From: a virus
Length of the DNA: 64,000 nt
Virus record (IMG/VR): IMGVR_UViG_3300005841_000032
Coordinates: 46,428-110,427 of that record
Direction: 5' to 3' (one strand)
The position numbers were made by a program, and so were the translations under genes. This document shows, piece by piece, positions 1 to 64,000 of this stretch. Under the pieces are notes generated by a model. The model ran no database searches. It was not told where the DNA came from and worked only from the letters and a program-made list of their open reading frames with translations. The first letter of the stretch is position 1. The number at the start of each line of letters is the position of its first letter.

Positions 1-305
1 TCTTTATTGGCAATTTTGTCCCACTTATTAAACAAAGAATCGCAATTATAACCCAAACTGCCAACAATAAGAATATCGTGTATTTGTCCAGTGGGTATAG
101 TGAAATAATAAGATATAACTGTAATAAAAGTAGCTATTACAGCTAATAGAGTGCTTTTAAAATGATTGCTAAAGTATCCTTTGATTTCAACAAAAGTTTC
201 TCCGGTAACATTCTTTTTCAAGAAATGACTAAACATGCCAACCATTCCTATCGCCAATAAAGAAGGCAATTCAAATAACCATTTATATTGTTCTATTGTA
301 TCCAT
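1..305 (-). CDS. Holin-like membrane protein, 3' end off window
   Basis: The reading frame opens with ATG at 303-305 and is still open at base 1, giving at least 101 residues. It starts MDTIEQYKW, has a hydrophobic stretch (PSLLAIGMVGMF), a short charged loop (HFLKKN) and a second hydrophobic stretch (STLLAVIATFITVISYYF). Two membrane spans, small size and position right after the tail fibre genes suit a holin or related lysis membrane protein. That role is inferred from topology and position; the family was not identified by a diagnostic motif. Confidence 0.6.
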   Translation of the reverse strand, partial: MDTIEQYKWLFELPSLLAIGMVGMFSHFLKKNVTGETFVEIKGYFSNHFKSTLLAVIATFITVISYYFTIPTGQIHDILIVGSLGYNCDSLFNKWDKIANK

Positions 306-312
306 AATTCAA

Positions 313-642
313 TTAATATATTTTCCATTTAGATTCATCCTGTTGCGGATTGTCATATAAAGCTCTTAAATTTAATTTCAATTCTTCTTCTACTGGGCTT
401 GCGCCAAGCACTCCGCTTCCAACTATAATCCATTCATCGTTTTTCTTTACTAGCCCCGTATCCCCATTGCCTCTTTGAGTAGGGAATAAATTGCCGCTCG
501 CATCCCATTCGCCACGATCATGAAAATTAATTATTGTCTCAGTAGTTACTTTTACATTACCATTATCTTGCACCAATGGCAAAACCTCAGGTCCCTTTAA
601 GGTAGTCGCATCATTTAATACTGATATTCTTTTATCTGCCAT
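313..642 (-). CDS. Small tail-fibre or receptor-binding accessory protein
   Basis: 109 residues. The N-terminus (MADKRISVLNDATTLKG, then PLVQDNGNVKVT) resembles the start of phage fibre proteins that state values to be passed along a beta-structured shaft. Most of the rest is polar. It lies 7 bp before the holin-like gene and starts directly after the stop of the 476-residue tail protein, so it belongs to the last tail operon. Role inferred from position and composition only. Confidence 0.5.
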   Translation of the reverse strand: MADKRISVLNDATTLKGPEVLPLVQDNGNVKVTTETIINFHDRGEWDASGNLFPTQRGNGDTGLVKKNDEWIIVGSGVLGASPVEEELKLNLRALYDNPQQDESKWKIY

Positions 643-2073
643 TTATTCTAATAATATTCCGTCACCGCTTTCAAGTAAAAAATGCCCCTCATTTTCCAAA
701 GCCAAATAAAATGTTTCAATCACAGGGGCAACTGAAATTTCATTCAAAAATAATGTAGCAAAAGCGGTATTATAATTAATGAATGTTTTTCTTAAAAATA
801 CCCTTATTTCATCATTAGTATATCTTCCGTTTTTATTGTCTCCGATAACATCAATGAAATTTTTATTATTTAAATAACATCTATCATAGGGTAATGAACA
901 TGGAGTTATTTTTACATTCCATATGAAAATAGAAGGTTGCATATCGTATGCGCTATCACTACTAGCCCCAAGATCAACGTCTATTGAAGTTGAATCAAAA
1001 TTGTCTTGCTCGCTATCCTGATCATCGCTATTATTTGTATCAAAAAATATTTGCGGTATTATTTTAACCGCATTTTCAGGAAATTTTAATTGATGGCCAA
1101 AACCTATATTTAGTCTCGCATCATTTTCCGATAATGTACCCTTGTCTTTATTATAAATTATACCTCTTACAAAATACCATGTTCCTGTTTTATTCAACCG
1201 TCTAGTTTCAAAGAAAAATTTACTGTCGGTGTTGTCTATTATATTCTTTAATGAAATTTCATTTCCATTTACATCAAAACATTTACAGCCAAACGTTATA
1301 TTTTCATTTGTTATATCTTGCGCTACATAAAATGAAATCTCAAAATCTAAACGAGGATCAATTGTTCTTCTTTTACCTATATCGTCACCACCTATTCCAG
1401 AATCACTTATTGGCTGTTCAATTTCCATACAACGTTTACCTCTATAAGTAGTGATGAAAACATTTTCTGGAGTAATTAATGGATATAAACTAGAATCTTC
1501 TATATCTTCTGTGTATTCGTAACTGGAGTTAAGATCATATCTTCCAGTATTGCCCTTGAACAAGGGAGAACAATTATCTATATTCCATCCATTTTTATGT
1601 ACTTGGAATCCTCCTAGTTTAAAATATGTAAGATCATTCCAATTAAACAATCGCAAAATCTCTCCGTCTGGTATATCATCTTCTTGTGAAACTTCAATAG
1701 ATTTTATTCCACCCCTTTGCAACCTAAGTCGCAATGAATTAGACATTTCATAAAATAAATGATTAATGGACTCTGTGTTTGAAGTGAACAATCCATGTTG
1801 CACTAGATACTCATTCAAAAGAAAATCGTCATCTGTAAAGGTTTCAAATTCTCTAGTCAATTGCACAAGATAGCCCCAAAATACTGCGATTGGGAAATAA
1901 TAATTTTCAAAATCAGTTGCTCCTATTTGTTCATCTTCTCTTAAAATGTATTCCGCTACCCCGCCATTAGCTTTAAGTTTTTCTAATACATTATTAGCCC
2001 AATTCTGAACATCTGCTGAATCAGCATCAAAATAAGGCTTAAATATACTTGAATCAAAAAACTTAGTTGTCAT
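643..2073 (-). CDS. Baseplate-distal tail protein
   Basis: 476 residues. The N-terminal 120 residues are helical and acidic; residues about 150-390 look beta-rich, like a carbohydrate-binding or jelly-roll insertion (GGFQVHKNGW, ISFYVAQD). The C-terminal 80 residues (from YTNDEIRVFLRK) recall the end of baseplate proteins next to protein J. It follows the J-like gene by 2 bp. It is likely the P2 gpI-type or fibre-attachment component of this phage, but the family is not certain. Confidence 0.5.
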   Translation of the reverse strand: MTTKFFDSSIFKPYFDADSADVQNWANNVLEKLKANGGVAEYILREDEQIGATDFENYYFPIAVFWGYLVQLTREFETFTDDDFLLNEYLVQHGLFTSNTESINHLFYEMSNSLRLRLQRGGIKSIEVSQEDDIPDGEILRLFNWNDLTYFKLGGFQVHKNGWNIDNCSPLFKGNTGRYDLNSSYEYTEDIEDSSLYPLITPENVFITTYRGKRCMEIEQPISDSGIGGDDIGKRRTIDPRLDFEISFYVAQDITNENITFGCKCFDVNGNEISLKNIIDNTDSKFFFETRRLNKTGTWYFVRGIIYNKDKGTLSENDARLNIGFGHQLKFPENAVKIIPQIFFDTNNSDDQDSEQDNFDSTSIDVDLGASSDSAYDMQPSIFIWNVKITPCSLPYDRCYLNNKNFIDVIGDNKNGRYTNDEIRVFLRKTFINYNTAFATLFLNEISVAPVIETFYLALENEGHFLLESGDGILLE

Positions 2074-2075
2074 GA

Positions 2076-3290
2076 TTATAAAACTGTTGCGCTTAAATTA
2101 ACTGATATCTCCTGATCATAAAAAATTGGATTTACAACCTCTGTTCCTTGACTTATCATTACGTTACCAAATAAATCTCTAGCTATAAAGCCTCTAAATC
2201 TTGGAAATTCATTTGCTTTTAAAGTTATATCTACATTTGGGGTAAAATATCTATCAGCAACACTTTTTACACCATCAACATTTATTACAATGGAAAGCAA
2301 TTTATCCCACTCTATTTTATTCAATGAGCTATCCCAAAATCTAAAATCTACAAGCTTACTAAACTTTTGTTGAATATCAATAACTACATCACTGAAACTT
2401 ACACCTGTAAATAATTCTATGCGCATATCTACATCAATAGGAAAATAAGTTACATTTTTCAATTTAACTCCATAGCTTTTTGTTCCTATTGGATTTAATT
2501 CAGTTAATGCAAAATATTGACTTCCTTGTTCCAGTAATGTATTTAATTCATCATCATTTAAATCAATACCATTGACCGTAAGTATAGATAATGTCGCTTT
2601 TCCATTTTGATCTATCCCATCAAAAACAACTCTTAAAACATTGCTATTAATTTTTATAAATGCTTGCGTTAAATATGATAACGTGTCCTGAGCTAAAATA
2701 TCCGGCCCCTCTTTTATTCTTTGCAAAAACGTTGCGTCATCTTCAACATCTCTCCCACCTTTTGCTCCATATTCATTTATTACAGCAATATGCCCCGATG
2801 GCTCTGGTGAAATATTTATAATGGTATACGGATCAACATTAGAGCTACCACTAGATTGTTGCGATCTTACCTTTACATAATCATATCCCTTAACACCTAT
2901 AGTTAAATCGCTTTCAAGATCAAATATATTACCCTTATTATCTGATACCGTATTTATTCCAGCTTCATAAAACGTTCCTTCATTTGCCACCATTCTTACC
3001 CATGTAGACGATTGAGCAGCATTAAATCTAGGAGCTATTCCTAACATTTCAGCTACACTATCCAAGGTAGAATCAAAAGCAAGATCGGGGTACAAATGGG
3101 ATACTGCTAAAACAATATCTTTTAATGCTTTCTTTGCCGTTCTTACGTTTCCCCTAATTAATCCACGCAAAGCAGAATGGTCTGAAACTTTGGTTATCTT
3201 ATTCTGCGAGTTATTAATAAATGATTCAATGTGAATTGACTCTAATTCCTGACTAGTAGCTTGTCTAATTATATTTTTTGCATTTGGCAT
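2076..3290 (-). CDS. Baseplate J-like protein
   Basis: 404 residues. A helical N-terminus is followed by a central part with GGRDVEDDATFLQRIKEGP near residue 195-215, which matches the Baseplate_J / Mu gp47 signature in which the protein is followed by DDExxRxR-type residues. The C-terminal part ends in short beta segments. Baseplate J proteins form the wedge of contractile tails around the hub. Its placement between hub and fibre genes agrees. Start ATG 2 bp after the previous stop. Confidence 0.72.
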   Translation of the reverse strand: MPNAKNIIRQATSQELESIHIESFINNSQNKITKVSDHSALRGLIRGNVRTAKKALKDIVLAVSHLYPDLAFDSTLDSVAEMLGIAPRFNAAQSSTWVRMVANEGTFYEAGINTVSDNKGNIFDLESDLTIGVKGYDYVKVRSQQSSGSSNVDPYTIINISPEPSGHIAVINEYGAKGGRDVEDDATFLQRIKEGPDILAQDTLSYLTQAFIKINSNVLRVVFDGIDQNGKATLSILTVNGIDLNDDELNTLLEQGSQYFALTELNPIGTKSYGVKLKNVTYFPIDVDMRIELFTGVSFSDVVIDIQQKFSKLVDFRFWDSSLNKIEWDKLLSIVINVDGVKSVADRYFTPNVDITLKANEFPRFRGFIARDLFGNVMISQGTEVVNPIFYDQEISVNLSATVL

Positions 3291-3291
3291 A

Positions 3292-4224
3292 TTATAATGG
3301 TAATGATTGAGATATTATTTCTCTTGATCTTGTTTCTACTTCAAACTCTACAAATATTGCATCAGCATCTTTTTTTATATCCTTTATGGTGAAAGATTTA
3401 AAACAATCATCAGTAGCAAAATTTCCCGATATTTGTCTAAATATTGTAGGATAAGAAAGTGCAGCTATGGTGCCCCCTTTAAAATTCAACCCCCTATCTG
3501 AAAAGTCAGGATCGTCTCCCCTTTTTAAATCAGTAAGAATTTTTGCACTTTGAATTAATGTATCATTATAACTTAAACAAGTTAGATCCGATTCAACTGT
3601 ATCAATTATTATACGTCTATCTATATCTTTCCCGTATGTTTTTTCTACTGTATCGATGTTATCAATAACAGAATTCAATACAATGGCTGAATTGTTCTTG
3701 TAAATGACTTTAATTAAATACCCCCCTGACAATGTATAATCTTCTTCTCTTAATTGATTTTGTAATGCAGTGTCAATCCAGCTATCAGGGTCATTTGATT
3801 TTAAAATATCTCTTTCTAATTCTTCAAGTCCCTGATTTTGTGATGTGGTAGTAGTCATCACTACACTTCTTCTAAATCCATCTCTAGTTTGACTTGATTT
3901 TAACCAAATATCAGAATTAAATGCTGTTTCAAGTGCATTTCCAATATCTTCAATATATTCAGTAACTACCCAAAATTCATAGTTAGCAAGTATATTGGAA
4001 TTAAGATTTATTATTTCAATTACTCTATTTTGTTCCTTGATTAAATTATCAAGCCTCTTTAATTCATCTTTAGGATTTATATCTGAAAATCCAGAATAAT
4101 AATTTGCTATCGTTGAATAATCAATTTCAATGAATGAAATATAATCTGCTAAAAATTGACTTATGTCATATTTTGTAACAGACTCAAAATCGTCTAATAT
4201 TTGATCAGTTATTTGTTCGTTCAC
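3292..4224 (-). CDS. Baseplate or tail structural protein, family unknown
   Basis: 310 residues, N-terminus acidic and helical (MNEQITDQILDDFESV), with polar beta-rich C-terminal half. It overlaps the start of the gene upstream by 4 bp and is followed at 1 bp by the J-like gene, so it is translated with baseplate genes. A wedge component such as gp25/gp53-like is possible; no diagnostic motif was seen. Confidence 0.5.
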   Translation of the reverse strand: MNEQITDQILDDFESVTKYDISQFLADYISFIEIDYSTIANYYSGFSDINPKDELKRLDNLIKEQNRVIEIINLNSNILANYEFWVVTEYIEDIGNALETAFNSDIWLKSSQTRDGFRRSVVMTTTTSQNQGLEELERDILKSNDPDSWIDTALQNQLREEDYTLSGGYLIKVIYKNNSAIVLNSVIDNIDTVEKTYGKDIDRRIIIDTVESDLTCLSYNDTLIQSAKILTDLKRGDDPDFSDRGLNFKGGTIAALSYPTIFRQISGNFATDDCFKSFTIKDIKKDADAIFVEFEVETRSREIISQSLPL

Positions 4225-4997
4225 CTTCTTATCAATTTTTTCAATTTACTAACCGACTTCAAATTAGATACAATACTATTAGCTGTCTTTTGCAATGAGG
4301 AAAATGAAAGATTCTTAATAGCTGATTTTATATTGGACAATCTTGACAGTATACTGTCTAATGGCGCAACCGCCACTAGTTGTAAACTATATGCGGGTAA
4401 CATATTATTTTCATTCTCATTTTGCGTATGAGTAAAATTAATCACCTCCACTTGGTAATTGTTGCCTAATATAGGATTATAAAAATATAAAGAATGCGGT
4501 TTACCATTTTCGTCTAATTGTTTAGACTTCTCTTTCATTGATTCTAAAATCTTAATGCATCCATATCCCGTCTTAGCAATAGAACTAAATTCTGGAATAC
4601 GTTGCTGCAATAAATTTGGAGGCGTTATTTTTGGCACTCCATTGTTAAGCGATAATCTAAATCCAGCTAATTCTACCCTTGTATTATTTACAAGTAATTT
4701 AAAGCGTCTACCAAATGTCCCCGAAATATTTATTGTGCTGGGTGTAAATGTTGTATTTTTCAATACGTATACTCCACCTATAGTCTTTCTTACATTAGTA
4801 ATTTCTTGTTGAGTTTCTCTTATTTCTTTTGGCAATACAGGCCAAGCAAAGTAATCTACAACATCACCGTTTGAATTTACAAGTTCTAACGCAAGCAAAT
4901 AGAATTCGACGTCATTCGAATAAATTGCATTAAGAGCGCCTCTTCCAAGTTCCTTAATTTTCTGATTAAAACTTAATTCTACAGCTTCTTTTGACAC
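4221..4997 (-). CDS. Baseplate hub-associated protein, GTG start
   Basis: 258 residues. The start is GTG at 4995-4997, chosen because there is no in-frame ATG nearby and because the conserved GTATTTTTAA box sits only 3 nt upstream. The centre (YFAWPVLPKEI, then NISGTFGRRFK) and a basic C-terminus (LKKLIRR) are seen. Genes in this place in contractile phages often encode a LysM-containing hub adaptor; a LysM motif is not evident here. Function inferred from order. Confidence 0.5.
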   Translation of the reverse strand: MSKEAVELSFNQKIKELGRGALNAIYSNDVEFYLLALELVNSNGDVVDYFAWPVLPKEIRETQQEITNVRKTIGGVYVLKNTTFTPSTINISGTFGRRFKLLVNNTRVELAGFRLSLNNGVPKITPPNLLQQRIPEFSSIAKTGYGCIKILESMKEKSKQLDENGKPHSLYFYNPILGNNYQVEVINFTHTQNENENNMLPAYSLQLVAVAPLDSILSRLSNIKSAIKNLSFSSLQKTANSIVSNLKSVSKLKKLIRR

Positions 4998-5000
4998 TAT

Positions 5001-5010
5001 TTAAAAATAC
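5001..5010 (-). promoter_or_regulatory. GTATTTTTAA box 3 nt before start codon
   Basis: Reads CGTATTTTTAA on the minus strand and ends 3 nt before the GTG at 4997. One of at least ten identical 10-mers ahead of genes in this window. Candidate -7/-10 element of a late promoter; with such a short spacing the mRNA would be leaderless or nearly so. Confidence 0.55.
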
Positions 5011-5022
5011 GAAAATGGCGTT

Positions 5023-5253
5023 TTATGAAAGTGTGCCTGTTCCGGGTGCCGTTGTGGCCCCTGTTCCCGCAGGCACAGCTACAACTACAGGAATTCCAGC
5101 TGATACAGTTATCGTTGCAGACTTTATTGAAGCTTCGATTATATTGGCAAGCCCTGTGCAAAATGCTTCCTGAGCTTGTTTTTGCTCTAACCCCTTTGTT
5201 TGTTCAATAAGAGTGTTTATTTGAGCTTTTATGGTTGAATTTACTATTGGCAT
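5023..5253 (-). CDS. Small virion-associated protein, Ala/Gly/Thr-rich tail
   Basis: 76 residues. The first half is helical (STIKAQINTLIEQTKG), the second half is low-complexity Val/Pro/Ala/Gly/Thr (VVVAVPAGTGATTAPG). It sits between the spike-like gene and the hub-associated gene with short spacing on both sides. A small baseplate or spike tip component is possible. No family recognised. Confidence 0.5.
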   Translation of the reverse strand: MPIVNSTIKAQINTLIEQTKGLEQKQAQEAFCTGLANIIEASIKSATITVSAGIPVVVAVPAGTGATTAPGTGTLS

Positions 5254-5256
5254 ATT

Positions 5257-6072
5257 TTATTGAACAAATGACTTTTGACTTTTTAAATCTTCCAGTTGCT
5301 CTTTTAATTGAAGATATTCAGTAGAACTTCTTAGCGGATAAGGTCCCGCCGAATCATTTCCTAACGTATTTAAAATTGATTCTAAAAGACTTACTGTTTT
5401 ATTCCCCCTAAGTATAGGTTCATCAGATTCGTTTAATTGCACTGTATTAGAATTAATTAAACACCCATTCTCATCTATTTGTATTGATATTGGTTCACTT
5501 ACGCTATCCTTTTTATATTCTACCTTAAAACTAGTTGATGTTTTTATAGAAGTTACTCCATCGTTCACTATTTCTATATCTCCGTTAACATTAACGTTCA
5601 ATTTACCTCCTCTATCTTTATTTGTAACTTTTATTTCCAAATTTCCACTTCCTTGATCGCCATCTACTGAAAGTATAATTTTTCCTCTTCCGTCTATAAT
5701 AATTCCAGCCGTTCCAATTCCATTCTTTTTTATAAATCTAAATTGATCTTCCTTTTGAAATTGATATTGTTGAGGTGTATTAAAAACATCCATTACATAA
5801 AGTTTACCACTATAGGGAGCTTTAACACAAATTACATCAGAGCCAAAATCATCTATGGAATTTGGAAAATCAACAAGTTGCAAAGCTATTTTACCTATTC
5901 TTATATTATGTTGATATTCCCCATTTTCATTTGAGATGGTTACTGTATTCGTAAGATAACAATTTTTAATATAAACTTCTCTGTCTACATCGATAGGCAT
6001 AGCAATTCTCCACTCTGAAATATCATAGCGATTATCTGTCATGCCTACTGTTCCTATGCCATTGCTACTCAT
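5257..6072 (-). CDS. Baseplate spike / puncturing protein-like
   Basis: 271 residues. N-terminal OB-like beta segment followed by a region of short repeating beta strands (LEIKVTNKDRGGKLNVNVNGDIEIVN, about residues 145-170) typical of a triple-stranded beta-helix spike, and a C-terminal coiled coil (EYLQLKEQLEDLKSQK). This layout and its place after the hub gene suit a P2 gpV / Mu gp45-type tail spike. Overlaps the hub gene stop by 4 bp. Confidence 0.55.
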   Translation of the reverse strand: MSSNGIGTVGMTDNRYDISEWRIAMPIDVDREVYIKNCYLTNTVTISNENGEYQHNIRIGKIALQLVDFPNSIDDFGSDVICVKAPYSGKLYVMDVFNTPQQYQFQKEDQFRFIKKNGIGTAGIIIDGRGKIILSVDGDQGSGNLEIKVTNKDRGGKLNVNVNGDIEIVNDGVTSIKTSTSFKVEYKKDSVSEPISIQIDENGCLINSNTVQLNESDEPILRGNKTVSLLESILNTLGNDSAGPYPLRSSTEYLQLKEQLEDLKSQKSFVQ

Positions 6073-8435
6073 TTAACAAATTGTCTACGCTGTAAAAAAA
6101 AGTTAAAAATGTTGCGATTTACACTCCAGTTCTTTAAAAATCCTGAATTTTTTATAGAAGCATTTGTGTCAATGGAGGTATTGATAATATCAAAGTAACT
6201 AACCTTTTCCGGTTTAGCTCCAAATAATTCTACCTTGCCCTTAATATATTTTTCTATCATTCCTCTACTTACTGTTAAAATTGTATAACGGTCATTTAAA
6301 GTTCTTACATTTCTTACAGCGTCAACATAAAAAATTTCATCAGTTGGAACATAATAAATCATCATTCCAGATTTTATTCTTCTATCTCCATTTATAGTAA
6401 TAGTTCCTTGTCTTGTAAATGGCAAATACGCATGACTTTGAATAATGTATTGTAAATCATAAAAAGCTTGAGATTCAGCATACTCCATTTCTTTTTTTGT
6501 TACGCTGCTATCAATAAATTCCGTAGGCGAATAATTATACTCTATTTCATAAGATTTGTTGCCAAATACCTCCGCATATTCATCAAATACCACAATAGAG
6601 GCAAGCATAAAAGAAGACAATTCACTTCTTACTCCTAAACCTCTAGGGATTATTCTATACCATGAGTAAGCGTCATTGCTATAGCTTAAACTATCATTTA
6701 TTATATCTTGTTCCTTTATATCTATTACTAAATCACTAATAAGAGACTCTCTACCCAATCTAGTATCTTTTACAGATATTGTCGGCAACACAATTGCATT
6801 GTTTATTTCTGGTACTGAATTTCTACTTATGTTTCTAAGGCCCTTTTTTATCGAGCTTGTCAAATAATTTTTAGTTCTTGAAATATTGCCAAGAACGTTT
6901 ATTCCATCTTTAATATCTTCTACTTCAACATCTTTATAAACCATACCTCTATATCCTTGAGCGTCAAATGGCATTTTGCGAACTATGAAATAATATTTAT
7001 CTCCATAAGTATCGCCCCTAAATTCAACAAATGGTTCTTGACAAACTTTTTTTATACTGTTAATAATGCTTCCATTATCAGTGGAAATTGAATTATCCGC
7101 TAATACTCTATTGGCTGCGCTAGGATCAAAAACAAATTCAATTATTCTCCAAAGCCCTTGCCTTTCTTCTTGTAAAAATTTATTATTTAACGATTGTACA
7201 ATGGTATTGTCTGTTACGATACTGTATTTTTTTGCTTGCGCCCTTAATCCATATGAATTAAAAACACTATTTGGAATTAACCCAATGCTGGAAAACTTAT
7301 TGAAAATATATTTTAAGATTGTGCTTACGGGCTTAAAACTAGTTGCCGCTGCGCTAAGAAATCTGGATTCAGCCTCTATTAAATTTCTTTGTGTTAATAT
7401 ACTATCCGGATTATTAAATATTTGCGCTCCTATTTGCTCTGGGAAAAATATCGATCCGTCTTCTACTAATAATTTCATCAAATCTCTACCGGATACAGTG
7501 ATATTCTTATCTCTTGAACTGCTACTTGTATTAACTACATCAATTAGTCCAATCATATCGTATATGTTGCCCGGAACATCTTGGGGACCAAATGAACGGT
7601 CAAATAACTTATTTCTTTTTTCTGATTCCAAACCTTCAAACCTTATATATACAAGATCGTTTTCCTGTAATACTTTATCGAATAAAAAGTCGTTTCGTCT
7701 TAAAAAACTATCATTTTTAATCTCATATTTAGATATACTAGCAGTCGAAAGTATATCTTCTCTTATTCCGCCTGAATTACGTCCAATTACATTATCCATA
7801 ACCCACCCAGCCACTTTATCATAAACAGCAGCAACAGGCGTTAACCCTAATGCAAAAGAACCTAATTGACCATTTACACTTGTTTCAGCATATTCCACAA
7901 ATGAAGAAATGTCATACCAGTAACCTTCTTGATAATTACTTCCTATAAAAGTTGAGGAACGAATCCAAATATAAACAGATATATCATTGATTTGTTCTTT
8001 TAATATTTCCTGATCATTTTGATTTTTTATTATTGATATATAATTGGGATCAGTAAATAAATCTCTTAATGCCTTTGCAATAAAAGGTTTATAATCAGTT
8101 AGCTTTATTGTGTCGGGTACAATATTTGATTTTGTTACTTGCCTTTTTATTACTCCATTAGACAATACAACAGAAGTCCCTGACTTTATAATCAAATTTT
8201 CAGGAATGGTTTTGCTAAAAAGTTCTAATTCCTCTTTGGTATAATGAGATATTATTCTTTGATAATTATTCTTATCTAATTGATCTATAAATTGGCCCGC
8301 AGAAGTGATTTTAACAATTAAAGTATCAATAAATTTTTTTGCAGTAAAATCAGGAGCTAATTCAAATTGTGAAAGGAACTCGCCTACAGTTTGCTCATCA
8401 TCTACGCAAAATTCATTAAGGTCATTAATTAACAT
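6069..8435 (-). CDS. Large baseplate hub / tail protein
   Basis: 788 residues, the longest gene here. It follows the tape measure gene with a 1-bp overlap, as hub (gpD / gp44-like) genes do in contractile phages. The middle contains VSGRDLMKLLVEDG (about residue 315), the kind of local segment seen in hub proteins with the T4 gp27 fold, and a long beta-rich C-terminal half with YYVPTDEIFYVDAV. Assigned from size, order and this segment. Confidence 0.6.
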   Translation of the reverse strand: MLINDLNEFCVDDEQTVGEFLSQFELAPDFTAKKFIDTLIVKITSAGQFIDQLDKNNYQRIISHYTKEELELFSKTIPENLIIKSGTSVVLSNGVIKRQVTKSNIVPDTIKLTDYKPFIAKALRDLFTDPNYISIIKNQNDQEILKEQINDISVYIWIRSSTFIGSNYQEGYWYDISSFVEYAETSVNGQLGSFALGLTPVAAVYDKVAGWVMDNVIGRNSGGIREDILSTASISKYEIKNDSFLRRNDFLFDKVLQENDLVYIRFEGLESEKRNKLFDRSFGPQDVPGNIYDMIGLIDVVNTSSSSRDKNITVSGRDLMKLLVEDGSIFFPEQIGAQIFNNPDSILTQRNLIEAESRFLSAAATSFKPVSTILKYIFNKFSSIGLIPNSVFNSYGLRAQAKKYSIVTDNTIVQSLNNKFLQEERQGLWRIIEFVFDPSAANRVLADNSISTDNGSIINSIKKVCQEPFVEFRGDTYGDKYYFIVRKMPFDAQGYRGMVYKDVEVEDIKDGINVLGNISRTKNYLTSSIKKGLRNISRNSVPEINNAIVLPTISVKDTRLGRESLISDLVIDIKEQDIINDSLSYSNDAYSWYRIIPRGLGVRSELSSFMLASIVVFDEYAEVFGNKSYEIEYNYSPTEFIDSSVTKKEMEYAESQAFYDLQYIIQSHAYLPFTRQGTITINGDRRIKSGMMIYYVPTDEIFYVDAVRNVRTLNDRYTILTVSRGMIEKYIKGKVELFGAKPEKVSYFDIINTSIDTNASIKNSGFLKNWSVNRNIFNFFLQRRQFVK

Positions 8436-10249
8436 TAGTGATAATAAGTTTTTGGACTAGTTCCTGCCGTTGGAACATAATCAACTGAACTGCCATCTTT
8501 ATTGTAGTATCTATCTTTACCTTTTTCTAATGGCTTTTTACTGCCCACTGCATTATGTTTAATAACAGTTTTATCATCACTACTTGTTAAATCAGGAAAT
8601 TTAAATTTTTCTCTAAAATGTTCAGCGGCCTTATCTATTGCTTGACTAAATCTTTTTTCAAATTGCGATTCTAGTTCAATAATGCCCTCCATAAATCCAT
8701 CTATAAATGCATCAGTTACTCTTGCTGCATCCTTTTGTTGCGTTGAAGTATATTTTTCAGATTCGCTTTTTATAACATTATCAGGAATCAATTTTTGAAT
8801 TTCACTTGGACTCATTGATCCTATTTTATCCCCCTGTGCAAATAATCTATCTATAGCTTCAGACGGTAAATTAAATTCACTTTTAGCAATAAATTTTTGA
8901 TATGATTCACTAGCAGAACTACTTCTAATCATTTTCATCATTTCTTGCAAATAACCTGGGGTTTGTATACCTTGCTCTTGCATTTTTTGAAGCTCCCACA
9001 TATCAGCATTGGGCTTTAATGATCTTAAAACAGAATAGCTCATTGCTTGCGAAAATGGAGTTTGCGGATTACTTAATCCAGAATTAATTTTATCAATATT
9101 AGACAATGAACGAGGATCGCCAATAGAAAACATTCCACCTATTCTATTAAATTCATACATTAATCTAGTTGCATCTGATCCAGAAACATTTTCTTTTGTT
9201 TCAGAAAACTTTTGCAATAATTGAGTTTGAGTTTTTATAGCATCGCTGAATCTTGATCTATCCAATCCCTCTGCTATACCAACGCCCAAGGCTCTTTGAA
9301 CATTTATTTTTGCACTGCCTCCTCCGCTACGTTCCATTCCAAATGCAGATAATGTAGCGTCTTCGCCAACACCAAATCCTCTTTGTAAGCCAAGCACCAT
9401 TGCAGCATTCCCACTAGCATTATTAGTTGATCCACTTGCAAGAGAAATTCGACTCATTGCCTCTTTAACTGCAATAGAATCAAATCCCGAATTTGCCATA
9501 TTTACTCCTTCTCCCCTACCTCCAATAGCATTAAAACCAAATGTAGCTTGTTGGAATTTATCTAATGTCCTAAAATGCCTAACAACTGCATCAGCTGCCA
9601 TTCCAGATAAATCTTTACCGAATTGCATTCCAATAGCAGAAAAATTAGTTTGACCGGCTCCCGTTCCTAAAATTTTAGTTCCAGCCAATGCATCCATGCC
9701 GGTGCCAACTAATCCACCAGCAAGTCCTCCGGTTATTTGAGCAAACGGGGAAACTATATCCAATCCAGTTTCAGAATTCACAGAATTTTTTAACAATCCT
9801 GCTATGTCCCTTAAAAATCCGGCTTTTAAAACTTCTGAAAAAATATTTTTTTCTTCTTTCGGCCCATTTGATTTATTAAAATCTTGCGCTCCCCTTATTG
9901 ATTTTTCTTCCCCCTTAATGCCATTAAGTTCATTTTGCAATCTTTGAATTTTTCTTTCTGCTGCTACCCTTTCTGCCCTATCTTCAAAAGAGTCTCCTAA
10001 TCCACTTACTATTGATTTGGCTTGTTTTAATTTTTCTTGAGTTATTTCTTTTTGAACTTTAAGAAATTCCCTAGAAGCTTTTAACTGATCTTCAATTATC
10101 TTGAATTGTTCCTTCTGATTCTTAGTTTGTTTCGCAGCTTCATTGGCAAACGATTCATACATAGTTTTAGAATCCGATTGCAATTTTTTCATGAATGCAG
10201 TTAACTCACTACCTTCTGCCGAAAACTTAATTTTCTTTTCTTCTGCCAT
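8435..10249 (-). CDS. Tail tape measure protein
   Basis: 604 residues. Long N-terminal coiled coil (about residues 20-125, KEQFKIIEDQLKASREF), then a Gly/Ala-rich hydrophobic section (FAQITGGLAGGLVGTGM, residues about 165-185) followed by a helical C-terminal half and a basic tail. This composition, and position directly after the two small chaperone-like genes and before the hub, define a tape measure. It sets tail length. At 604 residues it predicts a tail of roughly 90 nm using 1.5 angstrom per residue, which is an estimate only. Confidence 0.72.
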   Translation of the reverse strand: MAEEKKIKFSAEGSELTAFMKKLQSDSKTMYESFANEAAKQTKNQKEQFKIIEDQLKASREFLKVQKEITQEKLKQAKSIVSGLGDSFEDRAERVAAERKIQRLQNELNGIKGEEKSIRGAQDFNKSNGPKEEKNIFSEVLKAGFLRDIAGLLKNSVNSETGLDIVSPFAQITGGLAGGLVGTGMDALAGTKILGTGAGQTNFSAIGMQFGKDLSGMAADAVVRHFRTLDKFQQATFGFNAIGGRGEGVNMANSGFDSIAVKEAMSRISLASGSTNNASGNAAMVLGLQRGFGVGEDATLSAFGMERSGGGSAKINVQRALGVGIAEGLDRSRFSDAIKTQTQLLQKFSETKENVSGSDATRLMYEFNRIGGMFSIGDPRSLSNIDKINSGLSNPQTPFSQAMSYSVLRSLKPNADMWELQKMQEQGIQTPGYLQEMMKMIRSSSASESYQKFIAKSEFNLPSEAIDRLFAQGDKIGSMSPSEIQKLIPDNVIKSESEKYTSTQQKDAARVTDAFIDGFMEGIIELESQFEKRFSQAIDKAAEHFREKFKFPDLTSSDDKTVIKHNAVGSKKPLEKGKDRYYNKDGSSVDYVPTAGTSPKTYYH

Positions 10250-10252
10250 TAT

Positions 10253-10537
10253 CTAAAAATCTTTCAAATCAATCTTATCAAACGCTTCTATCAATTTTTC
10301 TTTATTTACTATACTTTCACTGATCCAGCCATCTTTTTTAAATCTTTCTTCACGCCTCTTCTCTTCCTCTCTTTCAGTAAAGAATTCTTTTATTAAATTA
10401 TCTTCAATATATTCAAAATGAATATCTAATTGGTTGGCGCTTCTATGCTGCTCACTATTAAATGAAACATTATATTTTTTCCTCCACCAAAAGTCACGCT
10501 TCCAATCGTTATCCCATTTTAATACAAACTCTCTCAC
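10253..10537 (-). CDS. Tail assembly chaperone-like protein 2, GTG start
   Basis: 94 residues rich in charged and aromatic residues (FVLKWDNDWKRDFWWRKKY). The GTG start overlaps the stop region of the previous gene. In siphoviruses and many myoviruses the second chaperone is made by ribosomal frameshifting, but here the second frame has a TGA just upstream of its GTG, so reinitiation is the simpler reading. Function inferred from position before the tape measure. Confidence 0.5.
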   Translation of the reverse strand: MREFVLKWDNDWKRDFWWRKKYNVSFNSEQHRSANQLDIHFEYIEDNLIKEFFTEREEEKRREERFKKDGWISESIVNKEKLIEAFDKIDLKDF

Positions 10538-10926
10538 TATTCATCTTTCTTTTCTTCTGTCTTTAGTTTTCTAGCTTCATCATTTAAAGCTTCTCTCCAT
10601 TCCTCCATCCAAGCATAATAATTCTCATAAGCCTTAACAACTTGCTTAGATTGAAAAAGATCTAAATCAAACAAAGAGGTAACATTCATATCAGTTTTTA
10701 ATTCAGGTATAAGTATCTCAAAGGTACAAGCTGATTCTACTGCAAGATAGGCTTCTCGTGAAGCCACACTACCAAATAATAGATCTTTATGCATTCCGTT
10801 TGTTACGTGTAATTTTCTAACTTCTATATCGATTAATTTGGCATTCTTAGGAAAGGCAATAGAATAAGTATTCGGACCTATGGTGACCTTCAATTCTCTA
10901 GGTGGTAGTTTCTTTGCTTCTGTCAT
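10537..10926 (-). CDS. Tail assembly chaperone-like protein 1
   Basis: 129 residues. A beta-rich first half (ELKVTIGPNTYSIAFPK) and a helical second half containing YENYYAWMEEWREALN. This small acidic alpha/beta protein lies between the tube and the tape measure, the usual place of the chaperone that keeps the tape measure soluble. A hairpin and a GTATTTTTAA box lie just upstream. Confidence 0.5.
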   Translation of the reverse strand: MTEAKKLPPRELKVTIGPNTYSIAFPKNAKLIDIEVRKLHVTNGMHKDLLFGSVASREAYLAVESACTFEILIPELKTDMNVTSLFDLDLFQSKQVVKAYENYYAWMEEWREALNDEARKLKTEEKKDE

Positions 10927-10956
10927 AATTATTTAATTGTGCTTATTAAAATTAAA

Positions 10957-10986
10957 AAGGCTATGGTTTATTTCATCCATAGCCTT
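10957..10986 (-). terminator. Rho-independent terminator overlapping a promoter-like box
   Basis: On the minus strand a perfect 10-bp stem AAGGCTATGG / CCATAGCCTT with a 10-nt loop is followed by TTTTTAATTTT. It lies after the GIY-YIG gene. The 5' arm starts inside the GTATTTTTAA box, so RNA begun at the box would lack part of the stem. Confidence 0.7.
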
Positions 10987-10994
10987 AAAAATAC
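10985..10994 (-). promoter_or_regulatory. GTATTTTTAA box over terminator arm
   Basis: Same 10-mer as at the other sites. It precedes the chaperone gene by about 60 nt and its last two bases are the first bases of the terminator stem. Confidence 0.5.
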
Positions 10995-11008
10995 GGTTTG
11001 TAATTAAC

Positions 11009-11998
11009 TTACAGATTCGGTGAAAGCCTCCACTTAAATCCATATAATGTATCTAAATTACTTTTCCCTCTTATAAATCTACCAATAGCATCTGCTTTGC
11101 CACTATTATAATCGCCAGCTTCTTTTAAAGTTTTGAATTCTGCTAAAATTTCACCAGTAATAGCATCTAATTTCTGAACACTCGTTTTCCCATTTTCACT
11201 ATTTTTAGCCAATAGAATTCTATCATTAAACTGATCCAAAGACATTTTTTCATAATCTGATTTGTAAATAAATACAAAATTATGCGCCTTACGAACTGTA
11301 TTTAAGCAGCATGGAACAACTCCTGATATTTTAGTAATTTTCTTAGCTTGAGTTGCCGATTCATATTCAGCTATCAATCTACCATTAAAATCAAATTGTA
11401 ATACCCGTTTGGCATACATTTGAATCAATTTATTTTTTTCGCTTTCAGTGTAAATGCGTTTCTTTCTAACTCCCTTAAAATTTTTCCTTGCTTCTTTAGC
11501 CGAAACACTCATTTTGGCTCTTGTTTCATCACTAACTTTTTTACCCAAATTAGCCAATCTATTATTTTCTATTTCTTCTTTACTTTTAACACTGCCCTTT
11601 GGACGCCCTATTCTTTTCTTGGCTTCTGTAGAATATCTTATATCAGCTATACTCTTTTTAGCCCTTCTATCTTTATTGTACCCCAACTTATAAAATCGAT
11701 TATCTTTTTCAGAAGCAAAAAGAATATCGTTCAAATATTCTTGTTCAATATCTTTTAAATGATCCTTAAATCTATCCATAGACAAGCCTTTATTTTCTAC
11801 TACCTCTAAAATATATGGAATTAAAAATAGCCCATGCATTTGATATGCTTTGCACAAATCTTTATTTGAATGTTGTTGCAAGCGCATATATCGTTCATGG
11901 TCCTTTAATCTTCTAGCCAGATTGCAAGATGAACCAATATAAATTTTTGATTTATAAAAATCAACAATAGCATAAATGCCAGCCTTAACTGAATTCAT
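11009..11998 (-). CDS. GIY-YIG homing endonuclease with NUMOD repeats
   Basis: 329 residues. The GIY-YIG nuclease core is seen at the N-terminus: GIYAIV at residues 7-12 and KIYIGSS at 18-24, then the Arg/His motif RRLKDHERY. A linker with NUMOD3-type helices follows (SDETRAKMS about residue 157) and a C-terminal DNA-binding NUMOD1-like part (RVLQFDFNGRLIAEY). It is inserted between the tube gene and the chaperone gene, cutting the usual tail gene order. Free-standing mobile gene; likely cleaves alleles lacking it. Confidence 0.88.
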   Translation of the reverse strand: MNSVKAGIYAIVDFYKSKIYIGSSCNLARRLKDHERYMRLQQHSNKDLCKAYQMHGLFLIPYILEVVENKGLSMDRFKDHLKDIEQEYLNDILFASEKDNRFYKLGYNKDRRAKKSIADIRYSTEAKKRIGRPKGSVKSKEEIENNRLANLGKKVSDETRAKMSVSAKEARKNFKGVRKKRIYTESEKNKLIQMYAKRVLQFDFNGRLIAEYESATQAKKITKISGVVPCCLNTVRKAHNFVFIYKSDYEKMSLDQFNDRILLAKNSENGKTSVQKLDAITGEILAEFKTLKEAGDYNSGKADAIGRFIRGKSNLDTLYGFKWRLSPNL

Positions 11999-12023
11999 GC
12001 TACAAATCTAATAAAAATAAATT

Positions 12024-12509
12024 TTATAAATTTGGTGAGAGTATAGGATTAAGATACCGGAAGCCAATATTATGTCCAGAAATAGTATTTTCAGTAATAT
12101 TAGCACCTTCTGTGTCAATGTATACTTGACCTAAGATTGCATAAGGAACTGCTTTTGGAATTTTCTTTCCAGTTTCATCTATCAAATCAGTTACTTTTTT
12201 GAAAATATCGATTTGAATTCCATCGCCTTCTAACAAAAGTTGATCATCAAACTCTTGATTAGTTTTTACATTTCTATTAATACCCCCTAATCCAGTACTT
12301 GTAAAATCAATTTCATAAAAATCACAAGAACCTCTACCGCCCCAAGATAAAATTGGAACCTCGCTAGTTAATGCCGTTCCTATTCCGCGGACTTCGCCGC
12401 GGCTCATATCTTCAGTCCAAGAAATATTACGCATTCTTCCTATCGCTGTACCATTTTTCCTAATTACTGCGATGTTGCCGGTGAGCACCTTGCCTTCGTT
12501 TGCTGCCAT
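12024..12509 (-). CDS. Tail tube protein
   Basis: 161 residues, the usual size of a contractile phage tube subunit, directly after the sheath gene. The N-terminus has GKVLTGNIAVIRKNG and the rest is beta-rich with many Gly and Asp residues, in line with the tube barrel fold. Sheath and tube genes 10 bp apart in this order are typical of myoviruses. Assigned mainly from synteny, size and composition. Confidence 0.75.
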   Translation of the reverse strand: MAANEGKVLTGNIAVIRKNGTAIGRMRNISWTEDMSRGEVRGIGTALTSEVPILSWGGRGSCDFYEIDFTSTGLGGINRNVKTNQEFDDQLLLEGDGIQIDIFKKVTDLIDETGKKIPKAVPYAILGQVYIDTEGANITENTISGHNIGFRYLNPILSPNL

Positions 12510-12519
12510 TTATTTTTTA

Positions 12520-14502
12520 TTAACTATTAGGGTCTAAAATTGTACCAGTAAAGAAAATAAAATTAACAGCAGTATTGGCTACAAATGCATACGTTACTTC
12601 ATATGCATCTACATTCAATACTACATTTACGTCCCTAAAACTGATTATTAAATTGTCTTGATTATCTTTTGCGCACTTTGTTTGCAGATAATTTTCAACA
12701 AAAGTTTTTACATCTTCTGCCTTTAATGTATTACGATTTGTACCATCCGGTTTCTTAAGAAGAACCGTTTTTGCATTAAATACCAACTCCTTATTTAATT
12801 GCCTTTCAATACGTGCCAGTTGCTTACTATAAGTTGAGCCGTCAGGGTTGACTAGTAATTGATCATTTTGAAGAGTATTAATTCCTTCAACAATTTCAAA
12901 AGAATTTCCAATTGCGCGCGTCATTAGCACACCATTCGACAAACCTAATTCAAGGTCATTCTTTTTAAGTGAATGAGCTTCTCCCTCAATTCCAATGTTT
13001 TTAAATGTCAATGGAATCTGTGGCGCTAATCCTGCTTCACGACCAAGTATTGCTGCTGCTTTATAAATAGAATCGTAATGCTTAAACCCTTGTCCGCCTA
13101 TCGCTATCTTATTTGCACCACCATGTACCAATGTTACATATTGACTATCAAAAGCCACTGCTAATGAATTAGAACTATTGGAACCCGTATTCCAATCAGA
13201 AACATCGTAGCCTCCACCAATATAAATATCTGGTTTAATTTGAAGTTCATTTGTTGCAAATTCAATAATAGAAAGATTAGAAGTAGATCGTGCATTAACA
13301 CCCCAATCATCTGCAAGTATAAAATCAAACGTTAAATCTGCAATAGCCTCTAAAGCATCTGTAAGATCGTCTGAGCTATAAGATTCAGTGCCGCCTACTG
13401 CTTTTTCATAAATGCTATATGCAGCAAGATCATCAGTTGTAATTTCATCACTAGCCCCTATTGAATAATCTGCAAGCGTAAAGTAAAATTTGAATGTAAA
13501 GTTACTATTCATCCAGTTTACTAATTCCTGAACAGTGCTAACCTCTGGTGATTTTACAATCAATTCAGGAATAGTACTTAATTCTGGAATTCCATCAAAA
13601 TCTTCTGGAGCGTCAATTGAAATAATGCCATCTAATCCTTTATATGTTCCCCTATAAAAACTCAAGATGAATTTAGTATCGTCTACTTTTCCAGCTGACA
13701 TTCTTGCAGCATAACCACGAGTAAGAATGGTTCCCTCTACCCCACCTGAAAAATTACCACTGTTACCTGCAACTGAACCGGTTGTCTGAATAGTAGCAGG
13801 TAATCCATTCAATGAATCCGCTGAACCATGAGGTGCGTAAATCACTATCTGAGTTGTGTTTTGTGAAAACACTTCACATAAACCATTTGCATCTATTGCC
13901 GATGCAAGTCCTGCAACAATTGCTACAATATTGTCACCGGGTTTAACTACATAGGTTCCAGCAGGTTCACCTCCAATATTTACAGCAATAGAGTCACCGA
14001 CTACACCAACATTAGTAATTGTTATTGTTGCTTTTGCCCTTGTTTCGTCTCCGAGCACTCCATTCCCAATATACCCCTCGGCATTCACTTGAATATCGAG
14101 CGAACCATCATTTTCATCACCATCACTAGCCGATGAGCCAAAAAATAAATTAATTTCAGCCGGAACGGTTTGTGCGGCGCGAATATAAGTTAGACTATCT
14201 ATCCCTTTTGAAGCTCCGCCTCCGGGCAAGAACAATGGACCGGCAAGAAACCAATGTAAGCCACCTTTTTGAAATTTTCTAAATTCTCCTAATTGATTAA
14301 AAGTATAAATAGCATCTTTACCGCTTTTCAATGTGCCATTTATACCGGAGCCTCCACCATAAAACTTTGAATTACCCGTAGAAATTAACAAAGTATTACC
14401 AAAACCTAATTGCAATACCGGAGAAGTAATGCCTCCCTTAATTGTTGAATAAGCTCCGGGAATTGTAATAACTGAAGAGTCGAAAAAATGCTGTCCGGCC
14501 AT
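12520..14502 (-). CDS. Contractile tail sheath protein
   Basis: 660 residues. The N-terminus FDSSVITIPGAYSTI is the conserved opening of phage sheath proteins, and the C-terminus (about residues 560-660) has the domain that interlocks subunits, with VNPDGSTYSKQLARIERQLN. Between them are inserted beta-rich domains (about residues 140-260 and 290-400) that make it longer than P2 or Mu sheath. It defines this phage as having a contractile tail. A GTATTTTTAA box lies 25 nt upstream. Confidence 0.88.
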   Translation of the reverse strand: MAGQHFFDSSVITIPGAYSTIKGGITSPVLQLGFGNTLLISTGNSKFYGGGSGINGTLKSGKDAIYTFNQLGEFRKFQKGGLHWFLAGPLFLPGGGASKGIDSLTYIRAAQTVPAEINLFFGSSASDGDENDGSLDIQVNAEGYIGNGVLGDETRAKATITITNVGVVGDSIAVNIGGEPAGTYVVKPGDNIVAIVAGLASAIDANGLCEVFSQNTTQIVIYAPHGSADSLNGLPATIQTTGSVAGNSGNFSGGVEGTILTRGYAARMSAGKVDDTKFILSFYRGTYKGLDGIISIDAPEDFDGIPELSTIPELIVKSPEVSTVQELVNWMNSNFTFKFYFTLADYSIGASDEITTDDLAAYSIYEKAVGGTESYSSDDLTDALEAIADLTFDFILADDWGVNARSTSNLSIIEFATNELQIKPDIYIGGGYDVSDWNTGSNSSNSLAVAFDSQYVTLVHGGANKIAIGGQGFKHYDSIYKAAAILGREAGLAPQIPLTFKNIGIEGEAHSLKKNDLELGLSNGVLMTRAIGNSFEIVEGINTLQNDQLLVNPDGSTYSKQLARIERQLNKELVFNAKTVLLKKPDGTNRNTLKAEDVKTFVENYLQTKCAKDNQDNLIISFRDVNVVLNVDAYEVTYAFVANTAVNFIFFTGTILDPNS

Positions 14503-14527
14503 TAGGTGTCTTTAAAATGCGTTAATC

Positions 14528-14537
14528 TTAAAAATAC
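14528..14537 (-). promoter_or_regulatory. GTATTTTTAA box upstream of sheath gene
   Basis: Exact box, 25 nt before the sheath ATG, in the 56-bp gap after the neck gene. Likely drives the sheath/tube transcript. Confidence 0.55.
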
Positions 14538-14558
14538 CAAATCGGCGTTTATAATTCC

Positions 14559-15317
14559 CTAACTTGAACTATCGTTTAAATCGTCGCTTTCTTCAAATTC
14601 AATTGAACCTTGTGGCGTTTCTGCTCCTTCTGGCTTCCAATATATTCTTATTTTTCTAAATATTTCCTGAATCACAATAGATGGTGACACTTGCTCATAT
14701 TCAAATGTTAACACTATCGCTTTCTGGAATAATCTATCTGGAATCTCATTTCTCATTTTCAATTCCTGACCTGCTATTTTTATATTACTTAATCCCGTTA
14801 ACTCAAAGTGATTTATGCAAGAGACTAGAAGGGCTTTCATAACATTATAAATAACTGTCATTTCTACTCTATTCTCGCAAACGATTAGAACGTAATGGGT
14901 AGCTAGATAACGTCTCATATATTGAGCCCTATATTGATCTGGTTCAGGGGCGTTATTAGCTATTTCAATTTCATCCTGATCTCCTTCACCTATCATTATT
15001 GAATTATTTGCGGGGCTTTCAGATGGTTGCGTAATGTATAATTGCGGCACCTTTGTGTCATTGTGATCAAAGTTTAGAGTGCAATTGAAATGCTTTGGAC
15101 TTTGAGGAGTAGTTATAAAAATCTTTACCGCTTCGTCATATAAACTTCTATTTGATACCGTTTGATTATTTAATAGCAAGTAAAGTAAGCCTTCTTCTTG
15201 TTTTCCTTCTATTTGCTTATTTCTGTAATCGTCTCTTATCGTTATCAATAACTGATTGATTGTTTCTAAGATAACGTGCTCGGGCAACAGGAGGGGTATA
15301 TTGTTCAAAACTGCCAT
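14559..15317 (-). CDS. Neck / tail completion protein
   Basis: 252 residues from ATG 15315-15317. A longer frame to 15386 exists but would run through a terminator hairpin and the promoter box, so the shorter start (MAVLNNIPLLLPE) is taken; the box is exactly 4 nt before it. The protein is mixed alpha/beta with an acidic tail (FEESDDLNDSSS). Its place just before the sheath gene suits a tail terminator or sheath-attachment protein. No family motif identified. Confidence 0.6.
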   Translation of the reverse strand: MAVLNNIPLLLPEHVILETINQLLITIRDDYRNKQIEGKQEEGLLYLLLNNQTVSNRSLYDEAVKIFITTPQSPKHFNCTLNFDHNDTKVPQLYITQPSESPANNSIMIGEGDQDEIEIANNAPEPDQYRAQYMRRYLATHYVLIVCENRVEMTVIYNVMKALLVSCINHFELTGLSNIKIAGQELKMRNEIPDRLFQKAIVLTFEYEQVSPSIVIQEIFRKIRIYWKPEGAETPQGSIEFEESDDLNDSSS

Positions 15318-15321
15318 TACC

Positions 15322-15331
15322 TTAAAAATAC
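15322..15331 (-). promoter_or_regulatory. GTATTTTTAA box 4 nt before ATG
   Basis: Box is followed by GGTA and the ATG at 15317. A terminator hairpin lies immediately upstream, so the unit is terminator, promoter, start codon within about 45 bp. Confidence 0.6.
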
Positions 15332-15334
15332 GAA

Positions 15335-15355
15335 AACCCGCCTTTGAAGCGGGTT
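15335..15355 (-). terminator. Rho-independent terminator
   Basis: Stem AACCCGC / GCGGGTT (7 bp) with a 7-nt loop, followed by TTTT on the minus strand. Ends transcription coming from the neck genes at higher coordinates. Confidence 0.65.
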
Positions 15356-15382
15356 CTACTTTAAGCCAAAAAAAAAGGAATT

Positions 15383-15538
15383 TCAATTTTTATTTTGAAG
15401 CGTCCTCCACGCAATAGTATCTAATTTTGTACTAATTCCATATCTTGGCATAACTTCAATATCACGAATCAATTCTGAAATCAATCTACCACGAGAAACC
15501 AATCCATGTTTAACACCTGTAAATTTAGCAAGAACTTT
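15383..15538 (-). other. Open frame without ATG, possible gene remnant
   Basis: A 51-codon open frame ending LQNKN and stop; it contains RGRLISELIRDIEVMPRYG. It has no ATG near its 5' end; TTG is the only usual alternative start. It lies in the otherwise empty 268 bp between the neck gene 15586-16326 and the next promoter, right after an AT-rich repeat. It may be a small TTG-start gene, or a remnant, or a gene cut by an indel like others here. Confidence 0.3.
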
Positions 15539-15591
15539 TTAAAGGAATTTTTTAAAATATTTTTGATAAGAAATTTAGCAAATTGCTAAAA
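15533..15591. repeat. AT-rich intergenic repeat copy A with TTTAGCAA palindrome
   Basis: About 55 bp that match 25441-25493 closely (common core: actttttaaa, gaa, ttttaaaatattttt, aatttagcaa). It ends in the palindrome TTTAGCAA-TTGCTAAA. The stop of the gene at 15586 lies in it. Could be a promoter upstream element or protein-binding site. Confidence 0.45.
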
Positions 15592-16326
15592 TATATCATC
15601 TAATATTTCCCCCACAATTTTTGGAACGTCAAAGTTAGCTAAAGTTTTCCCAAATAAATCCCTTTTTTCAAATCCCGGATGCCAAAATGCCATTGGATCA
15701 GATTTTGAACTTACCCGCCTAAATGACGTATAGCTATTCTGCTTTGTGACACTATCTTTTTTCTTTGTTATTCCTTCATGAATACTATGCTTATGCTGAT
15801 ATTCTTTGATAGCATTAGTTCCCGGCATAGTTATTTTCTTAACCTGTGGCTGCTGAAACTTTTTAGGTAAATCGCCTTTCTTTATTGGTTGACCTACATC
15901 CTTTTTCTTTGCAACCTTATAAACTTCTTCCGGCATTATATTGCTAAAATTTTCAGGCAAGGCACTGGGTGTCCCGTGAGTAAATGGAACAGTATTGTAA
16001 GTTGATCCTGATTTACTTTGCTTTGCATTTGGGCCTGCCAAAAGATCAGGTTTCATATCCCAACTTGGCTTTCCGCTTTCAATGGCATTAGCTAATTCAC
16101 CCGTCAATACTACCGCGCCTTGAGCAAATCCTTCATCAACTACATTAATATTAGAAATATATTCTAATCGTGCAGTATGTAAGTTGTTGTTTGCTTCTGT
16201 TTCTAATGCCTGTGCAAATCTTCCAGTTACTTCTTTTACTGTATGATCAATAAGATTCCTTACATCTTCATCACTCAATGAATATGCTTCAACTAATGGT
16301 GTCGGATCAAAGTCAATTTTTATCAA
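15586..16326 (-). CDS. Neck / head-tail connector protein
   Basis: 246 residues. Helical N-terminus (EAYSLSDEDVRNLIDHTVKEV), middle with AIESGKPSWDMKPDLLAGP and a basic region, C-terminus with MAFWHPGFEKRDLF. The GxPSWDMK and HPGF pieces are seen in HK97 gp10-like / minor tail connector proteins of phages. It overlaps the stop of the 314-residue gene by 4 bp. Head-tail joining role inferred from these and from order. Confidence 0.5.
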   Translation of the reverse strand: MIKIDFDPTPLVEAYSLSDEDVRNLIDHTVKEVTGRFAQALETEANNNLHTARLEYISNINVVDEGFAQGAVVLTGELANAIESGKPSWDMKPDLLAGPNAKQSKSGSTYNTVPFTHGTPSALPENFSNIMPEEVYKVAKKKDVGQPIKKGDLPKKFQQPQVKKITMPGTNAIKEYQHKHSIHEGITKKKDSVTKQNSYTSFRRVSSKSDPMAFWHPGFEKRDLFGKTLANFDVPKIVGEILDDIF

Positions 16327-17267
16327 ATTGATTCACTTAAAAGTATTCCAAGCGCCACTTTTTGCGCACTTGTTAAATTGTCAAAAATAGTTTGCGCTGA
16401 GCTATATTTCAATTGCCTTATAAAAGCTGGCAATTCTTCCGGTTCACAAGCATTAGGTAACCAACTATTATCCAATAAACGGTCACCAGTATAGTTTTCT
16501 GTATCCTTAATTAGATGCGCTCTTTTACCAATCGCTCTTATTGGCAATATTAATTCTTCTTGACCTTGCGATACATTATTTTTTGTTGAAGTCAATGATT
16601 CTCTTACAATATCTATAATATGAAATACGGGTCTATGAACAAAACGAATAGAAACAGAAGGCGCAGTAATATTATTTGATTCAAGAAACGTTGTAAACGT
16701 ATTGCTATATTCAATAACATTATCATGAAATGTATAGTCAATATATTCCTCTAACTTCTTTATTGGTTCATCGTCACTTACGAACAATCCAATAAAATGG
16801 ATAGACTCAATATTATACTTTGTAAATGAAAAGTAATTAGTATCATCATCATTCAATGTAGGAAACATTACTTGAGTATGATGCGCTGTTGCATTTTCAA
16901 TAGTTATGCGATCCATGAATGATAACTTGTTTTCATCAAATGAAGTTATCATTACGGAACCAGAATCAATCATGCCCCAATCTACAAATTGATTTTGATT
17001 AAATTTACCATCATGAGCAATACCAGTAATAATCATTCTGGTTCTAGTGGGATTGGCAAATATATAGCCAATACCACCACAATTCATGCATTGATTCCTA
17101 TGATCTATTTCTTTAGTCTTACATGGGCAAAGAATAACGGTTTCATAGATAACCTTGTAACCTTTATTGGTTACCATGCCATCTATATCTTCTTTTCTAA
17201 AGCTAGATTGCTTTACCTCTGTCCCCGGCAGGGATTGATTAATTATAGTTTTTTGAGACGGGCGCAT
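16323..17267 (-). CDS. Virion structural protein with zinc-knuckle segment
   Basis: 314 residues. Residues about 47-64 have CPC and CMNCGGIGY, a four-cysteine zinc-binding knuckle of the type found in phage neck proteins and DnaJ-like segments. The rest is beta-rich without recognised motif. Flanked by connector genes with tight spacing, so a neck or head-completion role is likely. Confidence 0.5.
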   Translation of the reverse strand: MRPSQKTIINQSLPGTEVKQSSFRKEDIDGMVTNKGYKVIYETVILCPCKTKEIDHRNQCMNCGGIGYIFANPTRTRMIITGIAHDGKFNQNQFVDWGMIDSGSVMITSFDENKLSFMDRITIENATAHHTQVMFPTLNDDDTNYFSFTKYNIESIHFIGLFVSDDEPIKKLEEYIDYTFHDNVIEYSNTFTTFLESNNITAPSVSIRFVHRPVFHIIDIVRESLTSTKNNVSQGQEELILPIRAIGKRAHLIKDTENYTGDRLLDNSWLPNACEPEELPAFIRQLKYSSAQTIFDNLTSAQKVALGILLSESI

Positions 17268-17287
17268 AAATTGCCATTTTTACTTTA

Positions 17288-18091
17288 TTAAAGTGCGCCA
17301 ATAGATATACCCCGATATCTCGCAATAAGGCGAGGAATAGTAATATCCATATCTTTTTCATATTGCACAATTCTACTAGAAAAAACCCCATACATTGCGC
17401 TGGCAGAGGTACTAATAGACTGACTGACGCCATCAACAGAATTCGACACACCTGTCACCCCAACGCCAAATAAAATGTCACCCATCGCATTGAACATATT
17501 TATTGTGGCTTGTTTACCAATCACATTCAATATGTCTGCCGGAATACCTCTTTTACAATCTCCAATTCCCGTTAAATATTTAACGCTCCAGTAGTTTGGG
17601 ATTGTGGTATTACCTAGAAATCCCATATAAGGAGTTACACCAATAAATACAGCCGTACTTGATAAGGTTGTAGTTGGTCCATTAATCGGTACAAGATTTA
17701 TTGACCTCCAAAATAAATCAGGGTCACTACTTTTCTTTGTTGAAATCTGACTTTCTGGATAACTAATTTGAAGTGTAGTGTTAATAAACCCCTGTACACT
17801 ATATGCTTTTATTGCCGGATAAGTTGTAGGAATGTATCCAAACTTTCTATAATCATTATTGTGATAATCTCTTCCTTCTTCTACCGCTTGCCTTACAAGT
17901 TTTATTGAAAGATAATTCTCTATTTCTCTTTGAGCTGCTTCAGTATAAAAATTTATTGTTTCCTCAGGGATAGGATTTCCAAATTGATCCTGTAAGTCAA
18001 TGCCAATAAAATAAAGATTCTTTATCTCAGTTGCATTGTAAACTAAGCCTGTATTTTTTGAATATTTAATCGATAAGACAAGTTCAGCCAT
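17288..18091 (-). CDS. Head-tail adaptor / head completion protein
   Basis: 267 residues. The N-terminal helix-rich segment (EETINFYTEAAQREIENYLSI, near residues 43-63) matches the helical start of gp6-type connector proteins, in which residues that pack on the portal follow. The rest is Gly/Ser/Thr-rich. The gene abuts the previous one (stop 1 bp before this start) and precedes the neck genes. Confidence 0.55.
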   Translation of the reverse strand: MAELVLSIKYSKNTGLVYNATEIKNLYFIGIDLQDQFGNPIPEETINFYTEAAQREIENYLSIKLVRQAVEEGRDYHNNDYRKFGYIPTTYPAIKAYSVQGFINTTLQISYPESQISTKKSSDPDLFWRSINLVPINGPTTTLSSTAVFIGVTPYMGFLGNTTIPNYWSVKYLTGIGDCKRGIPADILNVIGKQATINMFNAMGDILFGVGVTGVSNSVDGVSQSISTSASAMYGVFSSRIVQYEKDMDITIPRLIARYRGISIGAL

Positions 18092-18649
18092 TTAGCTTTT
18101 CTTAATCTCTCTTACCTTCTTTCTTACTTCATCAGAACGTTCCCTTTCTTGTTTTGGTCTTGCTTCTCCAAAATGATATTCCGCTTGAGCCGTATGATGA
18201 ATTTCTTTTTCTTCCGATTCTTTTTTCATCCCCTCATACTTTTTTGCCTCTTCTTTATCGCCATCTGCTTTTGACATATTGGCAAGTGCATCATAGTGAT
18301 ACTTTTTATCTCTTTCCTTTTTTGCTAAATCCTGATGCTTATAGCCAGCTTCATGATGATCATTTTCATGAAAATTAGAATAATCAGAATGCTTGCCGTC
18401 TTTATAAATATCCTTTCCGGAATAAGTTTTGCTAATAGAGCTTCTTTTATCTTCTTCTGCTTTCTCCAAATAATTGCCTTTATTCAATTTCTCTAATTGA
18501 TTTAAGGCACTTTCGTACAAAGGTTGATCTATGACACCCTTTTCTAATTTGTTTTTTAAAGATTGTTTAATTACGTCTACCGGCTCTGGTTTATACAATT
18601 TTTCAAGCCAAGTTCCTTTGTAGGAGTCAAGAGAAGTGATTCTATTCAT
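18092..18649 (-). CDS. Charged helical protein in head operon
   Basis: 185 residues from ATG 18647-18649; a start 6 codons earlier would run through the promoter box. Highly charged and helical, with a His-rich centre (NFHENDHHEAGYKH) and Lys/Glu/Arg-rich end. Similar charged central pieces are seen in phage capsid-associated proteins of Bacteroidota phages, but no function can be given. It is the first gene after a terminator and a box. Confidence 0.5.
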   Translation of the reverse strand: MNRITSLDSYKGTWLEKLYKPEPVDVIKQSLKNKLEKGVIDQPLYESALNQLEKLNKGNYLEKAEEDKRSSISKTYSGKDIYKDGKHSDYSNFHENDHHEAGYKHQDLAKKERDKKYHYDALANMSKADGDKEEAKKYEGMKKESEEKEIHHTAQAEYHFGEARPKQERERSDEVRKKVREIKKS

Positions 18650-18653
18650 GTTC

Positions 18654-18663
18654 TTAAAAATAC
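18654..18663 (-). promoter_or_regulatory. GTATTTTTAA box 4 nt before ATG
   Basis: Box is followed by GAAC and the ATG at 18649. It lies 20 bp after a terminator, so it must start the next transcript if it is a promoter. Confidence 0.6.
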
Positions 18664-18682
18664 GCAATTATATAAGCAAAAA

Positions 18683-18705
18683 AGCCCGTCCTTTTGGGAC
18701 GGGCT
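18683..18705 (-). terminator. Rho-independent terminator
   Basis: Stem AGCCCGTCC / GGACGGGCT (9 bp) with 5-nt loop followed by TTTTTT on the minus strand. It ends the unit of the 128-residue gene. Confidence 0.75.
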
Positions 18706-18729
18706 ATATTCTTCTATTTTTGATTATTT

Positions 18730-19116
18730 TTATTTAGCTGTCATTTTTTCAAACAATACCTTTCTCAATTTTCCATCTGTTGCCCCCTCCATTTTAATCA
18801 GGTCTATTCCAGCTTCTTTTGCAAGAGTTACCAATTGCTCAAAATTGAGTGATTCTAATTGCTCCTTAACGGCCTTATTTTCTTCTTCCTGCTTCAATGC
18901 CTCTTTTTCTTCCTTGGTCAATTTTATAACTTTGTCTCCGGGTTTGATATACTTTCGGAAATCAAAAGAGGGTCTGGTTAATTCAAGAAACTCAGTTACC
19001 TGTTCGTCGTCAACTTCCAATAGACCATTCTTGTCAAATGTAGCTTGTCCGATCAATGGGAATGTTACTGTTTGCTCTGCATATTCAGTAGGGTACTTAT
19101 TAGAGATTAGTTTCAT
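18730..19116 (-). CDS. Head protein with SAP/HeH-like C-terminus
   Basis: 128 residues. N-terminal part (VTFPLIGQATFDKNGLLEV) is beta-like; the C-terminal 40 residues (FEQLVTLAKEAGIDLI, then GKLRKVLFEKM) have the spacing of a helix-extension-helix (SAP/HeH) nucleic-acid-binding fold common in phage head proteins. It lies between capsid and connector genes and ends in a strong terminator. Confidence 0.55.
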   Translation of the reverse strand: MKLISNKYPTEYAEQTVTFPLIGQATFDKNGLLEVDDEQVTEFLELTRPSFDFRKYIKPGDKVIKLTKEEKEALKQEEENKAVKEQLESLNFEQLVTLAKEAGIDLIKMEGATDGKLRKVLFEKMTAK

Positions 19117-19149
19117 GTTTTATTGTTTTTGTAACAAAACTAAATCAAA

Positions 19150-20358
19150 TTATTCTAATTTCAAAGGATAATTTTCAGTCTTTTTCTTAAAAATATAATC
19201 GCCGCAATAACCAGTTCTTCCACTTAAATTATTACTAATTGCACCCCTATTCAATCCATATTTTTCGGCTGCAAGATAAATGCCATCAAATTCTTCTATA
19301 AATAAAAGGGTATGACGATTATAAGCTAAAATATGTTTTATAGTTAAATGATATTTTATCTTTTTACGAATAAAGTCAATACCTAATTCATCCATATCTC
19401 TTTTCTTCCACCAAAAATAACCATGACAATAATGATCCTTTTTCATTTCTCTGTTAATATTAGATTGAATGTTTTTTCTACCAAGCGACAATGCAGCCGC
19501 AACTTCTCCTTTATGTTCAGCGACTACATTCCCCTCTTTATCAATTTGAACAATAATTGAAACTGGTTTTTCGCTTACTCTTTTTAACCAATTGTCATAA
19601 TCTTTATATTTTGGTATTGGAGTTATTTTTAAAGGGAAGTCTTCGCTCTTTTTCTTTACAAGGTGCTTGTCTTTTATGTATCTACGCACACCTTTCAAAA
19701 CTTTTGAAATATTGCTACGATGAGTGTTAAATTTTCTAGCACATTGTCTTAGCCCAACAATTTCTTCAATGAAATAACCAGTATGCATATCATACACTAG
19801 AATATGAGTTTTTAATTTTTTAGCCTTTTCGCTATTTGCATTAGCAATTCTAAGTTTCTCTCTAAATTCATCTGTTTTACGAAACGCTGTTACTCTTTCT
19901 ACAAATTCTTCTTGCTGCCACAAAATTCTTAGTGTTTTATTTCTTTTATCAATGCTTATTTGACTCTGTTTTTTAGGCTTGTGACTATACGTATAACCAC
20001 GCATATCATTAACGCTGGGCTTTATATTAAAGCCATATTTATGAAACCTGTAATCATTCCATTTAGAATCTATATATTCTTGAGCATACAAAAATATATC
20101 TAAATACAATTGCTCTGTTTTAAATTGAATATTTATATCAGTATACTCAAGAATGTAGGCTCTAAATGAAGATTCTCCATAATTATCAAATGCCTCTAAC
20201 AACAAATTGTTTGGATGATAACTCCCCCTTAATGCAGATATATGCGCTCCAATTCTATTCTTAACATCGTAAGAAGAGCCTATATAAATTCTATTATCTT
20301 TTAGGCATTCTATACAATATACTCCCGATTCACCCCTAATATTGTCTTCAATTTGCAT
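19150..20358 (-). CDS. GIY-YIG homing endonuclease
   Basis: 402 residues. N-terminal GIY-YIG core: GVYCIE at residues 13-18 and RIYIGSS at about 24-30, followed by the conserved Arg in KNRIGAHI. Two C-terminal DNA-binding pieces of NUMOD1 type (HILVYDMHTGYFIEE and a second copy KHILAYNRHTLLFIEE, about 140 residues apart) each followed by a helix-turn-helix (CARKFNTHRSNISKVL, AAEKYGLNRGAISNNL). The duplication would give contacts to a long target. Inserted right after the capsid gene, between its terminator and the next head gene. Confidence 0.88.
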   Translation of the reverse strand: MQIEDNIRGESGVYCIECLKDNRIYIGSSYDVKNRIGAHISALRGSYHPNNLLLEAFDNYGESSFRAYILEYTDINIQFKTEQLYLDIFLYAQEYIDSKWNDYRFHKYGFNIKPSVNDMRGYTYSHKPKKQSQISIDKRNKTLRILWQQEEFVERVTAFRKTDEFREKLRIANANSEKAKKLKTHILVYDMHTGYFIEEIVGLRQCARKFNTHRSNISKVLKGVRRYIKDKHLVKKKSEDFPLKITPIPKYKDYDNWLKRVSEKPVSIIVQIDKEGNVVAEHKGEVAAALSLGRKNIQSNINREMKKDHYCHGYFWWKKRDMDELGIDFIRKKIKYHLTIKHILAYNRHTLLFIEEFDGIYLAAEKYGLNRGAISNNLSGRTGYCGDYIFKKKTENYPLKLE

Positions 20359-20373
20359 AAATGCAAAAATAAA

Positions 20374-20404
20374 AAAGAGACACTAATTTTCATAGCGTCT
20401 CTTT
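20374..20404 (-). terminator. Terminator after major capsid gene
   Basis: On the minus strand AAAGAGAC..GTCTCTTT forms an 8-bp stem (one further pair past a mismatch) with a TTTTTTATTTTT tract following. It separates capsid from the GIY-YIG gene. Confidence 0.6.
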
Positions 20405-20432
20405 CGATAAAACCTTTATTTATTGTTGCTTA

Positions 20433-21941
20433 CTAAGCTGCAACGAAAGGTCCAATGTTAATATAGCGAACCATCTTCTTCTGAGCCACCAATACAGGAG
20501 TTCCCCATTGGTAAACCATGAAATTATTTGCTGGCCCGGTAATGCCAAAATCTAGACGACTGATAGGCCCCAGTTGCTTAAAATAGTTGACCTCTTCTTG
20601 CATAGCTTCAATGAAACCATTTTCAGTATCTGGTAAGAACCTATTACGATCCCTAACTACTCCTGCTGCTGCTCCATCATAACCTTGTGTCAATTGAGCC
20701 GCACTTACTTTGAAGATAGGATAAAATTCTACCTGACTTGTAGCTGCATTTGTTACAGTCGAGATCTTCGAACGATACACTACATAATGGCTAGGAGTAA
20801 ATGTACCCGCGCCCGCTGTCCAGCTTAAATCTACCGATTGACCTGCTGTCAATGTCACTTTATTAGTATCTCCACCTAAAATTCTAACTGGGCTTTCACC
20901 ATATTGATTTGCTGCTGATACTCCATAGAACACTGTTCCAAGTGCGCCCGTATGAGCTTCACCTGCTGCAAAACGAGACTTGCCATCTGTGCCAGTCAAT
21001 GCTGCGCTTACTGAAACTGGAGTTGCAGGAGCCTTACCGCTAGTTGCCGAATCTGTTGCCAGACGGAAACCGGGAGTCTTCATAAACAAATCTTGTTTCA
21101 ATGCTACTTCACCGAAAGTAGTATCAACTGCTTTAGGATTGCTACCAGCTACGCCACGATAACCACTTGATCCTAAAAGAATCCTTTGACGCTCATAGTA
21201 ATCTTTTGCAAAACCTGCAAGTACTGTAGGGGGAGCATAGAAAGTATCTACTGTCCCGAATGCTGCATAAATGTTCTGTGAACCATCTTCAAAATCTTGT
21301 TGACGAATACTTGCGCCACGAAGGTCAATTACTGCTGGGCTATCTTGCCATGCATCCAAAGTAGGATACAAATCTCCTGAGCTTGCACCAATGCGGGCGT
21401 GTTGAGCAAACAAGCTATTGAATTCAAGTGAATTCATGTTGCTGTCTGCTTTAGTCAATGAGTTAGCAGTCTTGCGAACAACCCACATTGTTTTGTTCTT
21501 TACTTCTTGTGCCATTGCATCGACATAAGAACGAACTTTTTGAGCTTGAAGAGTTACGCTACCCATGATCTGGATATACTTAACCAATTCAGCTCTACGT
21601 CTGTAAACAGAATCTTCAAGGTCAGGCGTTTCACCCTCTGCATAAAATCCGCCACGATCGAAACCATACGATTCAAGCTGAATATATTCTTCAACTGTGT
21701 TCATTGCATCCAGTTTAGGAATATCATAGTACAGTTTTACCTGTTCCATTTTGAAATCTAAAAGACGCAATGTCTTTTCAAGAGATTCTACTTTAAGCGG
21801 CTCTTGTGTTAAAGCAAGATCATTGGTATCACGACCTGTGATATTGCCAGCTTGCATAGCTTTAATAAGTTCACTCACTTCCGATTGACTAGCGAATGCA
21901 CCGCCCAATTCTGTTTCTTGATAATGATTAAGTTCGACCAT
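20433..21941 (-). CDS. Major capsid protein with inserted Ig/FN3-like domain
   Basis: 502 residues. The gene sits in the classic protease, scaffold, capsid order. Residues 27-56 share 20 of 30 positions with a segment of the prohead protease. Residues about 295-410 (from APATPVSVSAALTG through WTAGAGTFTPSHYVVYRS) look like an Ig or fibronectin III-like domain inserted in the capsid fold; such insertions decorate capsid surfaces. Aromatic C-terminus. No exact GTATTTTTAA box directly upstream, so it may be read from the scaffold promoter. Confidence 0.82.
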   Translation of the reverse strand: MVELNHYQETELGGAFASQSEVSELIKAMQAGNITGRDTNDLALTQEPLKVESLEKTLRLLDFKMEQVKLYYDIPKLDAMNTVEEYIQLESYGFDRGGFYAEGETPDLEDSVYRRRAELVKYIQIMGSVTLQAQKVRSYVDAMAQEVKNKTMWVVRKTANSLTKADSNMNSLEFNSLFAQHARIGASSGDLYPTLDAWQDSPAVIDLRGASIRQQDFEDGSQNIYAAFGTVDTFYAPPTVLAGFAKDYYERQRILLGSSGYRGVAGSNPKAVDTTFGEVALKQDLFMKTPGFRLATDSATSGKAPATPVSVSAALTGTDGKSRFAAGEAHTGALGTVFYGVSAANQYGESPVRILGGDTNKVTLTAGQSVDLSWTAGAGTFTPSHYVVYRSKISTVTNAATSQVEFYPIFKVSAAQLTQGYDGAAAGVVRDRNRFLPDTENGFIEAMQEEVNYFKQLGPISRLDFGITGPANNFMVYQWGTPVLVAQKKMVRYINIGPFVAA

Positions 21942-21974
21942 GTTTATTATTCAGCTTAAAAAATTCTTTATTGA

Positions 21975-22694
21975 TTACTTAGTTAAAACAATTTTATGAT
22001 TATCCTTCAAAAATCTCTGAATACGTGCGCTAGTTTCAGTATCAGGAATTGATTGCAATTCAACATACGTTACAGCCTTCTTGAAGAAATTATCTACAAT
22101 TCCTTTTTCTTTATCTTCCAATGCTTTTTCTAAAAGAAGTTCAGCTACTTGTGAACGATCATTTTTATTAGAAAGACTCATTACAGTTTCATTCTTTTTA
22201 CTTTTATCAGAATTGTCTCCACCTTTTTCAAGGAAATTTGTAGTAGTTACTGACTTACGCTCACCCATGGGCTGCTTTTCAAGTATGCCTACTTTCTTGC
22301 CCAAAACTGTATTAAATTCTTCTGCCTTTTCAAGTTTCTCAGACAATTTGTCAATTACTTCATCTTTTGATTTAATGAGAGTGCCAAGAGCTTCAAATTT
22401 TTCATTGAACTTGTCTACGATTGATTTTTCTAGCGCATCAGTATTAAATGGCTTTACCTCTTCTGATTTTACAATTTCTTTTACAGTAGTATCGCCTTCC
22501 ATTTTTGCTTTTAGCTCTTGAGCTTTTTGCAAAACATCTGCGTATTCTTTTTCAATAGTTGCTTTAGCTTCTTCTGCTTTTTTCAATTCATCTTGTTTTG
22601 CTTTTTCTTCGACCGTTGGTTCAAATGCCTTCTTCAAGCCAAGTGCTATTTCCGCTTTCTCAATTGCCTCTTTAGAAACTTTAGTAACTTCCAT
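21975..22694 (-). CDS. Capsid scaffolding protein
   Basis: 239 residues, acidic and almost all helical with long heptad stretches (EEKAKQDELKKAEEAKATIE; DKLSEKLEKAEEFN). A Lys/Glu-rich coiled coil directly upstream of the capsid gene and downstream of the protease is the typical scaffold. The C-terminal 60 residues (ELLLEKALEDKEKG onward) would bind the capsid subunit. Assigned by composition and order. Confidence 0.62.
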   Translation of the reverse strand: MEVTKVSKEAIEKAEIALGLKKAFEPTVEEKAKQDELKKAEEAKATIEKEYADVLQKAQELKAKMEGDTTVKEIVKSEEVKPFNTDALEKSIVDKFNEKFEALGTLIKSKDEVIDKLSEKLEKAEEFNTVLGKKVGILEKQPMGERKSVTTTNFLEKGGDNSDKSKKNETVMSLSNKNDRSQVAELLLEKALEDKEKGIVDNFFKKAVTYVELQSIPDTETSARIQRFLKDNHKIVLTK

Positions 22695-22718
22695 GAAAAA
22701 ATTTTTATTTCTTTAATT

Positions 22719-22728
22719 TTAAAAATAC
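22719..22728 (-). promoter_or_regulatory. GTATTTTTAA box upstream of scaffold and capsid
   Basis: Exact box 24 nt before the scaffold ATG. It likely drives the scaffold-capsid transcript that ends at the terminator 20374-20404. Confidence 0.55.
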
Positions 22729-22772
22729 TACTTTTTTATTATGTTTTCCCTTAATCAAAATTTTGCTAAATG

Positions 22773-24074
22773 TTACTTTGAAATAAATTCATTCAATTGA
22801 TCATTTGTCATTGCTGCTCTTTTTTTATCAGCTTCCCATCTATTGCAACAAGCATTTGGATGAATTTTATTGGGAGTATCTCCATCACTATCCTTATCAA
22901 CTTTTAAACATGACATTTTATCAATAATAAAATATTCACATCTCTTACATGAAAAGCCAGTATTATTTTCATTATACCCCGCTTCTTGTTTAGACACTAT
23001 TCCAAGCCAAGGTATTATAGGAGTATTTTCTCCCTTAGGGTCCATATGCATCCAAAATCCACAAGATCCAAATGGCTTTATACTTTCAGAAGCCCCCAAC
23101 ACAGCACATTTATTTGATTTGTTTTTACTAAAGACGCATTTATCGCACGTATACTGCGTTTCTGGCCTAAACATATATAAAGCAGCTTCCTTAGGGATTA
23201 GATTGGTCTTTTTTTTTACTATTTCAGTATCGCCTAAACCTTTTTCAATCTTATTAATTATACTCCATGTATTCTTGCATGACTCTTCGTCCATGCCATA
23301 AGTATCAATTAAATATGTAAGAACTTCTGCTTTGCTAAGCTCTTCTGATTCTATAGGTGTATCTTTCTTCTTTTTTTTCTTTTTGCCTTCTAACGAACCT
23401 TCTTTTAATGATTCTTGAGTTAGCGGTTTATCTATTGTTTCTGTTCCGGTTATGTTTCCGGCTGCCATTGCTTTTTCGATATTTAATTCCTTGTCAACCG
23501 TAGTACGTTCACCATTTTCATTTACGGTATCGATAATAAAATCACTACCGATTTCCGTTTCATATTCAGGAGATTCACCTTTAGTAATTATTACACTAGT
23601 GCCCTTGCATTTTGGATGAGGAGCGATAGCTAATCCATGAATTGTACTTTTTTTAATTCTCCTCTTGTCTTTCGGGTCACGCAATAAACCTTCACCCTCT
23701 ATAGAGTACCCTAACTTTCTGCTAGAAGAACTTTTAGATAATGTTTTTGTTAAATCAAATACCTTCTTTGCCATTTCTGATCCAGAATATAATTTTGATT
23801 TAACCATTAGTTTACCATCTTTTTTTTCAAATGAAAGCGGTTCACCTATAATCATTGATGGGTCTTTGTGCCCCAAATGGTTCCAGTTAACGAAGCCGCG
23901 GTGCATTAACTTAGTTAAGTCCATCCCATCAACTTCCAAAATATCTCCATCTAAATCGGCTCCCGTAGTTTCATCACTTACTACTCCGCCTACGATCATT
24001 ACTTCGTCACCATTTTCATCCGTAGACTTTTCAAGAATATCAAAGGGTACGAAATAGGAAAATTTATCATTCAT
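22773..24074 (-). CDS. Prohead protease fused to cysteine-rich C-terminus
   Basis: 433 residues from ATG 24072-24074, which overlaps the stop of the GIY-YIG gene. N-terminal protease domain (about residues 10-170): VNWNHLG supplies the likely catalytic His and RKLGYSIEG the likely Ser, as in the S78 / U35-type phage prohead proteases. After it, residues 201-230 share 20 of 30 positions with the capsid N-terminus, followed by a run of seven Lys. The C-terminal 110 residues hold two CxxC-type clusters (YTCDKCVF, FSCKRCEYF, NACCNRW) that look metal-binding. The C-terminal extension is unusual for a prohead protease. Confidence 0.78.
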   Translation of the reverse strand: MNDKFSYFVPFDILEKSTDENGDEVMIVGGVVSDETTGADLDGDILEVDGMDLTKLMHRGFVNWNHLGHKDPSMIIGEPLSFEKKDGKLMVKSKLYSGSEMAKKVFDLTKTLSKSSSSRKLGYSIEGEGLLRDPKDKRRIKKSTIHGLAIAPHPKCKGTSVIITKGESPEYETEIGSDFIIDTVNENGERTTVDKELNIEKAMAAGNITGTETIDKPLTQESLKEGSLEGKKKKKKKDTPIESEELSKAEVLTYLIDTYGMDEESCKNTWSIINKIEKGLGDTEIVKKKTNLIPKEAALYMFRPETQYTCDKCVFSKNKSNKCAVLGASESIKPFGSCGFWMHMDPKGENTPIIPWLGIVSKQEAGYNENNTGFSCKRCEYFIIDKMSCLKVDKDSDGDTPNKIHPNACCNRWEADKKRAAMTNDQLNEFISK

Positions 24075-25128
24075 AATAACTCCATTTAAATTTTTTACAT
24101 AAGCCATCTCTTCTAATTGAATTTCCAATCGCAGATGGCGAAACATCAAATTTCTTAGCTGCTGAACTCAATGATTTAAATACCTCAATTATTTCAAATG
24201 TTTTAGGATTTAATTGAGCTACTGATTTCTCAAAGTGAGGTGCGGGTATGGACTTGCCTTTATTCCAAACAGACTTATCGGCATTCAATGTTACCAATTT
24301 GAACAATAACTCTTCGCTAAAATCTTTTTCTCTAATCCAAATGCTCTTATTACAACTGTTAGTTTTGCCCCTTGCATTGTTATTAATAGCTACCGGATCA
24401 ATGCTATAAAATTTTCCTGCTAATAGAGATGAATCAAATTCGTTTATTTTATTCCCCTTCAAATCAAATTCGAATAGCTTGTAGCCCTTTTTCTTTGCAA
24501 GAATAATTTGTCTTAGTTTTTCTTTTGTTTCATCAGACTGCTTTTTACCTAAATGACTTTGTCTATTTCTTTCAATTTGGTCAGGCGTACACTTTTTACC
24601 AAGCATGCCGCTAGGTTTCCCTAAATGCTTGATTCTATTTTTTTCTTTTGCTTCGTCAGTATGCTTGCCTTTAAATCCAGTTGACCAAGTGCCATTTTTT
24701 AATTTAGTCGCTAAACTCTTTTCTATTGACTCTTTAGGCATTTTATAGCCAGCGCTAGTTTCGCCTCCATTAGTGAGATTAGTTAGCGGCCCCCTTTTTA
24801 AATCTGCTCGGCCAATAACTTTTACTAAATATTTTTCACTCTGGTTAGCAACGTTATTTGATAATCCATTATTCAACTGAATAATTATAGGCTCCAAACC
24901 TTCATTAATAATTGCCCTTATGGTATTTTGTTTGTGACTATTTTTTTTATAAGTTTCGCTAAATGATTCCCATAGATGAGCCGTTTTTCTATCACCCTCT
25001 CCACGACCAACATAAAAAGGTTGCGCTGGAAGAATAATATCTATTCCGGGAATTTTATATAGAATCCTTTTTCTAGGATCGCAGTAGACGTAATTGTAAA
25101 ATCGATTAGACGTGTTAACTAAGTTCAC
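24067..25128 (-). CDS. LEM-3-like GIY-YIG homing endonuclease, GTG start
   Basis: 353 residues with GTG at 25126-25128, chosen because the GTATTTTTAA box is 4 nt upstream and the longer frame passes through a terminator. The N-terminus has YNYVYCDPRKR and PFYVGRGEGDR, the variant GIY-YIG motif of the LEM-3-like group (Y-x-YVG instead of YIG). The middle carries repeated NUMOD3-type pieces (SDETKEKLRQ, DEAKEKNRIKHLG) and the end a NUMOD1/HTH piece (AAKKFDVSPSAIGNSI). Inserted between the protease gene and its original upstream gene. Confidence 0.85.
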   Translation of the reverse strand: MNLVNTSNRFYNYVYCDPRKRILYKIPGIDIILPAQPFYVGRGEGDRKTAHLWESFSETYKKNSHKQNTIRAIINEGLEPIIIQLNNGLSNNVANQSEKYLVKVIGRADLKRGPLTNLTNGGETSAGYKMPKESIEKSLATKLKNGTWSTGFKGKHTDEAKEKNRIKHLGKPSGMLGKKCTPDQIERNRQSHLGKKQSDETKEKLRQIILAKKKGYKLFEFDLKGNKINEFDSSLLAGKFYSIDPVAINNNARGKTNSCNKSIWIREKDFSEELLFKLVTLNADKSVWNKGKSIPAPHFEKSVAQLNPKTFEIIEVFKSLSSAAKKFDVSPSAIGNSIRRDGLCKKFKWSYYE

Positions 25129-25132
25129 GTCC

Positions 25133-25142
25133 TTAAAAATAC
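25133..25142 (-). promoter_or_regulatory. GTATTTTTAA box 4 nt before GTG
   Basis: Box is followed by GGAC and the GTG of the homing endonuclease gene. Terminator lies 22 bp upstream. The same promoter would also serve the overlapping protease gene. Confidence 0.6.
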
Positions 25143-25163
25143 GAAAGTCTATAAAAACAAAAA

Positions 25164-25189
25164 CCCCTTGCCTATTTCTAAGCAAGGGG
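25164..25189 (-). terminator. Rho-independent terminator
   Basis: Stem CCCCTTGC / GCAAGGGG with a 10-nt loop, followed by TTTTTGTTTTT on the minus strand. Ends the 61-residue gene unit. Confidence 0.8.
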
Positions 25190-25222
25190 CCGCAACTCCT
25201 TTTCAGTTTCTATTTTACATTT

Positions 25223-25408
25223 TTACCAGCCGCTGTTTTCTTTGTTCATTTCGTTCACTTCCATTCGCAAACGTTCAAGATTTGCTGTGATTGTTTCAGG
25301 AATGTAATTCTTAAACATTGCGTCCCAAATAGCATACAATGTGTCGCTGTCACCTTTATCTTTATAAATACTAACTTTGAATCTTTTCATGATTATCGTT
25401 TGTTTCAT
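25223..25408 (-). CDS. Small protein, own promoter region and terminator
   Basis: 61 residues (MKQTIIMKRFKVSIYKDKG). A GGAGG lies 1 nt before the first ATG; a second ATG six codons on would be at 18 nt. It is a single-gene unit: a leader shared with 46.05 kb stands upstream and a strong terminator downstream. Isolated expression is unusual in this operon-rich genome and fits a regulator or a moron, but no domain is recognised. Confidence 0.6.
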   Translation of the reverse strand: MKQTIIMKRFKVSIYKDKGDSDTLYAIWDAMFKNYIPETITANLERLRMEVNEMNKENSGW

Positions 25409-25496
25409 ACCTCCAATAACGACAAAAGTTGCCGCTTGGACAACTTTTTAAAAGAAATTTTTAAAATATTTTTTGCTAAAAAATTTAGCAATATCA
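25409..25496 (-). promoter_or_regulatory. Leader shared with 46.05 kb, AT-rich repeat copy B
   Basis: Minus strand carries TTTTAAAA, TTGTCC, then 16 nt, CGTTATT, GGAGGTATGA. The same elements at the same spacing occur before the gene at 46031. Further upstream (25441-25493) it matches the intergenic repeat at 15533-15591 and has an inverted repeat TTGCTAAA / TTTAGCAA. Candidate promoter of a class other than the GTATTTTTAA type. Confidence 0.5.
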
Positions 25497-25739
25497 TTAG
25501 TCTACTGTTTGTTTTTCTTCTTTTTTTCTTAGATTTTTCTTTTTTTTCCTCATTAACATTTCTACGCTCTAATTCACGCTTTGCCGACCCCCCCTTATAT
25601 GTTGATCTGGATGCAACTTAGTAACTTTTTTAAGCGATTCCTGAGAAGTGTTTTCAGCATGAGTTATAAGATCGGGAATCTTGTAAATATAATTTATCTT
25701 TTCGTTTTTACCTTGTTCTTTTTTAATATCCTTGGCTTT
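25497..25739 (-). pseudogene. Frameshifted helical gene or extension of NUDIX gene
   Basis: An open frame KKEQGKNEKINYIYKIPDL to THAENTSQESLKKV follows the NUDIX gene, but has no ATG, and it stops after a run of seven G at 25588-25594. One more base there would continue it as GGSAKRELERRNVNEEKKEK, and one more A-run indel gives a natural end TVD-stop at 25497. Most likely one charged helical protein, or C-terminal extension of the NUDIX protein, broken by homopolymer indels. Confidence 0.4.
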
Positions 25740-25746
25740 TTATAAA

Positions 25747-26784
25747 TCAAAAAAAACCTTCTGCCTTTTGAATAGTAGGAACTGAATCTATATTTAATTC
25801 AGGAAACTCCATTGCGATCAAATGATCTTTTAAATCAAAGAATAAATCAGCATCCATCCATTCATCTGATTTCATCCATTTAGCATTCTGGCTTTCACCG
25901 TCAAGTATTGCTACTTCACCTTGTGGATAAGCAGATAAATAAAATGCCCACTTTTTATCATCGCATTTAGCTTTACCTATGATCCACATTGATGATGGAT
26001 CGCATTCTAAATTTGCTTCTTCTTTAAGTTCTCTTGCGGCTGCTTGGTTAATACTTTCGCCTTCGTCGATATGACCTCCCGGTAAACACCATTGATTAGG
26101 TGCAACATCTTTTGCACTTGCTCTTTGAAGGAAAAGAATTTTTCCATCTTTCTTTACAATTACATTTGCATAATGTCCTTCAAAAGTAACGGCTTTTTCT
26201 ATTGTTTCTTCCACAATAGGTTCAGCTTCGCTTTTTTTTTGCTCTATCTGTTTTTTTTCAAATAGATCACTATCCGCTTTAACAATTAAATCAATAGATG
26301 TCACGATAGCACGAAGTTGATTTGTTACCTCTTCACCTTTAATTAAGCTCGTTTCTTGCCACGTTGACATTATATCTCCAATAGCCCTTTGTTCTTCTTC
26401 TGAAAGCAATGAAGTTAATTCAATAGATTTGCTTAATATTTCAGCTTCTAAATTATCTTTTTGATCTTGTTTATGATTTATTTTATCAGTTAGTTCTTTT
26501 GCTTTTCCTAAGAAATCATTAGTGATTCTATCTAATCTATCACTTAATGATTTCTTATTATAACTGCCTTCACTAGAACCTTTTTCAATCAATTTTTCAC
26601 AAGCTTGAATTTTTAATTCAAAATCATTTGAAACTGAATCAAATTCTACTTGAGCCTTTTTTAACTCTGATCTTAATTCAACCAATTCTCCGTCTACTTT
26701 TTCAAAAGTATCTATTGACTGTTCGTCTTCAAGAACAATACTCTTAATACCAGCCCACTCTCTTATTTTATTTAAAAAACTCAT
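25747..26784 (-). CDS. Coiled-coil protein fused to NUDIX hydrolase domain
   Basis: 345 residues. Residues about 20-190 form a long charged coiled coil; residues 203-340 are a NUDIX domain with the box at 236-259, GGHIDEGESINQAAARELKE followed by EANL. The box fits Gx5Ex7REUxEE except the last Gly is Asn. NUDIX enzymes hydrolyse nucleoside diphosphates linked to another group. The fusion to a scaffold-like coiled coil and its place in the capsid operon suggest it may be packed in the prohead. The last codons lie in a run of eight T, which could hide an extension. Confidence 0.8.
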   Translation of the reverse strand: MSFLNKIREWAGIKSIVLEDEQSIDTFEKVDGELVELRSELKKAQVEFDSVSNDFELKIQACEKLIEKGSSEGSYNKKSLSDRLDRITNDFLGKAKELTDKINHKQDQKDNLEAEILSKSIELTSLLSEEEQRAIGDIMSTWQETSLIKGEEVTNQLRAIVTSIDLIVKADSDLFEKKQIEQKKSEAEPIVEETIEKAVTFEGHYANVIVKKDGKILFLQRASAKDVAPNQWCLPGGHIDEGESINQAAARELKEEANLECDPSSMWIIGKAKCDDKKWAFYLSAYPQGEVAILDGESQNAKWMKSDEWMDADLFFDLKDHLIAMEFPELNIDSVPTIQKAEGFF

Positions 26785-27116
26785 TAAGTTCTTGGATAAA
26801 CACCACTAGTCATATGTTGCGAAGAATCTGATTGTGCACCATCATGTATAATAAAAAATGTCTGATCACAAGCGCTAATTATACTCAAAGGATATGGAAC
26901 GCGCCCCTTGGCCACAGACATATTTGCAAACGCATTGCCGTGCTTGTCTTTGCCACTAATTATCGCATCTGCATTTACATGAATTTTAAAGTAAGCCAAT
27001 TCATATCCTAGAGATGCACTTACCTGCTTGTTTGCATTAACTATTCCCGGTTCAATATAACTACCATCAGGAATAATTACACTATCATTAGCTCTTTTTG
27101 GCTGTAAACTTTTCAT
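26784..27116 (-). CDS. Possible head decoration protein
   Basis: 110 residues, beta-rich with no charged helices (GSYIEPGIVNANKQVSASLG). It overlaps the NUDIX gene start by 1 bp and lies in the capsid region. A capsid decoration or stabilising role is possible from size and fold type. Not identified. Confidence 0.45.
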   Translation of the reverse strand: MKSLQPKRANDSVIIPDGSYIEPGIVNANKQVSASLGYELAYFKIHVNADAIISGKDKHGNAFANMSVAKGRVPYPLSIISACDQTFFIIHDGAQSDSSQHMTSGVYPRT

Positions 27117-27119
27117 TGA

Positions 27120-27320
27120 TTAAGAAGTAGTTACTGTTTTCCAAGATGTATTTTCTTTTACTTTCAATTTGTTAGTTGTAGTGTTATAATAAATAGATGC
27201 AGCATTAGCAACCCCATTTGCAACGGCTGCATCCGCTGCCGCATCGCTAGCAAATTTAGGAATTTCAAGCAGTTGCCCCTTAGTTGTTTGTGCTGATTTT
27301 TGTTTAGCAGAAGATTTCAT
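27120..27320 (-). CDS. Small fibre-like protein with Ala-rich repeat
   Basis: 66 residues. Lys/Ser/Gln-rich N-terminus, then SDAAADAAVANGVANAASIYYNTTTNKLKV, cited here as two parts: the Ala-rich ADAAVANG segment and the YYNTTTNKLKV segment. The latter is a recurring motif at the end of phage fibre and head-fibre heads. A GTATTTTTAA box lies 19 nt upstream. Confidence 0.5.
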   Translation of the reverse strand: MKSSAKQKSAQTTKGQLLEIPKFASDAAADAAVANGVANAASIYYNTTTNKLKVKENTSWKTVTTS

Positions 27321-27339
27321 TTTGATAGTTTAATTATCT

Positions 27340-27349
27340 TTAAAAATAC
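27340..27349 (-). promoter_or_regulatory. GTATTTTTAA box at end of glycan island
   Basis: Exact box abutting the stop codon of the stealth-like gene, 19 nt before the ATG at 27320. It marks the border between glycan genes and capsid genes. Confidence 0.55.
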
Positions 27350-28069
27350 TTAAATCATTTCGTATTTACTTGGATTTGGATATAACTCATTTAATACATT
27401 AAGCATCTTAAATCCTATTGCCCCATTCCCCATTGAAAATACCTTCCTGTCTTTTATAATTTCTTTGATCTCTGTTTCTGTAATCTGACTATTTATTTTA
27501 CAATCAGGCTCTCTTACGCCCTCTATTTTTAATGAATTTGCGTACATGGACTTAACGACATAACTCACTTTTTGATCCCAGTCATACTTTGTCATTACAT
27601 CTATAAATTTTTTTTTATTATAAATAATAGGCATGTGTATATCAAAACTTTTCGTTTCTAATCCAAGAGAACTAAGGGTTCTATAAGCATTGTCAACCGC
27701 TTTCTTGTATCTATTTCCCGGTTTCATCATTTTAGATGAGTCTCGTAAATTACTTTTCCAAAAATACGGAAAATCGCCTGCAATAAAGTCTTGTAATATA
27801 AAATGGTCATCATTAAAAAATAAAAAGTCATCTGATATTTCTTTTTCCTGACAAGCTCTTAAAATCTTTCTGTAAATATTAGTTTCCTTACAAGGATGTT
27901 CATCTTTAAATTCTATATGTCTGACATTTTGTAAAAATGGTGGACGATAACCTACTATCCAAATGTTACCATAATTAGATAGATGTTTTTCTATAGAACG
28001 AAGCGAATATTTAATTTCTAAATCATTCCATAGCGAACCCCTGCCCAGTGTACAAATCAGATCAATCAT
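27350..28069 (-). CDS. Stealth-like sugar-phosphate transferase
   Basis: 239 residues. ICTLGRGSLWNDLEIKYSLRS at the N-terminus, then a WIVGYRPPFL step and FLFFNDDHFI near residue 100 match the conserved regions of the Stealth family (capsular polysaccharide phosphotransferases that move hexose-1-phosphate). The Asn-Asp-Asp segment is the conserved core. It is shorter than bacterial Stealth proteins (about 330). Separated from the rest of the glycan genes by a terminator and a small gene. Confidence 0.7.
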   Translation of the reverse strand: MIDLICTLGRGSLWNDLEIKYSLRSIEKHLSNYGNIWIVGYRPPFLQNVRHIEFKDEHPCKETNIYRKILRACQEKEISDDFLFFNDDHFILQDFIAGDFPYFWKSNLRDSSKMMKPGNRYKKAVDNAYRTLSSLGLETKSFDIHMPIIYNKKKFIDVMTKYDWDQKVSYVVKSMYANSLKIEGVREPDCKINSQITETEIKEIIKDRKVFSMGNGAIGFKMLNVLNELYPNPSKYEMI

Positions 28070-28097
28070 TTAACTGTGAAATTTAATTTCAATAAAA

Positions 28098-28121
28098 CAG
28101 CCCGATATTTCTATCGGGCTG
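28098..28121 (-). terminator. Rho-independent terminator
   Basis: Perfect 10-bp stem CAGCCCGATA / TATCGGGCTG with loop GAAA, followed by TTTTATT on the minus strand. Ends the 101-residue gene. Confidence 0.85.
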
Positions 28122-28152
28122 GAAAACAGAAAGAAAACAGAGAAAACACTAA

Positions 28153-28458
28153 TTAGCTACCGGAACCCATATCTACTAAAAGAATGGAGTCTTGTCCGGA
28201 AGTATCAATACTTGTTAAATTAAAACCATAATGAGTGGCCAAATCGACCATTTCATCTAAATTATAAGGACCGCCGCCTATTTTGCGGTAACGCTGAAAT
28301 GTAGCCATTACCTGTTCAGCGTGTGTATTGTGAACGTCTTGTGGGTCCAATCCAAAAACTTGATATATTGTAAAATTCTTATTGTTGTGACTAGCTAAAT
28401 CAGTTCTAAATGTTACACGAAATGAACCTGAATCGTTAGAAAAAATTAAGTCTCTCAT
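28153..28458 (-). CDS. Small virion-type protein in its own unit
   Basis: 101 residues, mixed alpha/beta with a C-terminal beta pair (DSILLVDMGSGS). It has a GTATTTTTAA box 21 nt upstream and a strong terminator downstream, so it is a single-gene unit read by the putative late promoter. High expression of a small protein suits a structural or decoration protein. No family recognised. Confidence 0.55.
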   Translation of the reverse strand: MRDLIFSNDSGSFRVTFRTDLASHNNKNFTIYQVFGLDPQDVHNTHAEQVMATFQRYRKIGGGPYNLDEMVDLATHYGFNLTSIDTSGQDSILLVDMGSGS

Positions 28459-28479
28459 TGAGTTTTATTTGTACCAATT

Positions 28480-28489
28480 TTAAAAATAC
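28480..28489 (-). promoter_or_regulatory. GTATTTTTAA box
   Basis: Exact box 21 nt before the ATG at 28458, preceded on the minus strand by an AT-rich stretch following the end of the glycosyltransferase gene. Confidence 0.55.
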
Positions 28490-28518
28490 GCAATTTACTT
28501 TTACTATTTCACTAATTT

Positions 28519-29175
28519 TTATTCATGTTTATGAACTATTAGATAATCTTTTTCTATATCCAAATATTCAGGACAAGATATATCTAAATTATGTTTTTCG
28601 CCAATATAAGTAAACATCGCTTGATCGAAATTCATAAACTCAAGCACTTTAAGCCACCAATCATTAAAAGCTTCGTTTACTTTTTTATTATTTCTTCTAG
28701 CAAAAAATCTGGTTATGAATAATACATGATTTTCAGTAATGTGACTATTCTTATAAAACGTCATTTCTTCTTCTATCGGCTCATTGCCATATCTTTTTAT
28801 AAGATACTCCGCCCCTTTCTCTATATTCGTTTTAATATATTCAAGCTCATCATATACATTACTTCGTTCATAATGATCTGAAATTACTATATCGTTTCCG
28901 GTTAACAATTCCACCATCTTGCTCACAAACTTATCGTTTACTATTTCAACACTAGAGTCTACCCAAACATAAATATCGTAATCAGGCAAAAACCTGTGAG
29001 TCATTATTTTTACATACTTGCTTTTAAGCCTAGCATTCAAATTGGGCAAAGGGAATGGAAGGCTACTATCGTGAAATTTATAAAAGTCACAAATATAATC
29101 TTGATCTTCCCAATGACGATCTTTTTCAAAATTTCCTACATTCGCTGTTACAAGCGCAACCCGTAATTTTTTCAA
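28519..29175 (-). CDS. DUF616-type glycosyltransferase
   Basis: 218 residues. Starts VALVTANVGNFEK; YDIYVWVDSSVEIV near residue 68 is the DxD-like Asp-containing motif of DUF616 / TOD1-type transferases (VWxDxxxxI). Ends with FDQAMFTYIGEKHN. A similar second gene lies at 30306. Its sugar cannot be told from sequence. Confidence 0.65.
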   Translation of the reverse strand: MKKLRVALVTANVGNFEKDRHWEDQDYICDFYKFHDSSLPFPLPNLNARLKSKYVKIMTHRFLPDYDIYVWVDSSVEIVNDKFVSKMVELLTGNDIVISDHYERSNVYDELEYIKTNIEKGAEYLIKRYGNEPIEEEMTFYKNSHITENHVLFITRFFARRNNKKVNEAFNDWWLKVLEFMNFDQAMFTYIGEKHNLDISCPEYLDIEKDYLIVHKHE

Positions 29176-29723
29176 AGCAAGTGTGATTTGTCTTTATAGT
29201 CGTTTGGCATTCCCATGCGATACAAATGCAGACAATAAATTGCATCCATCCTTAAAATCTTTCTTCCCGACTGCAATATTCTATCTGAATACTCATTATC
29301 AACACCTAAACATTTCCCATCTTCATTGAATTTTATTTCATTCCATGTTTTCTTACTAATCAACATAATAAATCCAGAAATATGCTTATGTAATTCAGTA
29401 ACATTTGTCCCACAAGTATCAATAAATTGTTTAGCTCTTTTTATATGTTCTTTAATATTAACTTCCTCAAACATTGTTAAATCAACTTGCTGTTTTGCTC
29501 CCGGATGCAATCTATTAACCCAACAAGTAAATATTCCCGTATCTGGGTATTTGACTATATATTCATACATTCTTTTAATCGCATCATGAGTAAGAAGCAT
29601 TGTGTCCCAATCCATTAAGCAAACCCAATCTTCTTCATCTATATTTTTAAAAACATCATTATATGATTTGCCTAAATTCTTTGCAGGAGTTGGATCATAT
29701 GGATGAATTGCATAAATTCTCAT
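29172..29723 (-). CDS. Glycosyltransferase family 2-like, short
   Basis: 183 residues. DEEDWVCLMDWDTML (residues 30-44) holds the Asp-Trp-Asp metal-binding motif. GHISGF-type centre (HKHISGFIMLISKKTW) and C-terminal YCLHLYRMG match the acceptor side of GT-A transferases. It lacks the first beta-alpha-beta unit of a full GT2 (about 250 residues). Overlaps both neighbours by 4 bp. Confidence 0.62.
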   Translation of the reverse strand: MRIYAIHPYDPTPAKNLGKSYNDVFKNIDEEDWVCLMDWDTMLLTHDAIKRMYEYIVKYPDTGIFTCWVNRLHPGAKQQVDLTMFEEVNIKEHIKRAKQFIDTCGTNVTELHKHISGFIMLISKKTWNEIKFNEDGKCLGVDNEYSDRILQSGRKILRMDAIYCLHLYRMGMPNDYKDKSHLL

Positions 29724-30319
29724 TTATGCAATTGTTTAAAATAATCAACAGATACAAGATTAAGCCACTCTCTTCTATTCTTATCTAAATTTTCATAAGT
29801 CAATTCTTCTTTTCTATTTATTGGAATCTGTTTTCCTTTTCGTATCACACAGCATCCCCAATCAGTATCTACCGTATACATTCTTAAATCACTTCTTGCC
29901 CTCAATTCTACAATAGTTTTCCAAACATCACCGGTCCACTGCTTACTTTCTCTCGGTACACGTTGAACTAATTCACTTGTTGGATTACAATCATGAACAA
30001 CAATAAAGCCATTGTCTGAAATATTTTTAAATGAATTATTAATATCTTTTTCAACTTGTTCTTTTTCATGTAGTCCGTCTATAAACCAAATATCTATTTT
30101 ATTTGAATTATAAACAGGATTATTAAATAGCCCAAAAGTAAAAAAGTCATCAGAAGTTAAATGAATATCAGCATCTGAATTTAAGTCTGGATCAACTGAC
30201 AATTTATATTCGCATCGTATTTTATCAAAGTTGTTTTTCTTAAATTGAGTTCCAATTTCAATATATGACTTCAAATCGTATCTATCTATTAGCAATTGAA
30301 TTATTTCAGTTCTTGTCAT
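29720..30319 (-). CDS. Class I SAM-dependent methyltransferase
   Basis: 199 residues. YIEIGTQFKK near residue 19 is motif I of the Rossmann methyltransferase fold; KIDIWFIDGLHEKEQVEKD (about residue 74-92) is the Methyltransf_24-type segment where Asp and His follow strand 4. GFIVVHDCNP is strand 5. Probably methylates a sugar of the glycan made by this island. Confidence 0.7.
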   Translation of the reverse strand: MTRTEIIQLLIDRYDLKSYIEIGTQFKKNNFDKIRCEYKLSVDPDLNSDADIHLTSDDFFTFGLFNNPVYNSNKIDIWFIDGLHEKEQVEKDINNSFKNISDNGFIVVHDCNPTSELVQRVPRESKQWTGDVWKTIVELRARSDLRMYTVDTDWGCCVIRKGKQIPINRKEELTYENLDKNRREWLNLVSVDYFKQLHK

Positions 30320-30998
30320 TATTATATCTTCTGTAATATTCTTTTGTAGGATATACTTTTCTTCTTTTAAAACATCTTGGCTTTTTCTCTTTATGTACGT
30401 GCTGATGATAAATTATATTTTCAAGAAAAGGGAAGTGATTAATTTTCATTCCCGGCATCATCCACCTTATAAAATCAAACGATAATTGATCTCTAACTGA
30501 ATTATCTTCTACTTCTTTCCACCAATAATCAGAGAATAAACTATTGTATTTATCATTGTCTCTAATTATGCATCCGGTTGCACTTAACCCAAATTGCTCA
30601 GGAAATACAACATTACGATATTCATTAATCTGTTTACTTATTGTTTCCGCATTATCCTTTCCTAATTCAATACATCGCTTCGCCTCCTCATATAAACAAT
30701 TTCTATCTGGGTGCTTCATTAACCAAAATCCATATTTGCCTTCAATGAATTTATCCAAAGGAATATTTATTTCTAAATTGCCATCTATCCAAACAGACTT
30801 ATCATGTTTGGGCAACCAAGCATAAGGGCGTATTTTTATATCTCTGTATATCTTATCTTTCTTTTCTATTTTTACTATCTCCCATGTTTTAGATTCAATA
30901 GGAGTATTTGAAAAACAAATTGCTCTCCATCCTTCGGGAAGATTAACTTCTTTTAGCCGGTCGTAGTTGTCTATAATACAAGAGAAAAGAATATTCAA
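30306..30998 (-). CDS. DUF616-type glycosyltransferase, TTG start
   Basis: 230 residues with TTG at 30996-30998 overlapping the previous stop. HDKSVWIDGNLEINI near residue 64 is the metal-binding motif of this family, and RDQLSFDFIRW near 169 is the acceptor-site motif. Basic C-terminus (KRRKVYPTKEYYRRY). Paralogue of 28519-29175 in fold. Confidence 0.68.
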   Translation of the reverse strand: MNILFSCIIDNYDRLKEVNLPEGWRAICFSNTPIESKTWEIVKIEKKDKIYRDIKIRPYAWLPKHDKSVWIDGNLEINIPLDKFIEGKYGFWLMKHPDRNCLYEEAKRCIELGKDNAETISKQINEYRNVVFPEQFGLSATGCIIRDNDKYNSLFSDYWWKEVEDNSVRDQLSFDFIRWMMPGMKINHFPFLENIIYHQHVHKEKKPRCFKRRKVYPTKEYYRRYNNDKN

Positions 30999-31215
30999 TC
31001 GTCAAATACTTTACTGGTAAATAACAAACTTAAATAACCAATTAGTACAAAAATACAACTAATTGCATAAACCAAAAATAGCAATCCAAAAAGCCAAACT
31101 AATGCTGCATTTACATATTTGTCATCTATTATAGTATTCCATATCCAAAATGGAATAAGTACAAATAGTAGCATGATAACTATGGCAGCAATAGATTGTA
31201 ATATTCTTTTTTCAT
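30995..31215 (-). CDS. Two-span membrane protein, frameshifted in this sequence
   Basis: ATG at 31213-31215 overlaps the dehydratase stop. The frame breaks in a run of six A (31207-31212); with seven A it reads MKKRILQSIAAIVIMLLFV and continues through two membrane spans (PFWIWNTIID, LVWLFGLLFLVYAI) to VFDD-stop at 30995. The gap of 213 bp with no other gene, and overlaps at both ends, support one 73-residue gene. Confidence 0.55.
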
Positions 31216-32195
31216 TTGCTTAATTCTTTCATCCAATGATTAATCATTTCATCTAATGTTTGCTCAAAGGTATATTGAGGCATCCATCCAAGTAAATTTT
31301 TTGCTTTACTGGCATCGCCACAAAGATGATTCAATTCGGTTGGCCTAAAATATTTTGAATTGATCCTTACGTGCGTGTCAAAATTTAAATTCAATCTTGT
31401 AAATACATAATTAATCAAATCTCGTACAGACTGAGTTTTACCAGTAGCTATTATAAAATCATCTGGCTTTTCATAATTAATTATTTTCATTTGAGCTTTA
31501 CTGTAATCGCTAGCATGCCCCCAATCGCGATAAGAATCAAGATTGCCTATTTCTAATATATTAGTTTTAGACAACCCCAATTTTATTTTTACTGCCTCCT
31601 TAACAACTTTACTTGTTACAAAATTACTTCCTCTTCTAGGGCTTTCGTGATTGAAACAAATAGAATTACAAGCATGTAGACCATAAGAATGCCTGTAAAC
31701 CCTAACAATATGATAAGCATATAACTTAGCTACTCCATAAGGAGAAACCGGCAACATGGGGGTACTTAATCTTTGTACGCCATCTGCGTCACATGAATTA
31801 CCAAACATCTCGCTAGATGATGCTTGTAAAAACTTAGCTTGTGGGCAAATCTCCCTATATGCTTCTAAAATATTCAAAGTTCCTAGCGCATTAATTTGCG
31901 TCGTCAAACTTTGAATATCAAAACTAATTCTTACATGTGATTGCGCCGCAAGATTATATATTTCATCTGGCTGCGACTGTTTAAGTAAATTTCTAATCGA
32001 ATTTGTATCCAATAAATCGCCATACACGACCTCTATTCGATTATCTAAATGTGATATTCTGCTCTCTTGATGTTCAGGGGTACTATTGCGTCGAATCATA
32101 CCATAGACCTTATAGTTTTGATCTAATAGATGTTCTGCAAGATAAGAACCAGTTTGACCCGCTATTCCAAAAACAATAGCTTTTTTATTATTCAT
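31212..32195 (-). CDS. gmd: GDP-mannose 4,6-dehydratase
   Basis: 327 residues from ATG 32193-32195. The frame is open further upstream but that part overlaps the GIY-YIG gene. Rossmann motif FGIAGQTGSYLAEHLL at residues 9-24, QASSSEMFG with the catalytic Ser/Thr-Glu region, and SPYGVAKLYA with the Tyr-x3-Lys pair; NHESPRRGSNFVTSKV is the GMD-specific substrate segment. It makes GDP-4-keto-6-deoxymannose from GDP-mannose. The neighbouring DegT aminotransferase could convert this to a 4-amino sugar such as GDP-perosamine. Confidence 0.93.
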   Translation of the reverse strand: MNNKKAIVFGIAGQTGSYLAEHLLDQNYKVYGMIRRNSTPEHQESRISHLDNRIEVVYGDLLDTNSIRNLLKQSQPDEIYNLAAQSHVRISFDIQSLTTQINALGTLNILEAYREICPQAKFLQASSSEMFGNSCDADGVQRLSTPMLPVSPYGVAKLYAYHIVRVYRHSYGLHACNSICFNHESPRRGSNFVTSKVVKEAVKIKLGLSKTNILEIGNLDSYRDWGHASDYSKAQMKIINYEKPDDFIIATGKTQSVRDLINYVFTRLNLNFDTHVRINSKYFRPTELNHLCGDASKAKNLLGWMPQYTFEQTLDEMINHWMKELSK

Positions 32196-33042
32196 TTTTA
32201 TATTTCCATTTAAATCCCTTACATGTTTTAAGTCCATTATTGCCACTACAAAGATTAGATATATTGCCACATGCAAGTAACGAGCCGCATATATAAAGAC
32301 TTGCGGCACGAATAGTGGGAAACTCATTCAATACCGCTTCTGATACAGGATCAATTTGAATAACTGCTCTACTTACTGGATGCGGATGGGTTGCATAATA
32401 TTTCTTTTTAGATTCAGAATTATTCTTTTTCCTAACATCGTCATGCACCTGCTTAGAACTTGCAATAGATAATTTCTTTCTAGTTTCCTCCGAAACAATC
32501 TTTCCCTTATGCGCTCTACTTACTGCCACTCTATGTTCGATAGTTGGTATATAAAAACCACCATATAAATCTAATTTAGTTTTCAATCCCTTTTCAATAG
32601 ATTCTTTGCTCTTAACAGTGCCTGTAACTCTATTGGCAATTCTTTTACATTCAGCTTTAGAATGTTTCATAAATTTTCCACTTTTAGCTATCGGTAAAAT
32701 ATTAAAACCTAATCTTCTAAGCCGTGGGTCTTTTTTATTTGATTGAATATATTCTTGCGCAAACAAAAGGGTATCTAGGTAAAATTGTTCATTAACCTTT
32801 GCTAATCTTATTTTAAAATCATTATGGGATTCGTTCACTTCCTTAACAATAGTCTGGAGCACGTGCCAAATAAATGCTTCAACTCCATACTTATTATATG
32901 CCCTCTGTAAATACTTATTCTCATGCTTATTCAGCTTAAGTGCCCTAAAATGCTGATTTTTCCTTGCTGCCAAGTTAACTGCGCTACCAATATAAATCCT
33001 ATTGTTTGATAAGCAAGTTATCTTATAAATACCACTACTCAT
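32188..33042 (-). CDS. GIY-YIG homing endonuclease
   Basis: 284 residues. GIYKIT at residues 4-9, RIYIGSA at 15-21, AARKNQH with the Arg-x-x-His motif. Linker has NUMOD3 type helices (SEETRKKLSIASSKQ), end has NUMOD1 type (AVIQIDPVSEAVL) and GFKWKY. It sits between the aminotransferase and dehydratase genes and overlaps both by a few bases, so insertion has kept both frames intact. Confidence 0.87.
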   Translation of the reverse strand: MSSGIYKITCLSNNRIYIGSAVNLAARKNQHFRALKLNKHENKYLQRAYNKYGVEAFIWHVLQTIVKEVNESHNDFKIRLAKVNEQFYLDTLLFAQEYIQSNKKDPRLRRLGFNILPIAKSGKFMKHSKAECKRIANRVTGTVKSKESIEKGLKTKLDLYGGFYIPTIEHRVAVSRAHKGKIVSEETRKKLSIASSKQVHDDVRKKNNSESKKKYYATHPHPVSRAVIQIDPVSEAVLNEFPTIRAASLYICGSLLACGNISNLCSGNNGLKTCKGFKWKYKNE

Positions 33043-33710
33043 TAACGATATTCTTTAAATACATCCATTGATTTAACTAAATCAGGCCAATCTTTTATTG
33101 ACCATTTTCTAGGCTCAGACTCAATAGCTTTCGGTAATTTTCCCAACGCCAAGGCTGCTAATTCAGGTTGGCAATAAGCATGTATTCCAAATGAACTTAT
33201 GTTTTGTTCTCTCCAAGGAATCATTGAAATACGTCCATCATAAGATAATTTCTTCAATTCTTTCGCTTTCTTTTCATTGTCAAGTAAAATAACTCCAAGC
33301 CTACCAACCGAAAGATGCTTTTGCTTTTGACAACTAATAACCATCATTGATCCACCTATATATGAATTGGCTTTCCATAAAACAGCCGCATCATGTATAT
33401 CGTACCAAAATTTTTCTTCAACATCATAGCAAGATGCAAGTATATAATGCCCCTTCCATTCCCACCCCTCATAATACCACTTTAGTTTAATTCCTAACTT
33501 TTTTGCAAGCATGGGAATAGAAACATATGTGTTTCTAGGAACGATTATTTCATCCACATTCATTAATCGTAAGCACAATTCAACTCCACTAGTACAACTA
33601 TCAGTGGCAACCGCAAAAGGTGCTCCAAAGAATGCAGCTATTTGTTTTTCAAATTCTTCTACTACTTCAAAACCATAATTTGGTAATTGGTCTACTGTTT
33701 TTATATTCAT
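33042..33710 (-). CDS. Short DegT/DnrJ/EryC1-type aminotransferase
   Basis: 222 residues. FFGAPFAVATDSCTSGVEL (residues 27-45) is the PLP-phosphate-binding start, DIHDAAVLW the Asp that contacts the pyridine nitrogen, and VISCQKQKHLSVGRLG near residue 126 the Schiff-base Lys motif (SFHxxKxLxxGEGG type). Normal DegT enzymes have about 370 residues; the C-terminal small domain is mostly missing. Compact forms occur in phages and giant viruses. Likely transaminates the keto-sugar made by the neighbouring dehydratase. Confidence 0.75.
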   Translation of the reverse strand: MNIKTVDQLPNYGFEVVEEFEKQIAAFFGAPFAVATDSCTSGVELCLRLMNVDEIIVPRNTYVSIPMLAKKLGIKLKWYYEGWEWKGHYILASCYDVEEKFWYDIHDAAVLWKANSYIGGSMMVISCQKQKHLSVGRLGVILLDNEKKAKELKKLSYDGRISMIPWREQNISSFGIHAYCQPELAALALGKLPKAIESEPRKWSIKDWPDLVKSMDVFKEYR

Positions 33711-33916
33711 TTCCAGTCGAATTCGCTTATTTGTCTAATTTCTCTTTCTTTATCTTCTTCATAAAGTACGTCATACACTCTATAGTTTCTATAAGTTGAT
33801 TCGGGCAAAGCTTCAATTGCTTCTGCCAATTGCTCATTGGTCAATGTAAATATCTTACTCATTAAAACTTTTTGAGCGGTTTCGCGACTAATGCTAAATG
33901 TGGATTTGACACTCAT
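33707..33916 (-). CDS. Unknown small protein in glycan island
   Basis: 69 residues, helical in the middle (ETAQKVLMSKIFTLTNEQLAEAI) with acidic end. Overlaps both neighbours by 4 bp. No domain recognised. Confidence 0.55.
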   Translation of the reverse strand: MSVKSTFSISRETAQKVLMSKIFTLTNEQLAEAIEALPESTYRNYRVYDVLYEEDKEREIRQISEFDWK

Positions 33917-34563
33917 AAACTCTTATTCTTTAAAAGTACACTTCCATAAAATTCATTTTCCTCTACCGTTATCAATTCTTCAAAAGAAGGAAGTAAAGAT
34001 AGTAATTCTTTTTTATTTAATTGTCCATTAAAAAGTTCTTTATCTGAGTACTCTAGGTACACAAATCTAGTTTTTTTTAATGTATCTGTTGCTCCCAATA
34101 TAACATCTTGTTCAGCCCCATTTACATCACACCACAATAGATCTATAACATCAAAATTATGAAACCAAGCCCACATATCAAGAGTTGATGAATCAACCAT
34201 TTCTACTTCATCAAATTTAATATCATTGAAGTATTCAAGATGATTTTTTGGCTCTCTAATCGAACTGCTAGCAGACCAATTTTCTCTATTAATTCTATCG
34301 CTTTTATACAATGCGACTTGTTTCCAATCAACTGATCCAATGGCACATTTCCAAAGTGTTAAATTGTTATTGGAGCTATTTAATTGCTCAAAAAGCTTTT
34401 GCGATCTACTATCTGCTTCAAAACAATGTATTTCGCAATCATCAAATATATTATTAAAAGCAGCAGCGTCTTTACCATCATAGGCGCCCACATCGAGTAT
34501 TACCACCTTTTTATTATTACCAATTAAATTTGCAATCTGTTGTTTAATAGATTCCATATTCAT
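33913..34563 (-). CDS. FkbM-family methyltransferase
   Basis: 216 residues. VVILDVGAYDGKDAAAF (residues 19-35) is motif I, EIHCFEADSRS motif II with the SAM ribose-binding Glu, DLLWCDVNGAEQDVILGA near residue 140 the FkbM-specific DxxGxExxVL motif. FkbM enzymes methylate sugar or polyketide hydroxyls. Part of the glycan island. Confidence 0.82.
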   Translation of the reverse strand: MNMESIKQQIANLIGNNKKVVILDVGAYDGKDAAAFNNIFDDCEIHCFEADSRSQKLFEQLNSSNNNLTLWKCAIGSVDWKQVALYKSDRINRENWSASSSIREPKNHLEYFNDIKFDEVEMVDSSTLDMWAWFHNFDVIDLLWCDVNGAEQDVILGATDTLKKTRFVYLEYSDKELFNGQLNKKELLSLLPSFEELITVEENEFYGSVLLKNKSL

Positions 34564-35332
34564 TTTTTAGTCCTTTGATTAAATGTGGATATACATATCT
34601 ATCTTTCATTTCACTTAAAAGATATTCATATTCCTCGCCGTCCTTTTTAGTTTCATCTTCATTCAAAGAATGTTGATTGTAAATCGCTGTAACACTATCA
34701 TATCTTTCCACTCTGTCTACGTTTTCTCCAATGCGTATCATAAAATCTCTATCTTCATTTCTATCTGGCAATTCTGCCCATGTCTTCCATCCGCCTATCT
34801 TATTCCATACATCTTTTGTATGACACATTGCTAAATTATCTTTTGTTCCTTCCTTATTTTCCACCACGTCTCCATTCCATCTTAAGCCACCCTCAAAGTA
34901 TAAGTCATTATCTAATATATCAGATATTCTTCTATTGTGCCACAATACATCTATAAATCTTGAATATCCTACTGTGTATTCATCATTCATTCCAATGAAA
35001 GTGCCTAAATGAAAATCAAATATAATATTATCATCATCACAATAGCAAATTTTATTTGATCTTGCCATATCCACCCCAATATTTTTAGAAATAGCGCCTG
35101 CATTTTTTTGATTTAAAATGCCACCAGTACTCCAATTTTCTTCTAATATGAAACGCTTATCATATCTAAATGGAGTATCATTCATTACCCCTTTTGCATA
35201 ATTGCAATGATCTGAAACTACAATACATTCAAAATTATGAAATCGACTACGCCAAATAGCAAGTAGGCAACGAAATAAGAAATCAGGGCGATTTTTTGTG
35301 GCGACTATTATAGAAATTTCAGACTTACTCAT
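34544..35332 (-). CDS. Glycosyltransferase family 2
   Basis: 262 residues. ISIIVATKNRPDFLFRCL (residues 6-23) is the nucleotide-binding start, ICYCDDDNIIF near residue 94 the metal-binding DDD motif, WAELPDRNEDRDFMIRIG near 185 the ED-containing acceptor motif. Full-length GT-A enzyme. Overlaps the FkbM gene by 20 bp. Confidence 0.85.
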   Translation of the reverse strand: MSKSEISIIVATKNRPDFLFRCLLAIWRSRFHNFECIVVSDHCNYAKGVMNDTPFRYDKRFILEENWSTGGILNQKNAGAISKNIGVDMARSNKICYCDDDNIIFDFHLGTFIGMNDEYTVGYSRFIDVLWHNRRISDILDNDLYFEGGLRWNGDVVENKEGTKDNLAMCHTKDVWNKIGGWKTWAELPDRNEDRDFMIRIGENVDRVERYDSVTAIYNQHSLNEDETKKDGEEYEYLLSEMKDRYVYPHLIKGLKNEYGIY

Positions 35333-35871
35333 TTCTTTATGGCTTCTATATTTAATGAAACAAGCGCCCCATTATCTTTATCCATGTGAGGCAAATATGC
35401 CTGAGCATGATCATCAATAGAAGCAGTATCAGTGTCGCGCCAATCATATCGCTTCATTAAGCCAAATCCAACTGATTCTAATGCATTAGCAAGTGAACGT
35501 TTATCCCAAATACTTTTATGAGATATTTTTTCATCCCCCATTTGCCAATTACCCATTATTGGCCCACTAATTTCTTCTATCCGAACTTTTCCACTAGAAT
35601 ATAATTCCGAGATAACTTCAAAATCGGGTACGGCTAAGCGCAATACTCCACCAACTTTCAGCACATCACACCATTGTTGCAGCAATCTAACCGCCTCTTC
35701 AAATTCAAAATAATTCAAAAGATGACAGCAATAAATAGTGTCTACTGAATCAAAATCATATTCACATAACCAAACATCATCGCTTACAACGTGTTCAAAT
35801 GAAGTGTCGCCATCTATATGAATATATCCGGGATATTGCCTTTTCCCGCAGCCGACCGCTATCTTAATCAT
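35329..35871 (-). CDS. SAM-dependent methyltransferase, phage type
   Basis: 180 residues from ATG 35869-35871 (ATGA overlap with the upstream stop; a frame seven codons longer exists). MIKIAVGCGKRQYPGYIHID is the start of the LNIGCGxxxxPGWxNID family of small methyltransferases, and GGVLRLAVPDFEV strand 5. Such genes are frequent next to glycosyltransferases in large phages. Confidence 0.75.
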   Translation of the reverse strand: MIKIAVGCGKRQYPGYIHIDGDTSFEHVVSDDVWLCEYDFDSVDTIYCCHLLNYFEFEEAVRLLQQWCDVLKVGGVLRLAVPDFEVISELYSSGKVRIEEISGPIMGNWQMGDEKISHKSIWDKRSLANALESVGFGLMKRYDWRDTDTASIDDHAQAYLPHMDKDNGALVSLNIEAIKK

Positions 35872-36143
35872 GCCTCTGTCTTTAGTATCCAAATGCCAAC
35901 ATTTCCCTCTTTCTTGCTAAACCCTTTAAACTTAGTATTTGTCAATGGAGATTTGCCTACATCTATCAATGGCATAATCACTTCCATTAATTGACCAAGT
36001 AATTTTAAATCGGTTTCAAACTTCTCCCATAATACTGTATCAATTTGGCCAGAAATATCTCCCTCTAAACTATCATAATCTAGACCACAGATATAAGCCG
36101 CAAACTCTTCTAAGTCATACGGATGAATTTTTGCTATTTTCAT
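35868..36143 (-). CDS. Unknown small protein
   Basis: 91 residues. Starts MKIAKIHPYDLEEF, helical middle, C-terminal KEGNVGIWILKTEA. Coupled by 4-bp overlaps to genes on each side. No domain recognised. Confidence 0.55.
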   Translation of the reverse strand: MKIAKIHPYDLEEFAAYICGLDYDSLEGDISGQIDTVLWEKFETDLKLLGQLMEVIMPLIDVGKSPLTNTKFKGFSKKEGNVGIWILKTEA

Positions 36144-36349
36144 ATTTCAATTATGTTTTCTTTATCTATTGAAAATAAATCATGTCCACTATGAACTCCA
36201 TTAATTTCAACTGTACAGAATTCAGGACGCGCCCATAAATCTATCCCTATATAAATCGCCTTAAATGGAGCCTTATATATTCTATCATAAGCAGCCAATA
36301 CATCAACTTTAATAATATATTCAACGCCACGAATTAATTCTACTACCAT
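36140..36349 (-). CDS. Unknown small protein
   Basis: 69 residues, mostly beta (GVEYIIKVDVLAAYD; CTVEINGVHSGHDLFS). Overlaps the upstream gene by 7 bp and the next by 4 bp. No domain recognised. Confidence 0.55.
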   Translation of the reverse strand: MVVELIRGVEYIIKVDVLAAYDRIYKAPFKAIYIGIDLWARPEFCTVEINGVHSGHDLFSIDKENIIEI

Positions 36350-37845
36350 ATTGCTATAAAATTGCCCTCAGCTTCCCCCTCTATATCAGGTAATATCTTA
36401 AATGTATCTGGATATTGTTCCTTTATTAATTCAAGTGAAGGAATGGTAGCATTTGAAGTAATATATCCATGTTCACAATTCAAGGCTATATTCTTAATGT
36501 ATTCAGTTTGTAACGGTTCCTGAATTTCACTTAATGCATAATTGCTAATAAAAAAATGCCCACCAGAAATAGAGACACAATATGCATCCTTATAATTACT
36601 TTGATTATATAAATCTACATCTACTAAACCAACTTCTTTTAAATATCGCTTTTGCAATTCATTGACTTCCGGCAAATCAATAATTTCATAAGTATGCCAA
36701 TTGCATATTTTACTTAAAGCCCAACATTGACCGCCGTAACCCCCACCTATTTCAATAATACTTAGCCCATCTGGAATTTCTTTTTGCTTCCACTCATTTC
36801 TATATAACCAACTTATTTTAGATGCAATGGCTAAATACTGAACTGTTGTTGGCGATGTATAAAATGATTCTATTCTTGATTTAGTTGACACGAAAATAGA
36901 ATCACTTATTAATTGTTTCTTTATAGGGTCTCCAATAGAATCATTTTGCCGCGCATAATTTTCAGCAAGCCAAATATCATTATTATATTTCAATATTTTA
37001 AAATACTCTTCGCCCAACCTAACAGAAGTATGTTCTAAAACATAATTATAATCTGGATGACTCTTGAATGTAGCAAATACGCTTTCGTCAGTTGCAGCTC
37101 TCTTACAAATATCAAGATATGCTCTAATCTTATCCTTTGGAGGATTCCAACTTGTATTTTGTGTAATTAATCCTTTCTGTTCCATTTCTTTTATAATTTC
37201 TTGCGGAATGCCATTTAAATTATAAGCAAATATGTCGTGACGAGTTACGCCTTCATTTGTGTAAATCGGTGCATCTTCACGTGTCATTCCTACATTCTTA
37301 AATTCATCGTCCACCTTTCTCTGACATTCAAAATCCCATGGCGATAAATTAGGCGTCAAATATCGCAATAGATACTCTCTATTCCAAATTGCAGGTTGTG
37401 TAGATAGCCTATATTGCGATCTTGGAGGGGTTTGATAAATGTTTATATCGTCTATTGTTTCAAATGGCAAGGTGTGATGCTGCTGATTTTCTCCTGTTAG
37501 CTCTATTCGACCAATAGAATTATTTTGGAATAGTTTATAGAGGACTTCTAATCTATCTAATCTTACGGTCTCCCTAATGAAAGAATCTTCAAAAAACCAA
37601 AAAAACAATTTCTCTTGCCTTGCAAAATATGGCCTCAGGTCATTAGAAAAATCTTTCTTATTGCCACTTTGCTTGCCAAGCGATACAAATGTGAAATTTT
37701 CAGGCAGTTCTATGTCTGGCTTTTTATATCCTACTATTTCGACGCGTTGATCTGGGTCATTCCAGTATGTTTGATACAAATGAATCCAGATAGGAACTAT
37801 ATGCGCATAAGCGTCACTAGTGCTTACAATAAGGAGTGGTTTCAA
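36343..37845 (-). CDS. Glycosyltransferase-like domain fused to sugar O-methyltransferase
   Basis: 500 residues in two parts. Residues 1-240 resemble phage glycan proteins with KPLLIVSTSDAYAHIVPIW and EDSFIRETVRLDRL, probably a nucleotide-sugar-using domain. Residues about 270-500 are a methyltransferase of the putative sugar O-methyltransferase type: LSIIEIGGGYGGQCWALSK (motif I) and HFFISNYALSEIQ. The fusion would add and methylate a sugar with one polypeptide. Confidence 0.62.
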   Translation of the reverse strand: MKPLLIVSTSDAYAHIVPIWIHLYQTYWNDPDQRVEIVGYKKPDIELPENFTFVSLGKQSGNKKDFSNDLRPYFARQEKLFFWFFEDSFIRETVRLDRLEVLYKLFQNNSIGRIELTGENQQHHTLPFETIDDINIYQTPPRSQYRLSTQPAIWNREYLLRYLTPNLSPWDFECQRKVDDEFKNVGMTREDAPIYTNEGVTRHDIFAYNLNGIPQEIIKEMEQKGLITQNTSWNPPKDKIRAYLDICKRAATDESVFATFKSHPDYNYVLEHTSVRLGEEYFKILKYNNDIWLAENYARQNDSIGDPIKKQLISDSIFVSTKSRIESFYTSPTTVQYLAIASKISWLYRNEWKQKEIPDGLSIIEIGGGYGGQCWALSKICNWHTYEIIDLPEVNELQKRYLKEVGLVDVDLYNQSNYKDAYCVSISGGHFFISNYALSEIQEPLQTEYIKNIALNCEHGYITSNATIPSLELIKEQYPDTFKILPDIEGEAEGNFIAIW

Positions 37846-38252
37846 TCTATAAATGTTTTATCTATTGTTTGACCTTCATATTTACCAGTCTTATATTCGA
37901 GTATAGTAGAATCCTCAAGTATTGTATAATTATGGCCGCAAGAAAAAGTAAACGATGAATCTCCCGCATTTAATATTGGCTCTGCTATAATTGAATTATC
38001 CATGTCATAAAAATGGCATTGCACTGTGCCACTCAAAAGATGCCAAGATTCTTGCGCAATCACTAACCACTCTCTCCATCTACCATTGTGTTTGTGGGGC
38101 CTGAAAGTAGTTCCTGCTTTTAATTGTAATGCTGCACACTGAATAAATTGATCTGAATCAACTAAATCTTGACGACCTTCCTTAAAATCTTCTTTTCTAA
38201 AAACCAAATGAAGCAACAATTCTGGTTTAATATTAGAATATATTTTCTCCAT
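37842..38252 (-). CDS. WbuC-like cupin protein
   Basis: 136 residues. TTFRPHKHNGRWREWLVI (residues 49-66) is the first cupin motif with metal-binding His residues and GDSSFTFSCGHNYTILEDS the second. Cupins of this sort are found in O-antigen clusters (WbuC), with unknown exact role; a sugar isomerase is possible. Overlaps the 500-residue gene by 4 bp. Confidence 0.65.
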   Translation of the reverse strand: MEKIYSNIKPELLLHLVFRKEDFKEGRQDLVDSDQFIQCAALQLKAGTTFRPHKHNGRWREWLVIAQESWHLLSGTVQCHFYDMDNSIIAEPILNAGDSSFTFSCGHNYTILEDSTILEYKTGKYEGQTIDKTFID

Positions 38253-38254
38253 TT

Positions 38255-38494
38255 TTATTTCAATGTATCTCCTACTTCATAATTTTTAGCAATGCTGTTC
38301 GCAAATTGATCTGAGTTAAGCGTTGCCATTCGACCCGCAGAATCTCTCAATATAATAGTACAATAAGTTGTTCCTGAATAATTATTGCAATCTTCTGCAA
38401 CAACTATAATAGGTCTTTTCATACCGCCAACTCTTTGTTCAAAGGTTATATTGCAACCAAAACAAATAAGTACTAACAGTAATATCGTTTTCAT
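38255..38494 (-). CDS. Small predicted lipoprotein
   Basis: 79 residues. A signal peptide with lipobox-like end (LLLVLICFGC) puts Cys at about residue 14. Mature part is small and beta-like. A phage lipoprotein could act in superinfection exclusion or lysis. Overlaps its upstream neighbour by 4 bp. Confidence 0.55.
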   Translation of the reverse strand: MKTILLLVLICFGCNITFEQRVGGMKRPIIVVAEDCNNYSGTTYCTIILRDSAGRMATLNSDQFANSIAKNYEVGDTLK

Positions 38495-38796
38495 TTTATA
38501 TCTATTTGAAATGATGATGTTGAATAATATTTTACTGGATGTTTGCTTTTATACTTTATTGTGTCGCCGGTTATCTCAAACTCATACCCTTCTCTTTTTA
38601 AATTGTCTATGAATTCTTGTTGCTGTTTCATTAGTTCACCTTTCAGTCTCAAGTTATTCGCGCAACACTCATGGTGATAAAAATAAGGATTGCCGGGACT
38701 ATCGTAACTATGTGGATAATGATAACTGCCAACCTCATTTAAATTTTGAGGATTGACAAACTTACCGCAATAATAACAATTAGGCAATAGTGCCAT
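38491..38796 (-). CDS. Small zinc-binding-type protein
   Basis: 101 residues. CYYCGKFV (7-14) and HHECCANN (about 41-48) supply a CxxC ... HxxCC set, likely a zinc site. The C-terminal half is helical then beta. Function unknown. Confidence 0.55.
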   Translation of the reverse strand: MALLPNCYYCGKFVNPQNLNEVGSYHYPHSYDSPGNPYFYHHECCANNLRLKGELMKQQQEFIDNLKREGYEFEITGDTIKYKSKHPVKYYSTSSFQIDIK

Positions 38797-39483
38797 TTGC
38801 TTTTAATCTTTCTAAAACCTTTTTATGGTACCCTCTAGTGCATTTGCCAACATAAACATCAAATACCGATCCCATATCTAGAAAAGTATGTTTGTCTCCA
38901 AACTCATTATACAAAACATCTATCATAAAATTAGCTGGCATTGAGGCGACAAACAAAACTACTACATTCTTATTCAAGAATAATAATCGCTTTACTCTAT
39001 CTAAAATTTTTTCTCTTTCTAACCAACAATTCTTTTCAGGTATTTCAATATGTAAGTTATAGAACTTTCCTAAGTTTTCCAAATACTTCGGCCCAACAAG
39101 TATAACTGGATCATCACGCTTCGTTAATAAATCAAAAAATTGATCAAAATATCCTTTTATACTTGCATGGTGAAAAACATCAGCATTTACCCAATTGAGA
39201 TTTTCAAGATCATTATCTTTTAAAAATTTCTCTATTTGCTTAGGGTAGCGGTCCTCTTTTGCAAATCGCTGCATTCCCAAATAATATTTTGGCTTGCTTT
39301 TAAGTACATTAGTTAATGCTTCGCCCATATCCTTAAAATAAATATGACCATCTGTATTCTTGTAATTTTCTCCATCTATTTGGAGTAATGCATTCCATTC
39401 TCCTTTCAACCGTCCCCCCACCTAGAAAAGGCGAGAGGACGCTTAAGGATTAAATTGTTAATAATTGTTTCAAAATCATTCAT
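38780..39483 (-). CDS. GT-D type glycosyltransferase, frameshifted in this sequence
   Basis: ATG 39481-39483 (MNDFETIINN) reads to LAFSRWGDG and then hits a stop; in the next frame the protein goes on as LKGEWNALLQI. FSRWGDGE-WNAL is the hallmark of the GT-D glycosyltransferase fold, so the two frames are one gene cut by a single-base indel at 39404-39419 (next to a run of six G). Downstream residues continue to GTIA-stop at 38780. Full length about 234 residues. Confidence 0.72.
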
Positions 39484-40001
39484 ATATAAATCTAAATTCT
39501 TTATAAGTATTTCTTTTTTCTTGAATTGCTTTGCCAACCATATATATTGACAAATTAATTGCTCTAGCATGATTACCACTGATATAATTACCCAAAATGT
39601 CTCCATTCATATTGCATACGGTAATAGATCTATAATTTTTCCTATGATGTCCAGCATTAATAGCATGATTCGTATTTTCTTTTGGCGTTAGCCATTTCTA
39701 AGTTAGTAGAACTATTATTTAATTTATTTAAATCAATATGATTAACTTCTGTTTTATTTATTAAATCATCATTTTTAACAAATGCTTTAGCAACAAGCCT
39801 ATGAACCGATCTAGTTACTTGTTTATTTCCATTTCTCATTTTAACAATTAAATAGCCATTATGTAATTGCTGCTTGATATTTACATTCAATTGCATCTTA
39901 TTCATTTTAGAACCGCGAATAAATCTTTGAATGTTGCCTAAATTACTTACTTTATAAAAGGGAACCTCTTCAACGATTCTCCAAATTTCTTCTTCACTCA
40001 T
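39476..40001 (-). CDS. NUMOD4-HNH homing endonuclease, frameshifted in this sequence
   Basis: Starts MSEEEIWRIVEEVPFYKVSN (NUMOD4 domain), then VHRLVAKAF and TEVNHIDLNKLNNSSTNLE, the HNH core. One extra A at 39695-39697 shifts the frame; without it the protein continues as TPKENTNHAINAGHH, the standard end of the HNH domain, and then a NUMOD1-like tail to FIYE-stop at 39476. Inserted between the signal-peptide gene and the GT-D gene. Confidence 0.75.
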
Positions 40002-40339
40002 TTATTCGCTTTAGGCTTTACTTCTTTCTTTTTCTTTTGATATGCAATGGTACTATCTGTTACGCTCAATAATTTTTCTACTTCTGCAAGTGGCGTATTT
40101 GAGTCTACTATAATCTTAATATCCTCCATGTACAAAGAGTCAATATTCCTGCCTACTTTTTCATACTGAGCTTTCAGTAATTTTTGCTGATTCTTATATA
40201 CTTGTAATTTTGCTTTCTGGTACTCAGTTAAAACAATTACGCTTATTGTATCGTTTTTAACTTCTTTGTTTTTCTTTTGAGCAAATAATACATTGCAAGT
40301 TACAATTTGCAAAACGATCAACACTAGTATTTTTTTCAT
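39998..40339 (-). CDS. Secreted or periplasmic small protein
   Basis: 113 residues. Signal peptide KKILVLIVLQIVTCNVLFAQ with cleavage after FAQ, a very common end in Bacteroidota. The mature part is Lys-rich and helical and ends KEVKPKANK. Function unknown; could be a lysis or exclusion factor. Confidence 0.6.
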   Translation of the reverse strand: MKKILVLIVLQIVTCNVLFAQKKNKEVKNDTISVIVLTEYQKAKLQVYKNQQKLLKAQYEKVGRNIDSLYMEDIKIIVDSNTPLAEVEKLLSVTDSTIAYQKKKKEVKPKANK

Positions 40340-40548
40340 TCTATAGTTATTTTATTTTGTTTTCTCCATTCAATAAGACATGCTTCAAGTCCAATAAATG
40401 ATTCTATTAGTTTCATCATTGGAGTAGTATAAGATCGTCTATAATCTCTTTCCGAAAATAATTGCGGTGTATAGTTTTTCAATTCTTTAGGCCATTGATA
40501 ACGATTCAGGTCGCACCACATTTTAGCCAATTTATCTTCCTTTTTCAT
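40336..40548 (-). CDS. Unknown small protein
   Basis: 70 residues, Trp/Tyr/Arg-rich (MWCDLNRYQWPKEL; LFSERDYRRSY). Overlaps the signal-peptide gene by 4 bp. About 60 bp upstream holds nothing clear. No domain recognised. Confidence 0.55.
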   Translation of the reverse strand: MKKEDKLAKMWCDLNRYQWPKELKNYTPQLFSERDYRRSYTTPMMKLIESFIGLEACLIEWRKQNKITIE

Positions 40549-40609
40549 TTAATTTCTATATAATGTTTCGTTTGATTAAAATTTTTCATTGCCCCTTTAA
40601 TCCATTATA

Positions 40610-40780
40610 TTAATTGTTCCCATTATCAAAGTAACTTCTTATTCCCATATAGCATGCAATAAATATTAATAGTACTATTATAACCACGGATACATTTGCT
40701 GCAATATCATCATATTTAATCATAAGAGATATAAGCCCAACCGTTATAAATATAACGCCTGTAGTTTTTAAATCTTTCAT
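40610..40780 (-). CDS. Two-span small membrane protein
   Basis: 56 residues, not long enough for a usual ORF cut-off. Two hydrophobic segments (VIFITVGLISLMI and VVIIVLLIFIACYMGI) with a short polar loop. The ATG overlaps the stop of the GT2 gene (ATGA), which supports translation. Confidence 0.6.
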   Translation of the reverse strand: MKDLKTTGVIFITVGLISLMIKYDDIAANVSVVIIVLLIFIACYMGIRSYFDNGNN

Positions 40781-41391
40781 TGTCCTTTCAATCCGTTATT
40801 TCCCGTTCTAACTACTACTATTGGTTCGAACTTCAAAGTTAATACTTTTTCTACATCTTTTATCCATCTATAATCTGCTGCCTTATACCCATCCCAATTA
40901 GCTATATTATTTTTACTATGATGCAAAAATAAACAAGGTGCGCCTATTTTACCTTTAACTATCTTTTTATTTTCTATAAAATCTTGTGGTGGTTTTGGTC
41001 TGCCTTTCCGCAACATCTGACAAATTACTCCTTCTTCTGGATTTGTTAACTTTGTCGAGATCGTCTCAAGGGAAAGACGGCTAAATAGAAAATCATCGTT
41101 GTCCAGAAATAAAAACCAGCCTTCGTTAACTAAATTCTTTAATTGATTAGAATAAAGATTCCAATAGAAGGGGTAATTCCTGTCTATCTCGGCATCGATT
41201 ATCCTAACATTAAAAGAATCATTCTCTGTCTGTTTTTCAGCATCTTTCCTTGCTTCTTCTGAATCACAGCAAATTATAACATTTAAATTTTTTACTATTG
41301 TTTGTTCTCTGACCGAATGTAAACAACGTCCCAATAATTCAGGACGATATTTATTGCGAATGAGAACGTTTATTAGGGGCTGACCGATCAT
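40777..41391 (-). CDS. Glycosyltransferase family 2
   Basis: 204 residues. INVLIRNKYRPELLGRCL (7-24) is the GT2 start, GWFLFLDNDDFLF near residue 91 the DxDD metal motif. Shorter than typical but has both the nucleotide part and a C-terminal KAADYRWIKDVEKVL. Overlaps the HNH gene by 4 bp. Confidence 0.78.
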   Translation of the reverse strand: MIGQPLINVLIRNKYRPELLGRCLHSVREQTIVKNLNVIICCDSEEARKDAEKQTENDSFNVRIIDAEIDRNYPFYWNLYSNQLKNLVNEGWFLFLDNDDFLFSRLSLETISTKLTNPEEGVICQMLRKGRPKPPQDFIENKKIVKGKIGAPCLFLHHSKNNIANWDGYKAADYRWIKDVEKVLTLKFEPIVVVRTGNNGLKGQ

Positions 41392-41861
41392 TTCAATACC
41401 AATTCAGACTCTTTAACTAATTTGGTATTAAATCGTTCTATTACCAATTCAGCAGTAAATTTACTGCCGCCTTTTCCAGTACATGACTTAGAACAATATG
41501 GCCCCGCTTTACCTCTTTTTCTTTCAGTTAATACCCAATGTGCCTTTTCTCCTTCCCTGATAACATCTTTGTCGCAAACAGGACATATAAAGCCTACCAT
41601 TAATCTTTCAGCGTCTTGCAAAACATGAGTCAATCTATCTACAATTCTTAAATTACTTAATTCATCATTAGTAAAATCTTGATCTATATGATCAATAGTT
41701 TCATTGCCCATCAATTTTCTACCAATATGATGTTCAACTAGAAATTTTGGATAGCTAACAGTTGTGCGCTTCCCATTATTATCGATGCAAATATGCTTAC
41801 GTCCATCCTTTCTTAAATAAGGCCCATTTATATGGCCTGTATATAAATTACTTTTAATCAT
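41388..41861 (-). CDS. HNH endonuclease with zinc ribbon
   Basis: 157 residues. LVEHHIGRKLMGNETIDHID (residues 41-60) and NDELSNLRIVD supply the His-Asn-His fold of phage homing HNH enzymes. A C-terminal zinc-type set FICPVCDKDV and YCSKSCTGKG follows. It stands right next to the tRNA cluster and glycan island, so it may mobilise that region. Confidence 0.75.
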   Translation of the reverse strand: MIKSNLYTGHINGPYLRKDGRKHICIDNNGKRTTVSYPKFLVEHHIGRKLMGNETIDHIDQDFTNDELSNLRIVDRLTHVLQDAERLMVGFICPVCDKDVIREGEKAHWVLTERKRGKAGPYCSKSCTGKGGSKFTAELVIERFNTKLVKESELVLK

Positions 41862-41865
41862 ATTG

Positions 41866-41952
41866 TGCCCCGGGAAAGAATTGAACTTTCACGATCATTA
41901 CTGATCACAGAATTTTAAGTTCTGCTTGTACTACCATTTTCAACACCGGGGC
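41866..41952 (-). tRNA. tRNA-Leu(UAA)
   Basis: 87 nt. Acceptor GCCCCGG pairs with CCGGGGC; anticodon stem CAGAA/TTCTG with loop CTTAAAA, anticodon TAA; a long variable arm (TGATCAGTAATGATCG) as in Leu tRNAs. T-arm loop TTCAATT. CCA is not encoded. Confidence 0.85.
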
Positions 41953-42066
41953 AAAAATAAACAAAGAAGCTCTACTCTGTTGGTCTTTTTACAAGGGCTG
42001 GAATGTGACACCTTTTCTCTGTTTAAATACAGACGCGCTCTCTGTTATACATGCGTAATTAAGAAG

Positions 42067-42140
42067 TAGCGGGAGCCAGACTCGAACTGGCGCATAAAAG
42101 CTTATGAGGCTTTCCTTCTACCAACTGAAAGTATCCCGCG
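42067..42140 (-). tRNA. tRNA with CAU anticodon (Met or Ile2)
   Basis: 74 nt. Anticodon stem AAAGC/GCTTT with loop CTCATAA, T-stem GCCAG/CTGGC with TTCGAGT. Position 1-72 is C-U, unpaired. It lacks the three G-C pairs of initiator tRNA in the anticodon stem, so elongator Met or lysidine-modified Ile. Confidence 0.8.
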
Positions 42141-42269
42141 ATGTAAAAAAACAAGTGACTGTATGTTTCTAACTAATTTGGTTAGATGCCATTAACCCTA
42201 CAGGTAGGTAATTGCCTATTGACAATATTTTCGCACCACTTGTTTTATTTTTCATATTTCAAAATTAAT

Positions 42270-42377
42270 CTAAAATATCATTCCAACAAAATAAACTATA
42301 CAATAAGCTAAAATTCCTCCAGTTGAAATAGTAAAAATGGGCAATAGTGTTTCCCATGTATTTTCTATAGCTACCAT
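42270..42377 (-). CDS. Small one-span membrane protein
   Basis: 35 residues. MVAIENTWETLLPIFTIST then a hydrophobic segment GGILAYCIVYFVGMIF. Its ATG overlaps the stop of the upstream gene by 7 bp (ATGGTAG), supporting translation. Too short for usual ORF calls. Confidence 0.5.
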   Translation of the reverse strand: MVAIENTWETLLPIFTISTGGILAYCIVYFVGMIF

Positions 42378-42703
42378 TCTTCTATGCTTGGCTCTGGCTT
42401 TAAGTGAGTATGTTTTTCGTTTTTGCATATTGTAGAGATTATCGTTGTTTCTCTCTTATCTAAGTCATTAATAAAAATTATCAACCCCGTATCAGTATTT
42501 TCAAACCAAACTGAATAAAGATCATCTTTACTGCCATTACTTAATACTAAATATTGCTTATTTCTTTTCTCTAATTTCAAATGCAAATCAATCGATTGAG
42601 ATATAATATGTAATGAATCTTTATCTGCAAATAATCCTACTCTTTCATATTTGCATTGCTGTCCATTTCCTAAAACTACATATAGCCAAAGAATAAATCG
42701 CAT
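42371..42703 (-). CDS. Small exported-type protein
   Basis: 110 residues. The N-terminus FILWLYVVLGNG is hydrophobic but short for a signal peptide; the rest is beta-rich and charged (LKLEKRNKQYLVLSNG). It lies between tRNA genes. No domain recognised. Confidence 0.5.
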   Translation of the reverse strand: MRFILWLYVVLGNGQQCKYERVGLFADKDSLHIISQSIDLHLKLEKRNKQYLVLSNGSKDDLYSVWFENTDTGLIIFINDLDKRETTIISTICKNEKHTHLKPEPSIEEW

Positions 42704-42713
42704 TCAATTTTTG

Positions 42714-42788
42714 AGCCCGTGGATGGAATCGAACCACCGACCTGTTGCTTACAAGGCAAACGCTCTAACCTACTGAGCTACATCGGGC
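42714..42788 (-). tRNA. tRNA-Thr(UGU)
   Basis: 75 nt. Acceptor GCCCG/CGGGC with two inner mismatches at positions 6-67 and 7-66, D-arm AGCTCAGTAGGTTAGAGC, anticodon loop CTTGTAA (TGT), T-arm GGTGG TTCGATT CCATC. Its 5' end overlaps the stop of the upstream small gene by 19 bp. Confidence 0.82.
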
Positions 42789-42934
42789 AATACACTGATT
42801 CTTTCTGTTTTAATTCCGTCAAATATAACTTCTACTTTCTTCAATTCAAACTTCTTTTCTTCAACTGCTTTCTTTTTCTTCACTTCTTCTTTGAAGAATT
42901 GCGGAATGATTCGTGTTTGCTGTTCTTGTTTCAT
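42770..42934 (-). CDS. Small Lys-rich protein next to DGR reverse transcriptase
   Basis: 54 residues from ATG 42932-42934. Highly basic (FFKEEVKKKKAVEEKKFELKK). Starts 8 bp after the reverse transcriptase stop, and its 3' end runs into tRNA-Thr. DGRs usually have a basic accessory protein (Avd, about 125 residues); this is too short to be a normal Avd and the resemblance is only in charge. Confidence 0.45.
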   Translation of the reverse strand: MKQEQQTRIIPQFFKEEVKKKKAVEEKKFELKKVEVIFDGIKTERISVLPDVAQ

Positions 42935-42941
42935 GTTTGAA

Positions 42942-43898
42942 TTATTTAAAAATACCATATTTGCGACTTAAATTTATACCATTACAATGACTTATCCAGC
43001 CATTATACGCGGCTACCGAATACTCATTCCTATTACTCTTAATCATTCGTTTAAAGTTCTCTTTTATACTTTTACGCAACAAAGAATAGTCAGGGAATAT
43101 TTTATAACCTAAGAAATCGATTCCTCTATCTTTTACCGGAAACACTTGATAATTATTCTTTATTTCCAATTTCAAATTATCCCATAAATACACTTGAATA
43201 TCTTCTCGCAGGTTATGAAGCCAATGTTTATCGTGATGCAGTATTAAAATGTCGTCACAATATCTAAACAAATATTTTACCCGTCTATCTTCTTTCAACC
43301 AATGATCAAAATATGTAAGGTAAAAATTAGCAAATAGGCCACTCAGGTAATTGCCTATCGGTAAGCCCGTTCCGCTATCTATAATTTCATCTAATAGCCA
43401 TAATAGCTTTCCATCTTTAAATTTTCGTCTCAGCAATTGTTTAAGTATTTCATTTGAGACATTTGGAAAGTATTTCTTAATATCCAATTTTAATGCATAC
43501 TTGGTTTCTTCTTTATTCCATAAAGCCGCTTTAACATCATAATATCCTCGATGAATTCCTCTACCAACAACGCAACTATACGTATTAGCTATAAATGATT
43601 TAGTTAGAATATCACCTATAACATTAACTATTGCATGATGACAGATACGATCCGGATAATATGGAAGACGCGCTATATCTCTTGCCTTTGGCTCATAAAT
43701 AGTGAAGTAAGAATATTCAGAAGTTTTATAAGTCATTTCTTTTAAACTTCGCTGCAAATCCTTAATATTCTCATCTTCTTGCTTTCGATGTTCAATTACA
43801 TCTCTATTCCATTTCTTCCCACGACTCGCATTTTTATCCGCCAACTTAAGATTATCTAAATCATAAATTTGCTCATATAAATTGCCAACTCTCTTCAT
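42942..43898 (-). CDS. DGR reverse transcriptase
   Basis: 318 residues. RT motifs: LKLDIKKYFPNV (137-147, catalytic Asp 139), GLPIGNYLSG (178-187, the DGR type of motif 4, where group II intron RTs have QGG), YCDDILIL (213-220, catalytic pair). The last residue of the usual IGxxxSQ motif is Gly instead of Gln. Template repeat 114 bp upstream and variable repeat beyond it confirm a DGR. It makes mutagenised cDNA by error-prone copying at template adenines. A maturase or endonuclease domain is absent. Confidence 0.93.
   Translation of the reverse strand: MKRVGNLYEQIYDLDNLKLADKNASRGKKWNRDVIEHRKQEDENIKDLQRSLKEMTYKTSEYSYFTIYEPKARDIARLPYYPDRICHHAIVNVIGDILTKSFIANTYSCVVGRGIHRGYYDVKAALWNKEETKYALKLDIKKYFPNVSNEILKQLLRRKFKDGKLLWLLDEIIDSGTGLPIGNYLSGLFANFYLTYFDHWLKEDRRVKYLFRYCDDILILHHDKHWLHNLREDIQVYLWDNLKLEIKNNYQVFPVKDRGIDFLGYKIFPDYSLLRKSIKENFKRMIKSNRNEYSVAAYNGWISHCNGINLSRKYGIFK
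42946..42955 (-). promoter_or_regulatory. GTATTTTTAA sequence in RT C-terminal codons
   Basis: The 10-mer is in the last codons of the RT gene (GIFK-stop), 11 nt before the ATG of the small basic gene. It could be a promoter for that gene and tRNA-Thr, or chance. Confidence 0.3.
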
Positions 43899-44011
43899 TT
43901 CTCTAAATAAAAGTCTCTTTCAATTACTTACTAAAGACTTTCCTTCTTACTTGATCTTTTGCCTAAGGGCAAGGTTGACACATATTTAAATAGGTAGGGA
44001 AAATTTTTAGA

Positions 44012-44082
44012 GTTAGCCTCGCCTCCATATTCGAGTTGTAGTTCCAATTATTCGCATTAGAATTCAGCACTCAACTAGAAGA
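44012..44082 (-). repeat. DGR template repeat (TR)
   Basis: 71 bp. Aligns without gaps with 44177-44247. On the minus strand it has 22 adenines. All 19 differences to the variable repeat are at these adenines. Many AAY codons in register with the target frame (four AAT, two AAC), the usual design for wide amino-acid choice. Not translated; the target frame through it has a TGA at 44071-44073. Confidence 0.95.
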
Positions 44083-44100
44083 AACATTCTATGTGTAACG

Positions 44101-44676
44101 CTAAGCGGAAAGATAATCTTCATAAATATCTTTAAATTGTTTACCAGCATACAAAGCTGTTCTTTCATCCCTATATGAAAGCCCCGCCCCCAAAACCGAG
44201 TCGTAGTACCAAACACCCGCAACAGAAACCAGCACCCAACCAGAAGATTTTTTTTCGAACCAAGGGTACCACTTTGATTGAGATGAATTTTTATAGTCTT
44301 CCGTCCAGCCTTCATTAAGAACTTCTGCAATCAACTGAATTTTCGCAGCAGCATTCAATGCTTTTTGCTTCTTATTTTTTGGATTATTGAATGGAACAAC
44401 ATTCTCTTCCTCTTCACCTGCTAATTCAAGAATATCTTTCCATTTCAAATCACGATCAGTCAATGTGACTGATTTAAAAACATCAAAATACTTTTTCAGC
44501 ATTTCTTTCTGTGTTTCATTAGCATCGTTAAATGCTTTCTTGATCAAAGTTTCTTCTACCTCAATCGTATCGCCTGACTGCCATAAAGCAAGTTCAGTGA
44601 TTTTCTTTTGCCAATCTTGACATACTTGTCCGTAAATTGTTTGCAAATCTTTTCGTGAAATTTTCTGTGCTTTCAT
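44101..44676 (-). CDS. DGR target protein with C-type-lectin-like C-terminus
   Basis: 191 residues. Residues 1-110 are helical and of unknown fold. From about 124 to the end (GWTEDYKN through YAGKQFKDIYEDYL) the sequence has the pattern of Bacteroidota phage DGR targets, where variable residues lie on a C-type-lectin-like surface. Codons 144-167 are the variable repeat; 13 residues differ from those encoded by the template. Likely a binding protein for a changing ligand on the host surface, though it is 30 kb away from the tail fibre genes. Confidence 0.9.
   Translation of the reverse strand: MKAQKISRKDLQTIYGQVCQDWQKKITELALWQSGDTIEVEETLIKKAFNDANETQKEMLKKYFDVFKSVTLTDRDLKWKDILELAGEEEENVVPFNNPKNKKQKALNAAAKIQLIAEVLNEGWTEDYKNSSQSKWYPWFEKKSSGWVLVSVAGVWYYDSVLGAGLSYRDERTALYAGKQFKDIYEDYLSA
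44162..44181 (-). repeat. Stem-loop at end of DGR variable repeat
   Basis: CTTTCAT / ATGAAAG, perfect 7-bp stem with 6-nt loop (ATAGGG in the coding strand). It overlaps the last 5 bp of the variable repeat. Known DGRs need such a hairpin just downstream of VR for retrohoming. Confidence 0.7.
44177..44247 (-). repeat. DGR variable repeat (VR)
   Basis: 71 bp in codons 144-167 of the target. Compared with the template (coding strand): A to G at 11 sites, A to T at 8, A to C at none; 3 adenines kept. No other base differs. Changed codons 146, 147, 150, 152, 154, 155, 157, 159, 161, 162, 163, 165, 166 and 167. Confidence 0.95.
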
Positions 44677-44719
44677 TTGTTTTTGAATATTTTCCCGGTT
44701 TAGTAAAATTAACGTATAT

Positions 44720-44938
44720 TCATTTCTTCAAATTTAAGAAAGTATTTTTATGCTGCAAAGCTCCATTGGGAACTATTATAAATATTTGCGAATGCGCCTT
44801 ACTCTTTCCTATTGGTTCCCTTTTCTTCTTTTCAGCCACGCAAATAGGATATGGCACATTTGTTTTGTGAGTTGCTATTTTCACGAAGGAATTTATTTGA
44901 GAATTCCAACGGCCTTCGATTAGATCAAATAGTTTCAT
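44720..44938 (-). CDS. Unknown small basic protein upstream of DGR target
   Basis: 72 residues, basic (CVAEKKKREPIGKSKAHS). Starts FDLIEGRWNSQINSF. Lies 43 bp before the DGR target gene in the same direction. No domain recognised; a role in the DGR is not shown. Confidence 0.5.
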   Translation of the reverse strand: MKLFDLIEGRWNSQINSFVKIATHKTNVPYPICVAEKKKREPIGKSKAHSQIFIIVPNGALQHKNTFLNLKK

Positions 44939-44953
44939 TTGATGAAATCATAG

Positions 44954-45406
44954 TCATCCATACTTGTTTTTAAGTTCAATATTTTTAGCTTTCATTTTTT
45001 GAAAACCAGTTTCATCAAAACTTGCACTTAGCACATCGCTTGCTTCTTGTTTCTTACCTAGTTGCGCTAAATGACTTGCATATATTCTTGCGCCTAATCC
45101 GTCTTTCAGATGCAATCTTATGTTTATTTCATTCACCTTTTCTTCTGCAATCCTTACGCAACTAGAATAAAACAAATCAACAATTTCATCCTGAGTTACA
45201 TTTCTTATGGTGCCGAATGGCTTCTTTTCTGCTCTACCATAAGCTATTATTCGACCCATCTTTCTACTGAATTGGTCACCATCACGACAAACAGCTAATC
45301 CCAATTTTAAATGAAAATAATCATTTCCAAAAGCATGATCTACTATTCCCACAAGAGTAAACCTATTGTCGGAATGATATACGAAATGTTGTTTTTCAGT
45401 TTTCAT
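44954..45406 (-). CDS. Unknown phage protein
   Basis: 150 residues. N-terminal part beta-like (FVYHSDNRFTLVGIVDHAFG) with AVCRDGDQFSRKMGRIIAYGR, C-terminus helical. Pattern suits small DNA-metabolism accessory proteins of Bacteroidota phages but no known domain is seen. Confidence 0.55.
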   Translation of the reverse strand: MKTEKQHFVYHSDNRFTLVGIVDHAFGNDYFHLKLGLAVCRDGDQFSRKMGRIIAYGRAEKKPFGTIRNVTQDEIVDLFYSSCVRIAEEKVNEINIRLHLKDGLGARIYASHLAQLGKKQEASDVLSASFDETGFQKMKAKNIELKNKYG

Positions 45407-45421
45407 TTTTTTTAAGAACGT

Positions 45422-45628
45422 TTATTGATTATGTTCAATTATTTTTCTTACAAATCCATAGTAAGCAACCGATGCCAATGGGCAAATTACTAACCACCTG
45501 ACATACCATGTTGCATCTATACGATACATAAATGGAAAAGCAATAAACCAAAGCACAATATAAATTATAGTAAACCCGCTAACATCTCTCATATTGCTTC
45601 CAATAATATGTATCGGATTGTGCTCCAT
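45422..45628 (-). CDS. Two-span membrane protein
   Basis: 68 residues with two hydrophobic stretches (FTIIYIVLWFIAFPFMY and WLVICPLASVAYYGFV). Overlaps the gene upstream by 40 bp in a different frame, so its true start could be the inner ATG at residue 13. Function unknown. Confidence 0.45.
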   Translation of the reverse strand: MEHNPIHIIGSNMRDVSGFTIIYIVLWFIAFPFMYRIDATWYVRWLVICPLASVAYYGFVRKIIEHNQ

Positions 45629-45807
45629 TTGTTAGGAGAAAATCTTTCAATTCCAAAGCCACCAATTTTACGCTTAAATTCTATTGAACAATCATTTCCC
45701 CAAACGCCAATAGCTTTTGTTTTTGTAATTCTATTAATAGTAGCAACAAAATCACTGAAAGTATTTTGCACTCTAACTCGATCTCCAATTTCTAATTCTG
45801 TTTTCAT
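45589..45807 (-). CDS. Small SH3-like protein
   Basis: 72 residues. ELEIGDRVRVQNTFSDFVATIN and KAIGVWGNDCSIEFK are typical of a small SH3-type beta barrel. Overlaps its upstream gene by 4 bp. Function unknown. Confidence 0.55.
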   Translation of the reverse strand: MKTELEIGDRVRVQNTFSDFVATINRITKTKAIGVWGNDCSIEFKRKIGGFGIERFSPNKWSTIRYILLEAI

Positions 45808-46031
45808 ATAAATTCACCATTTTTAAAATCATATCCTAATTGATCTTCAAATTCTTTCATCAAATAATGCGTTTGTTGGAATGGTTCTATATGACACAAC
45901 TCGCTCATAAGCGCACTAGCAAAGTCTTTCGCTTCCATTTTGTCTAACCCCATTCTCCTAGAATGAATAAACCATTTTGCAAATTCAATAAATCCTTTTT
46001 GTTCTTTTTGAATTTCCTCTTTTGTTTTCAT
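45804..46031 (-). CDS. Unknown small protein, first gene of accessory operon
   Basis: 75 residues, helical (EEIQKEQKGFIEFAKWFIHS). First gene after the two-way control region 46032-46210; its leader has the same elements as that of the gene at 25408. No domain recognised. Confidence 0.6.
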   Translation of the reverse strand: MKTKEEIQKEQKGFIEFAKWFIHSRRMGLDKMEAKDFASALMSELCHIEPFQQTHYLMKEFEDQLGYDFKNGEFI

Positions 46032-46130
46032 ACCTCTAATAACGCGCTAATCCGGCATATGGACAAATATTTTAAAAGAATTTTTTGCATGAATTTTCAA
46101 TTTACTGATTATCAGATAGTTACGTTTTAA
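46032..46130 (-). promoter_or_regulatory. Leader shared with 25.4 kb, minus-strand promoter candidate
   Basis: Minus strand TTTTAAAA, TTTGTCC, 16 nt, CGTTATT, AGAGGTATGA, matching 25409-25456 in order and spacing. Together with the plus-strand promoter at 46153 it makes this gap a divergent control region. Confidence 0.5.
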
Positions 46131-46152
46131 AGTATTTTTTTAAAACCTTTTC

Positions 46153-46183
46153 TTGCTTTATTGCGTACAATATAGTAGGTTTG
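46153..46183 (+). promoter_or_regulatory. Bacteroidota-type promoter, plus strand
   Basis: TTG (46153-46155), 20 nt, TAGGTTTG (46176-46183). This fits the -33/-7 consensus TTTG / TAnnTTTG of Bacteroidota vegetative sigma factor. It lies 27 nt before the ATG of the only plus-strand gene. Confidence 0.6.
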
Positions 46184-46210
46184 ATTATCAATTAAAAAAC
46201 AGAAAGATTT

Positions 46211-46357
46211 ATGAAAACAACTTACAACGTAATGGTGCAAAAATTTACACCTTCAAACACAAAATCATTTAAAGGCTTCAATGTCACTATTCAAGACAAA
46301 ATAAAGATTGAAGCGAAAAATCTCAAAAAGCTTCGCAAGTTTCTTGCCACTCTTTAA
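46211..46357 (+). CDS. Small basic protein, only plus-strand gene
   Basis: 48 residues (MKTTYNVMVQKFTPSNTKS, then KIKIEAKNLKKLRKFLATL). ATG at 46211, stop 46355-46357, converging with and overlapping the MuF gene stop by 4 bp. It has its own host-type promoter. Lone host-promoter gene against the general direction of transcription suits an immediate-early or host-takeover peptide; that is inference. Confidence 0.6.
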   Translation: MKTTYNVMVQKFTPSNTKSFKGFNVTIQDKIKIEAKNLKKLRKFLATL

Positions 46358-47316
46358 ACCAAAAAATCTTGACCGTTAAACTTCACCAATACCTTTGGTC
46401 TGTTTGATGTTTTAGGTTTGCTCTTATCTGTTTCAAATGAGGTTCCGTTCCATACGGAACCTTCTTTATATTCTACCGCCAAACATCGACACCTCGGATG
46501 TATTGCGACTAAAGTACTTTTCCAGTCTTTTTGTTTCCTCCCGATGTTGCTTCCATTTGCCTCTAATTCTTTTAGTGTAAATATCTTTGGCTCACTTCCT
46601 TCTCCGCCTGTCAGGTAAAGCTTTACGCAACTTGGGCAAGCTGACGGTTGGACTCTGAACCACACTTTTGCTTTCTCGTTATCTCCGTCATTCTTTCTAA
46701 GCACCATTGCAGCCCTTCCTTCATTTAATGCAGTATGAGAGATATATTCTACCGACTTTCTGAAATCTCTACTCCAATCGCCCGTAAGACGTCCTATTTG
46801 CCTTGCTATCTCTTTCTTGCTTTTCCGATCTCCCGTTCCAGTTGCCATTTGATCCTTTAAATACTCTTCCTGATTTGCCCTTGCGTTCCCAAATTGGTTA
46901 CTGACTACATTGTTCACGTCTTTGAATATGCGCTCGTTTGCCAATCTTATATCGGACATTGATTGCATCTTTATACTATTGATCGTTGCCCTTTCTCTTG
47001 CATTCAAGGGAATGTATGCGCTGGAAGTCACATAATCTTTTAATTGATTAAATGTAATATTTTGAACTTGTTTTTCTGATAAAATTTTAGAAAGCAATCC
47101 AAGATGAAAGTTCAATTCTACTAAATCCTTACTTTCATCGTAAAGCTTATCGGCGTTTATTCCATTGTCCTTTAAAACCTGCTTTTCTCCATCTGAAAGA
47201 TAGTCCCCGCCCAATGTGGTTGCGCTGAATAAAGCTGTTTGCCTCTGAATGAGAGCCAGTATAGTTTGTACTTGTTGTGGAGATAACATTCTTTCATCCT
47301 CTGGTAAGTAATCCAA
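46354..47316 (-). CDS. MuF-like head morphogenesis protein, TTG start
   Basis: 320 residues with TTG at 47314-47316. The C-terminal part (about 180-290) has EYISHTALNEGRAAMVLRKN, FRVQPSACPSCVKLYL and VAIHPRCRCLAVEY, the conserved Cys/His pattern of the Phage_Mu_F (SPP1 gp7) family. These proteins bind the portal and may be carried into the cell with the DNA. It lies one small operon downstream of the portal gene, as expected. Confidence 0.85.
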   Translation of the reverse strand: MDYLPEDERMLSPQQVQTILALIQRQTALFSATTLGGDYLSDGEKQVLKDNGINADKLYDESKDLVELNFHLGLLSKILSEKQVQNITFNQLKDYVTSSAYIPLNARERATINSIKMQSMSDIRLANERIFKDVNNVVSNQFGNARANQEEYLKDQMATGTGDRKSKKEIARQIGRLTGDWSRDFRKSVEYISHTALNEGRAAMVLRKNDGDNEKAKVWFRVQPSACPSCVKLYLTGGEGSEPKIFTLKELEANGSNIGRKQKDWKSTLVAIHPRCRCLAVEYKEGSVWNGTSFETDKSKPKTSNRPKVLVKFNGQDFLV

Positions 47317-47368
47317 TAATAATCACAGTCAAGACTATAAGGGCTAGAATAATTGTTATTGACTTCAT
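47294..47368 (-). CDS. Tiny one-span membrane peptide
   Basis: 24 residues: KSITIILALIVLTVIIIGL with a basic end. The ATG overlaps the upstream stop (ATGA) and its 3' part overlaps the MuF start. Could be a small holin-like or leader peptide. Confidence 0.45.
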   Translation of the reverse strand: MKSITIILALIVLTVIIIGLLTRG

Positions 47369-47577
47369 AATAAATACTTTGCTATGTCCCTAGATATTCC
47401 CACCACTCTCTTTTCAAAGTACTCTAGATAATGTTTCTCAATTTCATTCACCACATTAATCTGAGGTTTTTCTATTGGCTTTAGTTTCTTTAATGGAACA
47501 GCTTTATATAACCAATCTCCATTATCAAGGAAAGTGTATTCAAAGATATTACTTTTTATCTTTCCTATTTCTTCCAT
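47365..47577 (-). CDS. Unknown small protein
   Basis: 70 residues. EYTFLDNGDWLYKAVPLKKL then a helical end (EIEKHYLEYFEKRVV). Between a coiled-coil membrane protein and MuF. No domain recognised. Confidence 0.55.
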   Translation of the reverse strand: MEEIGKIKSNIFEYTFLDNGDWLYKAVPLKKLKPIEKPQINVVNEIEKHYLEYFEKRVVGISRDIAKYLL

Positions 47578-47588
47578 ACACTAAATAT

Positions 47589-48008
47589 TTATCCAATCTT
47601 TAAGAAAGTATCTACGCCCATTATTCCTTTAAGAATCGCAATTATTGCTATAGTTTGAATGATAATTTGAACTAACATTCTTCCTATTTCCATCCATTTA
47701 TTTTTAACATTGTTTTTTGCACTTATAGCCACATCTTGTTCTCTGTTAACCTGTCTTATATGTTCAATTTCTTTATTCAAAGAATCTATTTGGCGTTGTA
47801 AATCAGCTTGTCTTTTAATAACACCTTCATGTCCCAAAATTTCATTTCCAAACAATCCAGTTTCAATCGTATCAAGCTTTTTTAACTTCTCATTTATTTG
47901 AGCTAATACATCCCAATGGCTATCTAACTTACCCTCAACTTTTTCCATTCTAGTTTCCAGTGCCATAATTTGCTTTTCAGCGATCTCCATAACCTTATTT
48001 TTTTTCAC
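47589..48008 (-). CDS. Coiled-coil protein with C-terminal membrane anchor
   Basis: 139 residues. Helical coiled coil over 1-100 (MALETRMEKVEGKLDSHWDVL; RQIDSLNKEIEHIRQ) then one hydrophobic segment IGRMLVQIIIQTIAIIAIL. This is the layout of phage membrane-bound accessory proteins (XhlA-like haemolysin/holin partner). Confidence 0.6.
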   Translation of the reverse strand: MKKNKVMEIAEKQIMALETRMEKVEGKLDSHWDVLAQINEKLKKLDTIETGLFGNEILGHEGVIKRQADLQRQIDSLNKEIEHIRQVNREQDVAISAKNNVKNKWMEIGRMLVQIIIQTIAIIAILKGIMGVDTFLKIG

Positions 48009-48393
48009 CTCTTCTTATAAAGAAGTTCACTGCCTCAATTCCAAAGGCTCCAGTTAACGTCCCAAATACAAATATCTCTCTTACTTGAACAGCGTAAAAT
48101 ACTTCAAGTAATCCAAATAAAACAAATAATTTAATGCACCACGCCGTAGAATAATGGATCAGCATTGAATTAAAATCTTCTTTATTAAATTTATTATCGC
48201 TATCCTCTATACCGTCCTTTAACCATTTTCTAAAACTTGGAACAAACATAAATCCCAACTCAGGCAAAAATAGCATAAAGCAAAAAATAGGGAATAGAAA
48301 ATGATAATCTATTCCTGCTAATGCCATTGACGCAAAGGCGGCAACGAAGCGCAATGAAAACATATACCCCAAAACAGAAATTATCTTTATCAT
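47995..48393 (-). CDS. Integral membrane protein, possible holin
   Basis: 132 residues with three to four hydrophobic segments (VLGYMFSLRFVAAFASMAL; FLFPIFCFMLFLPELGF; WCIKLFVLFGLLEVFYAV). Overlaps the portal gene start by 4 bp and the coiled-coil gene by 14 bp. Looks like a phage holin of the Bacteroidota type; not proven. Confidence 0.5.
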   Translation of the reverse strand: MIKIISVLGYMFSLRFVAAFASMALAGIDYHFLFPIFCFMLFLPELGFMFVPSFRKWLKDGIEDSDNKFNKEDFNSMLIHYSTAWCIKLFVLFGLLEVFYAVQVREIFVFGTLTGAFGIEAVNFFIRRGEKK

Positions 48394-50027
48394 TCTACGT
48401 TTACATATTTAGCTTCAAAAAATTCATCAAATGCTTTTTGAAATGGACTTTCCTCTTCCATTAAAAATGGATTTGTATTTGATTGTCTTTCTTCTTCTTT
48501 TTGTGAGTCTTGCTGATCTTGTTCTTGTTGCCCTTGCATTTCCATTTGCTGTTGCTGCATAAACAATGGATTCAAGGGAAGGTCGGCGGCTTTAGATTTA
48601 AGCGGTTTTAATTTTTTCCCAGCCCTTATCTCATTGGGAGTTAAATAAACAGTTGCAGCCTTTAATAGTCTTTCTTCTTCTTCAGATGCACTTTCAACCT
48701 CTAATCCAGCAAACTGGAATTCAAATTGTCTATTAGTAAGAGGGAAAATTATAAACTCATTAATCCAAGTCTGCATATAAGTCAATAAGGGTTTCAATCC
48801 CTTATTAATCGAATAATCTTTTTCCTGTTTACCTCCCTCCTTACTTCCCATTCCACCCTGCCTTGTACCTTGCAATGGGAAACCTATTTCTTCCGGCGAT
48901 ATTGTGTATACTGCACAGGCTAACTTAATCATCAGTTCATAGAATGCAGAATATTCCATGTCTCTATTGGTTTTCTGCATGTCAACCCAATCAACATTTT
49001 CAGCATCCAAAATCAAAGTTTTGCCGTTATTTTCAGCACCTGCGATCATTGCTTGCCAGTCGCGTCTTATTTGTTGTATGGCATCAGCCTGTATATTGCC
49101 TTTCTTTACAAACAAAGCTCCTTTTGGAGAGGAACCAGTTTTGAATATTGATCCATTATAACGATCTGCATTCAATAGATTAGTTACAGTAGTTATTAAT
49201 ATTTCTAATTCACTTGTCCCATATCCATTTGAATAAATACTTGTTGTTGGATTTCTTAATCCATAGCATAATTCCCAAGGATAAAATTCTGCTTTAATTA
49301 ACCCATCTATTACTTGAACATATTTGGGCAAGTATCCATTTACTCTTGTTCTTTCATGTTTATTTACATCGTTATTTGCCGTATCTGCAAACCTTACTGT
49401 TGCTCCATCTACTGCAACAAACATAGATGGCTTACCCATCCTTGTAGGTATTACCTCAAATGCAGCAAAGTCACCTACCAAAGAATCAGTAAGTACTTTT
49501 TTGCCAAACGTATCGAAATTATCTAAATCCCAAATGTTCTCTTCGTTACCGCAATTATTAATAAAATTGGTAAGGTATTCAATAATACGTTTATCCTGAT
49601 TCGTTAATTCATCTTCACTATTTACGCCTTTCTTTTTAAATTTGTAACCATTAGAATATCTATAGGGTTGAGGTTTAAGAAAATCACCTAGTTGATCTTT
49701 TCTTGTTTTAAGAATTGCAGCAATAACAGGAGTACGCGACATATTGCGTAATATGTTTCCTGTGATTCCGCCCGGGGAATAATATCCGTTTGTGCTGGAT
49801 ACATTGTACGGATCAATAATGATAGATTTCATTCCCTCAATCGGGGGCTTATATCTATCGTTTAATAAGTTGCTTTGCTGATAATAATTTTGCGCTTTAA
49901 ATATAGCGTCTACATCGCCTGACTTAACGGCGTTTTGAAGGGCTAACGCTTTTTGGATTTGTAATTTTCGTTCCGTTTCGTCAAACTCTCTAAGTTGCTT
50001 AGCGATATTTTGCCCATGAAGTGACAA
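48390..50027 (-). CDS. Portal protein
   Basis: 545 residues. MSRTPVIAAILKTRKDQL near residue 97 and GFPLQGTRQGGMGSKEGG near 400 are typical of HK97-type portal proteins, with KTGSSPKGALFVKKGN at about 290 the stem-loop part. The C-terminus is Gln-rich (QQQMEMQGQQEQDQQ), a frequent portal tail. Twelve copies form the DNA gate. Followed by MuF as expected. Confidence 0.85.
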   Translation of the reverse strand: MSLHGQNIAKQLREFDETERKLQIQKALALQNAVKSGDVDAIFKAQNYYQQSNLLNDRYKPPIEGMKSIIIDPYNVSSTNGYYSPGGITGNILRNMSRTPVIAAILKTRKDQLGDFLKPQPYRYSNGYKFKKKGVNSEDELTNQDKRIIEYLTNFINNCGNEENIWDLDNFDTFGKKVLTDSLVGDFAAFEVIPTRMGKPSMFVAVDGATVRFADTANNDVNKHERTRVNGYLPKYVQVIDGLIKAEFYPWELCYGLRNPTTSIYSNGYGTSELEILITTVTNLLNADRYNGSIFKTGSSPKGALFVKKGNIQADAIQQIRRDWQAMIAGAENNGKTLILDAENVDWVDMQKTNRDMEYSAFYELMIKLACAVYTISPEEIGFPLQGTRQGGMGSKEGGKQEKDYSINKGLKPLLTYMQTWINEFIIFPLTNRQFEFQFAGLEVESASEEEERLLKAATVYLTPNEIRAGKKLKPLKSKAADLPLNPLFMQQQQMEMQGQQEQDQQDSQKEEERQSNTNPFLMEEESPFQKAFDEFFEAKYVNVE

Positions 50028-50033
50028 ATAATA

Positions 50034-50360
50034 TTATTTTTTAGCGCGAACAAATGTTATGACTTTCTTTCCTTCGTTATAAACGATATATGGCATAAGA
50101 CCCTCACAAGCCTTTACAAAAGCACCATCTTTATCTTCTATATCTTCGGCTTTCATTAATTCATTACGAAATTTATCAATGCCTGACAAAGTATAATATT
50201 CAAATTTATCAGCAGGATATTTTTCATCAAATTCCGCTTTTACAATTGCTTGAGCAACCGGCTTATTTGAACTTGCTTCTTTATAAGTATTATAAATTTG
50301 CGCCTTTTTTTGTTTCTGATATTCTACTATTTCTGGTGCAATTTGCTCCTGCCTTGTCAT
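50034..50360 (-). CDS. Unknown protein just before portal
   Basis: 108 residues, helical first half (YQKQKKAQIYNTYKEASSN) and C-terminus FVRAKK. 6 bp before the portal gene in the operon. A box variant CGTATATTTAAG lies 19 nt upstream. Function unknown. Confidence 0.55.
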   Translation of the reverse strand: MTRQEQIAPEIVEYQKQKKAQIYNTYKEASSNKPVAQAIVKAEFDEKYPADKFEYYTLSGIDKFRNELMKAEDIEDKDGAFVKACEGLMPYIVYNEGKKVITFVRAKK

Positions 50361-50378
50361 CGTATACCTAATTTATTC

Positions 50379-50388
50379 TTAAATATAC
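50379..50388 (-). promoter_or_regulatory. Variant box GTATATTTAA
   Basis: One mismatch to GTATTTTTAA, 18 nt before the ATG at 50360. Would start transcription of the portal unit. Confidence 0.35.
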
Positions 50389-50393
50389 GATTT

Positions 50394-50816
50394 TCAGGCC
50401 TCTATTTCTTTCTCTTTTTCTAATTGGACTAGCAAACTTTTCCTAGTCAATTCGGCATCATTAATAGAATCTTTATAATACTGAATGATAGTCTCAATGG
50501 CATATATTTTATCTTGCGTGCCAATAGTTACTTTCCAAAGAGGCTCTCTTAATTGCTCTCGATTATCTTTCCAGTATCCAATTCTCAATGAAACAACGCC
50601 AAACGCTTTACACATTTGTAATTTTTGAAGGGCTTGCATTTTATCCATGCCTGACTTCTTCATCAGTTGATCAATGGTAAACCACTTTTTACCCACCGAC
50701 TCTTCAATATAACTGGCAAAATGCAATGCTCCCTTTCTGTTTTCTGGATCAGCAAGGAATTCATTAATTGTTTTCTCTTCCTCCGAAGTGACTACGCGTT
50801 GCTCAGTTTCACTCAT
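50394..50816 (-). CDS. Winged-helix-like protein
   Basis: 140 residues. WFTIDQLMKKSGMDKMQALQKLQMC (given in part: TIDQLMKKSGMDKMQALQ) then GVVSLRIGYWK resembles a winged helix of the type in phage regulatory proteins. C-terminal helix LLVQLEKEKEIEA. A DNA-binding role is inferred. Confidence 0.5.
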   Translation of the reverse strand: MSETEQRVVTSEEEKTINEFLADPENRKGALHFASYIEESVGKKWFTIDQLMKKSGMDKMQALQKLQMCKAFGVVSLRIGYWKDNREQLREPLWKVTIGTQDKIYAIETIIQYYKDSINDAELTRKSLLVQLEKEKEIEA

Positions 50817-51052
50817 TTTTTATTGTGATATTCTTCTAAAATTTCATTTACAATCGGCAATACTTCCTCAAAGTATTTTGTATCGTGACATTTCATTCTT
50901 TTTTCTGGATTCTTGAATGCGCTCATTGTTTCATGGTAATATTTTAAATGCGCTTCTCCTGACTTCTTAATTGCTTTTAGAACATTGATCTGTGAAGATC
51001 TTAGACTCTCTATGTTTATTTTGAATTTCTCTTTTACATTCACCATGCTCAA
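50813..51052 (-). CDS. Unknown small protein
   Basis: 79 residues, helical (FKINIESLRSSQINVLKAIK) with Cys/His in the middle (RMKCHDTKYF). Overlaps the winged-helix gene by 4 bp. No domain recognised. Confidence 0.5.
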   Translation of the reverse strand: MSMVNVKEKFKINIESLRSSQINVLKAIKKSGEAHLKYYHETMSAFKNPEKRMKCHDTKYFEEVLPIVNEILEEYHNKK

Positions 51053-51091
51053 AATTATGGAATCTTTAATTATTAAAAAAAGATTTGTTTT

Positions 51092-51787
51092 TCACCATTC
51101 AAATTTAACTCTATGACTTACATTAATTCCGCTCTCCACTGTTACTTCACTACTACTCGAACGAAATCGAGTCACATAATATCTAAACAAATCGACTAAG
51201 GCTATTACATCATTCATTGCTCGGTGACCATCTGCCATTTGTATTCCAGCTCTTTCGCAACACGAACCCATTTTGAAATCATCCGTTCCCTCTGCCAATT
51301 CTCCATGAACCATTTTTGCAAGATCAATAGTGTCTATAAATCTAGGGTGCCATTTACCAGTCGGATCAATATAACCGGCCACATATTTACTTAAATCTTT
51401 TCCGCATCGCTTAAATACATCTTCTGTAAAGGGGTTGTCAAATGATCCATTATGGGCAACAAGTACTGGAAGCTGCACTTTGCTTTTGTGAACATTAGCT
51501 TCTTCAAATACTTGAATCATATCATCAACTAACTGTTCTAATTCTACTCCGTCTCTTTCGCATTGTTCAATGGATAATCCATTTATTTTCATTGCTTGAG
51601 GCTCATAAATTAGTTTCTCATCATATGGCTTAACCAGATTGTCGTAAGCAATTATGTTTTCTAGCGTCTTGCCACTTATAGCTATCATTGCTAATTCCAT
51701 TACGGCGTTTTTCTGGCAACTAAGCCCCGAACTTTCCCAGTCATAAATAATATAGCTATTTACTTTCTTGTTTTCTTTTGTTGCCAT
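51092..51787 (-). CDS. DnaQ-like 3'-5' exonuclease
   Basis: 231 residues. YDWESSGL (residues 15-22) is ExoI (Asp16, Glu18), VLVAHNGSFD near 110 ExoII, and DGHRAMNDVIAL near 190 ExoIII with the His of the DEDDh class. Such enzymes trim 3' ends of DNA or RNA; a proofreading, degradation or host-DNA role is possible. Its start overlaps the stop of the previous small gene (TAATG). Confidence 0.82.
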   Translation of the reverse strand: MATKENKKVNSYIIYDWESSGLSCQKNAVMELAMIAISGKTLENIIAYDNLVKPYDEKLIYEPQAMKINGLSIEQCERDGVELEQLVDDMIQVFEEANVHKSKVQLPVLVAHNGSFDNPFTEDVFKRCGKDLSKYVAGYIDPTGKWHPRFIDTIDLAKMVHGELAEGTDDFKMGSCCERAGIQMADGHRAMNDVIALVDLFRYYVTRFRSSSSEVTVESGINVSHRVKFEW

Positions 51788-51966
51788 TACTTCTTTATTT
51801 CAGGCCAACTCCAATTATATAAATCATTTCCAAATGCAGATTTTTTATATTGCATTTTATCTGCTCCAAAACTTTCCCAATCTATATAAGTGCCCATTTC
51901 ATATTCATCGCTTGAATTCACATTCTTACGATCACCATAATCATGTCCACATAAGCGTAACATCAT
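51787..51966 (-). CDS. Unknown small protein
   Basis: 59 residues (MMLRLCGHDYGDRK, ending NWSWPEIKK). Start and stop overlap both neighbours, which supports its being real. It may carry CGHDYG-type metal ligands. Not recognised. Confidence 0.5.
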   Translation of the reverse strand: MMLRLCGHDYGDRKNVNSSDEYEMGTYIDWESFGADKMQYKKSAFGNDLYNWSWPEIKK

Positions 51967-52159
51967 TTATGCTTACCACCATATTTCTAAATACAAGTAG
52001 CCAGATACCATTTAAACCAATGGCGGCTAATGTGTGATACAGAATTGATTTACTGTTTCTTGCTCTACTTACAAGGGTAAAACTTGCGTTTTGTACAACA
52101 ACAAGTAAAAATAGAATTATGATTTCTTTCATATTTATTGATTTCCGCCGCCTCCCCAA
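51941..52159 (-). CDS. Two-span membrane protein
   Basis: 72 residues with IIILFLLVVVQNASFTLV and IGLNGIWLLVFRNMVV as spans. A frame beginning at ATG residue 9 is also possible. Small membrane genes are frequent in this region, near the endolysin. Confidence 0.5.
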   Translation of the reverse strand: MGRRRKSINMKEIIILFLLVVVQNASFTLVSRARNSKSILYHTLAAIGLNGIWLLVFRNMVVSINDVTLMWT

Positions 52160-52420
52160 TTATCTGATTTGCTTATTATAGTTTCTATTGCTGGTTTATT
52201 CATCATTTCATCCCAATCTTTCCTAAACTGATCTACATTATCCAATTTTTCTAGTTTTCTTTCTAGTTCAATGCTATTAACTAAATAATAAGGAATTGAA
52301 CAAATAGGATTTTTTTCTAAATCATGAAAGTGAATAAAATTATTATCCCCAATGATAACCAAACGCTTGAATAATTTTTTCTGGCGCGTAATATTTAAAT
52401 GTCACTTTGTATTCATTCAT
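52135..52420 (-). CDS. Unknown protein, frameshifted in this sequence
   Basis: ATG 52418-52420 overlaps the upstream stop (ATGA). The frame MNEYKVTFKYYAPEK breaks in a run of six A (52375-52380); with five A it continues as LFKRLVIIGDNNFIHFHD to SDNWGGGGNQ-stop. A cut at 52362 would drop the first 20 residues. Full length about 94 residues. Confidence 0.55.
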
Positions 52421-52653
52421 ACTCGCGTTCTTATTTTATCTGTTAATAGTGTTACTAATTCAAACAAAACTTTCAATCTTTCTAGCGCCTCATAGCCACC
52501 CACTTCACGATTTCTAAATAGTTCTTCTACTAATGCTATTTCTGCCCCTATTCTTTCAATTCCTAATAAAACTTCTACCGTCAAAGCATCATCTTCATTA
52601 ACTTCCGTTGCTGCTTTGTATTCTTTATGCAGATCAATTTCTTCTTCGTCCAT
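52417..52653 (-). CDS. Small acidic helical protein
   Basis: 78 residues (MDEEEIDLHKEYKAATEV and then helical with ALERLKVLFELVTLL). 2 bp after the endolysin gene. Function unknown. Confidence 0.55.
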   Translation of the reverse strand: MDEEEIDLHKEYKAATEVNEDDALTVEVLLGIERIGAEIALVEELFRNREVGGYEALERLKVLFELVTLLTDKIRTRV

Positions 52654-52654
52654 T

Positions 52655-53296
52655 TTATATCAAAGGTAATGTTTTTACTACATTTAAATCTACTTGTCCA
52701 GAAATTCCATTTACACTTCCTTTTGCAGTCCATTGCCACATAATCCAATCATTCCAACCAATAGGTGGTTTTGGCAACTTTAACTTTTCAAAAGTGGAAT
52801 CTAAAACATAATTATTGTTTCTATCTAATGGGTAACCTGACAGCCAAAGAGGCAATCTACCAAGTCTATGTGTCGGGTTTAAATATGAATTAAGAAAGCC
52901 AGCGCTAGAATATAAAACGCATTTCCAATTCAATATTTCACAGTAAGTTTCAATCCACTGTTCTACCTCTGATTTATTTAGATTTACTTCATTTGTTTCT
53001 ACATCAATAACTGGCAATAAATCAACTTTAATATCTTTAGTTGTTTTCAAGAAAAATTCAGCTTCTTTCTTGGCATCTTCTTTTTCATTAGGGTCATTCA
53101 ATGAAGCAAAATGATACAGACCTACTTTCAATCCGGCTTTCTTAGCATTGGTGAAATTTTCTACAAATTTATTATCTATACTATCAACTCCCTGAGAATG
53201 TTTTACATAAACAAATTCATAGCCACTTGCTTTAACTTTATTGAAGTCAATAGCATATTTACAATTCCATTTCGATACATCGATTCCCTTTATCAT
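52655..53296 (-). CDS. GH25 endolysin (lysozyme)
   Basis: 213 residues, the full length of a single GH25 domain. GIDVSKWN at residues 4-11 with the first catalytic-area Asp, VIDVETN at 96-102 (Asp98, Glu100 the acid pair), VGLYHFA at 58-64, and WQWTAKGSVNGISGQVDLN near the C-terminus. It cuts the glycan of peptidoglycan. No signal peptide, so export needs the holin. Genes for membrane proteins around it fit a lysis module. Confidence 0.93.
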   Translation of the reverse strand: MIKGIDVSKWNCKYAIDFNKVKASGYEFVYVKHSQGVDSIDNKFVENFTNAKKAGLKVGLYHFASLNDPNEKEDAKKEAEFFLKTTKDIKVDLLPVIDVETNEVNLNKSEVEQWIETYCEILNWKCVLYSSAGFLNSYLNPTHRLGRLPLWLSGYPLDRNNNYVLDSTFEKLKLPKPPIGWNDWIMWQWTAKGSVNGISGQVDLNVVKTLPLI

Positions 53297-53484
53297 TATT
53301 CTATCATGTTATCTTTATATACTTGCCAGTCTTCGATGCTTTGCGGGTAATTATTTCTATCCTCTATTAGCTGTAGATTAGCATTTATATAGTCTAAAAA
53401 TACTTTGTGACCATATTCCTTTACTTTATTCTTAATTTCTACAGAAGTTTCGTCAATTATTCTTTGCGCTACCTCACTTCTCAT
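53296..53484 (-). CDS. Unknown small helical protein
   Basis: 62 residues (RIIDETSVEIKNKVKEYGHK). Overlaps both neighbours by 1-4 bp in a lysis-type operon. No domain recognised. Confidence 0.55.
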   Translation of the reverse strand: MRSEVAQRIIDETSVEIKNKVKEYGHKVFLDYINANLQLIEDRNNYPQSIEDWQVYKDNMIE

Positions 53485-54056
53485 AGCTCATTTATTATTT
53501 TCTGATATATTTCCTGATCATGTATTTTTATGTACCCTAACTTTCGTTCAAAGTTAAATAACTTCTTTTTATTTTCCAAGCAATCATGCTCCCATATTAC
53601 GTGTCCACTATCACTTGCGCCCATTGATTCAAGAAAAATATTATTCTTATCCCAAATCAATTCTGTCTTTCCTAGATTCTTACAACGCCTTTGCGAGATT
53701 GTGTGCGAATGACTAAGTGGTAAATCAGTTCTACCGGTTGCCTCACAATATTGTTCTCGCTCATTATCTATTTCATCACAAACTATTCTATACCTACTTA
53801 CTATTTCGACTTGCGTGACCAACTCCCCATTGCTACAACGAAATTTGTTTTCTCTCTTTGTTCGACTCTTTCTTGACGATCTTTTTTGAATTGATCTAAA
53901 TTCTCTTTCAATTTCTCTTGTTGCTTCTCTATCTTCTTTTCCTTGCACTTGCAATTTATGCATTTGCAATCTTTCTTGATTGTGTTTTTGGCAGAGTTTG
54001 TATTTTTTGTTGACGACATATTTGCTATTACAAGTGAGGCATCTTACTTCTTCCAT
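53481..54056 (-). CDS. Zinc-knuckle HNH-like nuclease
   Basis: 191 residues. N-terminal zinc knuckle (CLTCNSKYVV, CQKHNQ) then a basic stretch (RSIQKRSSRKSRTKRENK) and a C-terminal part with YCEATGRTDLPLSHSHTISQRRC and NIFLES, an HNH-type arrangement with SHSH as the His pair and Asn in the final strand. May be a structure-specific or homing nuclease. Confidence 0.55.
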   Translation of the reverse strand: MEEVRCLTCNSKYVVNKKYKLCQKHNQERLQMHKLQVQGKEDREATREIEREFRSIQKRSSRKSRTKRENKFRCSNGELVTQVEIVSRYRIVCDEIDNEREQYCEATGRTDLPLSHSHTISQRRCKNLGKTELIWDKNNIFLESMGASDSGHVIWEHDCLENKKKLFNFERKLGYIKIHDQEIYQKIINEL

Positions 54057-54310
54057 CCAATAAAATTTGCGGTATCTGCAACCCTTTCATAAGTTTCTAT
54101 TTCGTTCAATTCTTTCCAGCGTGTTTCATATCGCTTTAATTGAAATACTGCTGATTCTTGTAATTTATAATATATTTCTTCATTTACTTTATTGTCAAGC
54201 GATTTTAGATGCAAGTCTGCAAGATACTTTATTTGCTCACTAATTCGCTTCTGCAAAAACTTCTTATCATTCCAAAGATCTGTTTTCATTTTTTGAACGT
54301 CTTTCTCCAT
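54044..54310 (-). CDS. Unknown helical protein
   Basis: 88 residues, helical throughout (WNDKKFLQKRISEQIKYLADL) with coiled-coil character. Overlaps neighbouring genes by 13-25 bp. Function unknown. Confidence 0.5.
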   Translation of the reverse strand: MEKDVQKMKTDLWNDKKFLQKRISEQIKYLADLHLKSLDNKVNEEIYYKLQESAVFQLKRYETRWKELNEIETYERVADTANFIGWKK

Positions 54311-54489
54311 ACTATATAATCACCTATTAATATTACAATACTAATTCCAAAAAGAACACACTCTATGCCCCACCATTCAGGTTTATTAAAAGGACTTATA
54401 ACATGAGCCAAAAACACAAATACATGAGCTGCCGCAAAGAAGCGAATCCAAATCTTACCATTTGTTATAAAATATTTCCAAAAGCTCAT
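54286..54489 (-). CDS. Two-span membrane protein
   Basis: 67 residues from ATG 54487-54489 (MSFWKYFITNGKIWIRF). A longer start overlaps the basic peptide gene and is less likely. Two hydrophobic segments (FFAAAHVFVFLAHV; VLFGISIVILIGDYIV). Possible lysis accessory protein. Confidence 0.5.
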   Translation of the reverse strand: MSFWKYFITNGKIWIRFFAAAHVFVFLAHVISPFNKPEWWGIECVLFGISIVILIGDYIVWRKTFKK

Positions 54490-54494
54490 AGTTA

Positions 54495-54587
54495 TTATTT
54501 TTCGTAGTACATCCAATCAGTTTCCTTGCCAGTCCACCCTTTAACTCGCTTACCTCTTTTTACCTTATGTAACTTTAACCGTTTCAA
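54495..54587 (-). CDS. Tiny basic peptide, TTG start
   Basis: 30 residues: KRLKLHKVKRGKRVKGW then TGKETDWMYYEK. TTG at 54585-54587 overlaps the TGA of the gene upstream (TTGA), the coupling used elsewhere in this genome. Basic and short; could bind nucleic acid. Confidence 0.45.
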   Translation of the reverse strand: MKRLKLHKVKRGKRVKGWTGKETDWMYYEK

Positions 54588-55177
54588 TTTACTGTATAAT
54601 CAGTTATAAAATCAGTTCCATTTTCTTTTTTGCCACCTATATGCTGTTTTTGCTGCAAGTACTCTTCGGGTGTCATTTTAAAATAACTTTTAAAATGATC
54701 GCCTACTATCTTTTTATTTTTGTTAGTTAATTCCCAAGCGAAACGAATATGTCTAAAGAGAGGCGTCTCTCCATCATCAAATATAAGAAGATTTCTAAAC
54801 AGTTCGTCTATAGCTTTATATTCATTATAAGCAAACAATGAGGCCTGTCGCAAATTAAATACCTCTAATTTGTTTATTTTCAGCGTTTCTTTATTGTTTT
54901 CAAACAAAATAATGTTTTCCTTATGTATTGCTCTCACTTCCTCATCCATCATTATTGTTTTCTGTCTCTCTTTAAGGGTTTGCCAATACATTTCTTCTAA
55001 TTTTTTGGAAGCCTCGTTTAACGCATTTGTTTTATCTCTAATCAATTCTGCGTTTGACCCTATCCAATCTACTAGTTTGTCGTTATCTTTTAATTCTGAC
55101 CGTCTAATGAGCTTAAAAATAGCAAATAAAGCCGTTGAATACCCAATGAATAGGAATATGACAAATTCTACGCTCAT
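54584..55177 (-). CDS. Membrane-anchored helical protein
   Basis: 197 residues. One N-terminal span FVIFLFIGYSTALFAIFKLI then helical coiled-coil (KTNALNEASKKLEEMYWQTL) and a charged tail. Type II-like membrane topology with a long cytoplasmic or periplasmic helical part, as in spanin-like lysis proteins. Confidence 0.5.
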   Translation of the reverse strand: MSVEFVIFLFIGYSTALFAIFKLIRRSELKDNDKLVDWIGSNAELIRDKTNALNEASKKLEEMYWQTLKERQKTIMMDEEVRAIHKENIILFENNKETLKINKLEVFNLRQASLFAYNEYKAIDELFRNLLIFDDGETPLFRHIRFAWELTNKNKKIVGDHFKSYFKMTPEEYLQQKQHIGGKKENGTDFITDYTVN

Positions 55178-55356
55178 GGAAGTAATTCGTCACCTGCATT
55201 TTCTAAATCTGATCCAGCCGATTCCAGTAATTCCTTGGTTGCGTCTGGAACTTCACCCGTCACCACACTAGCTGCATCCTTTACAATAGCCACTGGCGTT
55301 AAAACTACTTTAACTGTTGCCGTTGCTATATTAGTCACAAAATCAAATAACCCCAT
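55174..55356 (-). CDS. Small amphipathic protein
   Basis: 60 residues. FDFVTNIATATVKVVLTPV and then VKDAASVVTGEVPDATKELL: amphipathic helices with Ala/Val faces, as in many phage genes of unknown role near lysis genes. Overlaps the next gene by 4 bp. Function unknown. Confidence 0.5.
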   Translation of the reverse strand: MGLFDFVTNIATATVKVVLTPVAIVKDAASVVTGEVPDATKELLESAGSDLENAGDELLP

Positions 55357-55359
55357 ATT

Positions 55360-56070
55360 TTAATCAATTAGTTTTTCAGTTACTATTCCTCCACCAACTC
55401 CTAACAGGAACCAATGATACCATTTCAATTTCTTTTCTTCTTTCACAACCACTGCTTCAAATTTACCTACTTTCATATTTGGATCACCAAACTTTAAATC
55501 GGCCACTAATTGTTTTTTTCTAAAAACCTTACCCTTTTCTCGTGGCATTTTCTTTCTATACGTTGTTAAATCAAATCCACCTAAATCATATTGATATTCA
55601 ACTATTACTACATTATCAGAAAGGTAATAATCTTCATTTATTGTTAAATATTTATTAGACCAACTAAAGTTTTTAAAATCAATAGTATCTCTTACCCCTG
55701 CTTTATCTACAAATCTAATTGAATCTTTCCACTTAACACTATCTTTTCCTTTAAATCCAGCCTTACCTTTCCAAAATCCCACAAGGTTTTTCAAATTTCC
55801 CACTTGCCCTATTAACTCTTCTTTACTAGTTCCATTTTCTTCTGCCAATCTTTTCAGGTCTCTTATGGTCAATTCCTGAACCGATACTTGATGAATCAAT
55901 TCACCATGTCTGTTAATATAGGTTCTGGCAATATGAAATGCACTATCCTTTGCATTAGACGCATTTACTACTTCATTGCTTTTACTTTTACAAGTCTTTA
56001 CGCTAATCGCAACCATTGCAATTAGTATAAAGATTGCTATTTCACGCCAATACTTTTTAATGATTTCCAT
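55360..56070 (-). CDS. Spanin-like membrane protein
   Basis: 236 residues. N-terminal span (IAIFILIAMVAISVKTC, residues 10-27) followed by a helical region and a beta-rich centre, with a second hydrophobic end (WYHWFLLGVGGGIVTEKL). Bacteroidota phages carry similar proteins next to endolysin genes. Spanin role inferred from topology. Confidence 0.55.
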   Translation of the reverse strand: MEIIKKYWREIAIFILIAMVAISVKTCKSKSNEVVNASNAKDSAFHIARTYINRHGELIHQVSVQELTIRDLKRLAEENGTSKEELIGQVGNLKNLVGFWKGKAGFKGKDSVKWKDSIRFVDKAGVRDTIDFKNFSWSNKYLTINEDYYLSDNVVIVEYQYDLGGFDLTTYRKKMPREKGKVFRKKQLVADLKFGDPNMKVGKFEAVVVKEEKKLKWYHWFLLGVGGGIVTEKLID

Positions 56071-56333
56071 GTTATAATGTGATATATTCCCTCTTTAGAT
56101 TTTTCTAATGATTCTACTTCCAAATTAACCTCACTTAATAAATCAATTGTTTCTTTAGATAGCTTTCTATAAACGTTTAACTTTTTCTCTTTAGCCACTT
56201 TAGGCTCTGTCTTAATACATTTGCGAATCGTATCGCAAACAAAATCAGCTTCTATTTCATAAATTGATTTTTCATCTTCTTTTACCGGTTTCAATTTTTG
56301 GGCTTCTAAATCAGCTTTTGACAATTTGTTCAT
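56037..56333 (-). CDS. Unknown protein upstream of spanin-like gene
   Basis: 98 residues, helical and acidic/basic (YEIEADFVCDTIRKCIKTE). GTATTTTTAA box exactly 4 nt before its ATG. Overlaps the next gene by 34 bp. Function unknown. Confidence 0.5.
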   Translation of the reverse strand: MNKLSKADLEAQKLKPVKEDEKSIYEIEADFVCDTIRKCIKTEPKVAKEKKLNVYRKLSKETIDLLSEVNLEVESLEKSKEGIYHIITWKSLKSIGVK

Positions 56334-56337
56334 AATT

Positions 56338-56347
56338 TTAAAAATAC
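56338..56347 (-). promoter_or_regulatory. GTATTTTTAA box 4 nt before ATG
   Basis: Box is followed by AATT and the ATG at 56333. It lies just after the stop of the phosphoesterase gene. Confidence 0.6.
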
Positions 56348-56350
56348 GGT

Positions 56351-56980
56351 TTATATGTCGAAAACTATTGGTTCATTTACAAGTCTATAATTTTCATTTA
56401 ATACGCTTGCGTTTACAAAATGAGTGTTGGGAGACAATAACTTACCATACGCTTCATGTATGTGCCCAAATAAATGAAATCTCGGTTTTTTGTCTAAAAC
56501 GCTACGCAATAAATCTTCGCATCCACATTCTTGACTATTATCATTTTTATCTAAAATACTCTTTGGTGGACCATGTGTAATTAGTATATCAAGGTTTTCA
56601 GGTATATCGTCCCAATATTTCTTTATCTCTGCACCCCTATGAACATTAAACGCCCAATCAAAAAACCACGGTGTCACGGGTGAACCATATATTTTAATGC
56701 CATTTACTTCAACGCCTTCATCTTTAAGATAAATAATGCCTCTATTCATTAAAGCGCTATCTATTTCTTCCTGATCTGTCTCTTGGAAATACCAATCATG
56801 ATTCCCAGCTATAAAGATTTTATATAAAAAAGGCAATTGCTCAAACCAATTTAAAAATTCATAAACTTCTTGTTTGTATCCTCTACTAGTTACGTCTCCA
56901 CAATGAATAATACAATCACATTTTGGCAATACCAATTTATTATGCTGACCATGTGTGTCGGAAATTACAACCACCCTCAT
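56351..56980 (-). CDS. Calcineurin-like metallophosphoesterase
   Basis: 209 residues, complete. Metal motifs in order: ISDTHG (Asp8, His10), IHCGDV (Asp29), AGNHDW (Asn60, His61), ITHGPP (His near 135), FGHIHE (His pair near 168). Small single-domain phosphoesterase, likely nucleotidase or phosphatase acting on phage or host nucleotides. A second member of the superfamily is at 60468. Confidence 0.88.
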   Translation of the reverse strand: MRVVVISDTHGQHNKLVLPKCDCIIHCGDVTSRGYKQEVYEFLNWFEQLPFLYKIFIAGNHDWYFQETDQEEIDSALMNRGIIYLKDEGVEVNGIKIYGSPVTPWFFDWAFNVHRGAEIKKYWDDIPENLDILITHGPPKSILDKNDNSQECGCEDLLRSVLDKKPRFHLFGHIHEAYGKLLSPNTHFVNASVLNENYRLVNEPIVFDI

Positions 56981-56981
56981 A

Positions 56982-57956
56982 TTAATCGTTTCTATGTTTC
57001 TTCAATTTATCCCTTAGCTTATTCATCATGTTTTCTTGCAACTTGTCTTTTAATTGCTGCTCTGTTTTTTGCTCTATTTCTTTTGGGCGATTATCTATAA
57101 ATTTAGGGTCTTCTTTTATTACTTCTGGATAAGGCGTTATATCTTTAAATTTACCAACTACTTCTAGTGGCATTTCTTCATATTCAATATCAATTGTTTT
57201 TGTTTTGTCTGTCTTCTTAATTTCTTCCACTATCTTCCGATTGCCACTTTCAATATCTATTTCTATTTTCTTCTGCTTTATAATTACTCGCTGAATACCG
57301 TTAATAGGAACTGTTCTTGCTTCTTGAATCAACTTAAGCATTTCTACTTTTTCTTCAAGGGAAAGATTATCTAAATTATACCCCGGTATTCCTCTATAAA
57401 TATCTCTTTCATTTCTTACAATAGTAGCCGTATCATCATTAAATTCTAATACCACTTTCTTGTCATGCAAACCTAACAATTCTTCTTTATACTGCAATGC
57501 TTTTATAGCATGCATATATTTTGTCATTATCTGCTGAATATCTTTTGGATTCTTTTTGTCCAATTCCATTCCGTGCCAAAATCCTTCCATTGCCATACAC
57601 TTTTGATATATATCTTCATATCTACTCATGTGAGTTTGAAAGGCGTATTCTCGATCTTTTAATAGGCTATTTTCAAAGAACTTATACGCATCTACACAAA
57701 GCTTCATGAACTTTGTTTCCGTCATTTGTTCGTCTTCTACGCAAAGAGTGGCGAATATCTCATTCGTTCTTAATCCATCTTTTATTAAATGATAAACGCG
57801 CTCTGCCAGCGCGTAATGTTCAGGTGTGTCGTTTACATGAACTTCATGACGTTCATAATTTCCTCTTTTCTGATCGTCATTTAGAAAGGTCTTTTGATAT
57901 TTTACTAATTCACCTTTCTTGTTCTTACCTTCTATTTTTACTTTAGATGGTTTCAT
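56982..57956 (-). CDS. Second small-terminase-like protein
   Basis: 324 residues from ATG 57954-57956, 3 nt after the previous stop. Residues about 120-190 (THMSRYEDIYQKC, then AIKALQYKEELLGLHDKK) match LHVERYEKIYAGLYE and ALRAKEKLLGFHKEG in the 59880 gene, the terminase small-subunit signature. The C-terminal half is charged (YEEMPLEVVGKFKD). It lies after the large terminase, so the two flank it. Confidence 0.6.
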   Translation of the reverse strand: MKPSKVKIEGKNKKGELVKYQKTFLNDDQKRGNYERHEVHVNDTPEHYALAERVYHLIKDGLRTNEIFATLCVEDEQMTETKFMKLCVDAYKFFENSLLKDREYAFQTHMSRYEDIYQKCMAMEGFWHGMELDKKNPKDIQQIMTKYMHAIKALQYKEELLGLHDKKVVLEFNDDTATIVRNERDIYRGIPGYNLDNLSLEEKVEMLKLIQEARTVPINGIQRVIIKQKKIEIDIESGNRKIVEEIKKTDKTKTIDIEYEEMPLEVVGKFKDITPYPEVIKEDPKFIDNRPKEIEQKTEQQLKDKLQENMMNKLRDKLKKHRND

Positions 57957-57958
57957 TT

Positions 57959-58201
57959 TTATCCAAACCAACCTTCAACTTTAATTGGCTTTCCCTTAGG
58001 CTTTGCTTTTTTGCCACGCCCTACTATTTCGCTTGCTTTCATTGCATCATTCATTTCTTCAAAATCCAATTTACTTTGAGCGTAAATTTCAATAATATCA
58101 AAATAAAACTCCAATATATTATTGTCATCTTTATCTTTTAAAAGATTTCGCAATCCACCGAATACTTTCTCAAATCGCTTGCTTCTCTTTTTCTTTTTCA
58201 T
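57959..58201 (-). CDS. Small basic protein
   Basis: 80 residues. Basic ends (KKKKRSKRFEKVFGG; GRGKKAKPKGKPIKVEGW) with a helical middle. Between large terminase and the second small-terminase-like gene. Possibly DNA-binding. Confidence 0.5.
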   Translation of the reverse strand: MKKKKRSKRFEKVFGGLRNLLKDKDDNNILEFYFDIIEIYAQSKLDFEEMNDAMKASEIVGRGKKAKPKGKPIKVEGWFG

Positions 58202-58211
58202 ATAATTGACT

Positions 58212-58415
58212 TCAATCTAAATTTACCTTTGAAACATTGTTCAATAATTCATTAAGCTTTTCACATGATTCTTTGCTTAATCTATTTCCTCTTTCACTAT
58301 ACCATTCACAATTATCTGATTCGTAAAAAGCAAGTTGAGTAATTTCAATACCTCCTTCTTGAACAGATCCGCATACTACAAATGGAATCAATTTATTTAA
58401 TTTTTTAATAATCAT
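58212..58415 (-). CDS. Unknown small protein
   Basis: 67 residues, beta then helix (FVVCGSVQEGGIEITQLAF). Overlaps the terminase stop by 4 bp. No domain recognised. Confidence 0.5.
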   Translation of the reverse strand: MIIKKLNKLIPFVVCGSVQEGGIEITQLAFYESDNCEWYSERGNRLSKESCEKLNELLNNVSKVNLD

Positions 58416-59887
58416 ACAAATGCACTATAAAATTCATTCACTGGTATCAATTTATTCAAAGCGTATACTGTTACGTCTACCGCTTCATCATGTTGCGCTT
58501 TAGGAAATGCAGTTAAGTAAGTCAAGTACTGATCTACATAACTTCCATTTACTAATTTTACTCTTCTAGCTTCTACCATTCCCGATACACTTGTTGCTCT
58601 TGCTACCTTATCGTCTTTTAAGAAGTCGCCAGTTATTTCAATTACATTCAACTTAGTTGCCGCTTTCATTTGTTGTGCTACTGACTTTCCATTCGCTTTA
58701 GGTTCAATATATATACAACTATTAAAAGTATAACCTGTCTGCTGTATATATTTCGGCAAAAAGTCAAGCAATTTAGGAAACTCCATTTTAACTTCCAAAA
58801 AATTAATAACATATATATCATTTCCCTTTTTAAAACAAGCAAGGATGCCAGTAAAATCATTTTCCTCATCTTCCGTAAACGCAGTATCTATAAAGAAATG
58901 AATGGGGCTATTATTATGATCTCTACTGACTTGTTCTGGTTCCATAATATCAAACCACCTACGCTTAAATATATTACCTTCTAATGGAACTGGCCTTTGT
59001 TGAAATTGTCCAGCGAAATATAAACTGCCCTTCTTTCTTTCTCCATTTAATACTTGTTCTGAAAAACGACTTGCCCAAAATAATCCGCCTTGTTCATCGT
59101 AATACTTTTTCAAATCTTTAGGCATTACTATCTGTTCATCATATTCAGCCGGTATACAGATATGTTCACATTCTTCAGGCCTACCTTCTTTTGGGTCCAG
59201 CATATACCCAAATAAATCTTTTAGATGCAAACGTTGGGCCACATTAATGCGTGAACCTATTTCCAATTGATTAATACGATTTGAAATAGTTGAATTCCAT
59301 CTTTCTATTGCACTATCTCTTTCTTTATCTGATGCAGCTATTTTGGGACTTAACGCATCATCTCCCACCAAAAAATCCCCTCCCATTCCTGTAACTGTTC
59401 CGTCCAATCCAAATGCATATCTAAACCCACCAGCCGTATTTGCATAATGACCCGCTCCTGAAAGATCACTTCTTAATTGAACTTTCCCACCATACAATCT
59501 TTGATACCAAGCCGTTTGAATTAAATCTTTTGATTGACGTGCAAGATTAACAGCAATTGTATCTGAATAAGAAAAACTTAAAAATTTAAAACAAGGATTC
59601 AATGTCCACAACCACGGCAACCAAATAACAGTTACTATCATTGACTTAGAAGAACGAGGGGGAACATTTATTAAAATGTCCTTTAATCTTTTTTCTCCTC
59701 TTAAAACTCTTAATCCCTCTTCTTGTAGTCTGTCACAAAGAAACTTTGCATGCCAATTTTCATCATATTGCAATCCCGGATGCAATTGACAGAATGCAGC
59801 TTTGTAAAATTCATAGTAGGATTGTTTGTAAATTCTACGTTCAAGATTTATTTCTATCTTATTTAATATGCTAAAGTCTTCACCCAT
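58412..59887 (-). CDS. Terminase large subunit
   Basis: 491 residues. Walker A PPRSSKS at 76-82 (Ser-Ser in place of the usual Gly-containing loop), Walker B region FLVGDD at 172-177, then nuclease-domain acidic residues in FFIDTAF (Asp334), YIEPKANG (Glu395) and QHDEAVD (Asp468, Asp471). ATPase plus RNase H-like nuclease as in TerL of tailed phages. Pairs with the small-subunit gene just upstream (8-bp overlap). Confidence 0.93.
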   Translation of the reverse strand: MGEDFSILNKIEINLERRIYKQSYYEFYKAAFCQLHPGLQYDENWHAKFLCDRLQEEGLRVLRGEKRLKDILINVPPRSSKSMIVTVIWLPWLWTLNPCFKFLSFSYSDTIAVNLARQSKDLIQTAWYQRLYGGKVQLRSDLSGAGHYANTAGGFRYAFGLDGTVTGMGGDFLVGDDALSPKIAASDKERDSAIERWNSTISNRINQLEIGSRINVAQRLHLKDLFGYMLDPKEGRPEECEHICIPAEYDEQIVMPKDLKKYYDEQGGLFWASRFSEQVLNGERKKGSLYFAGQFQQRPVPLEGNIFKRRWFDIMEPEQVSRDHNNSPIHFFIDTAFTEDEENDFTGILACFKKGNDIYVINFLEVKMEFPKLLDFLPKYIQQTGYTFNSCIYIEPKANGKSVAQQMKAATKLNVIEITGDFLKDDKVARATSVSGMVEARRVKLVNGSYVDQYLTYLTAFPKAQHDEAVDVTVYALNKLIPVNEFYSAFV

Positions 59888-60464
59888 TCTTTTTAGGCCT
59901 ACCTCTTTTCTTTTTTGGCTTTTCCCCTATTTGTTTTTCTTCTTTTGATTGTGACAATTTCTTCTCCTTCTTTGCTTTTTGTAATAACTCACTTAACCTA
60001 TCTCGCTTTTCCTTATTCAACTTCATTACATCATATTCACTATTAACTGTTTGAAGTTGGACAGTAGATATTTCACCTTTCGATACTCGCATGTGGAATC
60101 CTTCTTTGTGAAATCCTAGCAATTTCTCTTTTGCTCTCAAAGCAGACATTGCTATACCATATGCTTTTATTTCATACAATCCAGCGTATATCTTTTCATA
60201 TCTCTCTACATGCAACGAAACAAGATTGTTTACCTCAAAATCTTTTCTTCCTCTTATTATAGCACGACAATGGCTAATAAAAGACTTTGCTGTATTATGT
60301 TGTATGCGGTATTTATTGATGACGTACTTTATTATTTCTTCTTGCTCTTTCCCCTCAAGCAAAAGAGATATTACATCATTCTCTTTTTGAAGTGCTAATA
60401 TTTTGTTTAACCTGCTTTGTTCTTGTTCAGGTTCAAATTGTTTATGTTGAAGTTTTTTAGACAC
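59880..60464 (-). CDS. Terminase small subunit with AT-hook
   Basis: 194 residues. Helical core with HTH-type start (KENDVISLLLEGKEQEEIIKY), the conserved RYEKIYAGLYEIKA and ALRAKEKLLGFHK, and a C-terminal KKKRGRPKKNG that is a classic AT-hook. Recognises the packaging site and passes DNA to the large subunit. Directly upstream of TerL. Confidence 0.75.
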   Translation of the reverse strand: MSKKLQHKQFEPEQEQSRLNKILALQKENDVISLLLEGKEQEEIIKYVINKYRIQHNTAKSFISHCRAIIRGRKDFEVNNLVSLHVERYEKIYAGLYEIKAYGIAMSALRAKEKLLGFHKEGFHMRVSKGEISTVQLQTVNSEYDVMKLNKEKRDRLSELLQKAKKEKKLSQSKEEKQIGEKPKKKRGRPKKNG

Positions 60465-60467
60465 ACG

Positions 60468-61853
60468 CTAATCTAAATCATCGCCCGCAATGATATTACT
60501 TGTAAATCTTGCCTCCAATCCACGTTCCTTATTCCAAAGGAAGGCTTCTGCTGCCCTTGTCGGGCCAATGAAGCCATTAAGATGGTGATACAAGTCGCTA
60601 CCCGACAATGAAGAGAGTGAACGAATAGTAATACCCAACTCTTCTGTTGCCAATTCACGGTGTTGATGACCTAGGTGAAATTCTCGATATGCCGTTCTTG
60701 CCCACGCTTCTTTCATTTCCCACGCCATCAACGATCTTAACTTTTCTCTCTTTTCATTATTCCCATGACTGAATCCAAGTAATACTTTTCCATACTCATA
60801 ATACTTTCTTGGATTTGCACTATTATTTACGTTTACACTCTTATCGTTTCTATACCATGCGGCTAATGTTTCTCCAAGAAAGAATGACTTCGTATAATCG
60901 TGGTTGCCGGGGATAACTAAAATATCTACAGGAGCAAATGTACGCATATAATCAATCCCATAAATCAATAATTGCGTACCTGTTCTAAATGTCTTTTGCC
61001 ATCTATTATCTTCATCTTGCTTTGTGCCCTTAGTTGTCTCCCCCAAATGATTGTCGCTATTAAAGAAATCATTACCCACAATGAATAATATTCTTTCATA
61101 ACTACTCGACTCCGCTTTCTTCAAAAGATCAACAATAGCGTGCTTAAATCTCTTAGTGGCAATCTTCGTGTCATAGTTATTATTACTTTCTTGTCCATAA
61201 ACTAATTTTCCGAGATGCAAATCGTATATTGACACCTCTAGTAAATTATTAGTATTGTTTTTAGAATACTTTATCTTAGGATAATTAATTGGCTTATGTT
61301 TCTTTAAAAGGTCTACAAAGAAATCCTCAAATTTAATAGCAACCTCGAATTGTACTTTCTTCTTAAGCCAAACCTTTACTTGATAATTTACCTTACTAGT
61401 CCAACTACCTGACCTTTTAGCGTAACCGCTCATTACGCCACCCTTCCAAGTTAAATCTTGTTCTCTTTCTTTACCAGAAACAGGATAACTATTACAAATC
61501 CATTTATCAACTTCCCAAATTCTTGTATCTATTTTAAAAAAAGAAATCGCCTCTTCAAGCGATTTGATCATTTCATCTCCCTTATACTCGAATGAGGCGT
61601 TATTATCCGACTCTGTAAATTTCTTTTGTCCGTCTTTTAAATCTGATTCCGGCTCATTTATATTTGCTGAATTTTTAAATGAATTATACAGCTTAATAAA
61701 TTCTTCATATCCTTCATACCCTACACATTCACCTCTTATTTTTCTTAAGTATCTTTCATTAACTCTAAAAAACTCACACGCTCTTCGTAAACTTTTATTA
61801 TTTTCTTTTGCCCACTGAATTATCTTACTTGCTTTCTCTAATCTTGGCGTCAT
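60468..61853 (-). CDS. HTH plus metallophosphoesterase protein
   Basis: 461 residues. Residues 1-45 have an HTH look (KSLRRACEFFRVNERYLRKI). From about 210: SIYDLHLGKL, FIVGNDFFNSD, VIPGNHDYTK, FSHGNNEKREK, HLGHQHRE, which are the metal motifs of the calcineurin-like phosphoesterase fold. Phage proteins of this group can be DNA-end or nucleotide phosphatases. It is first in the terminase operon. Confidence 0.85.
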   Translation of the reverse strand: MTPRLEKASKIIQWAKENNKSLRRACEFFRVNERYLRKIRGECVGYEGYEEFIKLYNSFKNSANINEPESDLKDGQKKFTESDNNASFEYKGDEMIKSLEEAISFFKIDTRIWEVDKWICNSYPVSGKEREQDLTWKGGVMSGYAKRSGSWTSKVNYQVKVWLKKKVQFEVAIKFEDFFVDLLKKHKPINYPKIKYSKNNTNNLLEVSIYDLHLGKLVYGQESNNNYDTKIATKRFKHAIVDLLKKAESSSYERILFIVGNDFFNSDNHLGETTKGTKQDEDNRWQKTFRTGTQLLIYGIDYMRTFAPVDILVIPGNHDYTKSFFLGETLAAWYRNDKSVNVNNSANPRKYYEYGKVLLGFSHGNNEKREKLRSLMAWEMKEAWARTAYREFHLGHQHRELATEELGITIRSLSSLSGSDLYHHLNGFIGPTRAAEAFLWNKERGLEARFTSNIIAGDDLD

Positions 61854-61876
61854 TCAGATTTGCTTTTAGTTAATTT

Positions 61877-61886
61877 GTAAAAATAC
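61877..61886 (-). promoter_or_regulatory. Variant box GTATTTTTAC before terminase operon
   Basis: One mismatch to the box, 23 nt before the ATG at 61853. The 113 bp upstream up to the small gene at 61967 also has an imperfect inverted repeat around ATTGATCAAT (61938-61947). Confidence 0.35.
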
Positions 61887-61966
61887 ACAACTTAACTAAT
61901 ACGAAGCAAAATTATTTTGATTAAGACTGTGGGCTTAATTGATCAATATTAAGTCATGTGCCTTAA

Positions 61967-62125
61967 TTACTTTTCTTTACTTTCTCTTATCTTCTTTGCT
62001 CTATCTTGGCACCATTTCCCCTTATATCCTTCTGATTTATATTCTTTATTTGGAGGATTAATTACATACCAATCAAGCAACTTTTCAGATTCTATTCTGA
62101 ATCCTCTTTTATCTTGATTACTCAT
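61967..62125 (-). CDS. Small basic protein
   Basis: 52 residues. GFRIESEKLLDWYVINPPNK then KSEGYKGKWCQDRAKK. ATG overlaps the stop of the upstream gene by 8 bp (GATGAGTAA), which supports it. The pattern KGKWCQ..R suits a small nucleic acid-binding protein. Confidence 0.55.
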   Translation of the reverse strand: MSNQDKRGFRIESEKLLDWYVINPPNKEYKSEGYKGKWCQDRAKKIRESKEK

Positions 62126-62417
62126 CAACGCGTTTTCTTTTTTGTAATTTATCTATAATAGAAAGTACGTCATCCAATGATGCCATCGTAACTGCAGCGC
62201 TGGCCCCTTCAATATAACAATATTGATCTCTCTTGGCTTGGACTTCCTCCCTGATCTTTTCTAACTTTTCAGCATAACTAAGAGCAGCATCCATATAAGC
62301 ATCTCTTTTATTTTGAGTATCGGTAGTAGTATACTTTTTACCTTTGAAGCCAGTGGATGGATACATTTGTTCAGCTTCTTTCTTGATACGTTGTTGTAAT
62401 TCGGTCATGTTATTCAT
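62118..62417 (-). CDS. Unknown helical phage protein
   Basis: 99 residues, helical (TELQQRIKKEAEQMYPSTG; ALSYAEKLEKIREEVQAKR) with Asp/Ile-rich C-terminus. Overlaps its neighbours by 8 bp each. No domain recognised. Confidence 0.55.
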   Translation of the reverse strand: MNNMTELQQRIKKEAEQMYPSTGFKGKKYTTTDTQNKRDAYMDAALSYAEKLEKIREEVQAKRDQYCYIEGASAAVTMASLDDVLSIIDKLQKRKRVDE

Positions 62418-62678
62418 TGTTTAATAAATTAAAGGCCTTTTCAATCTCTTTAACTTGAGCTTCTGAAGGGCGCCAATAACCATTACCATTGCTATCGACT
62501 CCTAGCCAAACTATTTCATTGTCGCCTTTATCGATTCTAATCAGAAACTCTTTTCCTAAATCATACCAGAAAGGAAATCATTACCGCATAGGCAACATTT
62601 ACAAATGTACTTGCCATTCTCGTGGCTATAATCTTCAATCCAGTTTCTTCCTTCTTCGTTGTTTAACAACTCTTTCAT
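62410..62678 (-). CDS. Zinc-ribbon-type protein, frameshifted in this sequence
   Basis: ATG 62676-62678 reads MKELLNNEEGRNW to ICKCCLCGND and then stops. One more T in the run at 62575-62577 continues as FPFWYDLGKEFLIRIDKG through GNGYWRPSEAQVKEIEKAF to LLNNE-stop at 62410, overlapping the next ATG. The Cys cluster CKCCLC looks metal-binding. Confidence 0.5.
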
Positions 62679-62690
62679 ACTCCGTTTACT

Positions 62691-62816
62691 TTATTTCACA
62701 AATCTTCTAATCCTAGTAGATAACTTAAGCACCGTTTCTTTAAACCATTTCTGAAAAGCCGGATGTTTAGTGTCATATTCAAGTTGACCATTATTTGCTT
62801 TAATCCAAGGTTTCAT
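62691..62816 (-). CDS. Small basic protein
   Basis: 41 residues: MKPWIKANNGQLEYDTKH then PAFQKWFKETVLKLSTRIRR. Clear ATG at 62814-62816, with the stop 13 bp before the next gene. Not recognised. Confidence 0.5.
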   Translation of the reverse strand: MKPWIKANNGQLEYDTKHPAFQKWFKETVLKLSTRIRRFVK

Positions 62817-62953
62817 ATTTAACTTTACCTTTTTCATCTAATATAATACCTTGATTTCTTTTTACCAAATATATTACTTGTTCTTCTATTTTATTCCTTT
62901 TTGATCGACTTAATTTAAACTTTTTATCCTGAATAAGATTGTTATTCGTTCAT
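62800..62953 (-). CDS. Small basic protein, frameshifted in this sequence
   Basis: ATG 62951-62953 runs into a stop after three codons; removal of one base near 62945 lets it continue as NNLIQDKKFKLSRSKRNK and EEQVIYLVKRNQGIIL to YETLD-stop at 62800. Length 154 nt is 3n+1. Overlaps the small genes on both sides, as elsewhere in this operon. Confidence 0.4.
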
Positions 62954-63111
62954 TAACTCTATTAACCAAATAGGCAATTTAGTTGGCAAATCATCAATAC
63001 TGACTTCTTTTCTTTTATTTGCAATAATTTTATAGATTCCCCTATTGCTCTATCTTCGATATAAGTTAATGCAGTTTTAGCGGCACTTATTGGTATATCA
63101 AACTCATCCAT
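62942..63111 (-). CDS. Small protein, frameshifted in this sequence
   Basis: ATG 63109-63111 reads MDEFDIPISAAKTALTYIEDR; in a run of four G (63039-63042) the frame breaks, and with five G it continues as GIYKIIANKRKEVSIDDLP to LIELMNE-stop at 62942. This is the last phage-like gene before the T9SS gene, 37 bp away. Confidence 0.45.
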
Positions 63112-63148
63112 AAATTACACATTCTTTTGATTCTTCCAATACTTCTAG

Positions 63149-64000
63149 CTACTTCACCACAAACCTCACCGCATATTTCTGACTCCCCGATGCATAGAAG
63201 AGCGTATATAATCCGGTCGTAAATATCTTTCCAATATTTATCTCCTTCGCTCCAACTTCAGTCTCACCCACCAACATTCCTACATTATTATAGATCATCA
63301 CCTTATCCCCTTCCTGTCTTGCGAAGCTCGTTCTCACACTAAACGTACCATCCGTTACGGGGTTGGGATACAATCGTATCTTATCTGCCGATGCGTTAAA
63401 TTCTACTTTTATGATCTTCGAGTTTTCGAATTTGCCATCGAAATCAACCGAACGCAACCTGTAATAATTGGCACCCGTCGACGGCATATCATCTTCGAAC
63501 GAATACTCGTTCAGTTGATTACTGTTGCCATGACCGGGAACGCTCCCAATTTCTGTGAAGCTGGTGGCGCTCGCAGATCTCTCGATCACAAACTTGTCGA
63601 AGTTGAGCTCCGAAGCGGTCGACCAGTCAAGCGTAACGGTCGAACCAGTAGCCTTTCCTTCGAACGAAATCAAAGTAATTGGAAGCGCTCCATTGGTACA
63701 GAAGCCCGAAGGGCCTGTACAACCTCCGCCCGCCTGTACACAACCAGTACAACCTGAAAGCGTCGAACCATTGCCCACGCTGATTGCGCCCGATATCGAA
63801 ATGGTACCCGACGGAACTGTAATAGTAGTGTTGTTACCCCCAGTAAAACTCCCGCCAACCTGTAGCGTTCCACCACCGGTCACGTTCAGGTCGGCGTTGT
63901 TGGCCATAATTACGCTACCCTTGATGATAACGGTTCCTGTAATATTCCAAATCACGTTATTGTTCACCTGCAGGTCACCCCAAACTATCAGCGTTCCGGC
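63149..64000 (-). CDS. T9SS-sorted surface or secreted protein, 5' end off window
   Basis: At least 284 residues, open to the window edge (the frame at 63968-64000 continues without a stop). Gly/Thr/Asn-rich beta-repeat N-terminal part (NADLNVTGGGTLQVGGSF), then ISFEGKATGSTVTLDWSTAS and FVIERSA, the linker common in Bacteroidota secreted proteins, and a C-terminal type A sorting domain (RLYPNPVTDGTFSV ... GLYTLFYASGSQKYAVRFVV). GC is clearly higher than the phage. It is most likely a chromosomal gene. Confidence 0.85.
   Translation of the reverse strand, partial: AGTLIVWGDLQVNNNVIWNITGTVIIKGSVIMANNADLNVTGGGTLQVGGSFTGGNNTTITVPSGTISISGAISVGNGSTLSGCTGCVQAGGGCTGPSGFCTNGALPITLISFEGKATGSTVTLDWSTASELNFDKFVIERSASATSFTEIGSVPGHGNSNQLNEYSFEDDMPSTGANYYRLRSVDFDGKFENSKIIKVEFNASADKIRLYPNPVTDGTFSVRTSFARQEGDKVMIYNNVGMLVGETEVGAKEINIGKIFTTGLYTLFYASGSQKYAVRFVVK

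Follow-up and report, generated by a model that had tools for sequence, protein, structure and literature searches.

A recently used diversity-generating retroelement in a contractile Bacteroidota phage and its target family, phrog_11581

The DNA analyzed here—hereafter the window—is a stretch of 64,000 nt, corresponding to nt 46428-110427 of a 110,427-nt IMG/VR record that carries one reverse transcriptase (RT) gene. This gene belongs to a diversity-generating retroelement (DGR) cassette at 42942-44676, in which the target open reading frame (ORF), with the variable repeat (VR) inside it, is followed by the template repeat (TR) and the RT, in that order along the minus strand. The main features are as follows, with the supporting evidence in brackets where it applies.

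2076-3290: Baseplate_J protein
12520-14502: tail sheath, phrog_279 (the match covers a 398-aa C-terminal part)
42942-43898, minus strand: DGR RT, 318 aa, with YCDD and with IGxxxSG instead of IGxxxSQ (RVT_1, phrog_1423, 8ub7, tree, motif)
44012-44082, minus strand: TR, 71 nt, non-coding, between target and RT (repeat comparison)
44101-44676, minus strand: DGR target gene, 191 aa, phrog_11581 family (intact ORF, profile matches)
44101-44176, minus strand: constant C-terminus of the target past the VR, YRDERTALYAGKQFKDIYEDYLSA, a predicted helical stretch typical of the family (model and relatives)
44162-44181, minus strand: 7-bp stem closed by a 6-nt loop, CTTTCAT-ATAGGG-ATGAAAG, at the 3' end of the VR, considered incidental (shuffles and relatives)
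44177-44247, minus strand: VR, 71 nt, target codons 144-167 (19 differences from the TR, all at template A)

A preliminary description of this locus had proposed a complete DGR, and the cassette is confirmed at these coordinates with target, VR, TR, and RT all on the minus strand. Around 25 further codons follow the VR in the target, so that the VR does not lie at the extreme C terminus. The interval running from target through TR to RT leaves no room for an Avd-like ORF, and the ORFs scanned on either side of the cassette gave no convincing Pfam or PHROG match. When the whole record was searched with each template A replaced by N, exactly two copies of the repeat were found and no third. Rfam matches near the cassette are tRNAs only; three tRNA genes (Leu, Met, and Thr) lie directly downstream of it, at 41865-42788 of the window.

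The TR and VR align without gaps and differ at 19 positions, all of them among the 22 template adenines (19/22), and every one of the 49 non-adenine template positions is identical; the chance of all 19 differences landing on adenines is p = 1.8e-14. Recomputation thus returned the same counts as had been reported. The spectrum from TR to VR is A>G 11, A>T 8, and A>C 0. In relatives the A>C share is 15%, and comparing the window's zero with them gives a Fisher p of 0.10—the missing A>C is only weakly unusual. Template adenines fall at codon position 1 or 2 in 20 of 22 cases, and the 14 variable residues of the target allow ~8e11 combinations. Read in the VR frame, the TR has TGA at target codon 147, where the VR has TGG; if that adenine were kept in retrohoming, the target would end at residue 146. 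By our own count, of 205 VRs in the phrog_11581 family about 6 have an internal stop in their TR. Stops in the TR were flagged in 29 cases, most of them a TAA at the 3' edge of the repeat, which we read as an alignment extended by chance. A DNA-level search of the phage collection gave no match to the window. The 49 non-adenine positions have not diverged, even though no relative found has an RT more than 59-60% identical to this one; the VR was therefore written recently.

A stem-loop at the VR end had also been pointed out. The 7-bp stem does exist, with its 5' arm partly within the VR and two of its pairs involving mutated adenine positions, but it is not a conserved element. Stems of that length arise in 2% of shuffles, and among 233 VR ends from relatives such a stem occurs in 6, against a background of 2.4%; since this is no enrichment, the idea of a conserved structure was rejected.

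Profile searches match the RT to RVT_1 (7.6e-14) and to phrog_1423 (1.4e-115). Its best PDB match is 8ub7, 'Reverse transcriptase' (2.4e-43, 152 bits), which we take to be the DGR RT of Bordetella phage BPP-1; this score is ~100 bits above those for group II or other RTs, with RTs of other classes scoring <50 bits. Among NCBIfam models, the window RT reaches 107 bits with TIGR04416 (cut-off 300) and 56 with retron St85 (cut-off 235), the latter a weak score that speaks against a retron RT. In a tree of 93 rows, built with retron RTs left out, it falls among the DGR RTs on a long branch; the BPP-1 RT is on its side of the tree, and those of group II introns lie outside (support 99). Tree and PDB scores thus place it, as had been claimed, with the DGR RTs and not with group II. 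The closest RTs in named phages are those of crAss-like DGRs, with 45-53% identity (52.9% to cr52_1), and the best relatives in IMG/VR are ~60% identical.

The two motifs noted earlier, YCDD and IGNYLSG, are both present, but the latter is not an ordinary one: its final G, at residue 187, turns the DGR hallmark SQ into SG. All 89 DGR RTs compared have Q at that position and group II RTs have P; the window motif reads IGNYLSG, not the QGxxxSP expected of a group II intron or retron RT. Four of 51 conserved columns depart in the window RT. In published DGRs the motif (I/V/L)GxxxSQ of RT domain 4 is conserved in 90% of RTs but not required, and changes at SQ are tolerated, with SP, SH, NQ, PA, AQ, and VQ as known variants (PMC3521204). 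In our IMG/VR scan, SG also appeared in two other RT lineages (L186; L185/L187) that have A-only TR/VR pairs, A>C included, and SG is therefore rare yet compatible with adenine mutagenesis. A role for SG in the missing A>C was considered and is unsupported, as A>C is present at L186 and L187, both of them SG loci, and the deficit itself is weak.

Genes for TerL, portal, head protease, and major capsid are recognizable in the phage. Its TerL and major capsid are closest to those of Chryseobacterium phage MA9V-3 (50% identity in the major capsid, 43.5% in TerL), followed by those of flavobacterial and Bacteroides phages. The assignment to a Bacteroidota phage stands, given that the closest relatives by capsid and TerL infect Bacteroidota, and so does the contractile morphology, because both a phrog_279 sheath and a Baseplate_J protein are encoded. 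A pattern search with the sheath gene found no viral relatives. Three homing-endonuclease-like ORFs (phrog_314; 11009-11998, 19150-20358, and 24067-25185) break the head/tail block. Much of this block is common to MA9V-3, in the same order, and neither RT nor target has a match in the MA9V-3 record minus its last 3 kb; the cassette therefore appears, from gene order, to occupy a variable region between a MuF-like gene and the head protease. In the window it lies between head genes and tRNAs, with a head gene within 3 kb on the same strand and the sheath and baseplate genes about 28-42 kb away.

The target matches phrog_11581 at 5.7e-15 and a profile of its relatives at 1.4e-39. All 63 aligned members (the window protein and 62 relatives) match phrog_11581, a family of unknown function, and Pfam gave no family shared by them. 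No match was returned by tblastn of the window target against phages, or by a genome scan using one relative as query. The RT led to 80 fetched IMG/VR loci, most of them with an A-only TR/VR pair; most targets there are small proteins of about 120-190 aa in which ~25 constant residues come after the VR. A scan of 84,980 species genomes added 78 further loci, almost all from Bacteroidota and a few from Ignavibacteria/Chlorobi. The total comes to 247 family proteins in 135 loci, nearly all in Bacteroidota or their phages, and 107 loci combine a phrog_11581 protein with an A-only TR/VR pair. The target had been put forward as a new family; with these numbers it is not one, though phrog_11581 is unstudied. 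Loci usually hold two or three family proteins, and the window holds one. Family members at L101, L102, L136, L138, L149, and other loci have no RT or TR/VR within 6 kb; these either are targets lying far from their RT or have ceased to be diversified.

The fold of the target bears on what the VR displays. AlphaFold predicts the window target (63 sequences) as mostly helical, with a mean pLDDT of 86.8 and the VR on a lower-confidence hairpin followed by helices; a shorter, canonical relative (123 sequences) is likewise modeled as helical (mean pLDDT 84.0), its VR forming a loop of low confidence. A C-type-lectin fold, predicted around the VR in the preliminary description, was not found by Pfam, PDB sequence search, or Foldseek—with both models, Foldseek gave nothing better than E = 1 against the PDB and no lectin, and the BFVD matches are uncharacterized phage proteins, several from crAss-like viruses. 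An hhalign comparison of the family profile with lectin-type DGR targets aligns 27 columns, in the VR only, with a probability of 88%. By PHROG profiles, the small proteins of phages Versailles and LoVEphage, discussed below, match phrog_11581 over their full length and a tail-protein family at the VR only. In our reading of these models, the target may combine a variable hairpin resembling that of lectins with a scaffold of another kind.

Several named phages use one template for two targets. In Versailles, a Bacteroides phage (L087/L178), the TR next to the RT has A-only matches to two targets: an adjacent tail protein, with 11 differences from the TR over 108 nt, and a phrog_11581 protein >40 kb off in a recombination/replication module, with 14 differences over 107 nt, all at A. 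LoVEphage (L184/L183) has a distant family protein (19/19 TR differences at A, 113 nt) in a methyltransferase region, and its TR diversifies a tail protein as well. In crAss-like cr52_1 (L084/L180), a distant phrog_11581-like protein shows 14/14 differences at A over 65 nt. An annotated tail protein of another crAss-like phage, cr53_1 (L085, 3257-3733), contains a stop under code 11, possibly a stop codon reassigned by the phage. The published second DGR target of Quimbyviridae is non-structural, hypervariable, and away from tail genes, placed in a defense-related island and described with a C-type-lectin domain (Benler et al. 2021, PMC8008677). The LoVEphage neighborhood, with methyltransferases and RtcB, resembles the published surroundings of that target, which suggests that the LoVEphage phrog_11581 protein is the same one. 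The published case and the distant targets sharing a TR mean that non-tail DGR targets were already known, so the distance between target and tail genes, which had been presented as new, is not a novelty. The cited DGR literature does not state that non-tail targets belong to phrog_11581 or that this family dominates the present RT clade.

It is useful to compare the window with these and other known systems. Phage BPP-1 (Mtd/avd/brt) has the same target-TR-RT order on one strand, A-only differences, and a related RT; in contrast, the window has no avd-like ORF between target and RT, its target is neither Mtd-like nor beside tail fibers, and its RT has SG rather than SQ. The crAss-like DGRs (cr52_1, cr53_1, and LMMB) are linked to the window by the RT identities given above, and cr52_1 likewise diversifies a phrog_11581-like protein, although there it is distant and uses the same TR as a tail target; the RT-proximal target of crAss-like DGRs is a tail protein, whereas the only target found in the window is a small protein. 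Quimbyviridae and LoVEphage also diversify a non-structural hypervariable protein off the tail genes, a phrog_11581 protein in LoVEphage, but there the RT neighbors the tail target and the small protein lies far off, unlike in the window, where RT and small protein are adjacent; their authors described a C-type-lectin domain, and our predicted models show none in the branch to which the window target belongs. Cassettes in Bacteroidota prophages that carry one to three phrog_11581 targets (for example L094, L096, and L120) share target family, RT clade, and layout with the window; they usually encode two or three family proteins, and the window encodes one with a longer N-terminal part.

We put the probability that the cassette is a DGR working by mutagenic retrohoming at about 0.88—a figure that covers the mechanism and not the role of the target. 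In copying TR RNA, the RT would insert bases at random wherever the template has an adenine, and the resulting cDNA would replace the VR, changing up to 14 residues; these would sit in a variable hairpin or loop towards the C-terminal end of the target, a small phrog_11581 protein that is predicted to be helical. The RT is probably active today. A decaying DGR, with its hallmark glutamine lost, the cassette frozen, and the VR a fossil of past activity, would account for the SG where all compared DGR RTs have Q, the four departures from conserved columns, and the long branch, all of which allow for altered or lost activity, as well as for the in-frame stop in the TR. It fits poorly with the absence of any non-adenine TR/VR difference, the intact ORFs and YCDD, the two other SG lineages with A-only pairs, and the tolerance of published DGRs to changes at SQ (PMC3521204), and we consider it improbable. 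Two other readings, a duplicated segment that has simply diverged and an RT from a group II intron or retron that lies nearby by chance, could appeal to RVT_1 domains being common to all these enzymes; the adenine bias, the tree, the PDB scores, and the same layout in >100 relatives refute both, along with a chance repeat, and leave them a negligible share of the probability.

The role of the target is less clear. Our tentative choice, at a little under even odds, is a binding protein with its site of action within the infected cell or the lysogen, as opposed to a receptor-binding protein of the tail; its partner could be a host factor, a defense component, or a competing phage. Strongly hydrophobic segments are found in only 7 of 247 family members. 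The flanks fetched for 36 of the 107 cassettes contain genes of replication initiation, recombination, or Mu-type transposition, or genes for a UvsX-like ATPase or DNA methyltransferase, which argues against a tail role; the locations of the Versailles and LoVEphage members point the same way. The gene contexts of relatives fit a non-virion role at least as well as surface binding, and the window's own context does not decide, because its cassette is flanked by head genes and tRNAs. The target might instead be a receptor-binding or decoration protein of the virion, with the VR loop on the particle and the DGR switching host tropism as with Mtd in BPP-1. Tail proteins make up most of the known phage DGR targets (PMC8144416), one TR serves a tail and a small protein in three phages, a head gene lies <3 kb from the cassette on the same strand, and the lectin-like VR peptide, aligning with tail C-type-lectin VRs, fits receptor binding and counts against an intracellular role. 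However, the target is small and without recognizable tail domains, has no structural match to C-type lectins, and is far from the sheath and baseplate genes, and its relatives often lie in replication/transposition modules; we regard a virion role as possible but rather doubtful.

The cassette is a genuine, recently used DGR of a known kind; taken alone it is one more DGR, and its value lies in the target family, together with the shared-template pattern. Found in Bacteroidota prophages and in gut and environmental phages, phrog_11581 has no assigned function or recognizable fold and is diversified as heavily as tail proteins. A broader proposal, which we advance as speculation and would not bet on, is that the family is a widespread non-lectin scaffold that shares with C-type lectins no more than their variable hairpin, serving as an intracellular diversified binder—for example, against host defense or competing phages—and sometimes using the same TR as a tail protein. 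Versailles, LoVEphage, and cr52_1 each share one TR between a tail protein and a family protein, and the first two come from Bacteroides hosts; with such named phages, what non-tail DGR targets bind becomes testable in the laboratory.
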